This document shows, one piece after another, positions 1-64,000 of a DNA stretch of 64,000 bases. Made by a program: the position numbers and the translations under genes. Position 1 is the stretch's first letter; each line of letters starts with the position of its first letter. A model generated the notes under the pieces. The model saw nothing but the letters and a program-made list of their open reading frames with translations. It made no database searches and was not told the origin of the DNA. This DNA comes from Leifsonia shinshuensis (GTDB lineage: Bacteria; Actinomycetota; Actinomycetes; Actinomycetales; Microbacteriaceae), in contig NZ_JAVDVK010000001.1 of the NCBI RefSeq assembly GCF_031456835.1, forward strand, positions 2,914,001 through 2,978,000, in the 5' to 3' direction.

Positions 1-699
1 CCCACTCGCCCGTCCCCTGGCCGATCACGTGGTAGAGGAAGCAGCGGTTCTGCGACAGGTCGGGGTCCGAGACGCTGGCGAACGTGCCGATCAGGGCGTC
101 GGTCGCGACGACGCCGCGCACGAGATCGCTTTGCACGCGGGACTCGATGAACTCGCCGATCGGCCGCTCGATGAGCGCATCCCAGAGCTCGTCGTCGCCC
201 ACCAGGGCGCGCGCCTCCGACCGGGTGAGCAGCGGCTCGGTGACCGTCGGCCACAGCGCCGCGGCGAACTCGCCGGTGCTGCGGTAGACGGAGTCGAACC
301 CGGCGGCGTCGTCGGCCGCGCCGATGCGCGCGAAGGAGGCGGCGGTGGCAGCGTGGTCGGTGTTGTCGATCAGCAGACCCGCGCCGGCGGGGTCGCCGGG
401 CACAGGGGTATAGGAGGAGTAGCGCCGGCGGGCCAGGCGGATGTCGAGCCCGAGGTCGTCGATGATGCGCTGCGGCAGCAGGCTCACGAGGTAGGAGTAG
501 CGCGACAGGCGCGCCTCGACACCCGCGAACGCCTGCGCGCTGACCGCGGCGCCGCCGACGTCGTCCAGGCGCTCGAGCAGGATGACGGACTTGCCCGCGC
601 GGGCCAGGTAAGCGGCCGCCGTGAGGCCGTTGTGGCCGCCGCCGACGATGACGATGTCGTGCGTCGCGGCGGAGGACGAGGTGGAGCGGTCGGTCATGG
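1..699 (-). CDS. NAD(P)/FAD-dependent oxidoreductase, phytoene-desaturase-like (C-terminus outside window)
   Basis: About 233 N-terminal residues are visible; the gene runs off the left edge. The FAD-binding Rossmann motif GGGHNG lies at residues 19-24 and is followed by the acidic strand end LLERLDDVGG, as in the COG1233 phytoene dehydrogenase / PYROXD2-like family. Full-length members are about 500 residues. A flavin-dependent dehydrogenation is expected, but the substrate cannot be named. The start ATG at 699-697 is preceded on the minus strand by TAGAGT and six bases, so it looks leaderless. It is divergent from putA across an 81-base gap. Confidence 0.85.
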
Positions 700-720
700 A
701 TCGACTCTAGCCGCGATGAG

Positions 721-729
721 TTATCCACA
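721..729 (+). promoter_or_regulatory. Single perfect DnaA-box sequence in the putA promoter region
   Basis: TTATCCACA is an exact match to the classical DnaA box. It lies between two divergent leaderless promoters. It stands alone with no cluster, AT-rich unwinding element or dnaA/dnaN genes nearby, so it is not an origin. It could be a DnaA-responsive site or chance. Confidence 0.3.
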
Positions 730-780
730 TCTTCAGGTCGCTTCCGGGAGCGTTCGGGGCCGGGTAATAGTGTCGTCACC

Positions 781-3700
781 ATGGTCGATGCAACAGATGG
801 CGCTGACACGCGCCCGGCGGCGATCGCTCACGAGGCGGTCGAGCTGGTGCGACGGTGGCTCGCCGAGAGCGGGCGGGGAGCCGACGGCTCCACGGCGCGG
901 CGGGACCCCGCCGCCGAGCGGCTGGCGGGGGTGCTGAGCGATCCCGAGGGTCTGGAGTTCGCGGTCGGCTTCGTCGACGGCGTCGCGCGTCCGCAAGACC
1001 TGTTCGTCGCCGGCTACAACCTGCAGCGGGTCGCCAAGCGCATCCCGCGATTCCTTCCGTGGTGGCAGCGCGCCGCGATCTGGCTCGGCGGAGTGTTCGG
1101 TCCGGTGCTGCCGTGGGTGGTCATCCCGCTGGCGCGACTGGTCCTCCGGCGGATGGTCGGCCACCTGGTGGTCGACGCGACGCCCGACAAGCTCGGCCCC
1201 GCTCTCGCCCGCCTGCGCGAGCCGGGTGACCCGGCGGGTCACGGCTCGCGCCTCAACCTCAACCTGCTCGGCGAGGCGGTGCTCGGCGAGAAGGAGGCGC
1301 TGCGGCGATTCGACGGGACGCGGACGCTGCTCGCGCGCGACGACGTCGACTACGTCTCGATCAAGGTCTCCTCGATCGCCTCGCAGCTGTCGATGTGGGC
1401 GTTCGACGAGACCGTCGACCGGGTCGTCGACCGCCTGACGCCGCTCTACGAGCTCGCGGCGGCTTCGCCGACCCCGAAGTTCATCAACCTCGACATGGAG
1501 GAGTACCGCGATCTCGACCTGACGATGGCGGTGTTCATGCGCATCCTCAGCCGGCCCGAGTTCCTCGGGCTGGAGGCGGGGATCGTGCTGCAGGCGTACC
1601 TGCCGGACGCGCTGGACGCGCTGCAGACGCTCACCGAGTGGGCGACGCAGCGCCGCATCCAGGGCGGGGCCCCGGTCAAGGTGCGCGTGGTGAAGGGCGC
1701 CAACCTGGCGATGGAGCGGGTCGACGCCACCATCCACGACTGGCCGCTGGCGACCTACTCGAGCAAGCAGTCGACCGACGCCAACTACAAGCGGGTGCTC
1801 GACTGGGCGCTCACCCCCGAGCACGCGGATGCGGTCAAGATCGGGGTCGCCGGGCACAACCTGTTCGACATCGCGTACGCCTGGCTGCTCGCGTCGCGCC
1901 GCGGGGTGACCGACCGGATCGACTTCGAGATGCTGCTGGGCATGGCGACGGCGCAGGCGGAGGTCGTGACCCGGACGGTCGGGCGCCTGGTGCTCTACAC
2001 GCCGGTGGTCGACCCGCGCGAGTTCGATGTCGCGATCTCCTACCTGATCCGCCGGCTGGAGGAGAACGCCAGCCCGGAGAACTTCATGTCCGCGGTCTTC
2101 GAGCTGGGATCCGACCCCACGCTGTTCGAGCGCGAGAAGCAGCGGTTCCTCGCGTCGGTCGCCGAGTTCGAGGCGGACCGGCAGCGCGGGGCGACGCCTG
2201 TCCCGAACCGGCAGCAGGACCGGACGCGCGAGTGGCAGGACGCCTCGGCGCCGTCGTTCACGCATCCTCCCGCGGCCGACGCAGCTCCCGGCGGCGACGA
2301 GGGGCTGACGAGCGTGGTGCTCGGCTTGACGCGCGGGTCCGCGGGCGCCGAGCTGCGGGCGCCGGACGCCTTCCGGAACGCGCCGGACACCGATCCGTCC
2401 CGGGCCGCCAACCGCGGCTGGGGGCGGCGCATCCTCGTCCGCGCGGAGTCGACCAGCATCGGCGTCGACACCATCGAAGCCGCGGTCATCACCGACGCGT
2501 CGCGACTGGATGGGATCCTTCAGTCGGTCTCCGAGGCCGGCGCCGCGTGGGGCGCACGCTCCGGGCAGGACCGCGCGGTGCTGCTCGACCGCGCGGGCCA
2601 CGCCCTCGAAGCGAATCGCGACCGCCTGATCGAGGTCATGGCCGCGGAGACCGGCAAGACCATCGCCGAAGCCGACCCCGAGGTGAGCGAGGCCGTCGAC
2701 TTCGCGCACTACTACGCGACGCGGGCACGCGAGCTGGATGCGGTGCAGGGCGCGCGGTTCGTGCCGTCCCGCCTCACCGTCGTCGCGCCGCCCTGGAACT
2801 TCCCGGTCGCGATCCCCGCCGGGTCGGTTCTGGCGGCGCTCGCCGCCGGAAGCGGCGTGATCATCAAGCCGGCGCCCCAGGCGCGCCGCGCGGCCGCCGT
2901 CATGGTGGAGGCGTTGTGGGAGGCGGGCATCCCGCGCGAGGTGCTGGCGCTGGTCGACGTCGCCGAGAACGACCTCGGCCGGCAGCTCATCTCCGACCCG
3001 CGCGTCGACCGAGTCATCCTCACCGGGTCGTACGACACCGCGCGGCTCTTCCGGTCGTGGCGGCCGGACCTTCCGCTGCTGGCAGAGACGAGCGGCAAGA
3101 ACGCGATCATCGTCACGCCGAGCGCCGACTACGACCTGGCCGTCGCCGACATCGTCAGGAGCGCGTTCGGGCATGCGGGACAGAAGTGCTCCGCCGCCAG
3201 CCTGGTCATCCTGGTCGGTTCGGTGGGAACGTCCGAGCGGTTCCGCAATCAGCTCGTCGACGCGACGACGAGCCTGCGAGTGGGATACCCGCAGGACCCG
3301 GCCAGCCAGATGGGCCCGCTCATCGAACCGGCGTCGGGCAAGCTGCTGCATGCACTCACCACGCTGGGCGCCGGGGAGGAGTGGCTCGTCCAGCCGAAGC
3401 CCCTGGACGGCTCGGGGCGGCTGTGGTCTCCGGGGATCCGGACGGGCGTGGCGCCGGGATCGTACTTCCATCTCACGGAGTTCTTCGGACCCGTTCTCGG
3501 CATCATGACCGCGCGCAACCTCGACGAGGCGATCCGGTACCAGAACGCCGTCGAGTACGGGCTGACGGCCGGGCTCCACTCGCTCGACGCCGAGGAGCTC
3601 GCGCACTGGCTCGACACCGCCGAGGCGGGCAACCTCTACGTGAACCGCGGCATCACCGGCGCGATCGTGCGCCGTCAGCCGTTCGGCGGGTGGAAGCGGT

Positions 3701-4413
3701 CGTCGGTCGGCGCCGGCGCCAAGGCCGGAGGGCCGAACTACCTGATCGGGCTCGGCTCGTGGGTGCCGGAGGCGGGCAGCTCCAGCTCGAGCCTGCACCT
3801 GCGCGGGCTCGAACCGCGCGTCTCGGACCTGATCGAATCGGGGCAGTCGTCGATGGACTACCCGTCGTTCGACCTCGTGCGGCGTTCCGCGCTCAGCGAC
3901 GCGATCGCGGTGGCCACCGAATACCACCGGGTGAAGGACGTCTCGGAGCTCGGGGTCGAGCGGAACCTGTTCCGGTATCGCCCGGTCCCGGTGGCGATCC
4001 GGTTGTCGGAGGGCAGCTCGCTGCCCGAGCTGCTGCGGGTCATGGCGGCGGCGACGGTCGCGCGCTCGCCGTTCACGGTCAGCACGCCGGCAGCTCTGCC
4101 CAAGCGGATGCTCGCCCTGCTGCGCGAACGGGAGGTCGAGGTGACCGTCGAGTCGGATGCGCACTGGCTGTCGCGGGTGCGCGGCCGCCGGATCACCGCT
4201 CACCGCATCCGCCTCATCGGCGGCGACCCCGCGGCGCTCGCGGCCGCCCTGGGCGGAACGCCGGACGTCGCGGTCTACCACGGTCCGGTCACGCCGTCGG
4301 GGCGGGTCGAGGTGCTGACGTTCCTCCACGAGCAGGCGATCTCGATCACCAACCACCGGTTCGGCAACCCGACGACACTGTCGGACGGGGTCATCGAGTC
4401 GCGCGTAGGGTGA
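781..4413 (+). CDS. putA: Bifunctional proline dehydrogenase / L-glutamate gamma-semialdehyde dehydrogenase
   Basis: This 1210-residue protein oxidises proline to pyrroline-5-carboxylate (FAD domain) and then to glutamate (NAD-dependent aldehyde dehydrogenase). The proline dehydrogenase half (about residues 90-480) shows IKVSSI, the RVVKGANLAME strand and the RRLEENASPENF substrate motif. The aldehyde dehydrogenase half (about 520-1000) shows APPWNFPVAIPAG, catalytic Glu769 in AETSGKN and catalytic Cys803 in GQKCSAAS. About 200 further C-terminal residues follow. There is no N-terminal DNA-binding domain, unlike enterobacterial PutA. TAGTGT seven bases before the ATG suggests a leaderless transcript. 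The aldo/keto reductase follows directly. Confidence 0.95.
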   Translation: MVDATDGADTRPAAIAHEAVELVRRWLAESGRGADGSTARRDPAAERLAGVLSDPEGLEFAVGFVDGVARPQDLFVAGYNLQRVAKRIPRFLPWWQRAAIWLGGVFGPVLPWVVIPLARLVLRRMVGHLVVDATPDKLGPALARLREPGDPAGHGSRLNLNLLGEAVLGEKEALRRFDGTRTLLARDDVDYVSIKVSSIASQLSMWAFDETVDRVVDRLTPLYELAAASPTPKFINLDMEEYRDLDLTMAVFMRILSRPEFLGLEAGIVLQAYLPDALDALQTLTEWATQRRIQGGAPVKVRVVKGANLAMERVDATIHDWPLATYSSKQSTDANYKRVLDWALTPEHADAVKIGVAGHNLFDIAYAWLLASRRGVTDRIDFEMLLGMATAQAEVVTRTVGRLVLYTPVVDPREFDVAISYLIRRLEENASPENFMSAVFELGSDPTLFEREKQRFLASVAEFEADRQRGATPVPNRQQDRTREWQDASAPSFTHPPAADAAPGGDEGLTSVVLGLTRGSAGAELRAPDAFRNAPDTDPSRAANRGWGRRILVRAESTSIGVDTIEAAVITDASRLDGILQSVSEAGAAWGARSGQDRAVLLDRAGHALEANRDRLIEVMAAETGKTIAEADPEVSEAVDFAHYYATRARELDAVQGARFVPSRLTVVAPPWNFPVAIPAGSVLAALAAGSGVIIKPAPQARRAAAVMVEALWEAGIPREVLALVDVAENDLGRQLISDPRVDRVILTGSYDTARLFRSWRPDLPLLAETSGKNAIIVTPSADYDLAVADIVRSAFGHAGQKCSAASLVILVGSVGTSERFRNQLVDATTSLRVGYPQDPASQMGPLIEPASGKLLHALTTLGAGEEWLVQPKPLDGSGRLWSPGIRTGVAPGSYFHLTEFFGPVLGIMTARNLDEAIRYQNAVEYGLTAGLHSLDAEELAHWLDTAEAGNLYVNRGITGAIVRRQPFGGWKRSSVGAGAKAGGPNYLIGLGSWVPEAGSSSSSLHLRGLEPRVSDLIESGQSSMDYPSFDLVRRSALSDAIAVATEYHRVKDVSELGVERNLFRYRPVPVAIRLSEGSSLPELLRVMAAATVARSPFTVSTPAALPKRMLALLREREVEVTVESDAHWLSRVRGRRITAHRIRLIGGDPAALAAALGGTPDVAVYHGPVTPSGRVEVLTFLHEQAISITNHRFGNPTTLSDGVIESRVG

Positions 4414-4418
4414 CAGGC

Positions 4419-5252
4419 ATGACGAGTTCGATCCCCTCCCTCCCGCTGGCCGGTGGCGGCAGCATCCCGCAGCTCGGTCTCGGCACGTGGCCGCTCGACG
4501 ACGCCGAGGTGGAGCAGGCGGTCGTGGCCGCTGCCGGCATCGGCTACCGCCACGTCGACACCGCCGCCAAGTACGGCAACGAGGTCGGCGTCGGTCGCGG
4601 AGTCGCCGCGAGCGGTGTCCCGCGCGACGAATGGTTCGTGACGACGAAGCTCGACGGCAACTACCAGGGCGACGACCGCGCTGTGGCGGGTCTGGACGCG
4701 AGCCTGCAGCGGCTGGGGCTCGACTACGTGGACCTGCTGCTCATCCACTGGCCCCTCCCGCAGCGCGACCAGTACGTGTCCACCTGGGAGACGTTCATCC
4801 GGCTCCGAGAGGCGGGCAAGGCGCGCGCGATCGGTGTCTCCAACTTCAAGCCGGCGCACATCGACCGTCTCCTCGCCGAGACGGGCGTCGCCCCCGCGGT
4901 CAACCAGATCCAGCTCAGCCCGGCGATCCCGCGGCGGGAGCAGCGCGCCTACGACAGCGAGCACGACATCGTGACCGAGTCGTGGAGCCCGATCGGCGGA
5001 AGCGGCGACCTGCTGGCCGAGCCGGTCCTCGCCGACCTGGCCGCGAAGCACGGGCGCACCCCCAGCCAGATCGTCCTGCGCTGGCACGTGCAGAACGGGC
5101 TGGTCGCCATCCCGAAGTCGCGCAATCCCGAGCGCATGGCCGAGAACCTCGCGGTGTTCGACTTCGAGCTCGACGCCGACGATCTGTCCCAGCTCGACCG
5201 GCTCGACGAGGGCCCGGACGCGGGCGTCGACTCCGATCACACAGGTCACTGA
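4419..5252 (+). CDS. Aldo/keto reductase
   Basis: This 277-residue protein is a TIM-barrel NADPH-dependent carbonyl reductase of the 2,5-diketo-gluconate reductase type. The catalytic tetrad is present: Asp47 and Tyr52 (HVDTAAKYGNE), Lys77 (VTTKLDG) and His110 (LLIHWP). The NADPH-binding end IPKSRNPERMAEN is intact. The start is five bases after the putA stop, and TAGGGT inside the last putA codons lies seven bases before the ATG, so it may have its own leaderless promoter. Its physiological substrate is unknown. Confidence 0.9.
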   Translation: MTSSIPSLPLAGGGSIPQLGLGTWPLDDAEVEQAVVAAAGIGYRHVDTAAKYGNEVGVGRGVAASGVPRDEWFVTTKLDGNYQGDDRAVAGLDASLQRLGLDYVDLLLIHWPLPQRDQYVSTWETFIRLREAGKARAIGVSNFKPAHIDRLLAETGVAPAVNQIQLSPAIPRREQRAYDSEHDIVTESWSPIGGSGDLLAEPVLADLAAKHGRTPSQIVLRWHVQNGLVAIPKSRNPERMAENLAVFDFELDADDLSQLDRLDEGPDAGVDSDHTGH

Positions 5253-5290
5253 CCGGGGGCCGGGAGGCCGGGGGACCGGGAGACCGACCT

Positions 5291-6715
5291 TCAGTCCCGC
5301 AGCAGCGGCAGCGTGACCGTCACGGTCAGCCCCGAGGGCTCCGCGTTCCGCAACTCCACGCTGCCGCCCGCCGCCCCCGCCAGCGCGCCGACGATCGCGA
5401 GACCCAGTCCACCGCCCGACTGGCCGGTGCGCGCGCCGTCCGCGCGGGTGAAGCGGTCGAGCGCGACCGGGATGAACGCCTCCGGCATCCCCGGGCCGGA
5501 GTCCCGGACGGTGAGCACCACCGACTCGGCGCCCTGCGCCTCCGCCGACAGGGCGAGCGACGCGGTCACCGTCGCCTCCGCGTGATCGCCGTCCGACGAG
5601 CGGATCGCCGTGATCGCGTTGCCGAGCAGGTTGTCCAGGATGCGGCCGAAGTCCGTGGGCGACAACGCAACGCGCGCGCCCGCGTCCGGGCGGCGCCGCG
5701 GGTCGTATTCGAAGTCGACGGAGATCCCGGTGGCGTCGTCGTCGCTGCTCACGAGCAGCCGGGCGCGGTCGATCGCGTCGGTCAGCTCGTCCACGAGCGT
5801 CCGCCAGTCGATGCGCCCGCTCGACGGTCCCGCCTCGATGCGCGACAGCTCGAGCAGGTTGTTCGCCAGCTGCGCGAGACGGATGGCCGTGGCGTGGGAT
5901 GAGCGGATGTCCTGCAGCAGAGCGTCGGCGTCGCCCGCATCCAGCTCGGCCAGCTCCAGCTGTCCGCGGAGCACGGCCAGCGGCGTCCGGAGCTCGTGGC
6001 TCGCATCCGACACCATCTGCCGCTCCCGGTCCGCCGACGCGCGCAGGCGCAGGATGAGGTCGTTCAGGGTCGTCGCCAGCTCGGACAGCTCGTCCTGCGC
6101 GGGGCCGACCGGCAGGAGGCCCGCCTCGTCGGGCGTCGAGGCGGCGATTCGGTCCGCCTGCTCGCGCATCCGGCTCACCGGGCGCAGCGCCGTGCGCGCC
6201 AGCAGCCAGGAGGCGCCGCCGAACGCGAAGATCAGCACGCCCGCGCCGACGAGGAGCGCAGCGGTGAGGCGGTCGAGCAGCAGGTCCGTCGTCTCGCTGT
6301 TCCGGGCCGCCAGCACGTACCGCACGCCGTCGGAGGTGGCGACGCTCCGCGTGAGCACGAGGTAGTGCTCGCCGCCCGCCTCGACGTCGTGCGCGCCGTC
6401 TCCCTGGCTGATCAGCCGGCCGATCCGGTCTTCGAGCCCCTCGGGCATGGTGGAGGCGAGGATGCTGCCGTCCGAGGACACGACGGCCAGCTCCTGACCG
6501 CCGCCCGGGAGGTCGAACGGACCGTCCGGGTTCGTCGGGAGCCCCTCCACGGGAGCGGTGACGTCGTTGTGGAGGAGGGTGAGGGTGGCGTTGTGGAGGA
6601 TCGACGACACACCGATCCGGATGACGACGACCGCGAGCAGGGCGAACAGGGCGGCGACGACCAGACTGCCGATCGTGATGCGCGCCGAGATCGACAGGCG
6701 CCGCAGGCGATTCAC
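5291..6715 (-). CDS. Two-component sensor histidine kinase
   Basis: This 474-residue inner-membrane sensor has transmembrane segments near residues 12-34 and 150-172 around an extracellular sensor loop. A HAMP segment follows, then a HisKA phosphoacceptor (SDASHELRTPLAVLRG) and a HATPase_c domain with DNLLGNAITAI, DSGPGMPEAF and GGGLGLAIV motifs. It autophosphorylates and passes phosphate to the regulator encoded upstream, whose stop overlaps its start by four bases. The signal is not known; the loop has no named domain that I recognise. It converges with the aldo/keto reductase. Confidence 0.93.
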   Translation of the reverse strand: MNRLRRLSISARITIGSLVVAALFALLAVVVIRIGVSSILHNATLTLLHNDVTAPVEGLPTNPDGPFDLPGGGQELAVVSSDGSILASTMPEGLEDRIGRLISQGDGAHDVEAGGEHYLVLTRSVATSDGVRYVLAARNSETTDLLLDRLTAALLVGAGVLIFAFGGASWLLARTALRPVSRMREQADRIAASTPDEAGLLPVGPAQDELSELATTLNDLILRLRASADRERQMVSDASHELRTPLAVLRGQLELAELDAGDADALLQDIRSSHATAIRLAQLANNLLELSRIEAGPSSGRIDWRTLVDELTDAIDRARLLVSSDDDATGISVDFEYDPRRRPDAGARVALSPTDFGRILDNLLGNAITAIRSSDGDHAEATVTASLALSAEAQGAESVVLTVRDSGPGMPEAFIPVALDRFTRADGARTGQSGGGLGLAIVGALAGAAGGSVELRNAEPSGLTVTVTLPLLRD

Positions 6716-7449
6716 GGAGTCGATGCGCCGTCGTGAGCGGCCGCGTCGGCGCCCGCTGTCCTCTTCGGGTCGGCCGCGTTGCGGGCGTCGAGGCGGTAGC
6801 CGCGCCCGCGCTCGGTCACGATGGAGAGCCCGGCGCCGGCCGCGTCCAGCTTCTTCCGCAGGTACGACACGTACTGGTCGATCACGTTGGTGCCGATGTT
6901 CTCGGTCGTCCCCCAGACCGACTCCAGGATGTCCGCGCGGGAGAGCGTCTTGTCCGGGTTCGTCGCGAACAGGCGCAGGAGGGTGAACTCCCGCCGGCTC
7001 AACGGCATCTCGTGCCCGGCGACGAGCGCCTGGTGCTCGTGCGAGTCGATGGTGAGGCGTCCGACCGTCACCTGGGGGCGCATCCCGGTCGGCTCGCGGC
7101 GCAGCAGGGCCCGGACGCGCGCCGCCAGCTCGGCGAACGCGAACGGCTTGGTCAGGTAGTCGTCGGCGCCGGAGTCGAGCCCGTGGACGCGGTCCTCGAT
7201 GGCGTCGCGGGCGGTGAGAAGGAGGATCGGCATCGGGTTGGACGCCTCACGGATGTGACGGCACAGCTCGAATCCGCTCATCCCGGGCAGCATCACGTCG
7301 ATCGCGGCGGCGGAGAACGTGTCGCCACGGAGGGCGATCAGAGCGTCGACGCCGTTGTTGACCAGGGTGACCTCGTAGCCCTCGGCGGCGAGGCCGCGCT
7401 GGACGAGGCCGCCCATGTCCGGATCGTCTTCGACAACGAGCAGCTTCAT
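6712..7449 (-). CDS. OmpR/PhoB-family response regulator
   Basis: This 245-residue protein has a receiver domain with acidic pair Asp8/Asp9, phosphoacceptor Asp51 (AIDVMLPGM) and Lys101 (LTKPF). A winged-helix DNA-binding domain follows (LSRREFTLLRLFATNPDKTL and WGTTENIGTNVIDQYVSYL). It is the first gene of the pair and is translationally coupled to the kinase (ATGA overlap). On the minus strand CACGAT lies six bases before the ATG, a weak leaderless -10. Its targets are unknown. Confidence 0.94.
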   Translation of the reverse strand: MKLLVVEDDPDMGGLVQRGLAAEGYEVTLVNNGVDALIALRGDTFSAAAIDVMLPGMSGFELCRHIREASNPMPILLLTARDAIEDRVHGLDSGADDYLTKPFAFAELAARVRALLRREPTGMRPQVTVGRLTIDSHEHQALVAGHEMPLSRREFTLLRLFATNPDKTLSRADILESVWGTTENIGTNVIDQYVSYLRKKLDAAGAGLSIVTERGRGYRLDARNAADPKRTAGADAAAHDGASTP

Positions 7450-7537
7450 GCGCCCATCGTGCCACTGTTGGCCGTGTCGCCGCTCGGATGGCGGCGCGAC
7501 GGGACCCGGCGGCTCTGAAGGTTCTCGCAGGCCGCGC

Positions 7538-7963
7538 TCAGCGCTCTTCGACGACGCTCTTGAGGCTCTCGAGCACGGCGCCCCAGTTGGCGGCCATCCG
7601 CTCGGCGTCCGCCTCGTCGGCGCAGCCGTCCTGCGTGATCGTCACGCGCGTCGCCGCGCCGTCGTCGGTGAGCAGGTACGACACGGTCTGGTAGCTGTCG
7701 GGGACGTCCGGCTTCCCGCTGAGCGGGCTGTAGTAGCTGGTGACGAGGCGGTCCTCCGGCTCGATCTCGAGGATCACGCCCTTGTCCTCGTAGGGCTTGC
7801 CCTCCCACTCGCCGTGGTAGACGATCGGGCTGCCCGGACGCCAGTCGGTCTCGACGCGGCTGCCGAAGAGGAACCGCGAGATCGTGTCCGGGTCCGTGAG
7901 CGCCTGCCAGAGGCGCTCGCGGGAGGCGTCGATGCGGATGTCGGCCCGTGCTGTCGTGCTCAT
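7538..7963 (-). CDS. SRPBCC (AHSA1/CalC-like) domain protein
   Basis: This 141-residue START-fold protein begins IRIDASRERLWQALTDPDTISRF and contains FGSRVETDWRPGSP and VTITQDG, the usual signature of Aha1/CalC-like SRPBCC proteins. These bind small hydrophobic ligands in a helix-grip cavity; the function here is unknown. It lies 50 bases downstream of the Lrp-type regulator on the same strand and may be cotranscribed. In many actinobacteria such proteins pair with ArsR regulators, but none is adjacent here. Confidence 0.85.
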   Translation of the reverse strand: MSTTARADIRIDASRERLWQALTDPDTISRFLFGSRVETDWRPGSPIVYHGEWEGKPYEDKGVILEIEPEDRLVTSYYSPLSGKPDVPDSYQTVSYLLTDDGAATRVTITQDGCADEADAERMAANWGAVLESLKSVVEER

Positions 7964-8013
7964 GCCGCCACTCTCGTCCGGTCGGGGCCGGACGTCTTGA
8001 AGATTCGCGACAG

Positions 8014-8451
8014 TCAGGCGTTGCCGCGGTTGATGAGCCGGGAGAGCACGATCGCGCTCCGCGTGTGGTCGACGTTCGGCGCCAGCCGCACCTTCTCGAG
8101 AGCGGCTTCGAGGCTCGGGATGTCGCGGGAGCGGATGTGGACGATCGCGTCCGCGCTGCCGGTCACGGTGCCGGCGTCCACGACCTCGGGCACCGCGGAG
8201 AGGATGCGCAGCAGCTCCTCGGGGGACACCGTCCCGCGGCAGAACAGCTCCACGTACGCCTCGGTGCTCATGCCGTCGATCGCCGGGTCGACCTGGATGG
8301 TGAACCCGCGGATCACCCCGTCGGCGACCAGCCGGTCGACGCGACGCTTCACGGCGGAGGCGGAGAGCCCCACCACCGAGCCGATGTCGCCGTAGCCGGC
8401 ACGCGCGTTCTGGCGCAGGAGGTCGAGGATGCTGCGATCGAGGTTGTCCAC
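8014..8451 (-). CDS. Lrp/AsnC-family transcriptional regulator
   Basis: This 145-residue regulator has an N-terminal helix-turn-helix (LDRSILDLLRQNARAGYGDI, then SASAVKRRVDRLVADGVI) and a C-terminal RAM ligand domain (VPEVVDAGTVTGSADAIVHI). It starts with GTG; TAAACT sits six bases upstream, so the mRNA is probably leaderless. It is divergent from the POT transporter, so I infer amino-acid or peptide-responsive control of that gene and of itself. Confidence 0.92.
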   Translation of the reverse strand: MDNLDRSILDLLRQNARAGYGDIGSVVGLSASAVKRRVDRLVADGVIRGFTIQVDPAIDGMSTEAYVELFCRGTVSPEELLRILSAVPEVVDAGTVTGSADAIVHIRSRDIPSLEAALEKVRLAPNVDHTRSAIVLSRLINRGNA

Positions 8452-8473
8452 GGGCCGAGTTTATGGCGGATCG

Positions 8474-8519
8474 TTGCGTCTGCGTCAAGGATGTGACCGA
8501 ATTGTGCGCATCGACGCAA
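8474..8519. promoter_or_regulatory. Inverted repeat in the Lrp-type regulator / POT transporter divergent region
   Basis: TTGCGTC (8474-8480) and GACGCAA (8513-8519) form perfect 7-base arms about 39 bases apart, centre to centre. The position between divergent regulator and transporter genes makes this a candidate binding site for the Lrp-type protein, which often binds spaced half-sites. Confidence 0.4.
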
Positions 8520-8565
8520 TGTCTCGCCATCTGCCGCGTTTCGAAGCCGCGCCGACGGTGGGAGC

Positions 8566-10050
8566 ATGGGCGCCATGAGCGAAACCGACACCGCGCCGGC
8601 CCGCCGCGACGACGACGCGAGCCACGGCTTCTTCGGGCAGCCGCGGGCGCTCGCCAACATCTTCGGCGTCGAGATGTGGGAGCGCTTCTCCTTCTACGGC
8701 ATGCAGGGCATCCTGCTCATCTACCTCTACTACTCGGTGGAGCGCGGCGGCCTCGGGATCGATCAGCCCACCGCCGCGGGCGTGGTGGGCGCGTACGGTG
8801 GCGCGGTCTACCTGGCCACCATCCTGGGTGCGTGGCTCGCGGACCGCCTGTTCGGCTCCGAGCGGGTGCTGTTCTGGAGCGCCGTGGTCATCATGGCCGG
8901 GCACATCTCGCTCGCCCTCATCCCCGGAGTCGCCGGTGTGCTCGTCGGCCTGCTGTTCGTCGCCCTCGGCAGCGGCGGACTCAAGGCGAACGCGACCCGC
9001 ATCGTCGGGACGCTCTACGAGGAGAAGGACCCGCGGCGCGACGCCGGCTTCTCCCTCTTCTACCTCGGCATCAACCTCGGCGCCTTCTTCGGGCCGCTGC
9101 TGACCGGGCTGCTGCAGACGACGCTCGGCTTCCACTGGGGCTTCGCGCTCGCCGCGGTCGGCATGGCGATCGGCCTCATCCAGTACTCGCTGGGCCGGAA
9201 GCGACTGCCCGACGCATCCCGCCATGTCCCGAACCCGCTGGAGCGCCGCCGCTACCCGCTGGTCATCGGGATCGGGGTGGCCGGGATCATCGTGATCGTC
9301 GTCCTGGTGCTCACGCACGTCATCAACGCCTTCAACCTGGCGCTCTGGGTGATCGGCGTCACGATCGTCGCCGCCATCGCCTACTTCGTCGTGATCCTGT
9401 CCTCGCGGCTGCTGAACAGCGACGAGCGCAGCCGCATCCTCGCCTTCATCCCGCTGTTCATCACGAACGCGGCGTTCTGGTCGCTCTACCAGCAGCAGTT
9501 CACCGTGGTGACCATCTACTCCGACGAGCGGCTGAACCGCGACCTCTTCGGGTGGGAGTTCCCGGTCTCGTGGGTGCAGTCCATCAACCCGATCTTCATC
9601 ATCCTGCTGTCCGGTGTCTTCGCCGCGATCTGGACGAAGTGGGGCGAGAAGCAGCCGTCGACCCCGATCAAGTTCGCGGCGGGAACCGTAGTGATGGGCC
9701 TCGCGTTCTTCCTCTTCCTGTTCTGGGCGGGCGGCGGCAAGAACAGCACGCCGCTGCTCGCGATGGTCGGCATCCTCCTCGTCTTCACGATCGCGGAGCT
9801 GCTCATCTCGCCGGTCGGGCTATCCGCCTCCACGAAGCTCGCACCACGCTCGTTCCAGGCGCAGATGGTGGCGCTGTACTTCCTGTCGGTGGCGCTCGGC
9901 ACGGCGATGGCGGGGCAGCTCGCCAAGCTGTACAAGCCGGAGACGGAGGGCGTCTACTTCAGCATCATCGGCGGCGTGGCCGTGGTCATCGGCATCCTGC
10001 TCGCCGTGATCAGCCCCTGGGTTCTGCGGATGATGCGCGGGGTGCGCTGA
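8566..10050 (+). CDS. POT/PTR-family proton-dependent oligopeptide transporter
   Basis: This roughly 494-residue, about 14-helix major-facilitator protein matches the peptide:H+ symporter family. FGVEMWERFSFYGMQGIL in helix 1 carries the E-x-x-E-R-F/Y proton-coupling motif, and FSLFYLGINLGAF is the PTR2 signature. It should import di- and tripeptides. Two starts are possible: ATG 8566 (GACGGT six bases upstream, leaderless pattern) or ATG 8575 (GGGAG ten bases upstream). It is divergent from the Lrp-type gene. Confidence 0.93.
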   Translation: MGAMSETDTAPARRDDDASHGFFGQPRALANIFGVEMWERFSFYGMQGILLIYLYYSVERGGLGIDQPTAAGVVGAYGGAVYLATILGAWLADRLFGSERVLFWSAVVIMAGHISLALIPGVAGVLVGLLFVALGSGGLKANATRIVGTLYEEKDPRRDAGFSLFYLGINLGAFFGPLLTGLLQTTLGFHWGFALAAVGMAIGLIQYSLGRKRLPDASRHVPNPLERRRYPLVIGIGVAGIIVIVVLVLTHVINAFNLALWVIGVTIVAAIAYFVVILSSRLLNSDERSRILAFIPLFITNAAFWSLYQQQFTVVTIYSDERLNRDLFGWEFPVSWVQSINPIFIILLSGVFAAIWTKWGEKQPSTPIKFAAGTVVMGLAFFLFLFWAGGGKNSTPLLAMVGILLVFTIAELLISPVGLSASTKLAPRSFQAQMVALYFLSVALGTAMAGQLAKLYKPETEGVYFSIIGGVAVVIGILLAVISPWVLRMMRGVR

Positions 10051-10062
10051 CATACTGGGCCG

Positions 10063-10719
10063 ATGGCAGAGATTCTCGCGGTGTGCCGGGTGGAGCAGCT
10101 GCTTCCCGATTCCGGGATCGGCGTCACCGCCATCGACAAGCGGCCCGCGAACCGGCGCCTGCGGGTGCGGCGGCTCGGGCTCTTCGGCGACGTGCAGGCG
10201 GACCGGAAGCACCACGGCGGCCCGTCGAAGGCGCTCTACGCCTACGCCGAGGAGGATGCGGCGGTCTGGGCCGGGAAGCTGGACCGGCCGATCCCGGCGG
10301 GACTGTTCGGCGAGAACCTGCGCACCGCCGGCCTCGACGTGAACGGCGCCGAGATCGGGGAGCGCTGGGCGATCGGCGACGAGCTGATCGTGGAGGTGAC
10401 GTGCCCGCGCGAGCCCTGCGCGACGTTCCAGCGCCGGATGCGCGAGCCGCAGTGGGTGAAGCGCTTCACCGAGGAGGGCCGGCCCGGCGCCTACCTCTCG
10501 GTGGTCAAGTCGGGCAGCGTGGGCGCGGGCGACGCCGTGAGGGTCGTGTCGCGGCCGGGCCACGGGGTGACGGTCGCGTCCTGGTTCTCGGGTGCGGATG
10601 CCGCCCAGACGCTCGCGCTGGAGGCCGCGGAGGCGGATGGCCGGGTGCGGCTGGCGCGGGAGATGCGAGAGGCGATCGCCTCGCTTCGCAAACGCGGTTT
10701 ACTTGTTCTTGACAAGTGA
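10063..10719 (+). CDS. MOSC-domain protein (YiiM-like)
   Basis: This 218-residue protein has the MOSC beta-barrel fold related to molybdenum-cofactor sulfurases. KHHGGPSKALYAY (about 49-61) and LFGENL (81-86) are family hallmarks. Cys119 in CPREPCATF is the conserved sulfur-handling cysteine. YiiM-type proteins detoxify N-hydroxylated bases with molybdenum cofactor in some bacteria; the role here is inferred only. CATACT lies six bases before the ATG. The 3' end overlaps the operator upstream of the VOC gene. Confidence 0.88.
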   Translation: MAEILAVCRVEQLLPDSGIGVTAIDKRPANRRLRVRRLGLFGDVQADRKHHGGPSKALYAYAEEDAAVWAGKLDRPIPAGLFGENLRTAGLDVNGAEIGERWAIGDELIVEVTCPREPCATFQRRMREPQWVKRFTEEGRPGAYLSVVKSGSVGAGDAVRVVSRPGHGVTVASWFSGADAAQTLALEAAEADGRVRLAREMREAIASLRKRGLLVLDK

Positions 10720-10735
10720 ACTTGCAAAGAGCAAG
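10701..10735. promoter_or_regulatory. Double palindromic operator upstream of the VOC gene
   Basis: Two sites share the plan CTTG(T/C)-N5-(A/G)CAAG. The first is ACTTGT-TCTTG-ACAAGT (10701-10717) and the second is CTTGC-AAAGA-GCAAG (10721-10735). Their centres are 19 bases apart. A TTGACA -35-like hexamer (10709-10714) is embedded. The HxlR-type regulator two genes on is the obvious candidate binder, since members of that family use short spaced palindromes. Confidence 0.5.
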
Positions 10736-10776
10736 CTAGGCGTATTCCGACACCGGATCATCCACAGGAGGACATC

Positions 10777-11232
10777 ATGGCCACCAACATCTTCGTCAAC
10801 ATCCCGACGGCCGACCTCGACCGCTCCAAGGCGTTCTACGAGGCGCTCGGCTACACGATCAACCCGCTCTTCACCGACGAGAACGCGGCCTGCGTCGTGC
10901 TCAGCGACACCATCTACTTCATGGTGCAGACCCGCGAGTTCTACGCCACCTTCACCGACAAGCAGATCATCGACCCGCACAGCCAGGCCGGGGCATCGAT
11001 CGCCCTGAGCGCCGACTCCCGCGAGGGCGTGGACGCGATCGTCGCGAAGGGCATCGAGGCGGGCGGCAACGAGCCGCGCCCCGCGCAGGACTACGGCTTC
11101 ATGTACTCCCGCGACCTCGAGGACCCGGACGGCAACAACCTGTCCTACCTCTGGATGGCGCCGGAAGCCGCCGAGAAGGGGCCGGAGGCGTACATGACCG
11201 GGCAGGGCGCCGACGTTCCCGCCCAGGCCTGA
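10777..11232 (+). CDS. VOC-superfamily (glyoxalase/bleomycin-resistance-like) protein
   Basis: This 151-residue protein carries paired beta-alpha-beta-beta-beta modules typical of vicinal-oxygen-chelate proteins: FVNIPTADLDRSKAFYEALG at the N-terminus and the closing RDLEDPDGNNLSYLWMAPEA. It could be a metal-dependent isomerase or dioxygenase, or a ligand-binding protein. A strong ribosome-binding site (AGGAGG) precedes the ATG. It is followed nine bases later by the HxlR-type regulator, which suggests a regulated detoxification pair. Confidence 0.9.
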   Translation: MATNIFVNIPTADLDRSKAFYEALGYTINPLFTDENAACVVLSDTIYFMVQTREFYATFTDKQIIDPHSQAGASIALSADSREGVDAIVAKGIEAGGNEPRPAQDYGFMYSRDLEDPDGNNLSYLWMAPEAAEKGPEAYMTGQGADVPAQA

Positions 11233-11241
11233 CGGCCGCGC

Positions 11242-11952
11242 ATGGCGGCACGGTCACCACGGGGCTTCGGCCAGTCCGGGGGAGTGGCGCGCGCGGTCGA
11301 GCGGGTCGGCGAACGGTGGGCACTGCTCATCGTCCGCGACCTGCTCGCCGGCGCGCGACGCTACAGCGATCTGAAGGCGGGGCTCCCGCGCATCCCCACG
11401 AACATCCTGAGCGACCGGCTCAAGGAGCTGCAGCAGTCCGGGGTCATCCGTCGCGTGCCGACGGTCCGCGGCGGGTACGAGCTGACCGCCCTCGGGCGCG
11501 AGCTCGAGCCGGTGGTGCTGGCGCTCGAACGCTGGGGCTGGGCGGTGCCCGAGGAGGGCGCCGAGGGGGACGTGCTCACGACCGACGCCCTGGGTGTGAC
11601 GCTGCGCGCTGCGTTCCGCGTGGAGGAGGCGGAGACGCTGCCCGCCACCGAGTACCTCATCCACGTCGGGGACGCCTCCGTCAGCGTCCTCGTCGCGGGG
11701 CGCGTGCTCGACGTGCTGGACGTGGGGCCGGACGCGCTGCCGCAGCCGCAGCGGCGGGTCGACCTGCCGCCTCCCGTGGATGTCGTGGAGTTCCAGCTCG
11801 AGCGCGACGAACTCGGCGCGCTCCTCGGCGACGGGATGCCGCACCTGGACGTGCTCGCGGGCGGGCCGGAACTCGTGGACCGGTTCCGCCGGACCTTCCG
11901 TTTCGACACGATCCCCGGCGAGGAGGTCGCCCCGGCGGCCTCCGCCGCGTAG
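11242..11952 (+). CDS. HxlR-family winged-helix regulator with C-terminal SCP2-like domain
   Basis: The N-terminal 100 residues are an HxlR/DUF24 winged helix (VGERWALLIVRDLLAGARRY, LPRIPTNILSDRLKELQQ). The remaining 120 or so residues resemble the SCP2-type C-terminal domain seen in longer HxlR proteins. The thiol-sensing cysteine of YodB/HypR-type members (usual YGQFCPVA) is replaced by FGQSGGVA, so redox sensing through it is unlikely. It probably controls the VOC gene immediately upstream. Confidence 0.88.
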   Translation: MAARSPRGFGQSGGVARAVERVGERWALLIVRDLLAGARRYSDLKAGLPRIPTNILSDRLKELQQSGVIRRVPTVRGGYELTALGRELEPVVLALERWGWAVPEEGAEGDVLTTDALGVTLRAAFRVEEAETLPATEYLIHVGDASVSVLVAGRVLDVLDVGPDALPQPQRRVDLPPPVDVVEFQLERDELGALLGDGMPHLDVLAGGPELVDRFRRTFRFDTIPGEEVAPAASAA

Positions 11953-12012
11953 CTGACGGGCAACATCGCTGCTGGATGTGGGCCGACGGCGATTGAGCAG
12001 TACGATCGCTGA

Positions 12013-12879
12013 ATGGAACTCCGCCAACTCCAGCACTTCGTCGCCGTCGCCGAGGAGCGCCACTTCACCCGCGCCGCCGAGCTTTTGCGCATCTCGCAGT
12101 CGGGCCTGTCCGCGTCCATCCGCTCGCTCGAGCAGGAGCTGGGCACCTCCCTCTTCGTCCGGAGCACCCGGCGCGTGGAGCTGACCGCCGCCGGCCAGGC
12201 GCTGCTCGCGGACTCGGTCCGCACGCTGGCGAGCGCCGCCGCGGCGCGGAACGCGGTCGCCGCCGTGCGCGGTCTGCTCAGCGGACGGCTGACGATCGGC
12301 GCGGAGCCGTGCCTGGGCTCCGTCGATCTGCCCGCCGAGCTCGCCGCGTTCCGGACCGCGAACCCGGGCGTCGAGGTGCGGCTGCGCTACTCCGGCTCGG
12401 AGGAGCTGGTGGAGGATGTGGCCGGCGGCCGTGCCGACGTCGCCCTGGTGGTCGACACCGGCCACACGCCGGCGGGGGTGGTGCTGCGGCCGCTGAGCAC
12501 GCAGGAGATGCTCGTGCTCTGCCACCCGGAGCATCCGTTCGCCGCGGAGGAATCGATCCCCCTCGAGCGGCTCCGGGGCGAGCCCCTGGTCGGCTTCCAG
12601 GAGGGCTGGGCCGCCCAGTCGCTCACCCGGCGGGCGTTCGCCGCGGCCGGGTTCGACTATCGGGCGGCGATGGAGGTCAACGACGTGCATCCGCTGCTCG
12701 ACCTCGTCGGCTACAACCTCGGGGTGGCGGTCGTCCCCGCGAGCTTTGCGCGCAAGCGGCCCGAGGCACTCCGCGCGGTCCGCCTGCAGGACGCCCCGGC
12801 CTGGAGCGTCGCCGTGGCGGTCGCCGATCAGCCCAGCCCGGCCGCGTCCGCTTTCCTGACGCAGCTCGAGCCGGACTGA
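12013..12879 (+). CDS. LysR-family transcriptional regulator
   Basis: This 288-residue protein begins with the canonical LysR helix-turn-helix (MELRQLQHFVAVAEERHFTR, LRISQSGLSASIRSLEQELG), followed by a periplasmic-binding-type effector domain. TACGAT lies six bases before the ATG, giving a leaderless start. It converges on the aldo/keto reductases with a 13-base gap, so a target cannot be assigned from context. Confidence 0.93.
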   Translation: MELRQLQHFVAVAEERHFTRAAELLRISQSGLSASIRSLEQELGTSLFVRSTRRVELTAAGQALLADSVRTLASAAAARNAVAAVRGLLSGRLTIGAEPCLGSVDLPAELAAFRTANPGVEVRLRYSGSEELVEDVAGGRADVALVVDTGHTPAGVVLRPLSTQEMLVLCHPEHPFAAEESIPLERLRGEPLVGFQEGWAAQSLTRRAFAAAGFDYRAAMEVNDVHPLLDLVGYNLGVAVVPASFARKRPEALRAVRLQDAPAWSVAVAVADQPSPAASAFLTQLEPD

Positions 12880-12892
12880 CCGGCGGTGCGGC

Positions 12893-13753
12893 TCAGGCCG
12901 CGTTCAGCGCCTGCAGCTCCTCGGGCGTGAGCTCCACATCCACCGCGGTCACCGAGTCGCGGATGGTCTCCGGACGCGACGAGCCGGGGATCGGGATGGC
13001 GTGCGGGCTCTGCGCCAGGTGCCAGGCCAGGGCGACGACCTGCGGGCTGATGCCGCGGGCGTCCGCCACGTCCTTGAACGGCTCGAACCGGCTGCCGAGC
13101 TCGCCCGCGGAGGAGATGCCGCCGAGCGGGCTCCACGGCAGGAACGCGATGCCGAGCTCGTCGGCGAGCCGCAGCTCCGGCTCGCTCGACCGGAAGGCCG
13201 GCGAGAACTGGTTCTGCACCGACACCAGCCGTCCGCCCAGGATGTCCTGGGCCTCGCGGATCTGGTCCGGGTTCGCGTTCGAGATGCCCGCCATGCGGAT
13301 GATGCCCTCGTCGAGCAGGTCGCGGACGGCGCCGACCGAGTCGGCGTACGGGACCTCGGGGTCCGGACGGTGGAACTGGTAGAGCCCGATCGCGTCGCCG
13401 CCGAGCCGGCGCAGCGACTCCCGCGCCGCCTGCTTGATGTAGTCCGGGTGCCCGTTCAGCGTCCACGAGCCGTCGCCGGGGCGGAGGTGGCCGCCCTTCG
13501 TGGCGACCAGCACGGCTGAGGCGTCGCCGTCCCAGCTGCGCAGCGCCTCCGCGATCAGCTCCTCGTTGTGGCCGACCTCGCCGGCCTCCAGGTGGTACGC
13601 GTCCGCGGTGTCGATGAAGGTGATGCCCTCGTCGAGCGCGGCGTGGATGGTCTTGATCGAACGTTCCCGGTCGGGGCGGCCCTCGATCGACATGGGCATG
13701 CCGCCCAGGCCGATTGCCGAGACCTCGACGTCGCCGATGGTACGAGTCTTCAC
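12893..13753 (-). CDS. Aldo/keto reductase
   Basis: This 286-residue NADP-dependent oxidoreductase has the catalytic tetrad Asp48, Tyr53, Lys86 and His128 (FIDTADAY, VATKGG, YQFHRPDP). The cofactor-binding end is PIPGSSRPETIRDS. The GTG start is preceded by AAGGA at a good distance. It lies 31 bases downstream of a second aldo/keto reductase on the same strand, so the two likely form an operon. Substrates are unknown. Confidence 0.9.
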   Translation of the reverse strand: MKTRTIGDVEVSAIGLGGMPMSIEGRPDRERSIKTIHAALDEGITFIDTADAYHLEAGEVGHNEELIAEALRSWDGDASAVLVATKGGHLRPGDGSWTLNGHPDYIKQAARESLRRLGGDAIGLYQFHRPDPEVPYADSVGAVRDLLDEGIIRMAGISNANPDQIREAQDILGGRLVSVQNQFSPAFRSSEPELRLADELGIAFLPWSPLGGISSAGELGSRFEPFKDVADARGISPQVVALAWHLAQSPHAIPIPGSSRPETIRDSVTAVDVELTPEELQALNAA

Positions 13754-13784
13754 TGCTGTCCTTCCGTGTGGTGGATGCCCGGGG

Positions 13785-14756
13785 TCACCAGGCGTAGTCC
13801 TCGGGGGCCGTCTTGTGGCCCGGGAAGATCTCGTCGAGCCGCGCGAGGGCGGCGTCGTCGAGCGTGATCTCGAGGGCGCGCAGACCCCCGTCGAGCTGCT
13901 CCTGCGTGCGCGGGCCGATGATCGGCCCCGTGACGCCGGGGCGGGTGAGGAGCCAGGCGAGCGCGAGGTCGCCCGGCTCGTGGCCGAGCTCGGCGGCGAA
14001 GTCCTCGTACGCCTCGATGGCGTCGCGGTGCTTCTCCAGCGTCTCCGCGGCGCGGCCCTCCAGGCGGCGCTTGCCCTCGTTCTGCTTGCGGACGACGCCG
14101 CCGAGCAGCCCGCCGTGCAGCGGCGACCAGGCGATCACGCCGACGCCGTTGGCCTGGGCGGCGGGCAGCACCTCCAGCTCGATCTGGCGGGTGAGCAGGT
14201 TGTAGATCGACTGCTCGCTGACCAGGCCGAGCAGGTTGCGCCTGCGCGCCTCCGCCTGGGCGGTCGCGATGTGCCAGCCCGCGAAGTTGCTGGAGCCGGC
14301 GTACAGGATCTTGCCCTGCGCGATCGCGGTCTCGATGCCCTGCCAGATCTCGTCCCAGGGGGTGTCCCGGTCGACGTGGTGGAACTGGTAGATGTCGATG
14401 TAGTCCGTCTGCAGCCGCTTGAGGCTGGCGTCGAGGGCGCGGCGGATGTTGAGGGCCGACAGGCGGTTCTCGTTCGGCCAGTCGCCCATGTCGCCGTACA
14501 GCTTCGTCGCGATGACCGTCTTCTGGCGCCGGCCGCCTCCCTGGGCGAACCAATTGCCGACGATCGTCTCGGTGGCGCCACGGCCCTTGTGCTGGCCGTA
14601 GACGTTGGCGGTGTCGAAGTAGTTGATGCCGGCGTCGTGCGCCGCATCCATGATCCGGTGGGAATCCTCTTCGGTCGTCTGCGGTCCGAAGTTCATCGTG
14701 CCGAGGACGAGGCGCGAGACCTTCAGGCCGGAGCGGCCCAGGTGTGTGTACTCCAT
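13785..14756 (-). CDS. Aldo/keto reductase (YajO/Tas-like)
   Basis: This 323-residue protein starts MEYTHLGRSGLKVSRLVLGT, the pattern of the AKR11/12-type reductases. Asp48, Tyr53, Lys85 and His126 form the catalytic tetrad, and GPIIGPRTQEQLDGG is the NADP-binding loop. GGAGAG eight bases upstream favours ATG 14756 over the GTG at 14765. It is the first gene of a two-gene aldo/keto reductase operon. Confidence 0.9.
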   Translation of the reverse strand: MEYTHLGRSGLKVSRLVLGTMNFGPQTTEEDSHRIMDAAHDAGINYFDTANVYGQHKGRGATETIVGNWFAQGGGRRQKTVIATKLYGDMGDWPNENRLSALNIRRALDASLKRLQTDYIDIYQFHHVDRDTPWDEIWQGIETAIAQGKILYAGSSNFAGWHIATAQAEARRRNLLGLVSEQSIYNLLTRQIELEVLPAAQANGVGVIAWSPLHGGLLGGVVRKQNEGKRRLEGRAAETLEKHRDAIEAYEDFAAELGHEPGDLALAWLLTRPGVTGPIIGPRTQEQLDGGLRALEITLDDAALARLDEIFPGHKTAPEDYAW

Positions 14757-14832
14757 GACCGCCACTCTCCGCCAGGCGGAGTCAGTTGTCCAACAGGTGA
14801 TATGGATGGGATTGCGCGGCCTGGGCGATCAA

Positions 14833-15624
14833 TCAGGACGAGCCCAGCACGACGGCCGATGCCTCCCGGATCACCGTTTCGACCACCGGGTCGTCCGGGC
14901 TGCCCATGAACCCGTGCGCGGCGCCGTCCACCACGCGCAGCGTCGCGGGGACGCCGGCGGCGGCGCAGCGCTCGACGAGGTGCCGGGCGTCCGGCAGCAA
15001 GGAGTCCTCCGAGCCGACGGCGACGAACACGGGCGGCAGTCCGGCGGCGTCCGCGGCGAGATCCGGGGCGTCGGAGAGCCGCGCGGAGCGCGTCCAGCGG
15101 AGGAACGCCCACTCCGACAGCTCGCGGCCGGGCCCGCCGGGCGCGGCGTCGTCGTACCGCGACAGGCTCAGATCCACGTTCGGGTTGCTCAGGACCAGCG
15201 CATCGGCCGTGGAGGGACGCGCCGCTGCCAGGGCCACGGCGCCTCCGGCCGAGTCGCCCCAGAGCAGGACCCGGCGGGCGCCCTCATCGCGCATCGTCCG
15301 CACCGCGGCGACCGCGTCGGCGGCGGACTCGGCGATCGTGGCCTCCGGGGCCAGTCGGTAGGCGACGGACAGCACGCCGACCCCGAGCGTCTGCGCGATG
15401 CGGCGGCAGTAGCCGTCCTGCAGTTCGAGGTCGCCGAGGATGCCGTACCCGCCGTGCAGGAAGACGACGACGACCTCCGGATGCGCGGCCCTCGCGGGTC
15501 GGTAGCGGCGGCTCGGGACGCCCCCCGCCGCATCCTCGACGGCACCGTCGAACGGCACGCGGGGCCGGCTCAGGGCGCGCTCGTGGGCCCCGGCACGCAG
15601 CTGCGCGACGTCGGGATCGGTCAT
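14833..15624 (-). CDS. Alpha/beta hydrolase, acetyl-esterase (hormone-sensitive-lipase) type
   Basis: The 263-residue protein has the oxyanion motif HGGYG (57-61), nucleophile Ser125 in GDSAGG, an acid in GSEDSLLPD and the terminal His in AAHGFMG. This is the arrangement of the HSL/Aes carboxylesterases acting on short-chain esters. The real substrate is not known. GATGCT lies six bases before the ATG. Confidence 0.88.
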   Translation of the reverse strand: MTDPDVAQLRAGAHERALSRPRVPFDGAVEDAAGGVPSRRYRPARAAHPEVVVVFLHGGYGILGDLELQDGYCRRIAQTLGVGVLSVAYRLAPEATIAESAADAVAAVRTMRDEGARRVLLWGDSAGGAVALAAARPSTADALVLSNPNVDLSLSRYDDAAPGGPGRELSEWAFLRWTRSARLSDAPDLAADAAGLPPVFVAVGSEDSLLPDARHLVERCAAAGVPATLRVVDGAAHGFMGSPDDPVVETVIREASAVVLGSS

Positions 15625-15669
15625 GCGGCCAGCATCCCACCTCGCGGGGGAGCCAGCCAGCAGCCGAGC

Positions 15670-15927
15670 TCAGCCGCGGAGCGCGGCCTCGAGCTCCTGG
15701 TCGGTCGGCTCGACGAAATGGCGGCCGTCGGGGAAGACCACGACGGGGATGTTCGTGCGGCCGCTGATCCGCTGGGCGCGGTCCGCCTCCTCCGGGCGCG
15801 CGACCAGGTCGATGTACTCGTAGTCGGCGCCGAGGCGGTCGAGGAGGGACTTGGAGCGGATGCAGTCGCGGCACCAGTCGGCGCCGAAGACGGTCAGGCG
15901 GTCGAAGGACTCGGTCGGGGCGGTCAT
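15670..15927 (-). CDS. Mycoredoxin / actinobacterial glutaredoxin-like protein
   Basis: This 85-residue thioredoxin-fold protein has the active-site pair Cys19-Arg-Asp-Cys22 (DWCRDCIRSK) and the cis-proline loop NIPVVVFPDG. That fits the actinobacterial glutaredoxin family, whose mycoredoxins reduce mycothiol mixed disulfides. The CRDC active site differs from the CGYC of mycoredoxin-1, so exact specificity is uncertain. TAGCCT lies six bases before the ATG. Confidence 0.88.
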   Translation of the reverse strand: MTAPTESFDRLTVFGADWCRDCIRSKSLLDRLGADYEYIDLVARPEEADRAQRISGRTNIPVVVFPDGRHFVEPTDQELEAALRG

Positions 15928-15936
15928 ACCACCAGG

Positions 15937-16599
15937 CTATGCCGGGCTGCCTGGGAGACCGGTGGTGCCGTCGACGACCAGTGTGGCGCGAGGTCGCGAC
16001 GCCTCGATCACCACGGCGTTCGCGCCGTCGACGTCGCGCGCCCACGCGGCCGCGGCCTCCGGAGTGCGCCCGTGCCGCGTGTGACGGTCGACCAGGCGCC
16101 GCATCCGCTCGTCCTCCGGTGTCGCCACGAACCAGCTCTCGGCGAGGAGGGCGGGGATGCGGGACCACGGGTCCTGGTCGACCAGCAGGTAGTTGCCCTC
16201 GGCGACGACCAGCCGGGTTCCGGGCGGGATCGGGATGGCGCCGGCGACCGGCTCATCGACGGTGCGCTCGAAGGAGGGCGCGTAGACCGGGTTCGTCCGC
16301 TCGGCCAGCACGCGCTCCAGGAGTGCGGCGAATCCCCAGCCGTCGAACGTGTCGATCGCACCCTTGCGGTCGTGGCGGCCGAGCGCGTCCAGCGTCGCGT
16401 TCGCCAGGTGGAAGCCGTCCATGGGCAGGTGCACCGCGGTCCCGGCGCCGGCCAGCCGGTTCACGCCGGCGGCGACCGTGCGGGCCAGAGTGGTCTTGCC
16501 CGAGCCGGGGCTCCCCGCGATGCCCAGCACGACCCGGCCGTCGGCGGGAGCCAAGGCCAGGGCGCGCCGGATGAGCGTCTCCATCCCGTCGTCGGTCAC
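15937..16599 (-). CDS. Nucleoside/nucleotide kinase family protein (uridine-kinase-like P-loop)
   Basis: This 220-residue P-loop kinase carries GSPGSGKTT at about 29-37 and PMDGFHLANATLD (the DGFH substrate motif of the uridine kinase/PanK superfamily). It is similar to the predicted fructokinase/nucleoside kinases of the YggC group. The GTG start overlaps the stop of the proline iminopeptidase gene by four bases, so the two are translationally coupled. Substrate not assignable. Confidence 0.85.
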   Translation of the reverse strand: MTDDGMETLIRRALALAPADGRVVLGIAGSPGSGKTTLARTVAAGVNRLAGAGTAVHLPMDGFHLANATLDALGRHDRKGAIDTFDGWGFAALLERVLAERTNPVYAPSFERTVDEPVAGAIPIPPGTRLVVAEGNYLLVDQDPWSRIPALLAESWFVATPEDERMRRLVDRHTRHGRTPEAAAAWARDVDGANAVVIEASRPRATLVVDGTTGLPGSPA

Positions 16600-17543
16600 G
16601 CGTCGCCCATCTCGGTGATCGCCCGGGACACCGTCTCGGAGACCTGCGGGCCCCAGTGTCCCTCGCCCTCGATGACGATCAGACGGCTCGCGGGCCACTC
16701 GCGGTGGAGCAGCCACGGCGTGACGACCGGGCCGCTGACGTCGTGGCGGCCGTGGATCAGCACGGCCGGGATGGCGGCCAACTCGGAGACCCGCTTCAGG
16801 ATGGCGCGATCGCCGGGGAGGAACGCGTCGTTCGCCCAGTAGTGCGTGACCAGGGTGCCGGACACCAGCCGCTGGACGGGGTCCTCGCGCATCGGGCCGG
16901 GTACGACGTTCGGGTCCAGCGACACGTGCGTCGACTCCCACGCGTCCCAGGCGTCCGCCGCGCGCATCCGCTCCTCCGGAGTGCCGCTTGCCAGGATGCG
17001 CGCATAAGCCTCGACCACGCGCTCTCCAGGGCGGCGCCCGGAGGCGGCCTCGAAGGCCTCCCACGCCTCGGGGAAGAGCCGGCCCATGGTCTCCGTGAGC
17101 CAGGTCACCTCGTCGCGGCCGGTCGTGGTCACCGCGCCGAGCACGATCGAGCGGACTCGGCCGGGGTGCTCGAGCGCGTACGCGAGGGCGAGGGTCGACC
17201 CCCAGGAGGCGCCCGTCACGATCCAGCGGTCGACGCCCACCCGCTCCCGCACCAGCTCGATGTCGGCGATGAGGCCGCCGGTCGTATTGCGCGCGAGCCG
17301 CTCAGGCGCGTCGGCGACGGACGGGGTGCTGCGTCCGCACCCGCGCTGGTCGATCCCCACCAGCAGGAACCGCTCGGGGTCGTAGCGCGTGCGGTAACCA
17401 CCCGTTGCCAGCCCGGAGCCGGGGCCGCCGTGCAGCCAGAGCACCGGGATGCCGTCCGGGTTGCCGCTCGTCTCCCAGTAGATGCTGTCGCCGTCGGGGT
17501 TCTCCACCCACCCGTGCGCAAAGGGTTCGATGACAGGGAACAC
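16596..17543 (-). CDS. pip: Proline iminopeptidase (alpha/beta hydrolase, S33)
   Basis: The protein removes N-terminal proline from peptides. It shows HGGPG (38-42), DQRGCGRS (65-72), the nucleophile elbow GASWGS with Ser113, and the final HGRHDVSGPV / GEGHWGPQ acid and histidine, all typical of S33 prolyl aminopeptidases. GTG 17543 is chosen because TACGGT lies six bases upstream; a GTG at 17561 in the same frame is the alternative. It is coupled to the kinase gene downstream. Confidence 0.9.
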   Translation of the reverse strand: MFPVIEPFAHGWVENPDGDSIYWETSGNPDGIPVLWLHGGPGSGLATGGYRTRYDPERFLLVGIDQRGCGRSTPSVADAPERLARNTTGGLIADIELVRERVGVDRWIVTGASWGSTLALAYALEHPGRVRSIVLGAVTTTGRDEVTWLTETMGRLFPEAWEAFEAASGRRPGERVVEAYARILASGTPEERMRAADAWDAWESTHVSLDPNVVPGPMREDPVQRLVSGTLVTHYWANDAFLPGDRAILKRVSELAAIPAVLIHGRHDVSGPVVTPWLLHREWPASRLIVIEGEGHWGPQVSETVSRAITEMGDA

Positions 17544-17566
17544 TCCCGCACCGTATCGCACCGGCG

Positions 17567-18874
17567 TCAGGACGTGCGCGTGACCGTCGCCTCGGTCTCC
17601 ACCAGCTCCTCGCGCACGACCTCGCGCGGGGCGAGCACGAAGCTCGGCTTGATGCCGGCGAAGCGGACGCGGAGGCCCCGGTACCGGATGAGGTAGAAGA
17701 CGCCGACCAGCGCGGCGGCGAATCCGCTGGCGGCGCCGACGCCCATCGCCCAGCGCGGTCCGAAGGTGTCGGCGACCCAGCCGACGATCGGCGCGCCGAC
17801 CGGGGTTCCGCCCATGAAGATCGCCATGTAGATGGCCATCACCCGGCCGCGCAGCAGCGGGTCGGTCGTCATCTGCACCGTTCCGTTGGCCGTGGTCATC
17901 AGCGTCTGCGACGAGACGCCGATCACGATCAGCGCCAGGGCGAACAGCCAGTAGGTCGGCATCACCGCGGCCAGCGCGCAGCCGAAGCCGAAGAAGGCGG
18001 CACCGGCGAACAGCAGGGAGACCCGCGGGCGGTCGCGACGAGCGGATAGCAGGGCGCCGACCACGGACCCGACCGCCATGATCGACGAGAGGAGGCCGTA
18101 CTCGCCCGCGCCCTGGTGGAAGACGGTCACCGACATGGTCGAGATGAAGATCGGGAAGTTGAGCCCGAAGGTGCCGATCAGGAAGACCATGACCAGGATC
18201 ACCAGGATGTCGGGGCGCCGCCGCACGTAGCGGAACCCGTCGATCAGTCCGCCGCGCGTGCGCTTCGCGCGTTCCGCCCGGTACAGCTGCTCACGGCGCA
18301 GCATGGCGAGCGACAGCAGAACCGCCCCGAAGGTGGCCGCATTGATGAGGAAGACCCATCCTGCGCCGACCGCCGCCGTCAGCAGGCCCGCGACCGCCGG
18401 CCCGATCAGCCGGGCGGCGTTGAACGAGGCGGAGTTGAGGGCCACGGCGTTCGACAGGTTCGGCCCGGCGACCAGCTCGGAGACGAACGTCTGCCGGGCC
18501 GGGGCGTCGAACGCGGCAACGACGCCGAGCAGCAGCGCGAAGAGGTAGACGTGCCACAGCTGCACCATCCCCGTGACGGTCAGGATGCCGAGCCCGAGAC
18601 CGAGCAGGCCCATCGCACCCTGCGTGGCCATCAGGAGCTTGCGCCGGTCGAGGTGGTCGGCCGCCCATCCGGTCACCGGCAGCAGGAGCAGCTGCGGGCC
18701 GAACTGCAGCGCCATCACGAAGCCGACGGCGGACGCGTTGTTGTGGGTGAGCTGGGTCAGGACGATCCAGTCCTGGGCGGTGCGCTGCATCCACGTGCCG
18801 ACGTTGGAGACGATCGCACCGGCCGCCCAGATCCGGTAGTTGACCCCGGCGAGGGAGCGGAACATGGAACTCAC
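17567..18874 (-). CDS. MFS transporter (DHA3 / EntS-like exporter)
   Basis: This protein of about 435 residues has 12 predicted membrane helices and the DHA3-type pattern WMQRTAQDWIVL, PVTGWAADHLDRRKLL and FDAPARQTFVSEL, as in EntS and TetV-like exporters. It should export small molecules by proton antiport. The start GTG 18874 overlaps the MarR stop by four bases; ATG 18865 is an alternative. It forms an operon with the MarR repressor, so an inducible efflux system is likely. Confidence 0.9.
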   Translation of the reverse strand: MSSMFRSLAGVNYRIWAAGAIVSNVGTWMQRTAQDWIVLTQLTHNNASAVGFVMALQFGPQLLLLPVTGWAADHLDRRKLLMATQGAMGLLGLGLGILTVTGMVQLWHVYLFALLLGVVAAFDAPARQTFVSELVAGPNLSNAVALNSASFNAARLIGPAVAGLLTAAVGAGWVFLINAATFGAVLLSLAMLRREQLYRAERAKRTRGGLIDGFRYVRRRPDILVILVMVFLIGTFGLNFPIFISTMSVTVFHQGAGEYGLLSSIMAVGSVVGALLSARRDRPRVSLLFAGAAFFGFGCALAAVMPTYWLFALALIVIGVSSQTLMTTANGTVQMTTDPLLRGRVMAIYMAIFMGGTPVGAPIVGWVADTFGPRWAMGVGAASGFAAALVGVFYLIRYRGLRVRFAGIKPSFVLAPREVVREELVETEATVTRTS

Positions 18875-19302
18875 GAGTCGGCGAGCTCCCGCATGATCTT
18901 CGCGGCGGACGCCAGCGTCTCGCGCTGCTCGAGGCTGAGGCTCTCGAGCCGCTGGTGCAGCCAGGCGTCGCGGCGCCGGCGGGTCTCGGCGACCAGCTGG
19001 ACGCCGCGGTCGGTCGGGACGACGATCACCTTGCGGCCGTCGGCGGCGTCGGAGGTGCGCTCGACGTAGCCGGCCGCCTCGAGACGGTTCACCGTGCGGT
19101 TCATGGACGGCGGCTTGACGCGCTCGACCTCGCTGAGACGGCCGATCGTGCCGGATCCCTCGCGCACCAGATAGCCGAGCGTGGCGGTCTGGGAGTCGCT
19201 CAGCTCGTCGTCCTCCTTCTCGGCGCGGAGGCGGCGGGAGAGGCGCGCCACCGCGATGCGGAGGACGCTGCTCAGGTCGTGGGTTGAGACTCGTCCGTTC
19301 AT
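18871..19302 (-). CDS. MarR-family transcriptional regulator
   Basis: This 143-residue winged-helix repressor has ATLGYLVREGSGTIGRLSEV, the recognition helix PPSMNRTVNRLEAAGYV and the wing TSDAADGRKVIVVPTDRG. It is the first gene of the MarR-MFS operon and probably represses it. No clear ribosome-binding site exists. TAGGCT eight bases before the ATG suggests a leaderless message that begins inside its own operator. Confidence 0.93.
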   Translation of the reverse strand: MNGRVSTHDLSSVLRIAVARLSRRLRAEKEDDELSDSQTATLGYLVREGSGTIGRLSEVERVKPPSMNRTVNRLEAAGYVERTSDAADGRKVIVVPTDRGVQLVAETRRRRDAWLHQRLESLSLEQRETLASAAKIMRELADS

Positions 19303-19305
19303 GCA

Positions 19306-19337
19306 TAGTTAGCCTAACAAATTAGATGCGCTAACTA
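19306..19337. promoter_or_regulatory. MarR-type operator overlapping the MarR/MFS promoter
   Basis: TAGTTAG (19306-19312) and CTAACTA (19331-19337) form perfect 7-base arms. Inside are TTAG-C-CTAA (19309-19317) and TTAG-ATGCG-CTAA (19322-19334). The sites begin four bases upstream of the MarR ATG, so binding should block transcription start. The region is AT-rich against a G+C-rich background. Confidence 0.6.
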
Positions 19338-19376
19338 AACCCCCTCGCATCGTGCCGCGTGCGACAGAATGAGCGC

Positions 19377-20252
19377 GTGCAGACCCAACAGGACCGGACC
19401 TTCGAGGGCGAAGCCGGCGTCCGCATCCACTTCGACGTGTACGCGCCGCCGCCCGAGGGGTCGCGGCCCGCGGCAGCGGTGCAGCTCGCCCACGGCGTCG
19501 GCGAGCACGCGGGGCGCTACCGCGACCTCGGCGCGCACCTCGCGGCCGTCGGCTTCCTCGTCTACGCCGACGACCACCTCGGCCACGGACGCACCGGCAT
19601 GGAGCAGTGGAAGGGCGACGCCAGCCGCCTCGGGCGCCTCGGCCCCGGGGGACTGCGTGCCGCCGTGAAGGACGTCCACGCGTTCAGCGACCTCATCCGC
19701 GACGAGAACCCCGGGCTGCCGCTGGCCTACGTCGGCCACAGCTGGGGGTCGCTCATCGGGCAGCTGCTGCTGAACCGGCACAGCGACGAATACGACGCGG
19801 TGGTGCTCTCCGGCACGGCCTACCGGATGCTCGGCTCGATGAACGGCGGCGACCTCAACAAGCGCCACGCCCACCTCGGCACCACGGGCGCGGAGTGGCT
19901 GAGCCGCGACCCTGCGGTGGCGCAGGCCTTCATCGACGACCCGCTCACCACGCTGACACCGCTGCAGAAGCTGTTCGGGATGGCCGACGCCGCGAGACTG
20001 CTGGGGCGCCCGTCGCGGCACCTCGCGCACGACCTCCCCGTGCTGATCCAGGTGGGCTCCGACGATCCGCTCGGCGGACCGGTGAGCGCCCGGAAGCTCG
20101 AGCGGGCGTACCGCAACCGGTCCGGGCTCAGCGACGTGACCACCATCGTCTACGAGGGTGCGCGCCACGAGATCTTCAACGAGACCAATCGCGCGGAGGT
20201 CTTCGCCGATCTCACCGAGTGGCTGGTGGAGCGCTTCCCGAGCCGGAGCTGA
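19377..20252 (+). CDS. Alpha/beta hydrolase, monoacylglycerol-lipase-like
   Basis: The 291-residue protein has HGVGEHAGRY (oxyanion loop), the nucleophile Ser122 in GHSWGS, an acid in GSDDPLGG and His in GARHEIFNE. This is the Hydrolase_4 family of monoacylglycerol lipases and lysophospholipases. GTG 19377 is preferred because CAGAAT lies six bases upstream. It is divergent from the MarR-MFS operon and could share its control region. Confidence 0.88.
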   Translation: MQTQQDRTFEGEAGVRIHFDVYAPPPEGSRPAAAVQLAHGVGEHAGRYRDLGAHLAAVGFLVYADDHLGHGRTGMEQWKGDASRLGRLGPGGLRAAVKDVHAFSDLIRDENPGLPLAYVGHSWGSLIGQLLLNRHSDEYDAVVLSGTAYRMLGSMNGGDLNKRHAHLGTTGAEWLSRDPAVAQAFIDDPLTTLTPLQKLFGMADAARLLGRPSRHLAHDLPVLIQVGSDDPLGGPVSARKLERAYRNRSGLSDVTTIVYEGARHEIFNETNRAEVFADLTEWLVERFPSRS

Positions 20253-20271
20253 GCGTCCGTCCGGTCGCAGT

Positions 20272-20302
20272 GCGTCACGACCGGCCGGCGTCACGACCGG
20301 CC
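20272..20302 (+). repeat. Two 15-base direct repeats
   Basis: GCGTCACGACCGGCC occurs at 20272-20286 and 20288-20302. It lies between the lipase stop and the ribosome-binding site of the next gene. It may be regulatory or a simple duplication. Confidence 0.5.
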
Positions 20303-20385
20303 CGCGGCGACGTCTTAACCTGCGGGTGCCTGCGCCGACGGTCGGCGCGCGATGTGCTGGGCGCCCCTCAGGGGAGCGAGACGTC

Positions 20386-21738
20386 ATGGCGGCAGCAGCG
20401 CGACGATCCGCCCGTCGCGGAGCGCGGATGGTGCGGCGCGCCTTCGCGTTCGCGCTCGCAGCCCTGTCGATAGTCGGCATCGCCATCTTCACGCCGCCGC
20501 ACGCCGCGCCGGGGGTGGAGGCATCCGAGAGCGCCCTGAGCGCCGAGGGTCTGGGGGCGCATCCGGACCCCGACTTCGAGCTGTGGCTGACGTCTCTGCG
20601 GGAATCGACTCCTGCCGAGGTGGCGCAGATGTGGACGGAGGCTGGTCCGGCGGGGCAGAAGGAGATCCGCGACACCCTTCCGCCCGTCGCCGGCAATCTG
20701 GACGGGCTGCCTTACAGCCTCCGGGACACGCTCAATCGGAGGGCGCTGGAGATCCGCACGGCGCTCACGCGCCAGCGCCTGCGCACGTCGCCGACGGATG
20801 CCACGGTCGCGCAGACGCTGGCGGCCTACGAGGCGATCGCGAAGGCCCTCAAGCCGGCCAAGCCGCGCCGCCAGCTCATCACACTGACCGCGGACCAGCC
20901 GCCGCTGGCGGCGATCAGCGTCGGCAACCTCGACACCGCGGAGAACGTCACCTGGCAGGTACCGGGGATGGGCACGTACACGACGGACATGCCGCTGTGG
21001 ACTCTGGCGGCGCAGAACCTCTATGCCGCCCAAGGCTCGGTCGGCGCCCCGAAGAAGCGGGCGGTCGTCGCGTGGATGGGCTACCTGCCTCCACCTCCGC
21101 CGCCCAGCATCGAGGCGGCACGCGGGTTCTACGCCGAACGCGGGGCACCGCACCTGGTGCGCGACCTCCAGGCCTTCCGCGCGGTGCGGCCGGCAGACCG
21201 GGAGGCGGTGACGGTGAACGTCGTCGGTCACTCCTACGGCACCACGCTGGTCGGCGACGCGCTCGCGGCCGACGACCTGGGTGTCGAATCGGTGGTCTTC
21301 CTCGGTTCGGCCGGGATCGAGACGGCCGTCGGCGGGGCGCAGGCCCTGCACGCCCGCGCCGTCTACGCGGGCGAGTCGTCGAAGGACCCGCAGGCCTCGC
21401 TCGGCCGGTTCTCGCGCACGGACCCACGGGCGCCCGCCTTCGGAGCGACCGTGTTCGGCTGCGACGGCGCGGCCGGACTCCGTGCGGTCACGGGCCACGC
21501 GCCCATCCTGCACTCCGCCTGGAACGACGACATCGACTCGTCGCTGTGGGCGAAGATCCGCGACCTCGGGGAGCGTGCGCGGCGCTTCATCGAGCACCGG
21601 CAGAACTTCGGCTATCTCGATGCGGGCACCGAGGCCCTGCTCAACACCGCATCCGCCACCACGCCGAACGCGACGCGGGCCCTTTCGCACCTCCGGGACT
21701 CCGGAGAACAGCGGACGGGCCGGCCACCGCTGTACTGA
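20386..21738 (+). CDS. Secreted or membrane-anchored DUF1023-type alpha/beta hydrolase
   Basis: The 450-residue protein starts with a basic, hydrophobic signal/anchor segment (about residues 14-38). The C-terminal half has VAWMGYLPPPPP, the nucleophile elbow GHSYGTT and FGCDGA, the pattern of the DUF1023 actinobacterial alpha/beta hydrolase family. Reaction and substrate are unknown. A GGGGAGCGAG ribosome-binding site supports ATG 20386. A small membrane protein follows 55 bases later. Confidence 0.85.
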   Translation: MAAAARRSARRGARMVRRAFAFALAALSIVGIAIFTPPHAAPGVEASESALSAEGLGAHPDPDFELWLTSLRESTPAEVAQMWTEAGPAGQKEIRDTLPPVAGNLDGLPYSLRDTLNRRALEIRTALTRQRLRTSPTDATVAQTLAAYEAIAKALKPAKPRRQLITLTADQPPLAAISVGNLDTAENVTWQVPGMGTYTTDMPLWTLAAQNLYAAQGSVGAPKKRAVVAWMGYLPPPPPPSIEAARGFYAERGAPHLVRDLQAFRAVRPADREAVTVNVVGHSYGTTLVGDALAADDLGVESVVFLGSAGIETAVGGAQALHARAVYAGESSKDPQASLGRFSRTDPRAPAFGATVFGCDGAAGLRAVTGHAPILHSAWNDDIDSSLWAKIRDLGERARRFIEHRQNFGYLDAGTEALLNTASATTPNATRALSHLRDSGEQRTGRPPLY

Positions 21739-21793
21739 CCACTGTCTATCGTGCCGTGGCCTCCGCCCGGACACTGGACGCGAGGAGGTCACC

Positions 21794-22015
21794 ATGCTCT
21801 CGTACGCCGCACTCGGGCTTGCGCGCTTCGCGCCGATCGACAATCCGGCCACCGTCAACAACCATGCCGAAGTCCTGACCGCGATCTTCATCATCCTCGC
21901 GCTGCTGCTCGTGCTCCTGATCGCGGGACTCGGCGTCACGCTCGCCCGCCGCCCCGGCAAGCAGCTCGACGAGTGGGGCAACCCAACCGGGGGAGCGGGC
22001 ACTCCGCCGAGCTGA
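21794..22015 (+). CDS. Small single-pass membrane protein, unknown function
   Basis: This 73-residue protein has one hydrophobic helix (about residues 27-50, LTAIFIILALLLVLLIAGLG) and a short polar cytoplasmic tail with DEWGNPTGG. A strong GAGGAGG ribosome-binding site precedes the ATG, and codon bias matches the neighbours, so it is probably real. I do not recognise the family. Confidence 0.65.
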   Translation: MLSYAALGLARFAPIDNPATVNNHAEVLTAIFIILALLLVLLIAGLGVTLARRPGKQLDEWGNPTGGAGTPPS

Positions 22016-22048
22016 CACCCGTCCGCCCGGCGGACGTAGGCTGATGCC

Positions 22049-23098
22049 ATGCATGGTGAGTACAAGGTCCCTGGTGGCAAGCTCGTCGTCGTCGACCTGG
22101 AGGTGGTCGACGGGAGGATCTCGGACTTCCAGCTCGCCGGAGACTTCTTCCTCGAGCCGGACTCCGCGCTGGACGCCATCGACGCCGCGGTGAACGGACT
22201 GCCCGCGGAGGCCGACGCCAAGACCATCGCCGCCGCCGTCAAAGAGGCGCTCCCCGAAGGCGCGACGCTCCTCGGCTTCTCCCCGGAGGCCGTCGCCGTG
22301 ACCGTCCGGCGCGCTCTCGCCAAGGCGACGAGCTGGCGCGACTACGACTGGCAGATCGTGCACGCCAAGGCCGTCTCGCCGCAGATGCACCTGGCACTCG
22401 ACGAGGTGCTCGCCACCGAGGTCGGCGAGGGGCGGCGCGGTCCGACCCTCCGCATCTGGGAGTGGGACGAGCCGGCCGTCGTCATCGGCAGCTTCCAGTC
22501 GGTCAAGAACGAGGTCGACCCCGACAACGCGGAGAAGTACGGCATCCAGGTGGTCCGCCGCATCTCCGGCGGCGGGGCCATGTTCATGGAGGCCGGCTCG
22601 GTCGTCACCTACTCGATCTACGCGCCGGCCGACCTCGTGCAGGGCATGAGCTTCGCCGACAGCTACGCGTTCCTCGACGAGTGGGCGATCATCGCGCTCA
22701 AGTCGCTCGGCATCGACGCCGTGTACCAGCCGCTCAACGACATCACCAGCCCGTCCGGCAAGATCGGCGGGGCCGCCCAGAAGCGGCTCGGCTCCGGCGC
22801 CGTGCTGCACCACGTCACCATGAGCTACGACATGGACGGCCAGAAGATGACCGAGGTGCTGCGCATCGGCCGCGAGAAGATCAGCGACAAGGGCATCACC
22901 AGCGCCGCCAAGCGCGTCGACCCGCTCCGCAGCCAGACCGGCCTCAGCCGCGCCGAGATCATCGAGCAGATGAAGCTGACGTTCCGGAACCTGTACGGCG
23001 CGACCGACGGCGACCTCACCGACGCCGAGTACGCGGCGGCGGAGCAGCTGGTGGCCGACAAGTTCGCCACCGAGGAGTGGCTGTACCGCGTTCCCTGA
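22049..23098 (+). CDS. lplA: Lipoate-protein ligase A with N-terminal accessory domain
   Basis: The enzyme activates lipoate with ATP and attaches it to lysines of 2-oxoacid dehydrogenase and glycine-cleavage subunits. Residues 100-349 form the ligase core with RRISGGGA (170-177) and GKIGGAAQKR (237-246, adenylate-binding Lys238). Residues 1-90 look like the accessory domain (GGKLVVVDLEV, DGRISDFQLAGDFF) that follows the core in E. coli LplA, so the domain order is permuted. TAGGCT lies six bases before the ATG. Confidence 0.9.
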   Translation: MHGEYKVPGGKLVVVDLEVVDGRISDFQLAGDFFLEPDSALDAIDAAVNGLPAEADAKTIAAAVKEALPEGATLLGFSPEAVAVTVRRALAKATSWRDYDWQIVHAKAVSPQMHLALDEVLATEVGEGRRGPTLRIWEWDEPAVVIGSFQSVKNEVDPDNAEKYGIQVVRRISGGGAMFMEAGSVVTYSIYAPADLVQGMSFADSYAFLDEWAIIALKSLGIDAVYQPLNDITSPSGKIGGAAQKRLGSGAVLHHVTMSYDMDGQKMTEVLRIGREKISDKGITSAAKRVDPLRSQTGLSRAEIIEQMKLTFRNLYGATDGDLTDAEYAAAEQLVADKFATEEWLYRVP

Positions 23099-23168
23099 CG
23101 CGGTCTCGCCCCTGCGTGGTGGCGGTCACTGTCCAGGAACCGCACAGGTGCTCCGGTACCCTTGATGC

Positions 23169-23540
23169 GTGAACTGGTGGGTCGTGGGGATCGTCGTGGC
23201 GTTCATCGCCGCGATCGTCGTTGCCGTGAAACTCGGCTGGATCGACCTCTCCAACAAGGCCCAGCGCGGCTCGGGCACCATGAGCGGCGCCATCGGCGGC
23301 TCGTTCGACGAGATCTTCGCCCCTGCCCGCCACGAGGCCCAGCAGGAGCTCGACCGGCAGTCGCTCCTGCCGGCACCGGCGCCGCTCCCGGGCGATCGCG
23401 GCGACACCGGCTGGGAGGGCGGCAAGATCACGCTCGACCTCGGAACCGCGGGCAACGGACAGCGGGCCGAGGGCCGCGCCCCCAGCGAGGACGGCCGCGC
23501 TACCGCTGCTGCAGCGCCGCGTAGTCGGGGTTCTCGCTGA
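23169..23540 (+). CDS. Small membrane protein, unknown function
   Basis: A 123-residue protein with one N-terminal membrane helix (WWVVGIVVAFIAAIVVAVKL) and a polar, low-complexity tail. TACCCT lies six bases before the GTG start, the clear leaderless pattern of this genome. The last 41 bases overlap the convergent acetyltransferase gene. I do not recognise the family. Confidence 0.7.
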   Translation: MNWWVVGIVVAFIAAIVVAVKLGWIDLSNKAQRGSGTMSGAIGGSFDEIFAPARHEAQQELDRQSLLPAPAPLPGDRGDTGWEGGKITLDLGTAGNGQRAEGRAPSEDGRATAAAAPRSRGSR

Positions 23541-23784
23541 GCCAGCGCCGCACGTAGGGGCAGGTGGCGATCACCCGGCGGTCCGAGTTGTCGCGGACAT
23601 CGTCGAGCGCCGTGCGCACGAGGGTCGATGCCATCCCCTTCTCGCGCTTGGCCTCATCCACCTCGGTGTGCGTGAAGACGATCGCGTCGTCGCGGAGTTC
23701 GTACTCGGCGACGCCGATCACCTCGCCGTCCTGCAGCAGCGCGTAGCGGGACTGATCGGGCTGATTCTCGACGGTCAGGCTCAT
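23500..23784 (-). CDS. Small GNAT-like N-acetyltransferase (COG2388 / YjdJ type)
   Basis: The 94-residue protein matches the minimal GNAT fold: IVFTHTEVDEAKREKGMASTL contains the acetyl-CoA loop, and VIATCPYVRRWLSENPDYAAL is the conserved C-terminal signature of the COG2388 family. Substrate unknown. TAGCGT lies six bases before the ATG. Confidence 0.88.
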   Translation of the reverse strand: MSLTVENQPDQSRYALLQDGEVIGVAEYELRDDAIVFTHTEVDEAKREKGMASTLVRTALDDVRDNSDRRVIATCPYVRRWLSENPDYAALQQR

Positions 23785-23900
23785 GCCGCAACGCTATCGC
23801 GGCGCGCACCTCCCGATCGCGCGTCAGGGTCGGCCGTCATCGCTCGTCTCTTAAGGCACAGGCGCATCGTCGCCGTCGCCCCGACGAGAGGACTCCACCC

Positions 23901-25073
23901 GTGCACACCGTCATGCCCGTCTACGGCACCCGTCCCGAAGCCATCAAGATGGCGCCCGTCGTCCGTGCGCTGCAGCAGTCGCCGCTCTTCCGCCCGACGG
24001 TCGTGCTCACCGGGCAGCACCGCGACATCCTCGACCAGGTGAACACGACGTTCGGGGTGTCGGCGGATGCGGACCTCGGCATCATGACGCCGCGGCAGAC
24101 CCTCCACGACATCACGGTCCGCACCATGACCGGCCTGCAGCCGCTGCTCGACCGGCACGTACCGGATGCAGTGCTCGTTCAGGGAGACACCACGTCGGCG
24201 ATGGCCGCGGCGCTCGCCGCCTTCGAGCGCAAGATCCCAGTCGTGCACATCGAGGCCGGGCTGCGCAGCGGCGACCTCTTCGACCCGTTCCCCGAGGAGG
24301 CGAACCGTCGCATCATCGGGCAGATCGCCAGCCTCAACCTCGCCCCGACGGCGCACGCCAAGCGCAACCTCCTGGCGTCCGGCGTTCCGGAGGCGCGCAT
24401 CGCCGTCACCGGAAACACGGTGATCGACGCCCTGCACCTCATGCTCGATCGTGCTCCCGCGTTCGGCGACCCGGCGCTGACCCGCGCCCTGGCGGGTGAC
24501 GCACCGCTGGTGCTCGTCACCGCGCACCGTCGCGAGAACCACGGGGAGCCGATGCGGCGCATCGGGACCGCGGTGCGCGTGCTCGCGGCCCGTTTCCCCG
24601 ACCACGTCTTCGTGCTCCCGGCGCACCCGAACCCCGCTGTACGCGAGCACCTGTTGGCGGCCCTCGGCACGGCGCCGAACATCCTCGTCACCGCCCCCGT
24701 CGCCTTCCCCGAGATGGTCCACCTGATGGACCGCGCGACCCTCATCCTCACCGACTCCGGCGGCGTGCAGGAGGAGGCACCCGCGCTGGGCTCGCCGGTG
24801 CTCGTGCTCCGTGAGACCACCGAGCGGCCCGAGGCGGTGCTGGCCGGCACGTCGCGGCTGGTCGGCACGCACGTCGAGACGATCGTCGACGAGGCGGCCG
24901 TGCTCCTGACCGATCCCGTGCGCCACGCCGCCATGGCGCACGCGGCCAGCCCCTTCGGCGACGGTCACGCGGCCGCGCGCACGGTGGCGGCTCTCGGCGC
25001 GCTCCTCGGCGGCGCCGAGCGCCTCCCGGACTTCGAGGCGGCGGACGCGGACAGCCTCTCCGTATCTCGGTAG
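23901..25073 (+). CDS. wecB: UDP-N-acetylglucosamine 2-epimerase (non-hydrolysing)
   Basis: This 390-residue GT-B-fold enzyme interconverts UDP-GlcNAc and UDP-ManNAc, the precursor for ManNAc-containing wall or capsule polymers. It shows GTRPEAIKMAP, VQGDTTSAMA, HIEAGLRSGD, FPEEANRR, GNTVIDAL, AHRREN and SGGVQEEAPALGSPVLVLR. A GAGAGGA site precedes the GTG start. No other polysaccharide genes are adjacent. Confidence 0.94.
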   Translation: MHTVMPVYGTRPEAIKMAPVVRALQQSPLFRPTVVLTGQHRDILDQVNTTFGVSADADLGIMTPRQTLHDITVRTMTGLQPLLDRHVPDAVLVQGDTTSAMAAALAAFERKIPVVHIEAGLRSGDLFDPFPEEANRRIIGQIASLNLAPTAHAKRNLLASGVPEARIAVTGNTVIDALHLMLDRAPAFGDPALTRALAGDAPLVLVTAHRRENHGEPMRRIGTAVRVLAARFPDHVFVLPAHPNPAVREHLLAALGTAPNILVTAPVAFPEMVHLMDRATLILTDSGGVQEEAPALGSPVLVLRETTERPEAVLAGTSRLVGTHVETIVDEAAVLLTDPVRHAAMAHAASPFGDGHAAARTVAALGALLGGAERLPDFEAADADSLSVSR

Positions 25074-25174
25074 CGGGTCGGTAGTTCCGCCGTTCTGGCC
25101 GGTGGGGCGCGGAATCGAGTCTGGGGTCATGGATCGGGAAGCCTCCCGGTCCGGACCCCGACCGAGGAGCCACG

Positions 25175-25750
25175 ATGACCGCGACCACCGCCGCGACCGC
25201 GACCACGCGCCGTCCGACCGACCTGGAGCTGCTGAGCCTGGTGCGCGAGGGTGAGCACGCGCACTTCGGGGAGATCTGGAACCGCTACCAGGGCTGGGCT
25301 CACCACGTGGCCCGCTCGACCACGGCGCGGTACGACGCCGAGGACATCGTGCAGGAGGCGTTCGCGAAGGTGCTCACGTCCCTTCGTAACGGAAACGGTC
25401 CGCGGGAGGGGTTCGCCCACTACCTGCGCACGGCGATCCGTAACGTCGCCGCCACCTGGGGCGGGCGCGACTCCCGCGCCACCATGGTGCCCTTCACGCC
25501 CGACACCGCCCTGGGCAGCTATGAGTTCGAGGTCACCGACCTCGGCGACCTCGAGCAGCCGTTCCGTCAGCTGCCGGAGCGGTGGCAGCAGGTGCTGCAC
25601 CTGTCCTGCCTGCAGGGGCTGCCGATGGCCACCGTGGCCGAGACGATGGGGATGACCGTCGGCGCGGCCACCGCCCTCGCCGCCCGCGCCCGCCGGGGCC
25701 TGCGCGAGTCCCTCGCCGCCACCCGCGACGACTACGCGGTCGCCGCCTGA
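25175..25750 (+). CDS. ECF-type RNA polymerase sigma factor (soluble paralogue)
   Basis: This 191-residue sigma-70-family protein has region 2 (about 20-95: YDAEDIVQEAFAKVL, GFAHYLRTAIRNVAATW) and region 4 (about 125-180: LPERWQQVLHLSCLQGLPMA, helix-turn-helix VAETMGMTVGAATALAARAR). It shares the unusual block GNGPREGF / RNVA with the sigma part of the fusion at 30441-32405, so the two are paralogues. No anti-sigma gene is adjacent. GAGGAG precedes the ATG. Confidence 0.9.
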   Translation: MTATTAATATTRRPTDLELLSLVREGEHAHFGEIWNRYQGWAHHVARSTTARYDAEDIVQEAFAKVLTSLRNGNGPREGFAHYLRTAIRNVAATWGGRDSRATMVPFTPDTALGSYEFEVTDLGDLEQPFRQLPERWQQVLHLSCLQGLPMATVAETMGMTVGAATALAARARRGLRESLAATRDDYAVAA

Positions 25751-25759
25751 GATGTCCGC

Positions 25760-25815
25760 CCCGGAGGATGCGCGCCCCGGCCGCGTCCTCCGGGCGAGCG
25801 GTCATCCCGCTCGCC
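25760..25815. terminator. Overlapping hairpins between convergent ECF sigma and LuxR-type genes
   Basis: CCCGGAGGA (25760-25768) pairs with TCCTCCGGG (25786-25794), and GGCGAGCG (25793-25800) pairs with CGCTCGCC (25808-25815). Both lie at the convergent gene ends and can act as bidirectional terminators. There is no T run. Confidence 0.5.
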
Positions 25816-28090
25816 GGTACTCCGCGTGATCGCTGTACCAGACGGCCAATTCCGTGCGGGAGCGGAGCCCGAGCTTGACCAGCGCGTTCTGGACGTGGGA
25901 CTCCACGGTGCGGATCGACACGAAGAGCTTGCGCGCGATCGTCTTGTTGGTGTCGCCCTCGGCGACCAGCGAGGCCACCTGTGCCTCGCGTGGTGTCAGG
26001 CCGGGCGCTCCGGCCGCTGCCTGCGGGGTGCTCGTGCGGAGCCGCGCCTCGACGACATTCCGCAGGCCGAAGTCCACGGACTCGTCCTCGCTCAGCTCCA
26101 TCCCGTAAGCGAACGCGCGCTCGAAGGCCGGATCGCCGAGACGCAGCCGGAGGTCGCGCTCCGTGGTGGCCCGATCGTAGAAGTAGGGCCCGTAGTTGGC
26201 GCGCACAGCCCCGGCCTCCCGCCAGCGTGCCGCCGCGCATCCCAGCAACGTCGCGCCGCGCACCGGGTCGGCCTTCTCCCTCGCGACGTCGGCGAGCAGC
26301 TCGAGCGCCTGGGCGACGCCGAGCCCGTTCCCCAGACCTCGCTTGAGCTGAAGCGCTTCGCGGGCGTCCGTCTCCGACATTGTGTAGTCGCCCGCGGCCG
26401 ACGCAGCGGTGGCGCGGGTGGTCAGCACGAACGAGCGCTCGAACCGATCGCCGACGGCGGCACCCCGCTCGAGGAGCTCGTCGCCGAGTCGTCGTCCCTC
26501 CTCCCAGCGCCCCTGCGCCAGCAAGCGCGCCGCTAGCCGTTGGGGAACGTTGTGACGACCGAAGCGGTACGCCTCTTCGCCCTGCTCGCGCATCGCCTCC
26601 TCGAGGAGCAGCACGGCCTCCGCGTCGTCCGGCTCCGCCGGCTCGGCCGCGGCAAGCAGGGCGACCCGGCAGGCACGCGCATCACGCGGGTCTCCCGACG
26701 CGACCACCGTCTCGTATGCGACCCGCGCCGCGTCCAGCTCGCCGCGGGCGAGCCCGGGCTTCTCCGTCATGGCGAACACCCACGATCGCAAGGAGTGACC
26801 GAGCGATCCCCACGTGGGGGTCGCCGCGCCGGAGCCGAGGGCGACGCCTAACCAGGTACCCAGCTCATCCACACTGCCGTGGATCAACCACGCCTGCCGC
26901 CATGCCGTGCACGCGATCGTGATGGCGTCGTCGGTCCGGCCGAGCGCGGCGGCGGTAGCCACGGCCTGCCGGATGTTGGGGACGTCGCCCCGCAGACGTC
27001 GGAGGATCTCGCCCTGGTGGTCGGAGAACCAGTGGTCCTCCGCGCTCTGCAGCCGCTCGATCATGGACGCGACGAACTGCACCTGCGCCGCCTCGACATC
27101 CGCGCAGTGCGCACGCCCGAACTCCTGGATGGCCGGAAGGAGCTCGTAGCGCACCCCGTCGTCGTTGCGGCGCCGGTGGATGATCGACCGACGCAGCAAT
27201 TGCTTCACCACCCGGGTGGCTCTCCCGGCGCCGGCGCTGAGCGCAGCCATCGCTTCGCCGAGGTCGAGGTCCCAGCCGGGGGCGAGCACCGACAGGTCCG
27301 CCCACACGCGCTGCTCCTCGGGGGGACAGCGGTCCCAGCTGTCCACGACGGCCGCCCGCAGCGAGCGTGCGGCGGGGTCCGCGGGCTCCAGGGTCTCGAG
27401 CTGGTCGTCCATGCGGTCGGCGAGCGTCCGGACATCCATGAACTGCAGTTGCGCGGCCGCCAGCTCGATGGCGAGAGGCACCCCGCGGGTCGCCTCGCAG
27501 ATGCGCAGCACGAACGGGAGAGTGTCCGGGTCCACGGAGAACAGGGCGTCCTCGCGCATCGCGCACTCGGTGAACAGCCGGACGGCGTCGCTGGATGCGG
27601 CGAGCCGTTCCCAGGGGAACGGGCTGAGCGCCACCAGCGACTGCCCCCGGGTGGAGAGCGGCTCGCGGCTGCTGACGATGACCCGGAGGGCCGGACACGA
27701 CCTCAGCAGCGACTCCATCAGAGCAGAGGTCTCGGCGACGGTGGCATCCGCGTTGTCCAGCACCAGGAGCAGGTCGTCGTCGCCGATGGCGGCGATCAAC
27801 GAGCCGACCGGATCCGCCCCGGGGTCCGCCTTGAGCTCGTGCGCGATCGCTGTCGCGACCTCGCCCGACCGGTCGCGGAGGTCGACGTACCAGAGCCCGG
27901 CGACCGACCGCTCCATGCTGGCCGCGGCAGCGACCGCCACGGTGCTCTTTCCCACGCCGGGCGCGCCGGTCACGGTGACGAGCCGCGTGGAGCCCTGGAG
28001 CAGCCGGCGCACGAGCGAGGTCTCGTCGCGCCGCCCGGTGATTGGCTCGAAGCGCGCCGGAAGATGGTGCGTTGCGCTGGATGCGACCAC
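25802..28090 (-). CDS. LuxR-family regulator with N-terminal NTPase domain
   Basis: This 762-residue regulator has an AfsR/MalT-like NTPase (Walker A GAPGVGKST at about 42-50, Walker B LLLVLDNAD), a helical and TPR-like middle, and a C-terminal LuxR helix-turn-helix (LTPREAQVASLVAEGDTNKT, VSIRTVESHVQNALVKLGL). Such proteins switch on transcription when ATP and a ligand are bound. GTG 28090 is chosen because GGGGGG lies just upstream; TTG 28102 is an alternative. Targets are unknown. Confidence 0.9.
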   Translation of the reverse strand: MVASSATHHLPARFEPITGRRDETSLVRRLLQGSTRLVTVTGAPGVGKSTVAVAAAASMERSVAGLWYVDLRDRSGEVATAIAHELKADPGADPVGSLIAAIGDDDLLLVLDNADATVAETSALMESLLRSCPALRVIVSSREPLSTRGQSLVALSPFPWERLAASSDAVRLFTECAMREDALFSVDPDTLPFVLRICEATRGVPLAIELAAAQLQFMDVRTLADRMDDQLETLEPADPAARSLRAAVVDSWDRCPPEEQRVWADLSVLAPGWDLDLGEAMAALSAGAGRATRVVKQLLRRSIIHRRRNDDGVRYELLPAIQEFGRAHCADVEAAQVQFVASMIERLQSAEDHWFSDHQGEILRRLRGDVPNIRQAVATAAALGRTDDAITIACTAWRQAWLIHGSVDELGTWLGVALGSGAATPTWGSLGHSLRSWVFAMTEKPGLARGELDAARVAYETVVASGDPRDARACRVALLAAAEPAEPDDAEAVLLLEEAMREQGEEAYRFGRHNVPQRLAARLLAQGRWEEGRRLGDELLERGAAVGDRFERSFVLTTRATAASAAGDYTMSETDAREALQLKRGLGNGLGVAQALELLADVAREKADPVRGATLLGCAAARWREAGAVRANYGPYFYDRATTERDLRLRLGDPAFERAFAYGMELSEDESVDFGLRNVVEARLRTSTPQAAAGAPGLTPREAQVASLVAEGDTNKTIARKLFVSIRTVESHVQNALVKLGLRSRTELAVWYSDHAEYRRAG

Positions 28091-28111
28091 GTGACCCCCC
28101 AAGGCCGCTCG

Positions 28112-28336
28112 CTACAGGTGCGGTTGGTAGGGGGCCCACGTCTCCAGGTCGTACTCGAGTTCGATGCCGGAGTAGAGCCGCACGACCCAGCGGTGCGAGT
28201 CGCCGCCGGCGTACTGCCCGGTGATGGTCTCGGTCACCCAGTCGCCCTGAGCGTTGCGGCGCCACCGGATGAGACCGACGTGCTCGCGGAGCCGCGGCGG
28301 GTGGGGCGGGTGGATGTAGTCCTTGTCGTCAAGCAT
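28112..28336 (-). CDS. Small protein of unknown function
   Basis: This 74-residue basic-then-acidic protein ends VVRLYSGIELEYDLETW. An optimal AAGGAGG ribosome-binding site seven bases upstream fixes the ATG at 28336. Its C-terminus resembles that of the next small gene (28441-28611), so they appear to be paralogues. It lies 21 bases upstream of the LuxR-type gene on the same strand, so it may be cotranscribed. No known domain recognised. Confidence 0.75.
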   Translation of the reverse strand: MLDDKDYIHPPHPPRLREHVGLIRWRRNAQGDWVTETITGQYAGGDSHRWVVRLYSGIELEYDLETWAPYQPHL

Positions 28337-28440
28337 CTGCGTGCCTCCTTCCGCAGCGGCGGCTGTCGGGGCCGCCGGTGTCGGTGACAACATGGTGCAC
28401 CGCGAACGGGGGGATGCGCACTACCCATTTCGCGCGAATT

Positions 28441-28611
28441 TCATAACGTCTCCGGCTCGTCGAGACACCACTCCAGTTCGACGCCCGAACGCAGGCAGAC
28501 TCGGACCGTCTGACCCACGATCACGACCCGTTCCACCTCCGGGTCGTCGAAGGCTCGGCGCCAGGCGCCGAGCCGGCGTGCCGGGATGTCGTCGCCGTCG
28601 TCCACACTCAC
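28441..28611 (-). CDS. Small protein of unknown function, paralogue of the adjacent gene
   Basis: About 56 residues. The C-terminal VRVCLRSGVELEWCLDEPETL matches VRLYSGIELEYDLETW of the downstream small protein. GTG starts at 28611 or 28605 follow a GGGGG run. A 10-base palindrome TTCGCGCGAA (28429-28438) lies just after its stop. Its 5' side is near, and divergent from, the HtrA-like gene. No family recognised. Confidence 0.55.
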   Translation of the reverse strand: MSVDDGDDIPARRLGAWRRAFDDPEVERVVIVGQTVRVCLRSGVELEWCLDEPETL

Positions 28612-28786
28612 CCCCGTCCTGCCCGCCGCCCCGGGCACGAGGCCAGCTTCTCCTGAACAGGGTGCCTTGGCTACGTGGATGAACCACTGCGACGCCCTCG
28701 GACCCACCGTTCGCGGCCGGAACTGTCTATCCCTGCCGATGCCGGGCGTCCACCATACCGATGTGGGAGCAGAGACGGGGGAACCC

Positions 28787-29911
28787 ATGACCTCAGCCGA
28801 CAACGGAAAAGAGCAGCGGCCGGGCCACTTCCCGGTGTGGGCGATCGTCCTCCTGGCGGTCCTGGGCGCCGTCATCCTGCTCGGCGCCGGAACGCTCGGC
28901 GGCCTCGCCATCCGGGGTGCCGGAACTCTGGGGAGTGCGCTGACGGCGTCGCGCGCGCCGACGGTGTCCACGCAGTCGGTGTGCGACGCGGAGCAGGTCG
29001 CCCGCGACGTCCTGCCGACGATCGTGACGATCGGAGTCTCTGCAGCGGACGGTTCCGGCGGCACCGGGAGCGGCGAGGTGATCACGTCGGACGGCTACAT
29101 CCTGACGAACAACCACGTGATCGCACCGGCGGCCGAGGGCGCGGAGATCACCGTGCTCTACAGCGACGGCTCCACCCACCCGGCGAAGCTCGTGGGGCGC
29201 TCGCCGCGTGCCGACGTCGCAGTCGTGAAGGTGGATGCGTCGGGCTTGCCCGTCATCCAGCAGGGCGACTCGACCACCTTGCAGGTGGGCCAGCCGGTGG
29301 TCGCGCTGGGCGCGCCGCTCGGGCTGTCCAGCACCGTGACGACCGGCGTGGTGAGCGCGCTCGGCCGGACCGTGCCGGTGCAGAGCGACACCGACCGGAA
29401 CGCCGTGCTGGCGGATGCGATCCAGACGGACGCGTCCATCAACCCCGGCAACTCCGGCGGTGCGCTGGTGGACTGCGAGGGCAGGCTCGTCGGCGTCAAC
29501 TCCGCCATTGCGACAGTGCCCGGCGCCAACGGTGTCGCGGGCGGCGGGAGCGTCGGGATCGGGTTCGCGATCCCGGAGGCGGTGGCCATCCCGATCGCGC
29601 AGCAGATCATCGAGACCGGGAAGGTCGTGTACCCGACCTTCGGCATCGGCGTCGCTCCGATCCAGGCGGGACAGCAGGGCAGCGAACAGACGGGGCTGTA
29701 CGTGCAGTCCGTGACGCCCGGAGGCCCGGCCGATCAGGCGGGGATCCAGCCGGGCGACATCATCACCCGGGTCGACGGGAAGCCGGTCGGCAGCATCGAC
29801 GACCTGACGGCGATCCAGCTGACGCATCAGCCGGGCGATCAGGTGAAGGTGACCCACGAGCGTGACGGGAAGAGCACGACGACCGAGGTCACCCTCGGAA
29901 GCGGTTCGTAG
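28787..29911 (+). CDS. Membrane-anchored HtrA/DegP-like serine protease with PDZ domain
   Basis: This 374-residue protein has one membrane helix (about 17-40), a trypsin-like domain with His110 (LTNNHV), Asp143 (RADVAVVK) and Ser223 (NPGNSGGA), and a C-terminal PDZ domain (GLYVQSVTPGGPADQAGIQP). Such proteases degrade or survey misfolded envelope proteins and can cleave anti-sigma factors. ATG 28787 follows GGGGGAA; an in-frame ATG at 28739 is less likely. It converges within three bases on the next gene. Confidence 0.92.
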   Translation: MTSADNGKEQRPGHFPVWAIVLLAVLGAVILLGAGTLGGLAIRGAGTLGSALTASRAPTVSTQSVCDAEQVARDVLPTIVTIGVSAADGSGGTGSGEVITSDGYILTNNHVIAPAAEGAEITVLYSDGSTHPAKLVGRSPRADVAVVKVDASGLPVIQQGDSTTLQVGQPVVALGAPLGLSSTVTTGVVSALGRTVPVQSDTDRNAVLADAIQTDASINPGNSGGALVDCEGRLVGVNSAIATVPGANGVAGGGSVGIGFAIPEAVAIPIAQQIIETGKVVYPTFGIGVAPIQAGQQGSEQTGLYVQSVTPGGPADQAGIQPGDIITRVDGKPVGSIDDLTAIQLTHQPGDQVKVTHERDGKSTTTEVTLGSGS

Positions 29912-29914
29912 CCG

Positions 29915-30193
29915 TCAGAGCGCCAGCTGCGGGTCGAAGCTGCTCTTGAAGCGGTCGATGATCCGGTAGCTGTCCGACGGGCCCGGCTCCTCGATCCGCA
30001 CGGTGTCGTAGACGCGGAAGTCGAGCGTTCGCAGTTCGTTCAGGCGCTCCGACCGCTCGTTCAGCAGAGCCGACCGCAGGGGTTCTGCCGGGTCGCGCGG
30101 GATGAGCGGTGTGACGACCTCCCCTCGCCAGCCGTCGGTGATGACGCTGATCAGCCGCGCTGCACGCTCGCGCGGATTGAACGTGGGTGCCAC
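29915..30193 (-). CDS. Small protein of unknown function
   Basis: This protein of about 92 residues has no recognisable domain. Features are RERAARLISVITDGWRGEVV and a conserved-looking YRIIDRFKSSFDPQ end. AAAGGA lies eight bases before GTG 30193, favouring it over ATG 30202. Base composition and codon bias fit a real gene. It lies downstream of the fused sigma-factor gene on the same strand, separated by a repeat-rich gap. Confidence 0.65.
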   Translation of the reverse strand: MAPTFNPRERAARLISVITDGWRGEVVTPLIPRDPAEPLRSALLNERSERLNELRTLDFRVYDTVRIEEPGPSDSYRIIDRFKSSFDPQLAL

Positions 30194-30230
30194 GATCCTC
30201 ATCCTTTCGAGTCACGGCGCCGCGTTGGGC

Positions 30231-30273
30231 GCACTGTGCTTATCGGGGGCACTGTGCTTGTCGGGCACTGTGC
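30231..30273. repeat. Three direct repeats of GCACTGTGC
   Basis: GCACTGTGC occurs at 30231-30239, 30249-30257 and 30265-30273, with the extended pattern GCACTGTGCtTaTCGGG for the first two and a diverged third copy. Periods are 18 and 16 bases. Each unit is itself near-palindromic (GCAC-T-GTGC). These look like tandem binding sites rather than coding sequence. Confidence 0.6.
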
Positions 30274-30284
30274 CGTATCGGGAC

Positions 30285-30335
30285 GTGGAGTGGCCCAGTG
30301 CCTGCTGTACCCGACCACAGGCCGGGCCACTCCAC
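30285..30335. repeat. Strong composite inverted repeat
   Basis: GTGGAGTGGCCC (30285-30296) and GGGCCACTCCAC (30324-30335) are perfect 12-base arms. An inner stem GCCTG (30300-30304) / CAGGC (30318-30322) continues the structure. On the plus strand a GAGGAG ribosome-binding site and a six-codon frame (MRTATR, ATG at 30349) follow. It may be a terminator for the fused-sigma gene read on the minus strand, or a regulatory RNA element; there is no T run. Confidence 0.55.
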
Positions 30336-30440
30336 GAGGAGACGGTGCATGCGCACCGCAACCCGGTGAGAGCGCGAAGCCCGATTCATGCTCTCAACCG
30401 AAGAAGACGCAGGTTCCGCCGGATCATGACGGGCTCGCCG

Positions 30441-32405
30441 TCAATCGCTCAGCTCCCACTGCGCCTGGATCTGCGCGGGCGTCAGCGCGACGGAGTAGAC
30501 CGCGGCGTACGCGAGCTCTCCGGAGAACTGGTACCGGCTCGGGGTGTCCGGTCCCCAGTTGCCGAGGGTGTCGTAGCCGACACGCCAGAAGCCCGCGAAG
30601 TCCTCCGCGTGCGTGACGGAGGGGTCGCTCGCGACCGGTTCGCCGTCGACGTAGAGCGCCATCCCGGCGGGGGAGAGCGTCGCGGTCGCCTGGTGCCACC
30701 GGTCGTCGGCGTAGCTCCGTGCGGAGGCGACCGTGTGGACGGCCCCCGGGAACACACCGAAGACGACGCGGCCGTCGTCGGCCAGGAAGAGATGGCGGTC
30801 GTAGTGCGCGGACGGTCCACGCTCGGAGTCGCTGTATCCGATGAGGCGCCCGCCGCCGACAGCGGTCTTGAACCAGATCTGGATGCTGAACACGTCTGCG
30901 GGGTCACGGCGCGTCTGCTCGCAGAGCGACCACGTGCCGGCGGCATCGGGCCGGTCGTAGCGGGCTTCGCGCTCGTGGACGAAGTCGACGGCCGTCGGCG
31001 CCGCACCGTCGTCGAGCCGGTAGGCGAGCAGCGTGTCGTCGGCGGGGACGGACCGGATCGCCGCCTCGCGCCCGGGCGAGCTGGTCGGCGCGCCGGGATC
31101 GATCGGCGACGTCTCGGTGCCGCCGGTCTCCTCGGTGTTGTCGACCTCGGTGTTGTCGACCTCGGTGTTGTCGACCTCGGTGTTGTCGACCTCGGTGTTG
31201 TCAGCCTCGACCTCATCGGCGTCGGGAGGTGTCGACTCTTCGTCGGCGGGGATCTCCGCAGTGTCGTCCTGCTCCTCTTCGGACACCGCGCCGGGGTCCT
31301 CCGGCGCCGGTTCGGCCGGCTCCACGGCATCCACCGGATCGGCCTGCGCCGACGGCGTCTGCGTGTCCGTCAGCGCCGACGGGCTCTCGCCGAGCGCGGG
31401 TTCCGCCGGCTGGCTGCCGAGCACGGTTCCCGCCGTGAGCACCGCCGCCACCATGACGCTCGTGGCGACGGAGGCCAGGGTGGGGGATGAGCTCGCCGCG
31501 GTCGCGGCGACGGTCGTGAGGCCGGGGTGCTGGCTCGCGGCGGTCAGCAGACCCTTCACGCCTCCGCCCGGGAGGGACGGAAGCGCGCTCGGCAGTGTGG
31601 CGGCGACGGCGGCGCTCGAGCCGTGCACCCATTCGGTGTACGCGGCGGCCCCACCGACGCCCAGGACGAGCGGCAGGACGGCGAGCGCCAGCCGCGATCC
31701 GACCCGATCCGCCTCGCCGGCCGCGTCCGAGCACGACGAGCACTCCTGCAGATGACGCAGAAGCCGGCGTTGGTCGGTCTTCGAGAGCCGTCCGCGCACG
31801 TGACTGCCCAGCCGCTTGATGGTCCACGCGTGTGCGGGGTCACCCGGCCCTGCTTCCGCCAGGTGGGCGTTGATCCAGGTCTGGCGGAGGCCCTCCCTGG
31901 CGCGAACGGCGAGGGCGGACACGGCATTCGGCGAGAGGCCGAGCAGGGGAGCGACATCGCGGGGGGACATCTCCTCGACCTGCGTGTACCAGAGCACCTC
32001 CTGCCAACTGTCGGGCAGTGCGTAGAACGCCTTGGCGATCGTCTCGCGCTCGATCTTGTCGAGCGCGGTGAGCTCGCTGTAGGACCAGTCCTCCAGTGCA
32101 TCGGGGTCTTCGAGATTGGGCGACGACTTGCGACGCGACCAGTCGATGGCGACGTTGCGCACGGTCGTTCCGAGGTAGGAACGGAAGCCGCTCCGCGGTC
32201 CATTGCCCTTCTCGACGGCTTTCAGGATGCGTGCGAACGCCTCGGAGGCGAGGTCGTCGGGCTCGAAGCGGTTGGTGATGGAGGTGGCCATGGCGCGCGC
32301 GGCGTTCCAGTGCCGCTTCCAGAGGACGCCGTAGGCCGCCGCGTCCTTCTCCCGGGCGCGGGCGAGCAGATCGGCGTCGGAGAGGTCGTCGAGTTCTTGG
32401 GTCAT
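30441..32405 (-). CDS. Membrane-tethered ECF sigma factor fused to zinc anti-sigma domain and LamG-like domain
   Basis: One uninterrupted 654-residue frame. Residues 15-92 are sigma region 2 and 120-178 sigma region 4 (MSPRDVAPLLGLSPNAVSAL). Residues 190-232 form a zinc-binding anti-sigma-like domain with the His-x3-Cys-x2-Cys motif (His218, Cys222, Cys225). Hydrophobic segments lie at 238-256 and 311-330. Then come a long acidic Pro/Glu linker with five DNTEV repeats (402-426) and a concanavalin/LamG-like domain (456-654: FSIQIWFKTA, RHLFLADDGRVVFG, DRWHQATATLSPAGMALYVDG). Sigma factor, inhibitor and presumed sensor are thus one polypeptide. An M23 peptidase lies upstream. Confidence 0.92.
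   Translation of the reverse strand: MTQELDDLSDADLLARAREKDAAAYGVLWKRHWNAARAMATSITNRFEPDDLASEAFARILKAVEKGNGPRSGFRSYLGTTVRNVAIDWSRRKSSPNLEDPDALEDWSYSELTALDKIERETIAKAFYALPDSWQEVLWYTQVEEMSPRDVAPLLGLSPNAVSALAVRAREGLRQTWINAHLAEAGPGDPAHAWTIKRLGSHVRGRLSKTDQRRLLRHLQECSSCSDAAGEADRVGSRLALAVLPLVLGVGGAAAYTEWVHGSSAAVAATLPSALPSLPGGGVKGLLTAASQHPGLTTVAATAASSSPTLASVATSVMVAAVLTAGTVLGSQPAEPALGESPSALTDTQTPSAQADPVDAVEPAEPAPEDPGAVSEEEQDDTAEIPADEESTPPDADEVEADNTEVDNTEVDNTEVDNTEVDNTEETGGTETSPIDPGAPTSSPGREAAIRSVPADDTLLAYRLDDGAAPTAVDFVHEREARYDRPDAAGTWSLCEQTRRDPADVFSIQIWFKTAVGGGRLIGYSDSERGPSAHYDRHLFLADDGRVVFGVFPGAVHTVASARSYADDRWHQATATLSPAGMALYVDGEPVASDPSVTHAEDFAGFWRVGYDTLGNWGPDTPSRYQFSGELAYAAVYSVALTPAQIQAQWELSD
31131..31205 (-). 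repeat. Five 15-base tandem repeats encoding DNTEV
   Basis: The plus-strand unit CTCGGTGTTGTCGAC begins at 31131, 31146, 31161 and 31176 as perfect copies; a fifth unit at 31191 has a changed end. Translated on the minus strand they give DNTEV pentapeptides in the linker of the fused sigma factor. Perfect units suggest recent expansion and variable length. Confidence 0.9.
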
Positions 32406-32470
32406 AAGGGTCGGGTCCTTACGGGCAGGGCAGGGGTTTACCTACCTAGACGGAGGGGGGACGCGATCGT

Positions 32471-32494
32471 GACGCGGCCCTGCGAAAAAAGTTC
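32471..32494 (-). promoter_or_regulatory. Candidate ECF-type promoter of the fused sigma gene
   Basis: Read on the minus strand, GAAC (32494-32491) is followed by 16 bases and then CGTC (32474-32471). This is the usual ECF -35/-10 combination. The start codon at 32405 is about 60 bases downstream. Autoregulation by the encoded sigma factor is a natural inference. Confidence 0.5.
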
Positions 32495-32589
32495 GACGGG
32501 ATTACGGGGTCCCCCTCGGCAGAGACCCGCGCGGCCGCCAGGAGCTGACGCGAGCGTCATACCCGGCGGCCGCCTGCGGCTGCCGAGCG

Positions 32590-33291
32590 TCAGACGGCGG
32601 GGACGGTGTGCTGCCCCAGCCAGGGCAGCGGGTCGATCGCCTCGCCGCCCGGCAGCAGCACTTCGAAGTGGAGGTGCGCCCCGGTGGAGACGCCCGTGCT
32701 CCCGACGGCGGCGATCTGCTGTCCGACGCCCACGACGCTCCCGACCTCGACCAGGGGCGAGCCGTCGAGCAGGTGGCAGTAGCGGGTGCTCACGAAGCCG
32801 ACCGGCGCGTCGTGCTGGATCACGATCTCGATGCCGCAGCCGCCGGAGTCCACGGCCACCACCTGGGTGACGGTGCCGGCCGCCGCCGCGACGACCGGGG
32901 TCCCGGCGGGCGCGCCGACGTCGATGCCGCGGTGGTTCGTCGATGCGCCGGCCGTGGGCGCCTCGCGCGGGCCGAACCCGTCGGTGATCGGCAGGCCGGG
33001 GTCCACCGGCCAGGCGGCGAGCGGTGCCACGGGCGCGGGAGCGGCGGGAGGCTCCTCGACCGGGGGTGCGACGACGGCGGCCTCCGGCGCGGCCGGGTCG
33101 ACGCGCGGTGCGGGCGGGAGGTCGCGCAGCTCGGACCGGGTGTCCGGCACGATGCGCAGTGCCTGCGGCGTCAGGCTGAGCCCCTCCGACTGCGCAGCCG
33201 CGCGAGCGGGCGCCGCGTTCGCGCCCGCGGCGTTCGTCGCCCCCACGAGGAGGAGGGCGGTGAGAGCGGTGGTGGAGAGTCTGCGGAGCAT
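32590..33291 (-). CDS. Secreted M23 (LytM-type) peptidoglycan metallopeptidase
   Basis: This 233-residue protein has a signal peptide (MLRRLSTTALTALLLVGA), a Pro/Ala-rich linker and a LytM domain. The zinc ligands are in NHRGIDVG and HLHFEV. It cleaves peptide crosslinks of the wall or activates amidases. AAGGA precedes ATG 33291. A hairpin (33308-33332) lies in its leader. It is downstream of the PAP2 gene on the same strand and upstream of the fused sigma factor. Confidence 0.92.
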   Translation of the reverse strand: MLRRLSTTALTALLLVGATNAAGANAAPARAAAQSEGLSLTPQALRIVPDTRSELRDLPPAPRVDPAAPEAAVVAPPVEEPPAAPAPVAPLAAWPVDPGLPITDGFGPREAPTAGASTNHRGIDVGAPAGTPVVAAAAGTVTQVVAVDSGGCGIEIVIQHDAPVGFVSTRYCHLLDGSPLVEVGSVVGVGQQIAAVGSTGVSTGAHLHFEVLLPGGEAIDPLPWLGQHTVPAV

Positions 33292-33307
33292 CGCGGTCCT
33301 TCGGTTC

Positions 33308-33332
33308 GGGGATCGGTTCTCCGACGATCCCC
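33308..33332 (-). promoter_or_regulatory. Leader hairpin upstream of the M23 peptidase gene
   Basis: GGGGATCG (33308-33315) and CGATCCCC (33325-33332) are perfect 8-base arms with a nine-base loop. It ends about seven bases before the AAGGA ribosome-binding site read on the minus strand. It could affect translation or end the upstream PAP2 transcript. Confidence 0.4.
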
Positions 33333-33376
33333 TGCGCAACGGCCCCCGCGGGACCGTCGGACTACCGAACCACTAC

Positions 33377-34075
33377 CTAGTCCGCGAGTGCGTACTCCGC
33401 TCGCGCATCCTCGCGTCGCGAGGCGCGGCCGCGAGTGGCGAGGTTCCAGAGACCGGCGACGAGCACCGCGCCCGCGACGCCGTTCAGGATCCCGCCGACG
33501 ACGTCGGTCCCGTAGTGCACGCCGACGTACAGCCGCGACCAGCCGACCGCCAGGACGAAGAGCACGCCGACGACGATCACGAGAGCGCGGACGAGCGCGC
33601 GACCTGCCACCATGGCCAGCGCAGTCACGAGCGCGGCGGCGAAGACCACGTGGCCGCTCGGGTAGCTGAGCGTGGCGGGGGAGATGTGCAGGATGTGGGT
33701 CAGCCCGCCCGTCGTCGGCCGGGGCTGGGCGACGACCGTCTTGATGACCAGCGTCGTCAGCCAGCCCGCGCCGGTGGTGACGCACGCGCCGAGCGCTCGC
33801 CGCCATCCCACCGCGAACAGCAAGGCGACGAAGACGACGACCAGGATGGCGGCCACGACCGGGGGACTGTCGAGCCGGTCGAGCACCAGCGCCGCATCGT
33901 CGAGCAGCGGCGAGTAGACGCGGTTGACCGCCGCGTCGAGCCCGTCGATACGCAGCGCCGGGACGGCCTTGGCGGCCAGCCCGAGGGCGATCGTGACGGC
34001 GAAGAGCACGACGCTCCACAGGATCCAGTGGACGGGGGTGAGCAGCGACCAGGGGCGTGCGCGACGGGAGGCCAT
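33377..34075 (-). CDS. PAP2-family membrane phosphatase
   Basis: This 232-residue protein has about six membrane helices and the three acid-phosphatase motifs: KTVVAQPRP, YPSGH and SRLYVGVHYGTD. Family members dephosphorylate undecaprenyl diphosphate or phosphatidic acid at the outer membrane face. With the adjacent M23 peptidase this suggests a cell-wall role (inference). TACCCT lies six bases before the ATG. Confidence 0.92.
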   Translation of the reverse strand: MASRRARPWSLLTPVHWILWSVVLFAVTIALGLAAKAVPALRIDGLDAAVNRVYSPLLDDAALVLDRLDSPPVVAAILVVVFVALLFAVGWRRALGACVTTGAGWLTTLVIKTVVAQPRPTTGGLTHILHISPATLSYPSGHVVFAAALVTALAMVAGRALVRALVIVVGVLFVLAVGWSRLYVGVHYGTDVVGGILNGVAGAVLVAGLWNLATRGRASRREDARAEYALAD

Positions 34076-34194
34076 CCTCCGAGGGTAGGGACAGCCGTCC
34101 GCCGGAGCCTGGGGAAGCGCCCGCGGACCCTTCGAGGTCCCTCAGCCGAGAAACTTTGCACCGTCGGAAATAATGCAGTGCTGCACGATGTTAG

Positions 34195-34238
34195 TTGACT
34201 TCGGTCACCTAATTATCTATGGTTGATCGCAGTCAACC
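34195..34238 (+). promoter_or_regulatory. Promoter and palindromic operator of the DHA2 exporter gene
   Basis: TTGACT (34195-34200), a 17-base spacer and TATGGT (34218-34223) make a strong sigma-70-type promoter. GGTTGA-TCGCAG-TCAACC (34221-34238) is a palindrome covering the -10 and start point. A weaker TGAC-TTCG-GTCA lies at 34197-34208. The MarR regulator downstream of the exporter is the likely repressor. Confidence 0.65.
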
Positions 34239-34257
34239 AATTGTGCGAAGGATCCAC

Positions 34258-35997
34258 ATGTCAACCACGCTCACCAGGGATGGGGCACCGGCCGCGATGT
34301 CGCACCGGCAGGTGCTCGAATCCCTCTCCGGACTCCTGCTCGGGATGTTCGTCTCGATCCTCGCGGGCACGGTCGTCTCGACCTCGATGCCGCGGATCAT
34401 CTCCGAACTGCACGGCGACCAGACCGCCTACACCTGGGTCGTGACGAGCACGCTGCTCGCGACCACGGTGTCCACGCCGATCTGGGGCAAGCTCGCCGAC
34501 CTGCTCAACCGCAAGCTGCTCATCCAGCTCGCTCTCGTGATCTTCGTCGCGGGCTCGGCGATGGCCGGCTTCTCGCAGGACACCAACATGCTCATCGGGT
34601 TCCGCGTCGTGCAGGGACTCGGCGCCGGCGGTCTGACCGCGCTCAGCCAGATCATCATGGCCGACATCATCAGCCCGCGGGAGCGCGGACGGTACATGGG
34701 CCTCTTCGGCGGCATCATGGCGGTCGGCACGGTCGGCGGCCCGCTGATCGGCGGCCTGCTCACCGACTCGGTCGGCTGGCGCTGGAACTTCTTCGTCGGT
34801 GTGCCGGTCGCGGTCGTGGCGATCATCCTGCTGCAGCTCACGCTGCGCCTGCCCAAGCGACCGGCCCGGAAGGTGCGCATCGACTACCTCGGCGCGATCT
34901 TCCTCGCGGGCGGCGTCTCGCTGCTGCTGATCTGGGTGTCGCTCGCCGGCAAGAACTTCGACTGGTGGAGTGCCGAGACCATGTGGATGGTCGGGGGCGC
35001 GATCGCGCTGATCATCGCCACGATCGTCACGGAGCTCGTCGTGAAGGAGCCGATCATCCCACTGGGGATGTTCAAGAACCGCACCTTCACGCTGGCGGTC
35101 ATCGCGTCCATCTCGGTGGGCGTCGCCATGTTCGGGACCTCGGTGTTCCTCGGCCAGTACATGCAGCTGGCGCGCGGCGCGACGCCGACCGAGTCGGGTC
35201 TGCTGACGCTGCCGATGATCCTCGGCCTGCTGCTCTCCTCGATGATCGTGGGTAACCTGATCAGCCGGTTCGGTCGCTGGAAGGGCTTCATGATCGCCGG
35301 ATCCGTGCTGCTGACCGTCGGGCTCTACCTGATGAGCACGATCGAGTACGACACGAATTACTGGCTGGTCTCCGTCTACATGCTCGTGCTCGGCGCGGGT
35401 GTCGGCATGGTCATGCAGAACCTGGTGCTCATCGTGCAGAACACCGTGCGGGCCGACCAGCTCGGAGCGGCGAGCTCGAACGTCGCCTTCTTCCGCAGCC
35501 TCGGCGGCACGATCGGCGTCTCGGTCATGGGCTCCATCCTCGGCACCACGGTGACGAACCTGATGACCGAGCGCAAGGACGACCTGATGGCCGCCGTCGC
35601 CAAGCTCGGCGCGAAGGGCGTCGAGGCGGCGAAGTCGCTGCAGAGCGGCACGCTGCCGGAGGTCAACACCCTGCCGCTGCCAATCCGCACGATCGTGGAG
35701 TCGGTGTACGGCCAGTCCGTCGCGGACATCTTCCTGGTGGCGGTTCCGCTCGCGGTGATCAGCGTCATCGCGATCCTGTTCCTGCCGAACATCCGCCTCG
35801 GCAGCAAGACCGCCATCGAGCGGATGCGCGAGGAGAACGGCGAGGGCGGCGAGACGCCGATCGAGGCGGCCGAGGTGAACGCGCTCGAAGTGGCCGAGGC
35901 GCTGATCGGAGCGCCGGCGACCGGGTCGGTCACCGCGGTCCGCCGCGAGGCGCCGGGCACGGCTCCGGCCGGGCCCACCGCTGGGAACGGCCGCTAG
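34258..35997 (+). CDS. DHA2-family (EmrB/QacA-like) MFS drug exporter
   Basis: This 579-residue transporter has about 14 membrane helices. Helix 1 is followed by the DHA2 pattern STSMPRIISELHGDQTAYTW, then GKLADLLNRKLL (motif A) and GLGAGGLTALSQIIMADI (motif C region). It should expel cationic or amphipathic drugs with proton antiport. GAAGGA precedes ATG 34258. It is followed by a MarR gene; the pair forms an inducible efflux unit. Confidence 0.93.
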   Translation: MSTTLTRDGAPAAMSHRQVLESLSGLLLGMFVSILAGTVVSTSMPRIISELHGDQTAYTWVVTSTLLATTVSTPIWGKLADLLNRKLLIQLALVIFVAGSAMAGFSQDTNMLIGFRVVQGLGAGGLTALSQIIMADIISPRERGRYMGLFGGIMAVGTVGGPLIGGLLTDSVGWRWNFFVGVPVAVVAIILLQLTLRLPKRPARKVRIDYLGAIFLAGGVSLLLIWVSLAGKNFDWWSAETMWMVGGAIALIIATIVTELVVKEPIIPLGMFKNRTFTLAVIASISVGVAMFGTSVFLGQYMQLARGATPTESGLLTLPMILGLLLSSMIVGNLISRFGRWKGFMIAGSVLLTVGLYLMSTIEYDTNYWLVSVYMLVLGAGVGMVMQNLVLIVQNTVRADQLGAASSNVAFFRSLGGTIGVSVMGSILGTTVTNLMTERKDDLMAAVAKLGAKGVEAAKSLQSGTLPEVNTLPLPIRTIVESVYGQSVADIFLVAVPLAVISVIAILFLPNIRLGSKTAIERMREENGEGGETPIEAAEVNALEVAEALIGAPATGSVTAVRREAPGTAPAGPTAGNGR

Positions 35998-36020
35998 AGC
36001 AGCGCGTTATGATCGCGGCC

Positions 36021-36515
36021 ATGGACAACACGGAGCGGGTGGCGGCGGGCTCCGCCGCCACCCTCCCCGCCGCGGCGGAGCAGGCGACCGACGCGGCGAT
36101 CTCGGAGGTCGAGGAGCAGTTCACCCGGCTGTTCAACCAGGTGGGCACGGCGATGCGCGACCGCGCGGAGCGCATCCACCCCGACCTGCAGCCGGGCGGC
36201 TACAAGCTGCTCACCACCATCGTGCGCAGCGGCCCCACCCACGCCGGTGCGCTGGCCAGCATGCTGTACACGGACAAGAGCGTCGTCAGCCGGCAGCTGA
36301 GACTCCTCGAAGACATGGGGTTCGTCGAGCGCCGGACCGACCCCGCCGACCGGCGCGCCAGCTTCATCGCGGCCACCCCGGAGGCGATCGAGAAGGTCAA
36401 CGAGGTGCGCGCGGCCGACCAGGCCACGCTGTACCGGGGGCTGCGCCAGTGGGGCGAAGAGGATGTGCGCCGCCTGGCCGAGCTGCTGGGCCGGCTCAAC
36501 GAGGTCACGCGGTAG
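36021..36515 (+). CDS. MarR-family transcriptional regulator
   Basis: The 164-residue winged-helix protein has YKLLTTIVRSGPTHAGALAS, the recognition helix DKSVVSRQLRLLEDMGFV and the wing RTDPADRRASFIAATP. TATGAT seven bases before ATG 36021 supports this start over the in-frame ATG at 36009 and gives it its own leaderless promoter. It probably represses the DHA2 exporter just upstream. Confidence 0.92.
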   Translation: MDNTERVAAGSAATLPAAAEQATDAAISEVEEQFTRLFNQVGTAMRDRAERIHPDLQPGGYKLLTTIVRSGPTHAGALASMLYTDKSVVSRQLRLLEDMGFVERRTDPADRRASFIAATPEAIEKVNEVRAADQATLYRGLRQWGEEDVRRLAELLGRLNEVTR

Positions 36516-36596
36516 GGCTCGCGCCGCGTTCCGGCTGGTGCTCCGGCTGAGATTCCCGCTGGCGTTCCGAGGGGACGCTGGTACCCTTCATCCGGT

Positions 36597-37370
36597 ATGC
36601 AGTCCGCATCCGCCCCCCTCCGCCCCCGCGGCCGCCGTTCGGCGGGCCGCCGCGCGGCCGTGCCGTCGCAGCGGGTGCGCATCCGGCTGCCGAAGGGGAA
36701 GCGCCGGCCCGTGCTGCCGCTGCGCCACCGGGTGGGCGTGACGCTGGCCGTCATCGGCCTCGTCTGCGGATTCTCGATCGTGCCCACCGACGACGCGCTG
36801 GCCTCCACCCTGCGGATCGCTCCCGACACGACGCTGGCCCCGGCCGCGCCCGGGGAGGCGCCGGTCGCCGCGCCGCCGCAGCACCTGCTGGTGGATGCGA
36901 CCATCGCCGCTCCCGTCGTGAACCGCGAGAACCTGAGCGCGACGGACGGGCTCCAGACCCTGGCGCGGGTCGGCACCAACGAAGCCTGGGCGAAGCTCGT
37001 GCTCATGTTCGGCGGCTGGCCGCAGACCGACGCGAACGTCACCGTGATGCTGCGCTGGATGCGGCAGGAGAACGGTCCGCCTGACTGGTGGAACCGCAAC
37101 AACCCGCTCAACAACGGCTACGGCTCGGGCGGAGGCGCGGGTCTGGGAAGCTACCCGGACCTCATCACCGCGGCCGAGTACTGCGCGAAGAACCTGCAGC
37201 GCGGCTACCCGGAGATCGTCGCCGGGCTCGAGGCCGGGACGTCGGCGGACACCACCGCGGCCGCGATCTGGGCGTCGCCGTGGGCGACCAGCCACTACGG
37301 CAACGGCACCCACTGGAGCACGCGCCCGGTCGAAATCGTGCAGGCTCCGTCCTCCGCCTGGGGTCTCTGA
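36597..37370 (+). CDS. Secreted protein with lysozyme/glucosaminidase-like C-terminal domain
   Basis: This 257-residue protein has a basic N-terminus, one membrane or signal helix (about 48-66) and a Pro/Ala linker. The C-terminal 130 residues contain WMRQENGPPDWWNRNNPLNN and AAIWASPWATSHYGNG, reminiscent of glucosaminidase/SLT wall hydrolases (Glu in QENG as candidate acid). I cannot place it firmly in a family. TACCCT lies nine bases before the ATG. Activity on peptidoglycan is inferred. Confidence 0.65.
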   Translation: MQSASAPLRPRGRRSAGRRAAVPSQRVRIRLPKGKRRPVLPLRHRVGVTLAVIGLVCGFSIVPTDDALASTLRIAPDTTLAPAAPGEAPVAAPPQHLLVDATIAAPVVNRENLSATDGLQTLARVGTNEAWAKLVLMFGGWPQTDANVTVMLRWMRQENGPPDWWNRNNPLNNGYGSGGGAGLGSYPDLITAAEYCAKNLQRGYPEIVAGLEAGTSADTTAAAIWASPWATSHYGNGTHWSTRPVEIVQAPSSAWGL

Positions 37371-37410
37371 CCCCGCGGTCGCCGCATCCCCTCTGCGTCG
37401 TCCCCGTCGC

Positions 37411-37468
37411 CGAGGTGCGCGTCGTTGCGCAGTCGTGCGGCGTGTCGGGCGCAACAAGGTGCACCTCG
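37411..37468. repeat. Imperfect 20-base inverted repeat between convergent genes
   Basis: Arms 37411-37430 and 37449-37468 match at 17 of 20 positions, sharing CGAGGTGC and GTTGCGC blocks. The site lies between the secreted-protein gene and the PHP gene, which converge. It may be a terminator or a member of an intergenic palindromic family. Confidence 0.5.
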
Positions 37469-37480
37469 ACGATCCGGGGG

Positions 37481-38500
37481 CTACTGCTTCGCGAGGTGGG
37501 CGCGGAGGCGAGGGAGCGGCCAGGTGGTGATGATGCGGTCGGCGGGGACGCCGTTGCCGACCGCGCGGGCGGCGCCGTAGGCGAGGAAGTCGAGCTGGCC
37601 CGGCGCGTGCGCGTCGGTGTCGATCGAGAACAGGCAGCCGGCGTCGAGGGCGCGCTGGATGAGCTCGTCCGGCGGATCCTGACGCTCCGGCCGTGAGTTG
37701 ATCTCGACGGCCACCTGGTTCTCGGCGCACGCCGCGAAGACCGCATCGGCGTCGAACTCCGACGGCGGACGCGTGCCGCGCGACCCCTGCACGAGCCGGC
37801 CGGTGCAGTGGCCCAGCACGTTCGTGTGCGGGTCGCGGATGCCGCCGAGCATCCGCTTCGTCATCGTCCGCTTGTCGGAGCGGAGCTTCGAGTGGACGCT
37901 GCCGACCACCACATCCAGCCGGTCCAGCAGCGCGGGCGTCTGGTCGAGCGTGCCGTCCTCGAGGATGTCGACCTCGATGCCCGTGAGCAGGGTGACGGAC
38001 CCGGTGTCGAGGTCGGCGATCACGCCGAGCTGCTCCTCCAGCCGCTCGGCGGAGAGGCCGCTCGCGACCGTCAGGGTGGGGGAGTGGTCGGTGATCGCCT
38101 GGTACTCGCGGCCGAGGGTCGCGGCGGCCGCGGCCATGACGGCGATCGGGACGGTGCCGTCCGACCACTCGGTGTGGCTGTGCAGGTCGCCGCGCAGCTG
38201 GGCGAGCAGCTCCAGGCCGCCGCTGTCGAGCGGAGCCGCATTCCGCTCGCGCAGGTCCGCCAGGTAGCCGGGCACGTCGCCCTCGACCGCCTGCGCGATG
38301 ACCTGGAACGTGCGGTCGCCGATGCCCTTCGTGCGCTTGAGACGCCCGTCCGCCACGCGCGCGGCCAGCTCCTCGTTGCCGACGCCGTCGATGGTCGCGG
38401 CCGCGCGGCGGAAGGCCTGGACCTTGAAGCTCGGGGCGAGCTCGCGCTCCAGCCAGAAGGCGATCTCGTTCAGGGCGTCGACGGCATCCATGGGCCCCAT
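37481..38500 (-). CDS. PHP-domain phosphoesterase with helix-hairpin-helix N-terminus (PolX-C-like)
   Basis: The 339-residue protein resembles the C-terminal part of bacterial PolX. An N-terminal HhH-like helical domain (ALNEIAFWLE, GIGDRTFQVI) precedes a PHP domain with metal ligands in DLHSHTEWSDG, AITDHSP, GIEVDI, VGSVHS, EINSRP and DTDAH. It may be a metal-dependent nuclease or phosphatase. Starts at 38500 (CACGGT six bases upstream) or 38491 are possible. It is divergent from the reductase gene. Confidence 0.88.
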   Translation of the reverse strand: MGPMDAVDALNEIAFWLERELAPSFKVQAFRRAAATIDGVGNEELAARVADGRLKRTKGIGDRTFQVIAQAVEGDVPGYLADLRERNAAPLDSGGLELLAQLRGDLHSHTEWSDGTVPIAVMAAAAATLGREYQAITDHSPTLTVASGLSAERLEEQLGVIADLDTGSVTLLTGIEVDILEDGTLDQTPALLDRLDVVVGSVHSKLRSDKRTMTKRMLGGIRDPHTNVLGHCTGRLVQGSRGTRPPSEFDADAVFAACAENQVAVEINSRPERQDPPDELIQRALDAGCLFSIDTDAHAPGQLDFLAYGAARAVGNGVPADRIITTWPLPRLRAHLAKQ

Positions 38501-38539
38501 GCTCCCACCGTGTCGGTGGTCCCCGGTACCGTCGGCGGC

Positions 38540-39109
38540 ATGGGGAGAATCGTCTTCGACACGGCCGCGACCCTCAACGGGTGGATCGCGGACGAGAACG
38601 ACTCGCTGGCCTGGCTGTTCGCGGTGCCCGGCGGGGAGGAGCCCGCGGAAGGGCTGGTCCCGAGCGACGCGACGGTGATGGTGGAGGGGCGCACCACGTA
38701 CGAGTGGGTGCTGCGTGAGACCGGGGTGCTGGAGCATCCGGAGAAGTGGCAGGAGTTCCACGGCACCCGGCCCACGTTCGTCTTCACGCACCGCGATCTC
38801 CCGGTGCCCGAGGGCGCGGACATCCGCTTCGTCTCGGGGTCCGTGTCCGATGCGCTGCCCGTGATCCGCGAAGCGGGCGGCGACGGGGGCATCTGGGTCG
38901 TCGGCGGGGGTGACCTGGCGGGTCAGTTCTTCGACGCCGGAGCGCTGGACGAGCTGGCCGTGTCGATCGCGCCGGTCGCGCTCACCGGCGGCGCGCCGCT
39001 CTTCCCACGCCGCGTGGAGTCCGACCGGCTGCGGCTGGAGTCGGCGGAGGCCGTCGGGCAGTTCGCCCGGCTCCGTTACCGCATCGTGGCCGCAGACGAC
39101 GGCTCCTGA
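38540..39109 (+). CDS. Dihydrofolate-reductase-like (RibD C-terminal domain) protein
   Basis: A 189-residue NADPH-dependent reductase-fold protein: MGRIVFDTAATLNGWIAD, VMVEGRTTYEW, GGDGGIWVVGGGDLAGQF and VALTGGAPLFP match the stand-alone RibD_C/YyaP group. Its substrate is unknown. TACCGT lies seven bases before the ATG. The UvrA2 gene follows 35 bases later. Confidence 0.9.
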   Translation: MGRIVFDTAATLNGWIADENDSLAWLFAVPGGEEPAEGLVPSDATVMVEGRTTYEWVLRETGVLEHPEKWQEFHGTRPTFVFTHRDLPVPEGADIRFVSGSVSDALPVIREAGGDGGIWVVGGGDLAGQFFDAGALDELAVSIAPVALTGGAPLFPRRVESDRLRLESAEAVGQFARLRYRIVAADDGS

Positions 39110-39144
39110 TATACCGTGGGTCAGGCTCGATGGAGGGACTCGAC

Positions 39145-41505
<2,361 letters not shown>

Positions 41506-41532
41506 CAGCGCGACCGGCCTAACGCGGCTCGG

Positions 41533-43326
41533 CTACCGGCGGAGGTCGGCGATCGTCAGCGCGGCGTCGATCAGGCCGAGGTGCGACAGCGCCTGCGGGA
41601 AGTTGCCCCAGAAGGTGCCGTCCTCGTCGATCATCTCGGCGTACAGGCCGACGTCGTTCGCCCGTCCGACCAGGTCGTCCATGACGGACGTGGCGTCCGC
41701 GACGTCGCCGACGCACGCGAGCGCCGCGGCGAGCCAGAACGAGCACGCCACGAACGGCGCCTCCCCCTCGGCGCGGGCGCCGGTGAAGCGGAAAAGCAGC
41801 GGCCCGCTGCCGAGCTCGCGCCGCAGCGCGGCGATCGTGGAGCGCATCCGCTCGCCGCGGTCGAAGCCGCTCGGCGCGTGCAGCAGCACCGACGCATCCA
41901 GCTCGTCCTCGCCGGCGACCATCGTGTAGGCGCCGAGGCGGTCGGACCAGCAGTGCTCGTCGACCCAATCGTGGATGAGGTCGGCCTCCCGTCGCCAGCG
42001 CGCCGGGTTGCCCGCGGCCTGGCCGAGCTCGGCCAGCTGCAGGGCCGCCTGGAGCGCCTGCCAGCATCCCATCTTCGACGAGGTGTGGTGGCGCAGCTCG
42101 GTGAGCTCCCACATCCCGGAGTCCGGCTCGCGCCACACGTCGCAGACGCGGTCGGCGACGTCGGACACGAGCCGTCGGGTGGGCACGTCGAGGACGTTGC
42201 CCGCCGCGGCGTAGGCGAGTGCGACGCTGAGCAGGTCGCCGTAGACGCCCAGCTGCAGCTGCTCGGCGGCGCGGTTGCCGGTGACGACCGGCCCGATGCC
42301 GCGCCACCCGGGCACGTCGTGCTCGACCGGGTCGGCGGACGACTCCTCGCGCAGGCCGTAGAGCACGCGCAGTTCGGCTGGGTCGCCCTTCACCGCGCGG
42401 AGCAGCCAGGAGATCGCGGCGTGGGTCTCCTCGCGCAGGCCGAAGCGCTCGAGCGCGCGGAGCGCGTAGGCGGTGTCGCGGACCCAGGCGAACCGGTAGT
42501 CCCAGTTCTTGCCGCCGCGCGGCGTCTCCGGCAGGGAGGTGGTGGCCGCGGCGGCGATCGCGCCGGTGGGCGCGTAGAGCAGCAGCTTCAGCGCGAGCGC
42601 GCTGCGCTGCACCGCGTCCGCCCACGGGCCGGAGTACGAGAAGGTGTTCGACCACAGCTCCCAGTTGGAGGTCGTGCGGTCGATGCCGATGTCGACGTTG
42701 CCGGGCACCGGCAGGTGCAGCGGCTCGTCGTCGGTCGCGACCATCGTCAGCGTGCGGCGCGTTCCCTCGCCGACCCGGATGCGGCCCCCGAACCGCGGCG
42801 CCTCGGGGTCGTCCTCGCCGTCCGTCAGGCCGGTGACGCCGATGTTCACCGTGCCGACGCGCAGGATGCGGCTGCCGTCGATGTGCTCGGCCCAGGGGCT
42901 CGCGCCGCCGAGCACCGTCCCCGGCTCGACCGCCCAGTCCATGACGACGATGCCGTCCACCCCGTCGACGCGTCGGGCGAACTCGACCCACGGGAGCCGT
43001 CCGGCGACGCCGGTGATGAGGGCGTCGGTGACGCGAACCGTGCCGGAGGCGGTGGTGAACGTGGTCTCGAGCACGTTCGTGCCCGGCAGGTATCGTCGGC
43101 GCGACGTGAACTCGCTCACCGGCCGCAGGACGAGCCGGCCGCCCCGCTCGGGATCGAGGAGGGCGGCGAACACCGGCGGGGAGTCGAGGCTCGGGAGGGG
43201 CAGCCAGTCCACCGTGCCGGAGCGGTCGATCAGCGCGACCGTCCGGCCGTCGCCGATGGCGGCGTGATCCTCGATCGCCGCGCCCGCCGCATGCCCGGCT
43301 GTCGCATCCTGGGGCTGCGTGGTCAC
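41533..43326 (-). CDS. Glycoside hydrolase family 15 (glucoamylase/trehalase-like)
   Basis: The 597-residue enzyme has the N-terminal beta-sandwich (IEDHAAIGDGRTVALIDRSG, VDWLPLPSLDSPPVFAALLD) and an alpha/alpha barrel with GKNWDYRFAWVRDTAYAL. In actinobacteria such cytosolic GH15 enzymes include the mycobacterial trehalase, while others release glucose from maltodextrin ends; I cannot choose. The GTG start overlaps the kinase stop by four bases. It is the last gene of glgX-kinase-GH15. Confidence 0.92.
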   Translation of the reverse strand: MTTQPQDATAGHAAGAAIEDHAAIGDGRTVALIDRSGTVDWLPLPSLDSPPVFAALLDPERGGRLVLRPVSEFTSRRRYLPGTNVLETTFTTASGTVRVTDALITGVAGRLPWVEFARRVDGVDGIVVMDWAVEPGTVLGGASPWAEHIDGSRILRVGTVNIGVTGLTDGEDDPEAPRFGGRIRVGEGTRRTLTMVATDDEPLHLPVPGNVDIGIDRTTSNWELWSNTFSYSGPWADAVQRSALALKLLLYAPTGAIAAAATTSLPETPRGGKNWDYRFAWVRDTAYALRALERFGLREETHAAISWLLRAVKGDPAELRVLYGLREESSADPVEHDVPGWRGIGPVVTGNRAAEQLQLGVYGDLLSVALAYAAAGNVLDVPTRRLVSDVADRVCDVWREPDSGMWELTELRHHTSSKMGCWQALQAALQLAELGQAAGNPARWRREADLIHDWVDEHCWSDRLGAYTMVAGEDELDASVLLHAPSGFDRGERMRSTIAALRRELGSGPLLFRFTGARAEGEAPFVACSFWLAAALACVGDVADATSVMDDLVGRANDVGLYAEMIDEDGTFWGNFPQALSHLGLIDAALTIADLRR

Positions 43327-44180
43327 ACCTTCTGCTGCAGTCCGGCGGCGGAGATGACCGCTTCGCGGAACATGGGCGTCAGCTGCTCAGCGGTCGGGCG
43401 GGCGGCCGGGTCGCTCGAGGTCATGGCGAGCAGGATGCGCGTCCAGTCGTCGGGCAGATCGTCGGGGACCGGCGGCTCGTGCTCCAGCCGGGCGAGCGCC
43501 GACTCCACCGCAGCGCCGGGGTAGGTGACCGAGCGGGTGAAGCACTCGAGCAGCACCAGGCCGAGCGAGTAGATGTCGCTCGCGGGGGTGGCGGGCCGGC
43601 GCATCGCCTGCTCGGGGCTGAGGTAGGCGGCGGTGCCGGTCGTCTTGCCCTCGTCCGGCTGCGACGGGACCCCGCGGATGCCGCTGGCGATGCCGAAATC
43701 GGTGAGCCGGGCGCGGGCGCGGAACGTCGTGGTGCCGTAGGAGACGAGCATGATGTTCGACGGCTTGATGTCGCGGTGCACCACGCCGTGCGCGTGCACG
43801 TACTCCAGCGCCTCGGAGATGTCGTACGCGACCTCGGCGATCTCCTCCAGCGTCAGCTCCCGCTGGGCCAGTGCCTCGGCGAGGTCGGTGCCGGAGACCA
43901 GCTCCATGATGAGGAACGGCCGCGGGTCCTTCGGCGCGGAGTAGTCGATGCCGGCGTCGATGAGGGACACGATGCCGTGGTGGCTCAGCCGCGCGAGCGC
44001 CGCCTGCTCGGTTCGGTACTGCGCCATCTCCTCCTCGCCGCCGGAGCGGTAGAGCTTGATGGCGACCTCGCGGCCGAGCAGCTCGTCGACGGCACGGAAG
44101 ATGCTCGCCTCGCCGCCGCGGCCGATCACGTGCTGCGGCCGATAGCGGCCCAGCAGTGCGGGGATGGTGGACTCGGGCAT
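43323..44180 (-). CDS. Soluble Ser/Thr protein kinase in the glycogen operon
   Basis: This 285-residue protein is a bare PknB-like (Hanks-type) kinase domain with no membrane helix or PASTA repeats. It has the glycine loop IGRGGEASIFRA, ATP-binding Lys42, Glu59, catalytic Asp137 (HRDIKPSN), Asp161 (TDFGIAS) and the activation end GTAAYLSPEQ. Its ATG shares one base with the glgX stop, and its stop overlaps the GH15 start, so all three proteins should be made together. Phosphorylation of glycogen/trehalose enzymes is inferred. Confidence 0.93.
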   Translation of the reverse strand: MPESTIPALLGRYRPQHVIGRGGEASIFRAVDELLGREVAIKLYRSGGEEEMAQYRTEQAALARLSHHGIVSLIDAGIDYSAPKDPRPFLIMELVSGTDLAEALAQRELTLEEIAEVAYDISEALEYVHAHGVVHRDIKPSNIMLVSYGTTTFRARARLTDFGIASGIRGVPSQPDEGKTTGTAAYLSPEQAMRRPATPASDIYSLGLVLLECFTRSVTYPGAAVESALARLEHEPPVPDDLPDDWTRILLAMTSSDPAARPTAEQLTPMFREAVISAAGLQQKV

Positions 44181-46213
44181 CAGCTGTTCCGCGACCTCAG
44201 GAGGGCGAAGGACGACTCGCCGAGGATGACGCTGTCGCCGTCGTGGAGCTGGAGCTCCGGGTCGCTCGACAGTTCCAGCTCCCAGTGCGCACCGGTCGCC
44301 TCGGGGAGGACGAACTCGACGCCGTTTCCCGCGCCGTTGAGCATGAGCAGGAACGAGTCGGAGCCTTCGTGGCGGAGCTCGAACGCGATCGAGCGGGCCT
44401 CCGGGTCGGCCCAGTCCTCGTCGGAGAACGGCTCGCCGTCGGCGCGCAGGATGCACACGACGTCCGGGCCGCCCACGTCGGGGGCGTGCCGGTACCAGAC
44501 CGGACGCAGCGCGGGCTCGTCACGGCGCAGGTGGATGAGCTTCGAGGTGAACTCGTGCAGCTCCCAGTCGGCGTGCTCCCAGTCGAACCACGAGATCTCG
44601 TTGTCCTGGCAGTAGGCGTTGTTGTTTCCCTGCTGGGTTCGGCCGATCTCGTCGCCGCCGAGGATCATCGGGACGCCCGCCGAGAGCAGGAGGGTCGCGA
44701 GGAAGTTCTTGCGCTGACGGATGCGGAAGGCGTTGATGCCGGGGTCATCGGTCGGGCCCTCGACGCCGTAGTTGCTCGAGCGGTTGTCCGATTCGCCGTC
44801 GCGGTTGTCCTCGCCGTTGGCCTCGTTGTGCTTCTCGTTGTAACTGGTGAGGTCGGCGAGGGTGAAGCCGTCGTGCGCGGTGACGAAGTTGACGCTGGAC
44901 AGCGGGGCGCGGCGGGAGTCCTCGTAGATGTCCGGGCTGCCGAGCACGCGCTGCGACAGGGTGGAGAGCACGCCGGGAGTGCCCCGCCAGAAGTCGCGCA
45001 CGTCATCCCGGAACTTCCCGTTCCACTCCGACCAGTCGGCCGGGAAGCCGCCCAGCTGGTAGCCGGCGACGTCCCACGGCTCGGCGATGAGCTTCACCTG
45101 GGCGAGCGTCGGGTCCTGCTGGATGAGCGTGAGGAACGCGCTGTGGAGGCTCGCGTCGCCGCCCTGCCGGGTCAGCGTGGTGGCCAGGTCGAACCGGAAG
45201 CCGTCGATGTGCATGTCCTCGACCCAGTAGCGGAGCGAATCCATGATCACCTGAAGCGCGGCCGGGTGGCTGACGTTGAAGCTGTTGCCGGTGCCGGTGG
45301 TGTCGAAATAGTGCGCGGCGTCCCCGTCGACCAGGCGGTAGTAGGACGGGTTGTCGATGCCCTTGAAGCTGTAGGTCGGCCCGAGGTCGTTGCCTTCGGC
45401 GGTGTGGTTGTAGACCACGTCGAGGATGACCTCGATGCCGGCGGCGTGCAGCGCCTTGACCATGCCCTTGAACTCGTCCACCTGGTGGCCGGTGTCGCCG
45501 GTCGCGGCGTACTCGTTGTGCGGGGCGAAGAAGCCGATGGAGTTGTAGCCCCAGTAGTTGCGGAGGCCCTTCTCCTGCAGATGCGCATCCTGGACGAACT
45601 GGTGGATGGGAAGCAGCTCGACCGCGGTGACGCCGAGGTTCTTGAGGTACTCGACGGCGGCGGGATGCGCGAGGCCGGCGTAAGTGCCGCGGAACTCCTC
45701 CGGCACCCACTCCATCAGCTTCGTGAAGCCCTTCACGTGCATCTCGTAGATGATGGTCTCGCTGAGGGGGGTGTGCGGACGCTCGTGGTCGCCCCAGTCG
45801 AACTCCTGCCGGTCGATGACGACGCCGAGGGCGACGTGGCGGGCGCCGTTCGTGTCGCTGCGGCGCTTGGGCCGGCCCAGCTGGTGGCCGAAGACAGCCT
45901 GCGTGTTGTCCCACGAGCCGGTGACCGCGCGGGCCTGGGGCGGGAGGAGCACCTTCGCGGGGGAGAAGCGGAGGCCGTTGGCCGGGTCCCAGGGTCCGTC
46001 GACGCGGTACGCATAGCGGGCGCCCGGAACGAGTCCCGGGACGAAGCCGTGGAAGACGTGCCCGGTGCGCTCGGGGAGGACGGTCTGCGTCTCCCGGCCG
46101 CGCCCGTCGAAGAGCGACACGATGACCTTGTCGGCGTGCTCGCTGTACACGGCGACGTTCGCGCCGCCCTCACCCAGTGTGATGCCGAGCGGGTACGGGG
46201 TCGAGGCGGTCAC
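44180..46213 (-). CDS. glgX: Glycogen debranching enzyme (isoamylase-type, GH13_11)
   Basis: The 677-residue enzyme hydrolyses alpha-1,6 branches of phosphorylase-limited glycogen. An N-terminal CBM48-type domain (YPLGITLGEGGANVAVYSEH) precedes the GH13 barrel with DVVYNHT, DGFRFDLA (nucleophile Asp), IAEPWDV (acid Glu) and TAHDGFT (transition-state Asp). GGAG precedes the GTG start. It is the first gene of a coupled three-gene operon. Confidence 0.95.
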   Translation of the reverse strand: MTASTPYPLGITLGEGGANVAVYSEHADKVIVSLFDGRGRETQTVLPERTGHVFHGFVPGLVPGARYAYRVDGPWDPANGLRFSPAKVLLPPQARAVTGSWDNTQAVFGHQLGRPKRRSDTNGARHVALGVVIDRQEFDWGDHERPHTPLSETIIYEMHVKGFTKLMEWVPEEFRGTYAGLAHPAAVEYLKNLGVTAVELLPIHQFVQDAHLQEKGLRNYWGYNSIGFFAPHNEYAATGDTGHQVDEFKGMVKALHAAGIEVILDVVYNHTAEGNDLGPTYSFKGIDNPSYYRLVDGDAAHYFDTTGTGNSFNVSHPAALQVIMDSLRYWVEDMHIDGFRFDLATTLTRQGGDASLHSAFLTLIQQDPTLAQVKLIAEPWDVAGYQLGGFPADWSEWNGKFRDDVRDFWRGTPGVLSTLSQRVLGSPDIYEDSRRAPLSSVNFVTAHDGFTLADLTSYNEKHNEANGEDNRDGESDNRSSNYGVEGPTDDPGINAFRIRQRKNFLATLLLSAGVPMILGGDEIGRTQQGNNNAYCQDNEISWFDWEHADWELHEFTSKLIHLRRDEPALRPVWYRHAPDVGGPDVVCILRADGEPFSDEDWADPEARSIAFELRHEGSDSFLLMLNGAGNGVEFVLPEATGAHWELELSSDPELQLHDGDSVILGESSFALLRSRNS

Positions 46214-46348
46214 TCGGCCGCTCCGCGGGTCAGCGGCGCGGCGCTGCTGCGGGCGGAGCAGCGGAGCAGGGGGCAGGGGTGGGGCACGGTGCCTCCGATC
46301 GGCGGTAGACCGCCACGATACCTGCGGACCGGCGGGTCCAGCCAGGCA

Positions 46349-46417
46349 TTGACAGCGGGCGGCCGGGTCTATAAGCGGCGGGGCGGCGGTTGACGGGTGG
46401 TGTCATTAGTGGCACCA
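46349..46417 (+). promoter_or_regulatory. hicAB promoter and palindromic operator
   Basis: TTGACA (46349-46354) and TATAAG (46370-46375, 15-base spacer) form a possible promoter. Downstream, TGGTGTCA (46398-46405) and TGGCACCA (46410-46417) form 8-base arms with one mismatch around TTAG. A second pair GGCAC (46411-46415) / GTGCC (46424-46428) overlaps. HicB-type antitoxins commonly repress their own promoter through such sites. A TTGACG at 46390 could serve a second promoter. Confidence 0.5.
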
Positions 46418-46423
46418 TTGAGT

Positions 46424-46675
46424 GTGCCCCACCTCGCGAAGGTCCTCCTGCGGATGAGGCGAAACCCGACGGACGTCAGGTTCGATGATCTGGTGAAGGT
46501 CTGCGTCGCTTATTTCGGAGAGCCGCGCCAGTCGGGTTCGAGTCACATGGTGTTCAGAACACCGTGGAGCGGCGACCCTCGCGTCAACATCCAGAATGAT
46601 CGAGGGCGAGCCAAGAGATATCAGGTGATCCAGGTTCTTCTGGCGATCGAGCGATGGGAGAGTGAGCAGCGGTGA
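46424..46675 (+). CDS. hicA: HicA-type toxin (mRNA interferase)
   Basis: The 83-residue protein has the HicA double-stranded-RNA-binding-like fold: RRNPTDVRFDDLVKVC, catalytic His41 in SGSSHMVF, and RVNIQNDRGRAKRYQVIQVL. The toxin cleaves mRNA when free of its antitoxin. The start is uncertain: GTG 46424 fits family length; in-frame GTGs at 46397-46409 and ATG 46454 are alternatives. Base composition is clearly more AT-rich than the surrounding genes, suggesting acquisition. Confidence 0.85.
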   Translation: MPHLAKVLLRMRRNPTDVRFDDLVKVCVAYFGEPRQSGSSHMVFRTPWSGDPRVNIQNDRGRAKRYQVIQVLLAIERWESEQR

Positions 46676-46998
46676 CCGACTTCACGCATTACACCTACCG
46701 GGTTCTCTGGTCGGCCGACGATGGAGAGTTCGTGGGTCAGGTGGCCGAGATGCCCTCACTGTCGTGGCTGGCGCCGACGCAGGACGAAGCTCTGCGGGGC
46801 ATCGTGGCGCTCGTCGAAGACGTGATCGAGGATCTGCAGGACTCCGGCGAACCGATCCCCGAGCCGTTCGCCGAGCGACGCTACAGCGGCGAGTTCAAGG
46901 TGCGCATCCCGCCCGAGCTGCACCGGCAACTCGCCATCCAGGCGGCCGAGGAGCACGTGAGCCTCAACCGGCTCGTCAGCAGTCGCCTTGCTTCGTAG
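46672..46998 (+). CDS. hicB: HicB-type antitoxin
   Basis: The 108-residue protein has the degenerate RNase-H-like HicB domain (WSADDGEFVGQVAEMPSLSW, LAPTQDEALRGIVALVEDVI) and a C-terminal ribbon-helix-helix segment (FKVRIPPELHRQLAIQAAEE, VSLNRLVSSRL). It binds HicA and probably the palindrome upstream. The GTG start overlaps the hicA stop by four bases. It converges on treZ with a nine-base gap. Confidence 0.9.
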   Translation: MTDFTHYTYRVLWSADDGEFVGQVAEMPSLSWLAPTQDEALRGIVALVEDVIEDLQDSGEPIPEPFAERRYSGEFKVRIPPELHRQLAIQAAEEHVSLNRLVSSRLAS

Positions 46999-47007
46999 GC
47001 GACGTCG

Positions 47008-48717
47008 TCAGGCGCGGGTGACCCGCACCGCCTCGCCGAAGGCGGCGACGGCGTCCGCGGGGGGCTCGCCGAGGCCGGTTCCGGAGAGGCTCACCTCGAC
47101 CAGCAGGCCCGCGCGCGCGAAGCGGAAGACGCCGTCGCGGTAGGCGACGTCCGTCGCCGGCGCATCGGCGGGGATGCTGCGGCGCAGAGCGGTGAGCGTG
47201 CGGTACCAGTCGAGCATCCGGGCGTTCTCCGGGCGGTCGAGCTCGGACCAGTCGAGCTTCGAGCGCTGGAAGGTCTGCGGGTCCTGCGGGTCGGGGACGA
47301 TGGCCGGGTCCCAGCCCATCTTCGCGAACTCCGCGATGCGGCCCTCCGCCGTCGCCTTGCCGAGCTCCGGCTCCGGGTGGGAGGTGAAGAACTGCCAGGG
47401 GGTCGCCGCCGCCCACTCCTCGCCCATGAACAGCATCGGCGTGAAGGGGCCGAGCAGCGTCAGTGCGGCGGCGACCGCGAGGCGGCCGGGGTCGAGCGTG
47501 GCGGTGAGCCGGTCGCCGGCGGCACGGTTGCCGATCTGGTCGTGGTCCTGGCTGAACGCGACCAGGCGCGTGAAGGGGATGTCCGGGTCGAGCGGGCGGC
47601 CGTGGCGGCGCTCGCGGAAGCTGGACCAGGTGCCGTCGTGGAAGAAGCCGTGGCCGAACACCTTCACCAGCGCCTCGGGCTCGGCGAAGTCGGCGTAGTA
47701 GCCGGTGTCCTCACCGGTCAGGTTGGCGTGGATGCTGTGGTGCACATCGTCGTCCCACTGGGCGTGGAGCCCGTAGCCGTGGTGCGAGCGGGTGCGGATC
47801 AGCTTCGGGTCGTTGAGGTCGCTCTCCGCGATCAGCGTCCGCAGGCGGCCGGTCTCGCCGCCGAGTTCGTCGGCGAGCACGGCCAGTTCCTCGAGCAGAT
47901 GCGTGGCCCGGTGGTCCTGGAGGGCGTGCACGGCATCCAGTCGCAGCCCGTCCACGTGCATCTCGCGCAGCCAGTACTCGGCGTTGTCCAGGATGTAGCG
48001 GCGCACCTCGTCCGACAGCGGGCCGTCGAGGTTGATGTTGACGCCCCACGTGCTGGCGCCCTGACCGAGGTAGGGGCCGAACTTCGGCAGGTAGTTGCCG
48101 CTCGGGCCGAGGTGGTTGTAGACGACGTCCTGCACGACGGCGAGTCCGCGCCGGTGGCAGGCTTCGACGAACCGCTGGTAGGCCTCCGGCCCGCCGTACT
48201 GCTCCTGCACGGCGTACCACAGCACACCGTCGTAGCCCCAGTTGTGCGTGCCGTTGAAGGCGTTCACCGGGAGCACTTCGACCGCGTCGACGCCCAGCTC
48301 CACGAGGTGGTCGAGACGGGCGATGGTGGCGTCCAGCGTCCCCTCGGGGGTGAACGTGCCGATGTGGAGCTCGTAGATCAGCGCGCCGACGAGGTCGCGT
48401 CCCTCCCACGCCCCGTCCGTCCACTCGTGTGCGCGCGGGTCGAACTCGCGGCTCAGCTCGTGCACGCCACGCGGCTGTCGCAGCGACCGCGGGTCCGGGA
48501 ACGGGCCCTCGCCGTCGACGAGGAACCCGTAGTCGACCGGGTGCCCGGGCAGCGCGGGCGGCTCGGCGAGCTCCCACCAGCCTCCGGCCGGCGTGTCCGA
48601 GGTCGACGGCACCGGGGTGAGCGGGAACGTCCCGAGGCCGTCGATCACCACATCCACACTGCGTGCGCTCGGCGCCCAGACCGGGAAGCGCCGGGTGGCC
48701 GGCGTCGCCGCCGTCAT
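47008..48717 (-). CDS. treZ: Malto-oligosyltrehalose trehalohydrolase (GH13_10)
   Basis: The 569-residue enzyme releases trehalose from maltooligosyl-trehalose made by TreY. A CBM48-like domain ([19 protein letters not shown]) is followed by the GH13 barrel with [37 protein letters not shown] (nucleophile Asp), IAESDLND (acid Glu) and [12 protein letters not shown]. Its ATG overlaps the treY stop by four bases. Confidence 0.95.
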
Positions 48718-50978
48718 CGCGTCACCGCCAGCAGGGCGACCGGGTACCGCTCGAACACGGCGCTGAGCGGGACGCGTCCCGTGTACTCGGCGCCGGTGAA
48801 CTCGTCGCGCATGGATGCCTCCCCGAGGTCGATGGTGGTGTCGGCCCAGCCGCCGGTGGCGGAGAGCCCGACCGGGAGCCGCGTCGCGAGGGCGATGGCC
48901 CCGCCGCGGTCGAACCCGATGAGGTGGCCGGCGCGCGATCCCTCCGCGTACACCGGGCGGTAGCCGGTGAACAGCTCGGGACGGTCGCGCAGCAGCCGGA
49001 GGGCGCGCGAGGTGACCAGCACCTTGGCCGCGCCCGACGAGTCGATCTCGGGCTGCCATCCCTCGTCGATGTGGGCGAGCAGGGCCGCGGCGGCGTCGAA
49101 CTCGACCGGGCGGCGGTTGTCCGGGTCGACCAGCGACCGCTCCCAGCGCTCCGAGCCCTGGTACACGTCCGGGCGCCCGGGAGACGTCAGCTGCAGCAGC
49201 TTCGCGCCCAGGCCGTTGCTCGCGCCCGGTCCGTCGATCACGGCGGACAGGGCCTCCACCTCCGCGCGGACCCGCTCGTCGTCGAAGGCGGCGTCGATGG
49301 CCGCGGCCATGCGCTGCTCGAAGGCCTCGTCCGGGTCGGTCCAGGCGGTGGATGCGCCCGCCTCGCGCGCCGCCTTCAAGGCGTACGCCTGCAGCCGCTC
49401 CCGCGACGCCGGCCACGCGCCGATTACCGACTGCCACAGCAGGCTCTCCAGCGACCCGTCGCCGATCCCGACGTGCTCGCGCACCGTCCGCAGGAAGCGC
49501 TCGAAGCGGCCGGGCAGCTCCGCCAGCGCGGAGATGCGGGCGCGCGTGTCCTCGCCGCGCTTGGTGTCGTGGGTGGACAGCACGGTCATCGAGTCGGGCA
49601 GCCGCCGCTGACGGTCGGCCTGGCGGCGGTGGAACTCCTCCGGCGAGAGCGCGAACTCGGACGGATCGCCCCCGACCTCGGTGAGCGAGACCAGGCGGGT
49701 GAAGCGGTAGAAGGCGTTGTCCTCGACACCCTTCGCCATGATCGCGCCGGTCGTCTGCTCGAAGCGGTCGCCGAGGCGGTCGGTGATGCGGGCGATGATC
49801 GGCGCGAGATCGGGCCGGGACTCGGCGGCCGCGAGGCGCGCCTCCTCCAGGTACTCGGCGCCGAACGGGAGGTAGCTGCGGTACACCGGGAACCAGGCGG
49901 CCAGCTCGGCGACCGCATCCGCGACCTCCTCGTCGAAGCCCTCGCCCAGCTCCCGGACCACTCGCAGCACCTCGGAGCGGAGGATGCTGTCAGCGACCGC
50001 GCGCTTCCGGCGGTGGACCAGCTCGATCCAGTCCTGGTTCTCCTCCCGGTCGTCGAACTCGCCCGCCAGGGCGGTCAGCGGGCCCTCGCCCGCCGGGTCG
50101 ACGAAGACGCGGTCGATCACGGCGAGGGCGTCGTAGCCGGTGGTTCCCTGCACGGGCCAGTCGGGCATCCGCTCGTCGCCCTCGATGATCTTCTCGACCC
50201 AGATCGGCTTGTCGCCGGCCAGGGCGCGCAGGCGCTCCAAGTACTGGCCGGGATCGCGGAGGCCGTCCGGGTGGTCGACGCGGAGGCCGTCCACGAGACC
50301 CTCGTGCAACCACCGGCCGATCTCGCGGTGCGTGTCGTCGAACACCTGCTGGTCCTCGACCCGCAGTCCGGCGAGCGTCGTGACGGCGAAGAAGCGGCGG
50401 TAGTTCATCTCGGCGTCGGCCCGCCGCCACGACATGAGTTCGTAGTTCTGCCGTGCGTGCACCTCGCGCGGCGAGCCGTCCCCGGTCCCGGGGGCGATGG
50501 GGAAGCGGTGGTCGTAGTAGCGCAGCTCGCCGTCCTCGACGCGCAGGGCGTCCTCCTCGTCCGGACCGTCGCCGAGCACAGGCAGGCGCAGACGGCCGTT
50601 CCCGAACTCCCAGTCGATGTCGAAGTAGGAGGCGTAGCGCGAGTCGCGGCCGAGGGTCAGCAGGTCCCACCACCAGGCGTTGACGGCGGGCGTCGCGACG
50701 CCCATGTGGTTGGGGACGATGTCGACGAGCACCTTGAGCCCGCGCGCGTGGGCGGCGTCCGAGAACTCCGAGAGCGCCTCCGGGCCGCCGCGCGAGGAGT
50801 CCACCCGGCTGTGGTCGACGACGTCGTAGCCGTGCATCGAGCCGGGCTCGGCTTCGAGCAGCGGCGAGAGGTAGACCCCTTCCGCGCCGAGCCGTTGGAT
50901 GTAGTCGAGCACCTGGGTGGCGTCGCGAAGCGTGAAGTCGGGGGAGATCTGAAGACGGTAGGTGCTCACAGTGTTCAT
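48714..50978 (-). CDS. treY: Malto-oligosyltrehalose synthase (GH13_26)
   Basis: The 754-residue enzyme converts the reducing-end glucose of maltodextrins into an alpha,alpha-1,1 (trehalose) linkage. It shows [41 protein letters not shown], the nucleophile motif [20 protein letters not shown] (Glu) and [13 protein letters not shown] 50978 is used; GTG 50969 has the better-spaced GGAG. It heads the treYZ operon. Confidence 0.95.
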
Positions 50979-51070
50979 TCTCCGGGGATCACGCGGGCGC
51001 GCGAAGGCCTTGAATTCCGCAGCGGGGCGTATTGCTAGACAAGCAAGCTATATGGATAGACTAACTACAT

Positions 51071-51088
51071 ACCGTCCGTACGGACGGT
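51071..51088. promoter_or_regulatory. Perfect 18-base palindrome upstream of the DUF7882-type gene
   Basis: ACCGTCCGTACGGACGGT is a perfect palindrome, 23 bases before the ATG of the small gene and 93 bases before treY (divergent). Its shape is like TetR-family operators, but no TetR gene is present in the window. It could control either gene. Confidence 0.55.
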
Positions 51089-51110
51089 CGAACGGGATGG
51101 GAGCGATGGA

Positions 51111-51416
51111 ATGGGCGTGCTCAGCTACGGTGCGACGGACTACCTGTTCGGGGATCGGCTGCTGGCGCACCTCCAGGTCGTCATCACGACCAAGCTCCGC
51201 CGCCGGGAGAGCTTCACGCTCAGCTGGGTGCCCGACGGCGACGGCGGCCGGGAGGCGATCTGGGTCGACAACGGGCTCCACATCCGCTTCCGCTACGACG
51301 AGTCGACCATCGCTCCGCTCAACCGGGACTGGCTCGACGCGCTGATGGACGGAACGCACCGGCCCAACGGACTGCTCGTGATGCCCGAACCGGCGGCGCA
51401 CCCGGCCAAACGCTAG
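51111..51416 (+). CDS. DUF7882-type small protein of Microbacteriaceae
   Basis: This 101-residue protein (MGVLSYGATDYLFGDRLLAH, TTKLRRRESFTLSW, INREW-like LNRDWLDALM, GLLVMPEP end) resembles a small family common in Microbacteriaceae that is often labelled ATP-dependent DNA ligase. The length is far too short for a ligase and no nucleotidyl-transferase motif is visible, so function is unknown. GGGAG precedes the ATG. Confidence 0.75.
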   Translation: MGVLSYGATDYLFGDRLLAHLQVVITTKLRRRESFTLSWVPDGDGGREAIWVDNGLHIRFRYDESTIAPLNRDWLDALMDGTHRPNGLLVMPEPAAHPAKR

Positions 51417-51444
51417 AGAATCTAGATTGTAGGTGCTCTATCGT
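51413..51444 (+). promoter_or_regulatory. Nested palindromes and leaderless promoter of the first MarR gene
   Basis: CTAGA-GAA-TCTAG (51413-51425) overlaps AATCTAGATT (51419-51428). The -10 hexamer TATCGT (51439-51444) ends six bases before ATG 51451. The palindromes fall near the -35 to -26 positions, suited to autorepression by the MarR protein. Confidence 0.5.
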
Positions 51445-51450
51445 TAAGGC

Positions 51451-52008
51451 ATGACGTCCGATACGCAGGAATCGGCGCGCCACTACTGGTATCGCGAGGA
51501 AGCCGACGACCGGTCGCCCGGCCTCGAGGTGCTGGAGGCGATGCGCGCCTACGGCGCCGCCGAGTCCGCCATGCGCCGGCGCTCCGAGGGAGTCCTCCGC
51601 ATGAGCGAGAACGACGTCTCCGCGATGCGCTACCTGCTCCGCGCGCAGGAGCAGGGCCGCTCGGTCGGGCCGAAGGAGCTCGCGGAGTACCTCGGCATCC
51701 AGAGCTCATCCGTCACGGCACTGCTCGACCGTCTCGAACGCGCCGGCCACATCCGCCGGGAGGCGAGTCCATTCGACCGCCGTGCGCTCATCGTCGTCCC
51801 GGCCGTGCCCGAGGACGAGCTGCAGCGCGCCATCCTGGGCGACATGCGCCAGGAGCTGGTCGACGTCGCCGCCTCGCTGAGCCCGGAAGACGCGGAGACC
51901 GTGATCGGTTTCCTGCGCAGGATGCGCGAGGCGGTCGACCACATCGACGCCGCCGGCGCGACCGGCCGGCCGCATCCCCGGGCTGCATCGCCTCGGACCA
52001 CCGCGTAA
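51451..52008 (+). CDS. MarR-family transcriptional regulator (tandem copy 1)
   Basis: The 185-residue winged-helix protein has VLRMSENDVSAMRYLLRAQE, the recognition helix IQSSSVTALLDRLERAGHI and the wing ASPFDRRALIVVPAVP. The N-terminal YWYREEADDRS extension is shared with the next gene. The start is leaderless. Targets are probably itself and its tandem partner. Confidence 0.92.
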   Translation: MTSDTQESARHYWYREEADDRSPGLEVLEAMRAYGAAESAMRRRSEGVLRMSENDVSAMRYLLRAQEQGRSVGPKELAEYLGIQSSSVTALLDRLERAGHIRREASPFDRRALIVVPAVPEDELQRAILGDMRQELVDVAASLSPEDAETVIGFLRRMREAVDHIDAAGATGRPHPRAASPRTTA

Positions 52009-52119
52009 AATCGGGGTATCGATGCACAGACCGGCGGGGGCTACTGGTACGACCGTGCCGACCCGCACACCGTAGAGGTCCTGAACGCGCTGCGCGACTA
52101 CCGCGCAGCCGAGCAGGCG

Positions 52120-52518
52120 ATGCGTCGTCGTACCCGTGAGTCCATGCGGATGGGCGAGAACGACCTGCGCGCGCTGCGGTTCCTGCTGAAGCGGCAGAGC
52201 GGGGGAGTGCCCGCGACGCCGGCCGAGCTGGGTGCGGAACTGCACCTGAAGTCGTCATCGGTGACCGTGATGCTCGACCGGCTGACGATCGCCGGCTGGG
52301 TGGCGCGGCAGCCGCATCCCACCGACCGGCGCTCGCTCGTCATCGTCGCGACGCCGGGCGCCGACGAGGAGGTGCGCCACACGCTGCAGGCGATGCACCG
52401 GCGCATGCTCGCGGCGGCGGGGGAGCTCGACCCGCGCGAGGCCGAGGTGGTGCGCGAGTTCCTGGGGCGGATGGCCGCGGCGGTCGAGTCCCTCGACCAG
52501 CGCGACAGCATCTCCTGA
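52120..52518 (+). CDS. MarR-family transcriptional regulator (tandem copy 2), probably frameshifted at its 5' end
   Basis: The open 132-residue part has RMGENDLRALRFLLKRQSGG, the recognition helix LKSSSVTVMLDRLTIAGWV and the wing QPHPTDRRSLVIVATP, a clear paralogue of copy 1. The same frame continues upstream to 52042 with YWYDRADPHTVEVLNALRDY, homologous to copy 1, but contains no start codon before the TAA at 52006. ATG 52022 (TAAAAT ten bases upstream) would enter this frame if the G run 52036-52040 had six instead of five bases. Either a base is missing or the gene starts at ATG 52120. Confidence 0.8.
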   Translation: MRRRTRESMRMGENDLRALRFLLKRQSGGVPATPAELGAELHLKSSSVTVMLDRLTIAGWVARQPHPTDRRSLVIVATPGADEEVRHTLQAMHRRMLAAAGELDPREAEVVREFLGRMAAAVESLDQRDSIS

Positions 52519-52609
52519 GCGTCTGGTGCGAGGTGGGGCCCGCGGGGTAGACCCGGCTCCACAACGGTGGGAGCGTCGAAGACGAAACGGACCACTGAAA
52601 GGGGACGTC

Positions 52610-52783
52610 ATGGGACTCGACGACAAGATCGAGAACGCCGGAGAGAAGCTGGGCGGCAACGCCAAGGAGGCTGCGGGCAAGGCCACCGGCGACGAGCGCC
52701 TCGAAGCCGAGGGCAAGGGCGACCAGGCCAAGGCCGACGTCAAGCAGGCCGGCGAGAAGATCAAGGACGCCTTCAAGGACTGA
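52610..52783 (+). CDS. CsbD-family stress protein
   Basis: The 57-residue hydrophilic protein (MGLDDKIENAGEKLGGNAKE, ATGDERLEAEGKGDQAKADV) matches the CsbD family, abundant general-stress proteins whose action is unknown. AAAGGGGA lies just before ATG 52610. A strong hairpin terminator follows, so the gene is monocistronic. Confidence 0.93.
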   Translation: MGLDDKIENAGEKLGGNAKEAAGKATGDERLEAEGKGDQAKADVKQAGEKIKDAFKD

Positions 52784-52798
52784 GGCTGCTGAAACCGT

Positions 52799-52838
52799 AC
52801 GAAGCCCCCGCACGGGTCCACGTGGGCGGGGGCTTCGT
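52799..52838 (+). terminator. Strong hairpin terminator after the CsbD gene
   Basis: ACGAAGCCCCCGC (52799-52811) and GCGGGGGCTTCGT (52826-52838) are perfect 13-base arms with a 14-base loop. It begins 16 bases after the stop codon. No T run follows, as is usual in high-GC actinobacteria. Confidence 0.75.
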
Positions 52839-52936
52839 GCTGTCCGGATCCGTCTCGGTCCGCGCGCGGCGATTCATCGCCCGTTTCCCTGTGATTCGAC
52901 TTTCGTTCACCCGATCCGCGGAGTAATTTCCGGAGC

Positions 52937-53206
52937 ATGGGAGACCGGACGGACCGCACCCGAGCGGGACGGAGGGCGGCCATCGGAGGCCTGCTCGCTG
53001 TGCTGGCGCTCGTCTCCACGGTCGCGCTGGCCGTGGCCATCCCCACCCAGGGCGAGAACCCTCGCGCGTGGGGCGTCATCGTCTGCGGCGTGGCGACCGT
53101 GGCGATCTGCGCGGACTTCGCGCTGCGCAACTGGCGCCTGCTGCGGCACTACCGCGGCGACGACCTGGCGCCGCGGCATCACGCCCGGGCGAAGGCCGCC
53201 CGGTAG
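52937..53206 (+). CDS. Small two-helix membrane protein, unknown function
   Basis: An 89-residue protein with two predicted membrane helices (AIGGLLAVLALVSTVALAVA and WGVIVCGVATVAICADFAL) and a basic tail. TAATTT lies seven bases before the ATG, the leaderless pattern. The last 28 bases overlap the convergent GlxA-type gene. No family recognised. Confidence 0.7.
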   Translation: MGDRTDRTRAGRRAAIGGLLAVLALVSTVALAVAIPTQGENPRAWGVIVCGVATVAICADFALRNWRLLRHYRGDDLAPRHHARAKAAR

Positions 53207-54129
53207 CGGGTGGGCGGGACGCCCACCTCGGCGTCGAAGTGGTGACGGAGGAGCGTCGCGCTCCCGAAGCCGCACTGGCGGGCGACCTCGTCGATCGGCA
53301 GGTCCGTGGTCTCGAGCAGCAGTCGCGCGCGCAGGATGCGCTGGGTCGTGAGCCACTGCATCGGGGGCACGCCGGTCTCGGCGACGAAGCGGCGTGAGAA
53401 GCTGCGCGTGGACATATGGGTGCGCTCGGCGAGGCTGCCCACCGTGTGCGACTCGTCGAGGCGCTCGGTCAGGTAGTCGATCAGCTCGCTGAAGGTGTCG
53501 TCCTCGCAGTCGCTGACCGGCTTGTCGATGTACTGGCGCTGGCCGCCGTCGCGCTGCGGCGGCACCACCATGTTGCGGGCGATGGTGTTGGCGACCGCGC
53601 TCCCGAGCTCCCGGCGCACGAGGTGCAGGCTGGCGTCGATCCCGGCCGAGGTGCCGGCAGAGGTGATGATGCGGCCGTCGTCCACGAAGAGGACGTCGGG
53701 GTCCACGCGGGCGGCCGGGAAGCGGCGCTGCAGCTCGTCGGAGAACCGCCAGTGCGTGGTGCAGTCGCGCCCGTCGAGCAGGCCGGCGGCTCCGAGGGCG
53801 AATGCGCCGGAGCAGACGCTGAGCAGGATGGCGCCACGGTCGTACGCTCTGCGCAGCGCATCCAGGAACTCCTGCGGGTACTCGTCTCGCACCGTGGCGG
53901 CGGGCACGGCGATCAGGTCGGCGTCGTCCATCGCCTCGAGGCCGTAGGGCGCGGTCACGCGGACGCCGACCGGGCTCGTCACTGCCGTGTCGGGGTGGAT
54001 GGTGCACACCCGGAAGTCGAACGGCTCGAGTCCCGCGTAGCTGCGGTCGAGCCCGAAGACCTCGCAGACGACCCCGAATTCGAACATGGCGAACTCGTCG
54101 ATGAGGGGCACAGCGACCGATCGGATCAT
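53179..54129 (-). CDS. GlxA-type transcriptional regulator (DJ-1/PfpI domain plus AraC helix-turn-helix)
   Basis: This 316-residue protein has a DJ-1/PfpI-like sensor domain (about 1-190; Cys106 in SVCSGAF at the nucleophile elbow) and a C-terminal AraC/XylS domain (VGSLAERTHMSTRSFSRRFV, LPIDEVARQCGFGSATLLRH). Members regulate catabolism of quaternary amines or other nitrogen compounds. TAGACT lies six bases before the ATG, giving a leaderless start. Confidence 0.92.
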   Translation of the reverse strand: MIRSVAVPLIDEFAMFEFGVVCEVFGLDRSYAGLEPFDFRVCTIHPDTAVTSPVGVRVTAPYGLEAMDDADLIAVPAATVRDEYPQEFLDALRRAYDRGAILLSVCSGAFALGAAGLLDGRDCTTHWRFSDELQRRFPAARVDPDVLFVDDGRIITSAGTSAGIDASLHLVRRELGSAVANTIARNMVVPPQRDGGQRQYIDKPVSDCEDDTFSELIDYLTERLDESHTVGSLAERTHMSTRSFSRRFVAETGVPPMQWLTTQRILRARLLLETTDLPIDEVARQCGFGSATLLRHHFDAEVGVPPTRYRAAFARA

Positions 54130-54148
54130 GCCCGCAGTCTAGTGGCCG

Positions 54149-54197
54149 TATCTTTGCGAAGATAGACCTAAAGCCATCTCGTGTCCGGATCTTTGCG
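54149..54197. promoter_or_regulatory. Palindrome and direct repeat between the GlxA-type gene and a small gene
   Basis: TATCTT-TGCG-AAGATA (54149-54164) is a perfect palindrome. Its half ATCTTTGCG recurs at 54189-54197, 39 bases on. The site lies between divergent genes, so the AraC-type regulator may bind here and control both. Confidence 0.5.
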
Positions 54198-54214
54198 CTC
54201 GTAAGGTGAAGGTC

Positions 54215-54430
54215 ATGGCGAACACGACATGGACACAGGGGATGGAGCACGGCTGGGTCAGGCATCCGGCCCGGACCAACGGCGGGGAGCCGGTCGTCCG
54301 CAAGCGGTTCGTGCTCAGCGACTGGCTGCCCGCGGCGATCCTCGCGCGCGGCGGAACGGTCACACGCGAGACCGAGCGGGGGCTGGCCGACCTGCGCGCA
54401 GCGCAGGCCGCCCGGGAGACGGGCCGCTGA
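54215..54430 (+). CDS. Small protein of unknown function
   Basis: A 71-residue protein (MANTTWTQGMEHGWVRHPAR, KRFVLSDWLPAAILARGG). TAAGGT seven bases before ATG 54215 indicates a leaderless start; an in-frame GTG lies at 54206. It is divergent from the GlxA-type gene and may be its target. No domain recognised. Confidence 0.65.
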   Translation: MANTTWTQGMEHGWVRHPARTNGGEPVVRKRFVLSDWLPAAILARGGTVTRETERGLADLRAAQAARETGR

Positions 54431-54452
54431 CCCGCGGCCCAGCCGGATCGAG

Positions 54453-54501
54453 GGGTCGCAACACGCCGTTATAGCGGAGGCTTTACGGGGTGTTGCGACC
54501 C
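54453..54501. repeat. Inverted repeat across the 3' end of the LacI-type gene
   Basis: GGGTCGCAACAC (54453-54464) and GTGTTGCGACCC (54490-54501) are perfect 12-base arms. The stop codon of the LacI-type gene lies in the 25-base loop. It can act as a terminator for the converging small gene and regulator, or be an intergenic palindromic element that overran the gene end. Confidence 0.6.
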
Positions 54502-55601
54502 TCCGTTTCCGACAGGGCAGCGACGGGCGCGCCCGCGCGCGGCGCCGGGCCGACCGACGCGCGGCGGAGCAGGTCGGCGTCGAAGACGACGGCCGCGTCG
54601 TCCACCCGCTCGCCGTGGATGCGCTGCAGCGCGAGGCGCGCGGCGGCGGCGCCCAGCTCGTAGATCGGCTGCTCCACCACGGTCAGGGGCGGCGTGGTGA
54701 TGCCGGTCCACTCCGGGTTGTCGAACGAGATCAGGGACACGTCGCCCGGGATGCTGAGGCCGAGCGTGCGGATGGTCTGGAAGACGGTCATGGCGATCAG
54801 GCTGTCCGACGCGATGACGGCGGTCACCGGGTCGTCGCCCTCGAGCAGGTCGCGGGCCACCGCCTCGACGCCGCGGCGGCGCGCGTCCAGCCGGATGTTC
54901 TGCTCGGGCGAGGGGATGCCGGCGTCCGTGAGCGCCTCCATCACGCCGGCGACGCGGTCGGCGACGCTCGACATGGTGATGGTGTCGCCCGGGGTGTAGA
55001 CGCCCGCCGGGTGGTCGTGGGTGGAGATGAAGGCGATGCGCCGGTGGCCTTCGGCCAGCAGTTCGGCCGTCGCCCGGGCCGCCGCCGCCCGGTTGTCGAC
55101 GGTCACCGAGTCGTACGGGCGGCCGTCGGCGCGCCGGTCGAGCAGCACCAGCGGGCGCCCCGCCGCGCCGACGGCGGCGAGGTGGCCGACCCGGGCGGAG
55201 GAGGCGGGCGCGACGATCAGGGCGTCGACCTGCTTGTCGAGGAGCACATCCACTGCGGCCTGCTCGGCCTCGACGTCCTCGTCGGAGTTGGTGAGGATGA
55301 CGTCGTAGCCCTCGCGGTTGGCGACGTCGGAGATGCCGCGCATGGCGTGGGCGAAGAACGGGTTCTCGATGTCGCCGACGACCACGCCGATCGTGTTGGA
55401 GCGACCGGTGTTCATCGAGCGTGCGAGCGCGTTCGGCCGGTAGTTGAGCTCCTCGGCCGCGGCCAGGACGCGCGACCGCACCGCGTCGCTCACCTGCCCG
55501 TAGTCGCCGAGCGCTCGGGCGGCCGTGGCCTTCGAGACCTTCGCCGCCCGGGCGATGTCGGCCACCGTGACGGCGCGGCGGGACCCGGGTCGTGGGGACA
55601 T
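54483..55601 (-). CDS. LacI-family transcriptional regulator
   Basis: The 372-residue repressor has the LacI helix-turn-helix (VTVADIARAAKVSKATAARA) and hinge helix (NYRPNALARSM), then a periplasmic-binding-type effector domain (GVVVGDIENPFFAHAMRGIS, VIASDSLIAMTVFQTIR). GGAAGGG eight bases upstream supports ATG 55601. It is divergent from the ABC/oxidoreductase operon and probably controls it through the twin palindromes at 55677-55715. Confidence 0.94.
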   Translation of the reverse strand: MSPRPGSRRAVTVADIARAAKVSKATAARALGDYGQVSDAVRSRVLAAAEELNYRPNALARSMNTGRSNTIGVVVGDIENPFFAHAMRGISDVANREGYDVILTNSDEDVEAEQAAVDVLLDKQVDALIVAPASSARVGHLAAVGAAGRPLVLLDRRADGRPYDSVTVDNRAAAARATAELLAEGHRRIAFISTHDHPAGVYTPGDTITMSSVADRVAGVMEALTDAGIPSPEQNIRLDARRRGVEAVARDLLEGDDPVTAVIASDSLIAMTVFQTIRTLGLSIPGDVSLISFDNPEWTGITTPPLTVVEQPIYELGAAAARLALQRIHGERVDDAAVVFDADLLRRASVGPAPRAGAPVAALSETEGRNTP

Positions 55602-55633
55602 TCGGTGAGCCCTTCCTGGTCGCGTCCTCGGTG

Positions 55634-55715
55634 TTGACGAAACCCGGAGACGTGTTGTAGCGTCCCAGAAAACCAACTGAGACCGGTCTCAGCGTAATCC
55701 CCAGAGACCGGTCTC
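55634..55715 (+). promoter_or_regulatory. Promoter and twin LacI-type operators of the ABC/oxidoreductase operon
   Basis: TTGACG (55634-55639) and TAGCGT (55658-55663) are an 18-base-spaced promoter. CTGAGACCGGTCTCAG (55677-55692) is a perfect palindrome, and GAGACCGGTCTC (55704-55715) repeats its core. Centres are 25 bases apart. Sitting just after the start point, they suit LacI-type repression. The central CG is the family hallmark. Confidence 0.75.
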
Positions 55716-55787
55716 AGCAACCACCGATCGACGAGGATCGCACGTCCTGTCTCTCGCCGACCATCCCCCAGACGATTGGACCCCGCA

Positions 55788-56654
55788 GTGAAACGACGCA
55801 CCTTCCTCCGGCCGGCCGGACTGCTGGCCGCCGCGGCCGCGGCCGCCCTCGTCCTCGCCGGCTGCAGCGCCGGCGGCGCAGCAGGCAGCTCCACCAAGGA
55901 CAACCCGTACGGGCTCATCGAGGCGGGGACGGTCCGCGTCGCCAGCCTCGGCGACTCGAAGCCGTACACCTTCACCAACGCCAAGGGCGACTTCACCGGC
56001 TTCGACGTCGAGCTCTTCACCGACGTCGCCAAGCGCGCCCACCTCGGCAAGGCGGTCTTCACCGGTCAGGACTTCTCGGGCCTTCTCGCCGCCGTCGCGA
56101 ACCACCAGTTCGACGTCGGCGTCGCGGCCATCGGCATCACGAAGGAGCGGGAGAAGACGGTCGACTTCTCCGACGGCTACCTCGCGGGCTACCTGACGGT
56201 GCTCACCACGAAGTCGAGCGGCATCGACTCCGCGAAGGACCTCGCGGGCAAGCGCCTCGGCGTCGTGCAGGGCACCCTGCAGGAGGCGTACGCCGTCAAG
56301 AACTTCCCCAAGGCGAGCCTCGTCCGCTTCCCCGACAACAACGCCGCCGTCTCCGCCCTCAACAGCGGCTCGGTGGATGCGCACTTCCTCGACTACGAGG
56401 CGGCCAAGAGCTACGTGGGCCAGTACCCGCAGCTGAAGGACGCTGAGGACATCCCCTCGTTCGACGCTCCGGCCGGTTTCGCCATCGCCAAGGGCAACCC
56501 GGCTCTGAAGAAGGCGCTCGACACCGCCCTCCACGCCGCGATGGAGGACGGCACCTGGAAGAAGCTCTACCAGAAGTGGTTCCCGGGCTCGCCGATGCCC
56601 GAGCAGTACCTGCCGAAGGCGGAGCAGACCTCGACGCCGACCCCGTCGAAGTAG
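55788..56654 (+). CDS. ABC transporter substrate-binding lipoprotein, polar amino-acid type
   Basis: This 288-residue lipoprotein has a signal peptide ending in the lipobox LAGC (Cys26) and an SBP_bac_3 fold ([49 protein letters not shown]). It delivers an amino acid, opine or similar amine to the permease. GTG 55788 is preferred over TTG 55776 because the basic KRRTFL start is typical. It is the first structural gene of the operon. Confidence 0.93.
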
Positions 56655-56672
56655 GAGCTCAGGGAGATCCCC

Positions 56673-57461
56673 ATGGACTGGCTCAACACCATCACGCACA
56701 CCTTCTTCGACATCCCGTCGATGCTGCAGGTCTTCCCGCAGCTCCTCGGTGTCGGACTCGTCAACACGCTGATCATCTCGATCGCGGCGACCGTCATCGG
56801 CGTCGTGCTCGGCATGGTGGTCGCGGTCATGGGGATCTCCACCTCCCGCTGGCTCCGCATCCCCGCCCGGGTCTACACGGACGTGTTCCGGGGTCTGCCG
56901 GCGATCCTCACCATCCTGCTCATCGGGCAGGGGTTCGCACGGTTCTCGCAGGCGGTCTTCGGACCGTCGCCCTACCCGCTGGGCATCCTGGCGCTGTCGC
57001 TGATCGCGGCCGCGTACATCGGCGAGATCTTCCGCGCCGGCATCCAGAGCGTCGACCGCGGCCAGCTGGAGGCGTGCCGCGCGCTCGGCCTCAGCTACGC
57101 GAAGGCGATGCGCCTGGTGGTCGTGCCGCAGGGCATCCGCCGGGTGCTCCCCGCGCTCGTCAACCAGTTCATCGCCATCGTGAAGGACTCCAGCCTGGTG
57201 TACTTCCTCGGCCTGCTGGTCGGGGAGCGGGAGCTGTTCCGCGTCGGCCAGGACGCGGCCGTGCTGACGGGCAACCTGTCGCCCCTGGTGCTGGCCGGCC
57301 TCTTCTACCTGGTCATCACGGTGCCGCTCACCCACCTCGTCAACTACTTCGACAACCGGTTCCGCACCGGGCGCCGCAAGCCGGCGCCGCCGAAGAGCGG
57401 GCTCGACGAGCTGGACGAGGTCCAGCCGCCCGCCCCCCTCACCCTCGGGAGCAACACATGA
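56673..57461 (+). CDS. ABC transporter permease, polar amino-acid type
   Basis: The 262-residue membrane protein has about five helices (for example VGLVNTLIISIAATVIGVVL) and the EAA loop EACRALGLSYAKAMRLVVVP. It forms the transmembrane channel, probably as a homodimer since there is only one permease gene. It overlaps the ATPase gene by four bases. Confidence 0.94.
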   Translation: MDWLNTITHTFFDIPSMLQVFPQLLGVGLVNTLIISIAATVIGVVLGMVVAVMGISTSRWLRIPARVYTDVFRGLPAILTILLIGQGFARFSQAVFGPSPYPLGILALSLIAAAYIGEIFRAGIQSVDRGQLEACRALGLSYAKAMRLVVVPQGIRRVLPALVNQFIAIVKDSSLVYFLGLLVGERELFRVGQDAAVLTGNLSPLVLAGLFYLVITVPLTHLVNYFDNRFRTGRRKPAPPKSGLDELDEVQPPAPLTLGSNT

Positions 57462-58228
57462 CGTACACCTCTCCGCTGCCCGCGCAGCAGACCCCGGACT
57501 TCCGCGGATCGGCGCTCGACCTCGTCGACCTGACGATGGCCTACGGCGACATCGACGTGCTGCGGGGCGTCTCGCTCTCGGTCGCCCCCGGCACCACGAC
57601 CTGCGTGATCGGGCCGTCCGGCTCCGGCAAGTCGACGATGCTCCGGGGGATCAACCGGCTGCACGAGCCGAAGAGCGGCGACGTGCTGCTCGACGGGCAG
57701 AGCATCCTGGGCAGCAAGCCGGATGCGCTGCGCCGCCGGATCGGTCTCGTCTTCCAGCACTTCAACCTCTTCCCGGACCACACGGCGCTGCAGAACGTCA
57801 TGCTCGCCCTGCGCTCCGTGAAGCGGATGCCGAAGGCGGAGGCGCAGCGGGTCGCCGAGGAACGCCTCATCGAGGTCGGGCTCGGCGAGCGCATGGACCA
57901 CCGCCCGCGCGACCTCTCTGGCGGCCAGCAGCAGCGCGTCGCGATCGCCCGGGCGCTCGCGATGGAGCCGCAGGTGATGCTGTTCGACGAGGTGACGAGC
58001 GCGCTGGACCCCGAGCTGGTCAAGGGCGTCCTCAACCTCATGGCCGACCTCGGCCGGCGCGGCATGACGATGGTCGTCGTCACCCACGAGATGAACTTCG
58101 CCCGCAAGGTCGCAGACCAGGTCGTGTTCATGGACGAGGGACGCGTCGTGGAGGCGGGGCGCCCCGACGACCTGTTCGACCGGCCGCAGAGCCCCCGCCT
58201 GCAGCGCTTCCTGTCGGAGGTGCTGTGA
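57458..58228 (+). CDS. ABC transporter ATP-binding protein, polar amino-acid type
   Basis: The 256-residue ATPase has Walker A GPSGSGKST (52-60), Q-loop FQHFNLFPDHTALQNV, signature LSGGQQQRVAIARAL, Walker B VMLFDEVTSALDP and the H-loop VVTHEM, the GlnQ/HisP pattern. It powers the importer. It is coupled to the permease upstream and the dehydrogenase downstream by four-base overlaps. Confidence 0.95.
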   Translation: MTYTSPLPAQQTPDFRGSALDLVDLTMAYGDIDVLRGVSLSVAPGTTTCVIGPSGSGKSTMLRGINRLHEPKSGDVLLDGQSILGSKPDALRRRIGLVFQHFNLFPDHTALQNVMLALRSVKRMPKAEAQRVAEERLIEVGLGERMDHRPRDLSGGQQQRVAIARALAMEPQVMLFDEVTSALDPELVKGVLNLMADLGRRGMTMVVVTHEMNFARKVADQVVFMDEGRVVEAGRPDDLFDRPQSPRLQRFLSEVL

Positions 58229-59244
58229 GCGGCGCCGAGCCCCTGCGCGTCGGACTGATCGGGTACGGGGTCGCCGGGCGCGTCTTCCACGCGCCGTTCC
58301 TGGCGGCGGACCCGGCGTTCGAACTCGCGGCGGTCGTCACGTCGCAGACCGAGCGGCTCTCGGCCGACCACCCGGGGGCGCGGGCGGTGCCCGACGTGGA
58401 TGCGCTGCTCGCGCATCCCGGACTCGACCTGGTGGTCGTGGCCTCGCCCACCCCGCTGCACGTCGCGCAGGCGACCGCCGCGGTCGCCGCCGGCCTCGCG
58501 ACGGTCGTGGACAAGCCGTTCGCGCCGGACGCCGCAACGGGTCGCGCGCTGATCGAGCGGGCCGAGGCGGCGGGCGTGCCGTTCACCGTCTTCCAGAACC
58601 GGCGCTGGGACGGCGACTTCCTCACCCTGCGCCGGCTGGCCGGCGACGGGTCGCTGGGCGACGTGCGGCGCTTCGAGTCGCGGTTCGAATGGTGGAAGCC
58701 CGCCATCGACGACTCGTGGAAGTCCACGACCGGTGCGTCCGAGGGCGGCGGAATCCTGTTCGACCTGGGCTCGCACCTGATCGACCAGGCCCTCCTCCTC
58801 TTCGGCCCCGCGCGCGTCGCGCACGCCGAGATCGGCGACCGCCGCGGCGGAGCGGCCGACGACGACGCGTTCGTCGTGCTCGAGCACGACTCCGGCACCA
58901 CGAGCCACCTGTGGATGAGCGCGGTCGCGCCCATCTCCGGGCCGCGGTTCCGCGTGCTCGGCTCGCGCGCCGGCTTCGTCTCCTGGGGCCTCGACCCGCA
59001 GGAGGGACAGCTCGGCGGCGGCATGCGGCCCGGCGACCCCCGGCTCGGGCGGGCGACCGCGCCCGCGCGGGTCGGCACCGACTCCCATCCCGACGAGGTC
59101 TCCCTCGTCCCCGGCGACTACGCCGCCTTCTATCGCGGCCTCGCCGCCGCACTGCGCGACGGCTCGCCCCTTCCCGTCGACCCCCGGGAGTCGCTCGCGG
59201 CCCTCGAACTGATCGACACCATCCACTCGCAGAACCGAAAGTGA
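58225..59244 (+). CDS. Gfo/Idh/MocA-family NAD(P)-dependent dehydrogenase
   Basis: This 339-residue protein has a Rossmann start (RVGLIGYGVAGRVFHAPF), the conserved VDKPFAPDA strand (EKP-type motif) and GGGILFDLGSHLIDQ. It oxidises or reduces a polyol, sugar, amine or imine. Being coupled to the importer and followed by an FAD oxidoreductase, it probably acts on the imported compound. The substrate cannot be read from sequence. Confidence 0.92.
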   Translation: MSGAEPLRVGLIGYGVAGRVFHAPFLAADPAFELAAVVTSQTERLSADHPGARAVPDVDALLAHPGLDLVVVASPTPLHVAQATAAVAAGLATVVDKPFAPDAATGRALIERAEAAGVPFTVFQNRRWDGDFLTLRRLAGDGSLGDVRRFESRFEWWKPAIDDSWKSTTGASEGGGILFDLGSHLIDQALLLFGPARVAHAEIGDRRGGAADDDAFVVLEHDSGTTSHLWMSAVAPISGPRFRVLGSRAGFVSWGLDPQEGQLGGGMRPGDPRLGRATAPARVGTDSHPDEVSLVPGDYAAFYRGLAAALRDGSPLPVDPRESLAALELIDTIHSQNRK

Positions 59245-59249
59245 GCACC

Positions 59250-60380
59250 ATGACCGCACCATCCATCCGTTCCCGCGTCGTCGTCATCGGCGGCGGTGTC
59301 CTCGGCGTCTCGACCGCCACCCAGCTGGTGCGCGCCGGCGCCGAGGTCACCCTGCTCACCGAGGGCGAGCTCGCCAGCGGTGCGAGCGGACGCTCCCTCT
59401 CGTGGCTCAACACCGCGGGCCTGCGCTCGCCGGAGTACCACGCGCTGCGCCAGCTCGGCATCGACCGTTACCGCACCCTCGCGGCGCGCGCCGACGTGTC
59501 CGGGTTCCTCCGGTTCGACGGCGGGCTCACCTGGGCGCCGGAGGGCGAGTCGTTCCGCCCGGTCCTCGAGCACGAGCGCGCCATCGGCTACGACGCGCAG
59601 TGGCTGGCGGCCGACGAGGTCGCCGCGTGGACCCCGGGCGTCGACCCGGCCGCCGTCGCGTCCGAGGGCGCCATCTTCAACCCAGGGGAGGGCTGGGTCG
59701 ACCTGCCGTCGCTCGTCGCCTTCCTCGCCGCCGAGTTCACCTCGCGCGGCGGCACGCTGATCACGGCCGCGGGTCACGTCGAGGTCGTGGTCGAGGACGG
59801 CCGCGCCGTCGGCGCCGTCACGCCGGACGGGCGTCGCTTCGACGCCGACGCGGTGCTGCTCGCGACCGGCCCGGGCGTCCCCGCCCAGGTCGCGGAGCAC
59901 GGCGTGACGATCGAGGACGGCAGCCCCACGGCCCTCCTGGTGTGGACCAAGCCGGTGGAGACCGAGCTGACGGCCGTCCTCAACACGCCGAATGTCGCCG
60001 TGCGCCCGACGCCGACCGGAGCGCTCGCGCTCGACTCGGCGTGGTCGGAGGAGGCGCTGGTCGTCGGCGACGACGGTTCGGTCACCGTCCCGGACGGCAT
60101 CGTCGACCGCCTGCTGGAGGAGGCGTCCCGCGTGCTCGCGGGCAACCCGCGCCTCGAGCTCGACGGCTTCGGCATCGGCGGGAAGCCCATCCCGGGCGAC
60201 GGTGAGCCGGTACTCGGCGAGCTGGAGCAGATCCCCGGCTACTTCGTCGCCTTCACGCACAGCGGCGCCACGCTCGGGCTCATCGCGGGCGAACTGCTCG
60301 CCCGCGAGATCCTGACGGGCGAGGCCTCGCCGCTGCTGGACACGTTCCGCCCCGCGCGCTTCTCCGCCGCGCTGGTGTGA
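59250..60380 (+). CDS. FAD-dependent oxidoreductase (DAO family)
   Basis: The 376-residue protein has the FAD motif VVVIGGGVLGVSTATQLV, the GASGRSLSW loop and the closing YFVAFTHSGATLGLIAGELL of D-amino-acid oxidase/sarcosine oxidase/glycine oxidase-like enzymes. It should oxidise an amine or amino acid delivered by the transporter. ATG 59250 is used; GTG 59241 overlaps the previous stop and is an alternative. Confidence 0.92.
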   Translation: MTAPSIRSRVVVIGGGVLGVSTATQLVRAGAEVTLLTEGELASGASGRSLSWLNTAGLRSPEYHALRQLGIDRYRTLAARADVSGFLRFDGGLTWAPEGESFRPVLEHERAIGYDAQWLAADEVAAWTPGVDPAAVASEGAIFNPGEGWVDLPSLVAFLAAEFTSRGGTLITAAGHVEVVVEDGRAVGAVTPDGRRFDADAVLLATGPGVPAQVAEHGVTIEDGSPTALLVWTKPVETELTAVLNTPNVAVRPTPTGALALDSAWSEEALVVGDDGSVTVPDGIVDRLLEEASRVLAGNPRLELDGFGIGGKPIPGDGEPVLGELEQIPGYFVAFTHSGATLGLIAGELLAREILTGEASPLLDTFRPARFSAALV

Positions 60381-60466
60381 ACGTCGCGGAGGGGTCAGGT
60401 GGGATGGGCCCCTCCGCGCGGCCGGCCCGGCCGCCTCGCGTCACCCGCGTCTCCTATGCTCGGAGC

Positions 60467-61096
60467 GTGGATGAGATCGAGGCGGCCGGGTTCCTGTTCG
60501 ACATGGACGGGACGCTCGTCGACTCGACGGCGGTCGTCGAGTCGGTCTGGACCGCCTTCGGCCGGCGACACGGCCTCGACCCCGCAGCACTCCTGGCGTA
60601 CGCGCACGGCCGTCAGGCCGTCGACACCGTCGCGCACTTCCTCCCCGAGCTCAGCGTCGAGTCCCGCGACGGGCTCGTCCGCGGACTCGTGGCGGAGGAG
60701 ATCACGCGCACCGACGGCATCGTCGAGGTGCCGGGCGCGGCCGCGCTGCTCGACCGGCTGCTCTCCGACGACGTGCCCGTCGCCGTGGTCACCAGCGCGC
60801 CGCGCGAACTGGCCATCGGCAGGATGCGCGCGGCCGGCGTCCCCCTCCCTCCGGTCCTGATCGCGGCGGAGGACGTCGCGCGGGGCAAGCCGGACCCCCA
60901 GGGCTACGTGCTCGCCGCCGAGCGCATCCGCGTGCCCATCTCCGAGTGCGTGGTGTTCGAGGATGCGGACGCCGGCCTGCAGGCGGCCGTCGCCTCCGGC
61001 GCGCGGGTCGTGGTGGTCGGCCGCCACGAGTCGCCGGTCACCGTAGGACTCGAGCGGCTGATCGACTACTCGGGACTCCGAGCCGCAGCGGGCTGA
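60467..61096 (+). CDS. HAD-family hydrolase (sugar-phosphatase-like)
   Basis: This 209-residue phosphatase has nucleophile Asp12 and Asp14 (LFDMDGTLVDS), VTSAPREL (motif II), RGKPDPQGY (motif III) and VVFEDADAGLQAA (motif IV). It is like YfbT/glycerol-3-phosphatase enzymes. TATGCT exactly six bases before GTG 60467 supports this leaderless start; an in-frame GTG at 60377 overlapping the previous stop would add 30 low-complexity residues. Confidence 0.9.
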   Translation: MDEIEAAGFLFDMDGTLVDSTAVVESVWTAFGRRHGLDPAALLAYAHGRQAVDTVAHFLPELSVESRDGLVRGLVAEEITRTDGIVEVPGAAALLDRLLSDDVPVAVVTSAPRELAIGRMRAAGVPLPPVLIAAEDVARGKPDPQGYVLAAERIRVPISECVVFEDADAGLQAAVASGARVVVVGRHESPVTVGLERLIDYSGLRAAAG

Positions 61097-61157
61097 CGTC
61101 GCCGCCCGGGCCGGTACTGCATTGCGCGACCCGGTGTCGGCCGAGCAGGATCGCGCC

Positions 61158-62036
61158 ATGAGCACCAAGAGCGCGCCGAAGCGCCTGCCCCGGCATCCGG
61201 CGTCGAGTCTCGCCGAGCGCTGGACCGTGGTCGACGGCGTCGACGTGTTCTACCGCGAATCGCCGGATCCGCCCGATGCGCCGGCGATGATGCACGTTCA
61301 CGGGTTCGGGCTGTCCGGCCGGTACCTGCTGCCGACCGCGGAGCGGCTCGCCCAGGAGTTCCACACGCTGGTCCCGGACCTTCCCGGGTTCGGCCGCAGC
61401 GGGAAGTCGCCGAACGGTCTCGACATCCCGGACCTGGCGCGGGACGCCGTCCGGTTCCTCGACGACCGGGGCATCGAGAAGGCCACGTTGGTCGGCAACT
61501 CGATGGGGTGCCCGGTCATCCTCGAGTTCGCGCACCACTTCCCGGACCGCATCGACCGAGCCGTCCTGGTGTCGCCGGCTGGCGGCGCCTACAACCGGCC
61601 CCTGCGGCGCGCCGTCGGCCAGCTGACCCGTGACGGCGGACGCGAACCGCCACGGATGGTGCGGGTCGCCACGCCCGACTACCTCCGGTTCGGCGTGCCC
61701 AGCACCTTCAAGATGTTCAGCGCGCTCACCTCGTACCCGTCGCTCGACCGCCTGCTGGAGCTGCACATCCCGACCCTCGTCGTCCTGGGCGACCGCGACC
61801 CGCTGCTGCCGCACCCGGACCGCGTGCAGGAGATCGCGTCGGCCACCGACAACCATGTGCTGGTCGTGCGGATCGAGGGCGCCGCGCACGCGATCAACTT
61901 CAGCCACCCCGGTGAGCTGGCGCACGTCATCCGGCTGTTCATGGCGGACCAGCCGATCGTCGACGACCCCGACTCTCCGGGCCACGCGAGCCTCTACGAG
62001 ATCCACCGGGGCAAGCACCTGCCGCCCAGCGGGTAG
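61158..62036 (+). CDS. Alpha/beta hydrolase
   Basis: The 292-residue protein has HVHGFGLSGRYLLP, the nucleophile Ser115 in GNSMGC, an acid in GDRDPLLP and His in AAHAINFSHPGEL. It resembles ring-cleavage (MhpC-like) and ester hydrolases. CAGGAT six bases, and AGGA seven bases, before ATG 61158 support the start. No pathway context. Confidence 0.88.
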   Translation: MSTKSAPKRLPRHPASSLAERWTVVDGVDVFYRESPDPPDAPAMMHVHGFGLSGRYLLPTAERLAQEFHTLVPDLPGFGRSGKSPNGLDIPDLARDAVRFLDDRGIEKATLVGNSMGCPVILEFAHHFPDRIDRAVLVSPAGGAYNRPLRRAVGQLTRDGGREPPRMVRVATPDYLRFGVPSTFKMFSALTSYPSLDRLLELHIPTLVVLGDRDPLLPHPDRVQEIASATDNHVLVVRIEGAAHAINFSHPGELAHVIRLFMADQPIVDDPDSPGHASLYEIHRGKHLPPSG

Positions 62037-62042
62037 CCGCGC

Positions 62043-62483
62043 TCAGCGGCTGGTGAGGCCGCTGCCCTGACCGCAGATCGTCGACCGCACCCAGTCGGCG
62101 GCGTCGGCGGGCTGCAGTTCGCCCGAGCGCAGGCCGCCCACGAAGTCGAGGGCGTGGTCGGTGAGCCGGCCGTCGGCCGACTCGGGCGCATCCCGCCCGA
62201 CATGGATGGACAGCCAGCGGGTCGTGCGCGTGCCCAGGCGTGCGGCGACGGCCACGATGCCCGCGAAGTGCCGGGCCTGCCCGTCGGTTCCGTCGTCGAC
62301 GTGGCGGCGGAAGCCGCGCCCGCGGATGCGGTTCGAGCCGCCGCGTCCGGCGTCCAGCGGCCAGCGCGGTCCGCGCCGCACGCCGGCCGCCTCGTGACCG
62401 AGTTCGCGCAGGAACTGCGCCGGGTCGGACGTGCGCGCTGCGACACGGGCGCAGGCCTCGGCGAGCTGCGCGCATCCATCCAT
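62043..62483 (-). CDS. Protein of unknown function coupled to the GH6 cellulase
   Basis: This 146-residue protein has no signal peptide. It shows HEAAGVRRGPRWPLDAGRGG, FRRHVDDGTDGQARHFAGIV and DGRLTDHALDFVGGL blocks that look conserved, but I cannot name the family. GGGG lies five bases before ATG 62483; a GTG at 62489 overlaps the cellulase stop. Coupling suggests a partner role or simple cotranscription. Confidence 0.7.
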   Translation of the reverse strand: MDGCAQLAEACARVAARTSDPAQFLRELGHEAAGVRRGPRWPLDAGRGGSNRIRGRGFRRHVDDGTDGQARHFAGIVAVAARLGTRTTRWLSIHVGRDAPESADGRLTDHALDFVGGLRSGELQPADAADWVRSTICGQGSGLTSR

Positions 62484-62485
62484 CG

Positions 62486-63517
62486 TCACCCCTTGCCGCC
62501 GCGGACGAGCGCCTCGGCACCCTCCTGCCACCAGACGCCCGCGGCCGGTCCGCCGTTGCAGCTGCCGTCGCTCACACCCGGGTGCTTCACCCACAGCAGG
62601 GCGTCGAGCTTGCCGCCGTCGCCCTCGGTCACCTTCGGGTCCTGGCCGAGCTTGGCGCCGGGCGGGTTGCACCAGGTGCCGGTCCAGCCGTTGCCGTTCC
62701 GCGAGACGTCGATGACGTAGTGCTTCCAGCCGATCTTGGACGACAGCTTGCCCGCGTAGTCGCGCTCCCGCTGGGTGGTGTCGAAGTTCGAGACGTTGGT
62801 GAAGAAGCCGTGCGCGCCCGCGACGCCGCCCTTCTCGAGCCACGCGGCCTGAGCGCTGGGGGAGAGCCAGCGGGCGTTGCCGCCGTCGAGGTAGGTGGCG
62901 ATGCCCGCGGCTTCGAGGATGCCGACCGACGCCTTGAGCAGGGGGAGCCGCACGGAGGCGGAGTCGCCGCACTTAGGGTCCGCGAGCATCGCGAGCGAGT
63001 CCGGCTCGAGCAGGACGACGGCGTGGCTGTCCGCCAGCGTCGCGGCGATGGTGCGGATCCATGGCAGGTACTGGTCGGGGGCGAGGCCGCCCTTCGAGTA
63101 GCCGCCGCAGTCGCGGTTCGGGATGGCGTACGCCACGAAGACGGGGGTCGCCTGCTGGGCGCGCGCGTCCGCCACATCGTTCCGCAATTCGGTCACCAAC
63201 CGGTCGCCCTGGAACCACTCGCCGAGCCACACGGCCGTCGGGATGTCGGCGATCCGGCCGGCGATCAGTGCGGAGGCCGTGTCGCCCTGCTGGTCCATCC
63301 GCGTGCGTGCGGCGGCAGCCTCGGTGTTCGGATCGAGGTACAGGCGCGTCGAGGCGAAGGCGCGCGGAGCGTCGGGAGTCGGCGTCGCGGTCGGCGCCGG
63401 GGCGGACGCCGTGGCCGCGGTCGGAGCCGCCGCGGGCCGGGTGAGCCCGAGGGTCAGACCCCCCGCGATGATCAGGGCCGCGACGACGAGCGCCACGACG
63501 AGCACCGGTTTACGCAT
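62486..63517 (-). CDS. Secreted glycoside hydrolase family 6 endoglucanase/cellobiohydrolase
   Basis: The 343-residue protein has a signal/anchor helix (about 4-25), a Thr/Pro/Ala-rich linker (28-52) and a GH6 domain. Key motifs are Asp136 in PNRDCGGYS, Asp173 in LLEPDSLAML and DVSRNGNGW. It hydrolyses beta-1,4-glucans such as cellulose outside the cell. No cellulose-binding module is present. GGGGAG precedes the ATG. Confidence 0.93.
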   Translation of the reverse strand: MRKPVLVVALVVAALIIAGGLTLGLTRPAAAPTAATASAPAPTATPTPDAPRAFASTRLYLDPNTEAAAARTRMDQQGDTASALIAGRIADIPTAVWLGEWFQGDRLVTELRNDVADARAQQATPVFVAYAIPNRDCGGYSKGGLAPDQYLPWIRTIAATLADSHAVVLLEPDSLAMLADPKCGDSASVRLPLLKASVGILEAAGIATYLDGGNARWLSPSAQAAWLEKGGVAGAHGFFTNVSNFDTTQRERDYAGKLSSKIGWKHYVIDVSRNGNGWTGTWCNPPGAKLGQDPKVTEGDGGKLDALLWVKHPGVSDGSCNGGPAAGVWWQEGAEALVRGGKG

Positions 63518-63744
63518 CCGCTCCCCTTTCGGACTGCTTCGGAAGCCCACACCCTAACAGCGTCGCATTGCAGGCATGTGACGCCCGAATTGGGGGACAA
63601 ACCCGTGTCCTCCAAACGACCCACAGAACGGTCTTTCTGGCTAGGCTCGCGATGTCACACACCCGAGTTACTGCCTGTAGCCCCGCGGACGCCGAACCCG
63701 AACCCGGCCCCGCGGGAGAACCCGAACGCTGCAAAGGACGTATC

Positions 63745-64000
63745 GTGCACACCACCTCCTACAACCCTGCCCACGACCGGGCTCAACTCCTCGCCCGCCG
63801 CCACGAGCGCGACCTGCACTGGGCGAAAGAGCGCCGCCGCCAGCACGAGCGCGAGACCGCCGAGGCGCGTGCCCTGCTGGCCGCGCATCCCCTGGCCCTC
63901 GCCCGCACCACGCTCTGGACGAGCGGCGTCCTGCTCGCCCTCGTGGCCGGCGGCTGGGGGCTCGCCCTCGCGGCCGCGCCGGCGTGGATGGCCCTCGTGG
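63745..64000 (+). CDS. Membrane protein of unknown function (C-terminus outside window)
   Basis: The visible 85 residues begin VHTTSYNPAHDRAQLLARRH, continue with a charged Arg/Glu-rich stretch (possibly coiled coil) and enter a membrane helix (TTLWTSGVLLALVAGGWGLA). AAAGGA precedes the GTG start. The rest lies beyond the window, so nothing further can be said. Confidence 0.7.
   Translation, partial: MHTTSYNPAHDRAQLLARRHERDLHWAKERRRQHERETAEARALLAAHPLALARTTLWTSGVLLALVAGGWGLALAAAPAWMALV

Follow-up and report, generated by a model that had tools for sequence, protein, structure and literature searches.

Gene content of the locus and architecture of the fused sigma factor

The window, i.e., the whole 64-kb stretch of DNA analysed here, carries on its minus strand a single open frame in which a sigma factor, a zinc anti-sigma (ZAS) domain, two hydrophobic segments, a stalk and a LamG domain follow one another. 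Promoter-like sites, a structured RNA region, a small-protein gene, a second sigma factor and a protease gene accompany it, at the following window positions.

30441..32405, minus strand: sigLamG (name used here), the whole fused-sigma ORF, 654 aa, ATG start (sequence and homologues)
32124..32321, minus strand: sigma-70 region 2, residues 29-94 (PF04542 over cut-off)
31893..32021, minus strand: sigma-70 region 4, residues 129-171 (PF08281 below cut-off; TIGR02937 over cut-off)
31731..31832, minus strand: ZAS ligand stretch, H192 to C225 (zf-HC2 over cut-off; invariant ligands)
31635..31691, minus strand: hydrophobic segment H1, residues 239-257, considered non-spanning (hydropathy and charge)
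31419..31475, minus strand: hydrophobic segment H2, residues 311-329, judged to be the membrane span (hydropathy and charge)
31065..31418, minus strand: stalk, acidic, Pro-rich and with repeats, residues 330-447 (sequence; charge after H2)
30465..30899, minus strand: LamG domain, residues 503-647 (PF13385, 53.6 bits)
32449..32474, minus strand: P1, CGTCAY-N16-CGTC, promoter-like, 70 nt before the ORF (9/9 loci)
30406..30431, minus strand: P2, second promoter-like site, begins 10 nt after the stop (9/9 loci)
30285..30405, minus strand: predicted structured RNA region after P2, given as region bounds and not as a mapped transcript (folding and covariation)
29915..30202, minus strand: orf95, small protein without a Pfam match (orthologues in the same 9/28 genomes)
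25175..25750, plus strand: sig191, soluble sister sigma factor of the same locus (PF04542 and PF08281)
28586..29911, plus strand: HtrA-like trypsin/PDZ protease gene (htrA), start codon provisional, candidate protease (8/9 loci)

The preliminary description had read sigma regions 2 and 4, a ZAS domain and a LamG-like end in one frame, and the profile searches recovered them with one weaker score. Against the Pfam cut-offs, Sigma70_r2 (residues 29-94) scored 37.2 bits (cut-off 24), zf-HC2 (residues 196-225) 23.6 bits (cut-off 22.2) and Laminin_G_3 (residues 503-647) 53.6 bits (cut-off 27.6), while Sigma70_r4_2 (residues 129-171) stayed at 21.7 bits, under its cut-off of 25.7. TIGR02937, the sigma70-ECF model, covers both regions (residues 27-175, 72.7 bits, cut-off 42.9), and Sigma70_r4_2 was matched in 68/68 relatives scanned (E<=0.01). 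With regions 2 and 4 and no region 3, sigLamG has the make-up of an ECF sigma factor. The His-x3-Cys-x2-Cys motif is intact, as stated before, at H218-x3-C222-x2-C225. H192, H218, C222 and C225 are invariant in 18 aligned LamG-type proteins, and the H192 position is a Cys in four other relatives compared. In a profile comparison the LamG domain also matched 4qvs_A (E=4.4e-4), an S-layer domain-containing protein.

The nine loci, including that of the window, have a largely constant content. sig191, orf95 and a PAP2 gene are found in 9/9, htrA in 8/9 (not G015), a LuxR-type gene in 8/9 (not G009) and an M23 gene in 3/9. Orthologues of sig191 are 61-100% identical and occur in the same 9/28 genomes, with other matches at most 44% identical.

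Homologues and distribution

Sigma70_r2 and LamG occur together in one protein of 615-695 aa in 29/113 homologues listed, from a search that scored the 8000 candidates with the most shared words. This recurrence and the single open frame exclude two separate proteins or a frameshift artefact. The zf-HC2 domain is also listed in 27 of the 29, and those among the 29 that carry an organism name are Leifsonia. In a FastTree phylogeny of the sigma/ZAS part, P0001-P0031 form one clade (support 1.0), of which 30/31 have LamG and P0031 is without it; under midpoint rooting, the sister group comprises 26 proteins, many with Ig-like Big domains. Within the genus, the sigLamG gene is present in 9/28 genomes.

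At least 529 related stretches were found in a scan of named genomes, and the best 80 of these are mostly Microbacteriaceae by title; LamG occurs in one of the best 80, from Leifsonia sp. CL147. Ten of the 80 loci ran off their contig, leaving 70 for analysis, 69 without the LamG locus and 63 without the six Leifsonia loci. The full relatives (68 of the 70 loci, two long ORFs being excluded) carry zf-HC2 (68), Big_13 (13), Big_6 (13), fn3 (1), GH85_C (1) and LamG (1). LamG is a clade-specific end on a known fused-ECF design. One homologue, P0037 of Leifsonia xyli subsp. cynodontis, is named hemagglutinin/hemolysin-like in its source, and its domains are those of a Big-type fused sigma factor.

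Membrane topology

The hydrophobic segments and repeat stalk noted at the outset proved to be two segments after the ZAS domain, at residues ~239-257 (H1) and ~311-329 (H2), and an acidic repeat stalk. If both H1 and H2 crossed, with the sigma part cytosolic, LamG would be cytosolic too; the earlier proposal of an outside LamG had left this clash with two segments unresolved, and it now gains support from charge. In counts covering 106 of 114 proteins, H2 is more hydrophobic than H1 (mean KD 2.10 vs 1.62). For the loop between the segments the net charge is positive in 68/106 relatives and negative in 13; for the 60 residues that follow H2 it is negative in 90/106 and positive in 8 (+0/-17 in sigLamG). 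Because of this charge pattern over the 106 relatives, we favour a single crossing at H2 that would place LamG outside. sigLamG itself has a neutral loop and an H1 that matches H2 in hydrophobicity, so the topology is one that we infer from its family.

It seems unlikely that H1 and H2 both cross, leaving stalk and LamG in the cytosol and the sigma factor responsive to an internal or membrane signal. Two hydrophobic segments are indeed found in the proteins measured, and in the LamG type H1 nearly equals H2 (mean KD 1.82 vs 2.03) and is free of charged residues in 30/30. Across the relatives, however, a charged residue lies inside H1 in 33/106 and inside H2 in 1/106, and the charges of the loop and of the residues after H2 are the reverse of what the positive-inside rule demands for two spans.

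A recurrent promoter-like motif

CGTCAY-N16/17-CGTC starts 69-73 nt before the sigLamG start codon in 9/9 loci of the upstream alignment (P1). It recurs as P2, whose start lies 6-22 nt past the stop codon in eight loci and which overlaps the stop in the ninth, G001. The pattern is not rarer than chance would make it in the 64-kb window (5 found vs 3.1 expected), so a lone match means little; the evidence is its recurrence at the same two places with differing spacers.

The fixed pattern, derived from the nine sigLamG loci and tested with spacers of 15-18, was present within 360 nt upstream in 16/69 relatives that do not belong to the LamG clade (shuffled sequences: mean 0.5, largest 3). On the other strand it was present in 15/69. 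Leaving out one Leifsonia locus, it precedes 15/63 relatives in other genera. A widened pattern fits 40/63 of them (shuffles: mean 0.18, largest 3), a figure fitted on those very sequences, as the variants came from a dyad count on them and the shuffle was rougher. P2 as a family-wide feature was rejected: it was seen at 6/70 loci only, one being the LamG locus and three having similar sequences 153-174 nt after the stop.

A promoter code shared with htrA or sig191 was also dropped, their conserved upstream elements differing in look. Upstream of sig191 lies a conserved tandem repeat, CGGTAGnnnCTnGGTAGT, exact in 5 loci. Upstream of htrA (~28586-28770) there is an AACTGTCTAkCC-like element, exact in 4 loci and with related sequence in the 8-locus alignment, which is unlike the sigma motif.

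Predicted regulon

The longer pattern CGTCAY-N16/17-CGTCT occurs 27 times in the own genome, against 1 for the reversed control. The nine genomes with sigLamG contain 27, 24, 31, 18, 29, 35, 24, 16 and 33 matches, no more than two per genome being P1 and P2, and the 19 genomes without it contain 5 to 16. The means of 26.3 and 10.5 differ about 2.5-fold (p=4e-5, with genomes that are not independent and kinship ignored). The reversed control is too lenient and underrates the background, since G012 gives 16 matches against 4 for its control. The excess in the sigLamG genomes is moreover confounded, because these nine genomes are also precisely the ones with sig191 and orf95.

This co-inheritance raises the alternative that soluble sig191, not the fused sigma factor, reads the CGTCAY promoters, and that the fused protein serves a different regulon or is itself a target. 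We regard this as quite improbable. Besides its presence in the same nine genomes, sig191 belongs to the same sigma family, and its ALA-RAR-GLR stretch resembles, by eye, the region 4 helix of the fused protein. Against this, relatives of the fused gene in other genera also have the pattern upstream, at the frequencies given above (a count that covered the fused gene's relatives only), and near sig191 in the window no match to CGTCAY-N16/17-CGTC was found, its upstream region having a conserved repeat of another kind.

The placement of matches is consistent with reading by the fused sigma factor. Promoter-like positions account for 18/27 hits in G000, 14/30 in G005, 6/18 in G009, 0/15 in G012, which is without a match to the sigma part, and 3/15 in G040, which has Big-type paralogues. 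In the three genomes with the gene this amounts to 38/75, versus 0/15 in G012 (p=1e-4). These counts used 27/27 hits of G000, 18/18 of G009, 30/33 of G005, 15/16 of G012 and 15/16 of G040, and the gene calls behind them and behind the locus comparisons came from a GC-frame heuristic that is partly wrong, leaving targets such as those at L054, L060 and L072 doubtful.

Behind the motif in both G000 and G005 lie sigLamG, orf95, an ABC ATPase (81% identical), a DUF1345 membrane protein (47%) and a weaker GDSL pair (34%). DUF4190 genes were dropped as a shared target, the proteins of the two genomes being without a BLAST match to each other. Other G000 targets encode exosortase-like, DUF3060 lipoprotein, DUF4190, Big_6 and AI-2E-type proteins and a malate:quinone oxidoreductase. 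A strong hydrophobic segment was found in 26/38 motif targets vs 16/49 window ORFs (p=0.001). The predicted regulon is thus often one of membrane and secreted-protein genes, as judged from sequence.

In the own genome, the exosortase-like gene (L064:813-1439) has the promoter motif 62 nt upstream. The same genome encodes a 1560-aa LamG/PKD surface protein (L168:14917-19599), whose LamG domains are 39-45% identical to that of the sensor and whose gene lies near Wzz-type and sugar-transferase genes (the latter named by eye). We do not claim it as a direct target; the motif closest to it lies 2.5 kb upstream and precedes other genes.

A predicted structured RNA region behind P2, and orf95

The 114-125 nt after P2 form three stem-loops in all nine minimum-energy folds, and the stretch 30400-30206 has a folding z of -4.6. 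The consensus structure keeps hairpins 1 and 3, in which 91.9% of cells are paired vs 87.3 in shuffles, 14 cells are changed on both sides vs 6.1, and the covariation score is 0.321 vs 0.242; 0/500 shuffles were as high for each of the three. Slid controls gave 35-46% paired and 0-3 cells changed on both sides. The number of pairs with change on both sides (6 vs 4.0; 53/500 shuffles as high) and that of further pair types (377 of 500) did not go beyond shuffles. This covariation is good but not final evidence, because the alignment tested is also the source of the structure, and its sequences are related. Three matches to known RNA families at the locus, each under its gathering score, were taken as chance. 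A dispersed element was likewise rejected, the model giving the nine training loci at least 81 bits and the next match 34 bits; an initial pass had scored 128 candidates per genome. By eye, no conserved small ORF was seen within the RNA region at the nine loci.

Downstream, orf95 has orthologues that are 73-100% identical and confined to the same 9/28 genomes, other matches being at E 0.003 or weaker. The 3' hairpin of the RNA region is without a U-run and may be the end of a small RNA, a terminator of the main gene or part of the orf95 leader. For this region the balance is even as to whether P2 is simply the orf95 promoter, with the hairpins serving as leader or main-gene terminator and no RNA role. 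orf95 lies behind P2 in 9/9 loci, the U-run is missing, and at three Big-type loci (L171, L172 and L183) a P2-like site likewise follows the stop, at 64-76 nt, ahead of a small gene of other sequence. The compensatory changes in hairpins 1 and 3, set in a poorly conserved leader sequence, argue the other way.

Big-type paralogues and surface proteins

The 23 Big-type Leifsonia loci have the pattern at most 350 nt upstream in 4 cases and at about -1940 in 3 more; in the rest, none was found within 350 nt upstream. These counts speak against a universal promoter code. For the Big-type paralogue of the own genome (L039), the motif is absent both from the 2.6 kb upstream and from the 400 nt that follow the stop. 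The paralogue at L018 / L189 (G018, a 2.6-Mb genome) contains an in-frame stop codon and is therefore probably broken.

Homologous surface proteins stand beside the Big-type sigma gene at seven distinct Leifsonia loci (L171, L172, L174, L183, L187, L191 and L193; L246 and L218 repeat two of them), co-directional and upstream in five and divergent in two. SdrD_B and Big_8 domains were matched in the two surface proteins that were scanned; their sequences close with LAHTG followed by a hydrophobic stretch and then arginines, a tail that we take to be sortase-like. In L171, L172 and L183 the promoter pattern stands in front, in L187 and L193 it occupies the stretch separating the divergent genes, and in L174 and L191 it was not found. 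Tentatively, and with more doubt than confidence, we suggest that sigLamG makes from P2 a ~120-nt regulatory RNA and, by read-through, orf95, both feeding back on the system, so that a single locus would hold the sensor, the sigma factor and an RNA dependent on it. In this reading, a shared promoter code would link the Big-type paralogues of the genus to surface proteins of the sortase type.

Proposed working of the system

We consider it probable that sigLamG is a one-polypeptide ECF system in which a ZAS-held sigma factor, one membrane span, an outside LamG domain, a release step and a CGTCAY regulon work together. The fused ZAS domain would keep the N-terminal sigma part inactive at the inner face of the membrane, and H2 would be the one span carrying the acidic stalk and LamG outside. 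A surface event sensed by LamG would then set the sigma part free, with regulated proteolysis as the likeliest route. Once released, the sigma factor would read CGTCAY-N16/17-CGTC(T) promoters, among them its own P1, P2 with the structured RNA and then orf95 behind it, and mostly genes for membrane and secreted proteins. The fusion and its conservation, the motif with its placement, and the RNA structure are computed results; that the LamG ligand is a glycan is a guess.

The preliminary description envisaged a membrane-held sigma factor released by proteolysis. The fusion of sigma factor, ZAS domain and anchor supports the first part, and the charge pattern favours an outside LamG, whose binding of a glycan or wall component would be conjecture; for proteolysis the data are consistent only, with one M50 protease in the genome and an HtrA-like gene at 8/9 loci. 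Release might instead be non-proteolytic: zinc loss, oxidation or a conformational change of the ZAS domain would free the sigma regions of a protein that remains tethered or works at the membrane. The zinc ligands are intact, and conformational activation is listed for other extended ECFs in the excerpted part of PMC8999054. The long outside stalk and LamG, however, suggest outside sensing, and the same excerpt has proteolysis expected for ECF48/52/53 and shown for IutY, which leaves us rating release without proteolysis as rather unlikely.

The promoter signature of fused membrane sigma factors is unsettled according to PMC5826349. The motif, which recurs before relatives in several genera, and the P2/RNA of the LamG clade offer reporters for screening ligands, for work with protease mutants and for testing topology, and the ends that vary (LamG, Big, fn3, NPCBM and others) on one sigma/ZAS core form a natural domain-swap series. 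Conserved promoters and a structured RNA make the working of a one-gene sensing system testable.

Comparison with known fused sigma factors

A LamG-type fused sigma factor or this structured RNA was not found in searches of the open-licence literature, and we do not claim absence from print. The CGTCAY motif and the second promoter with its structured RNA are new here. The fused zinc and membrane ECFs named at the outset as ECF52/ECF53 are borne out by PMC8999054 and PMC5826349, which in the parts used describe the same architecture. PMC8999054, in excerpt, describes fused membrane ECFs for ECF48/52/53, and ECF53 with a fused zinc domain, one or two transmembrane helices and a long extension; sigLamG is alike by description, with two hydrophobic segments whose number of crossings is a prediction. 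It has zf-HC2 after the sigma part, as do 68/68 relatives scanned. Some ECF52/ECF53 members have predicted glycosyl hydrolase or carbohydrate-binding domains (PMC10766802, in part).

The closest described case is SCO4117 of Streptomyces coelicolor (ECF52), for which the available part of PMC5826349 reports that losing the extension activated its own expression, and proposes self-activation and proteolytic release. By that description it shares the order of sigma factor, zinc finger (pfam13490), hydrophobic region and, putatively, Pro-rich stretch and carbohydrate-type domain, and residues 8-248 of sigLamG are 41% identical to a Streptomyces NPCBM protein of SCO4117-type architecture. At the C-terminus, sigLamG has a Pro-rich acidic repeat stalk and LamG, whereas SCO4117 has NPCBM. 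Its promoter also differs, CSGYN-17-SRHA for SCO4117 against CGTCAY-N16/17-CGTC for sigLamG (only the motifs were compared); the SCO4117 promoter differs in turn from the predicted ECF52 motif, both being theoretical according to its authors (PMC5826349, same portion). The second promoter at the stop codon is a further difference from SCO4117.

IutY of Pseudomonas putida (ECF243) likewise joins a sigma factor to a membrane-bound anti-sigma part, and PMC8999054 gives its liberation through Prc and RseP as the demonstrated example of proteolysis. It is unlike sigLamG in its ECF group, in iron signalling and in involving the outer membrane. SigI/RsgI of Clostridium thermocellum resembles the present family in that paralogous sigma systems differ in their outside sensor domains, but consists of separate sigma and anti-sigma proteins of another family. 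By its architecture as read from sequence, sigLamG is ECF52/ECF53-like and mostly a known kind of design.
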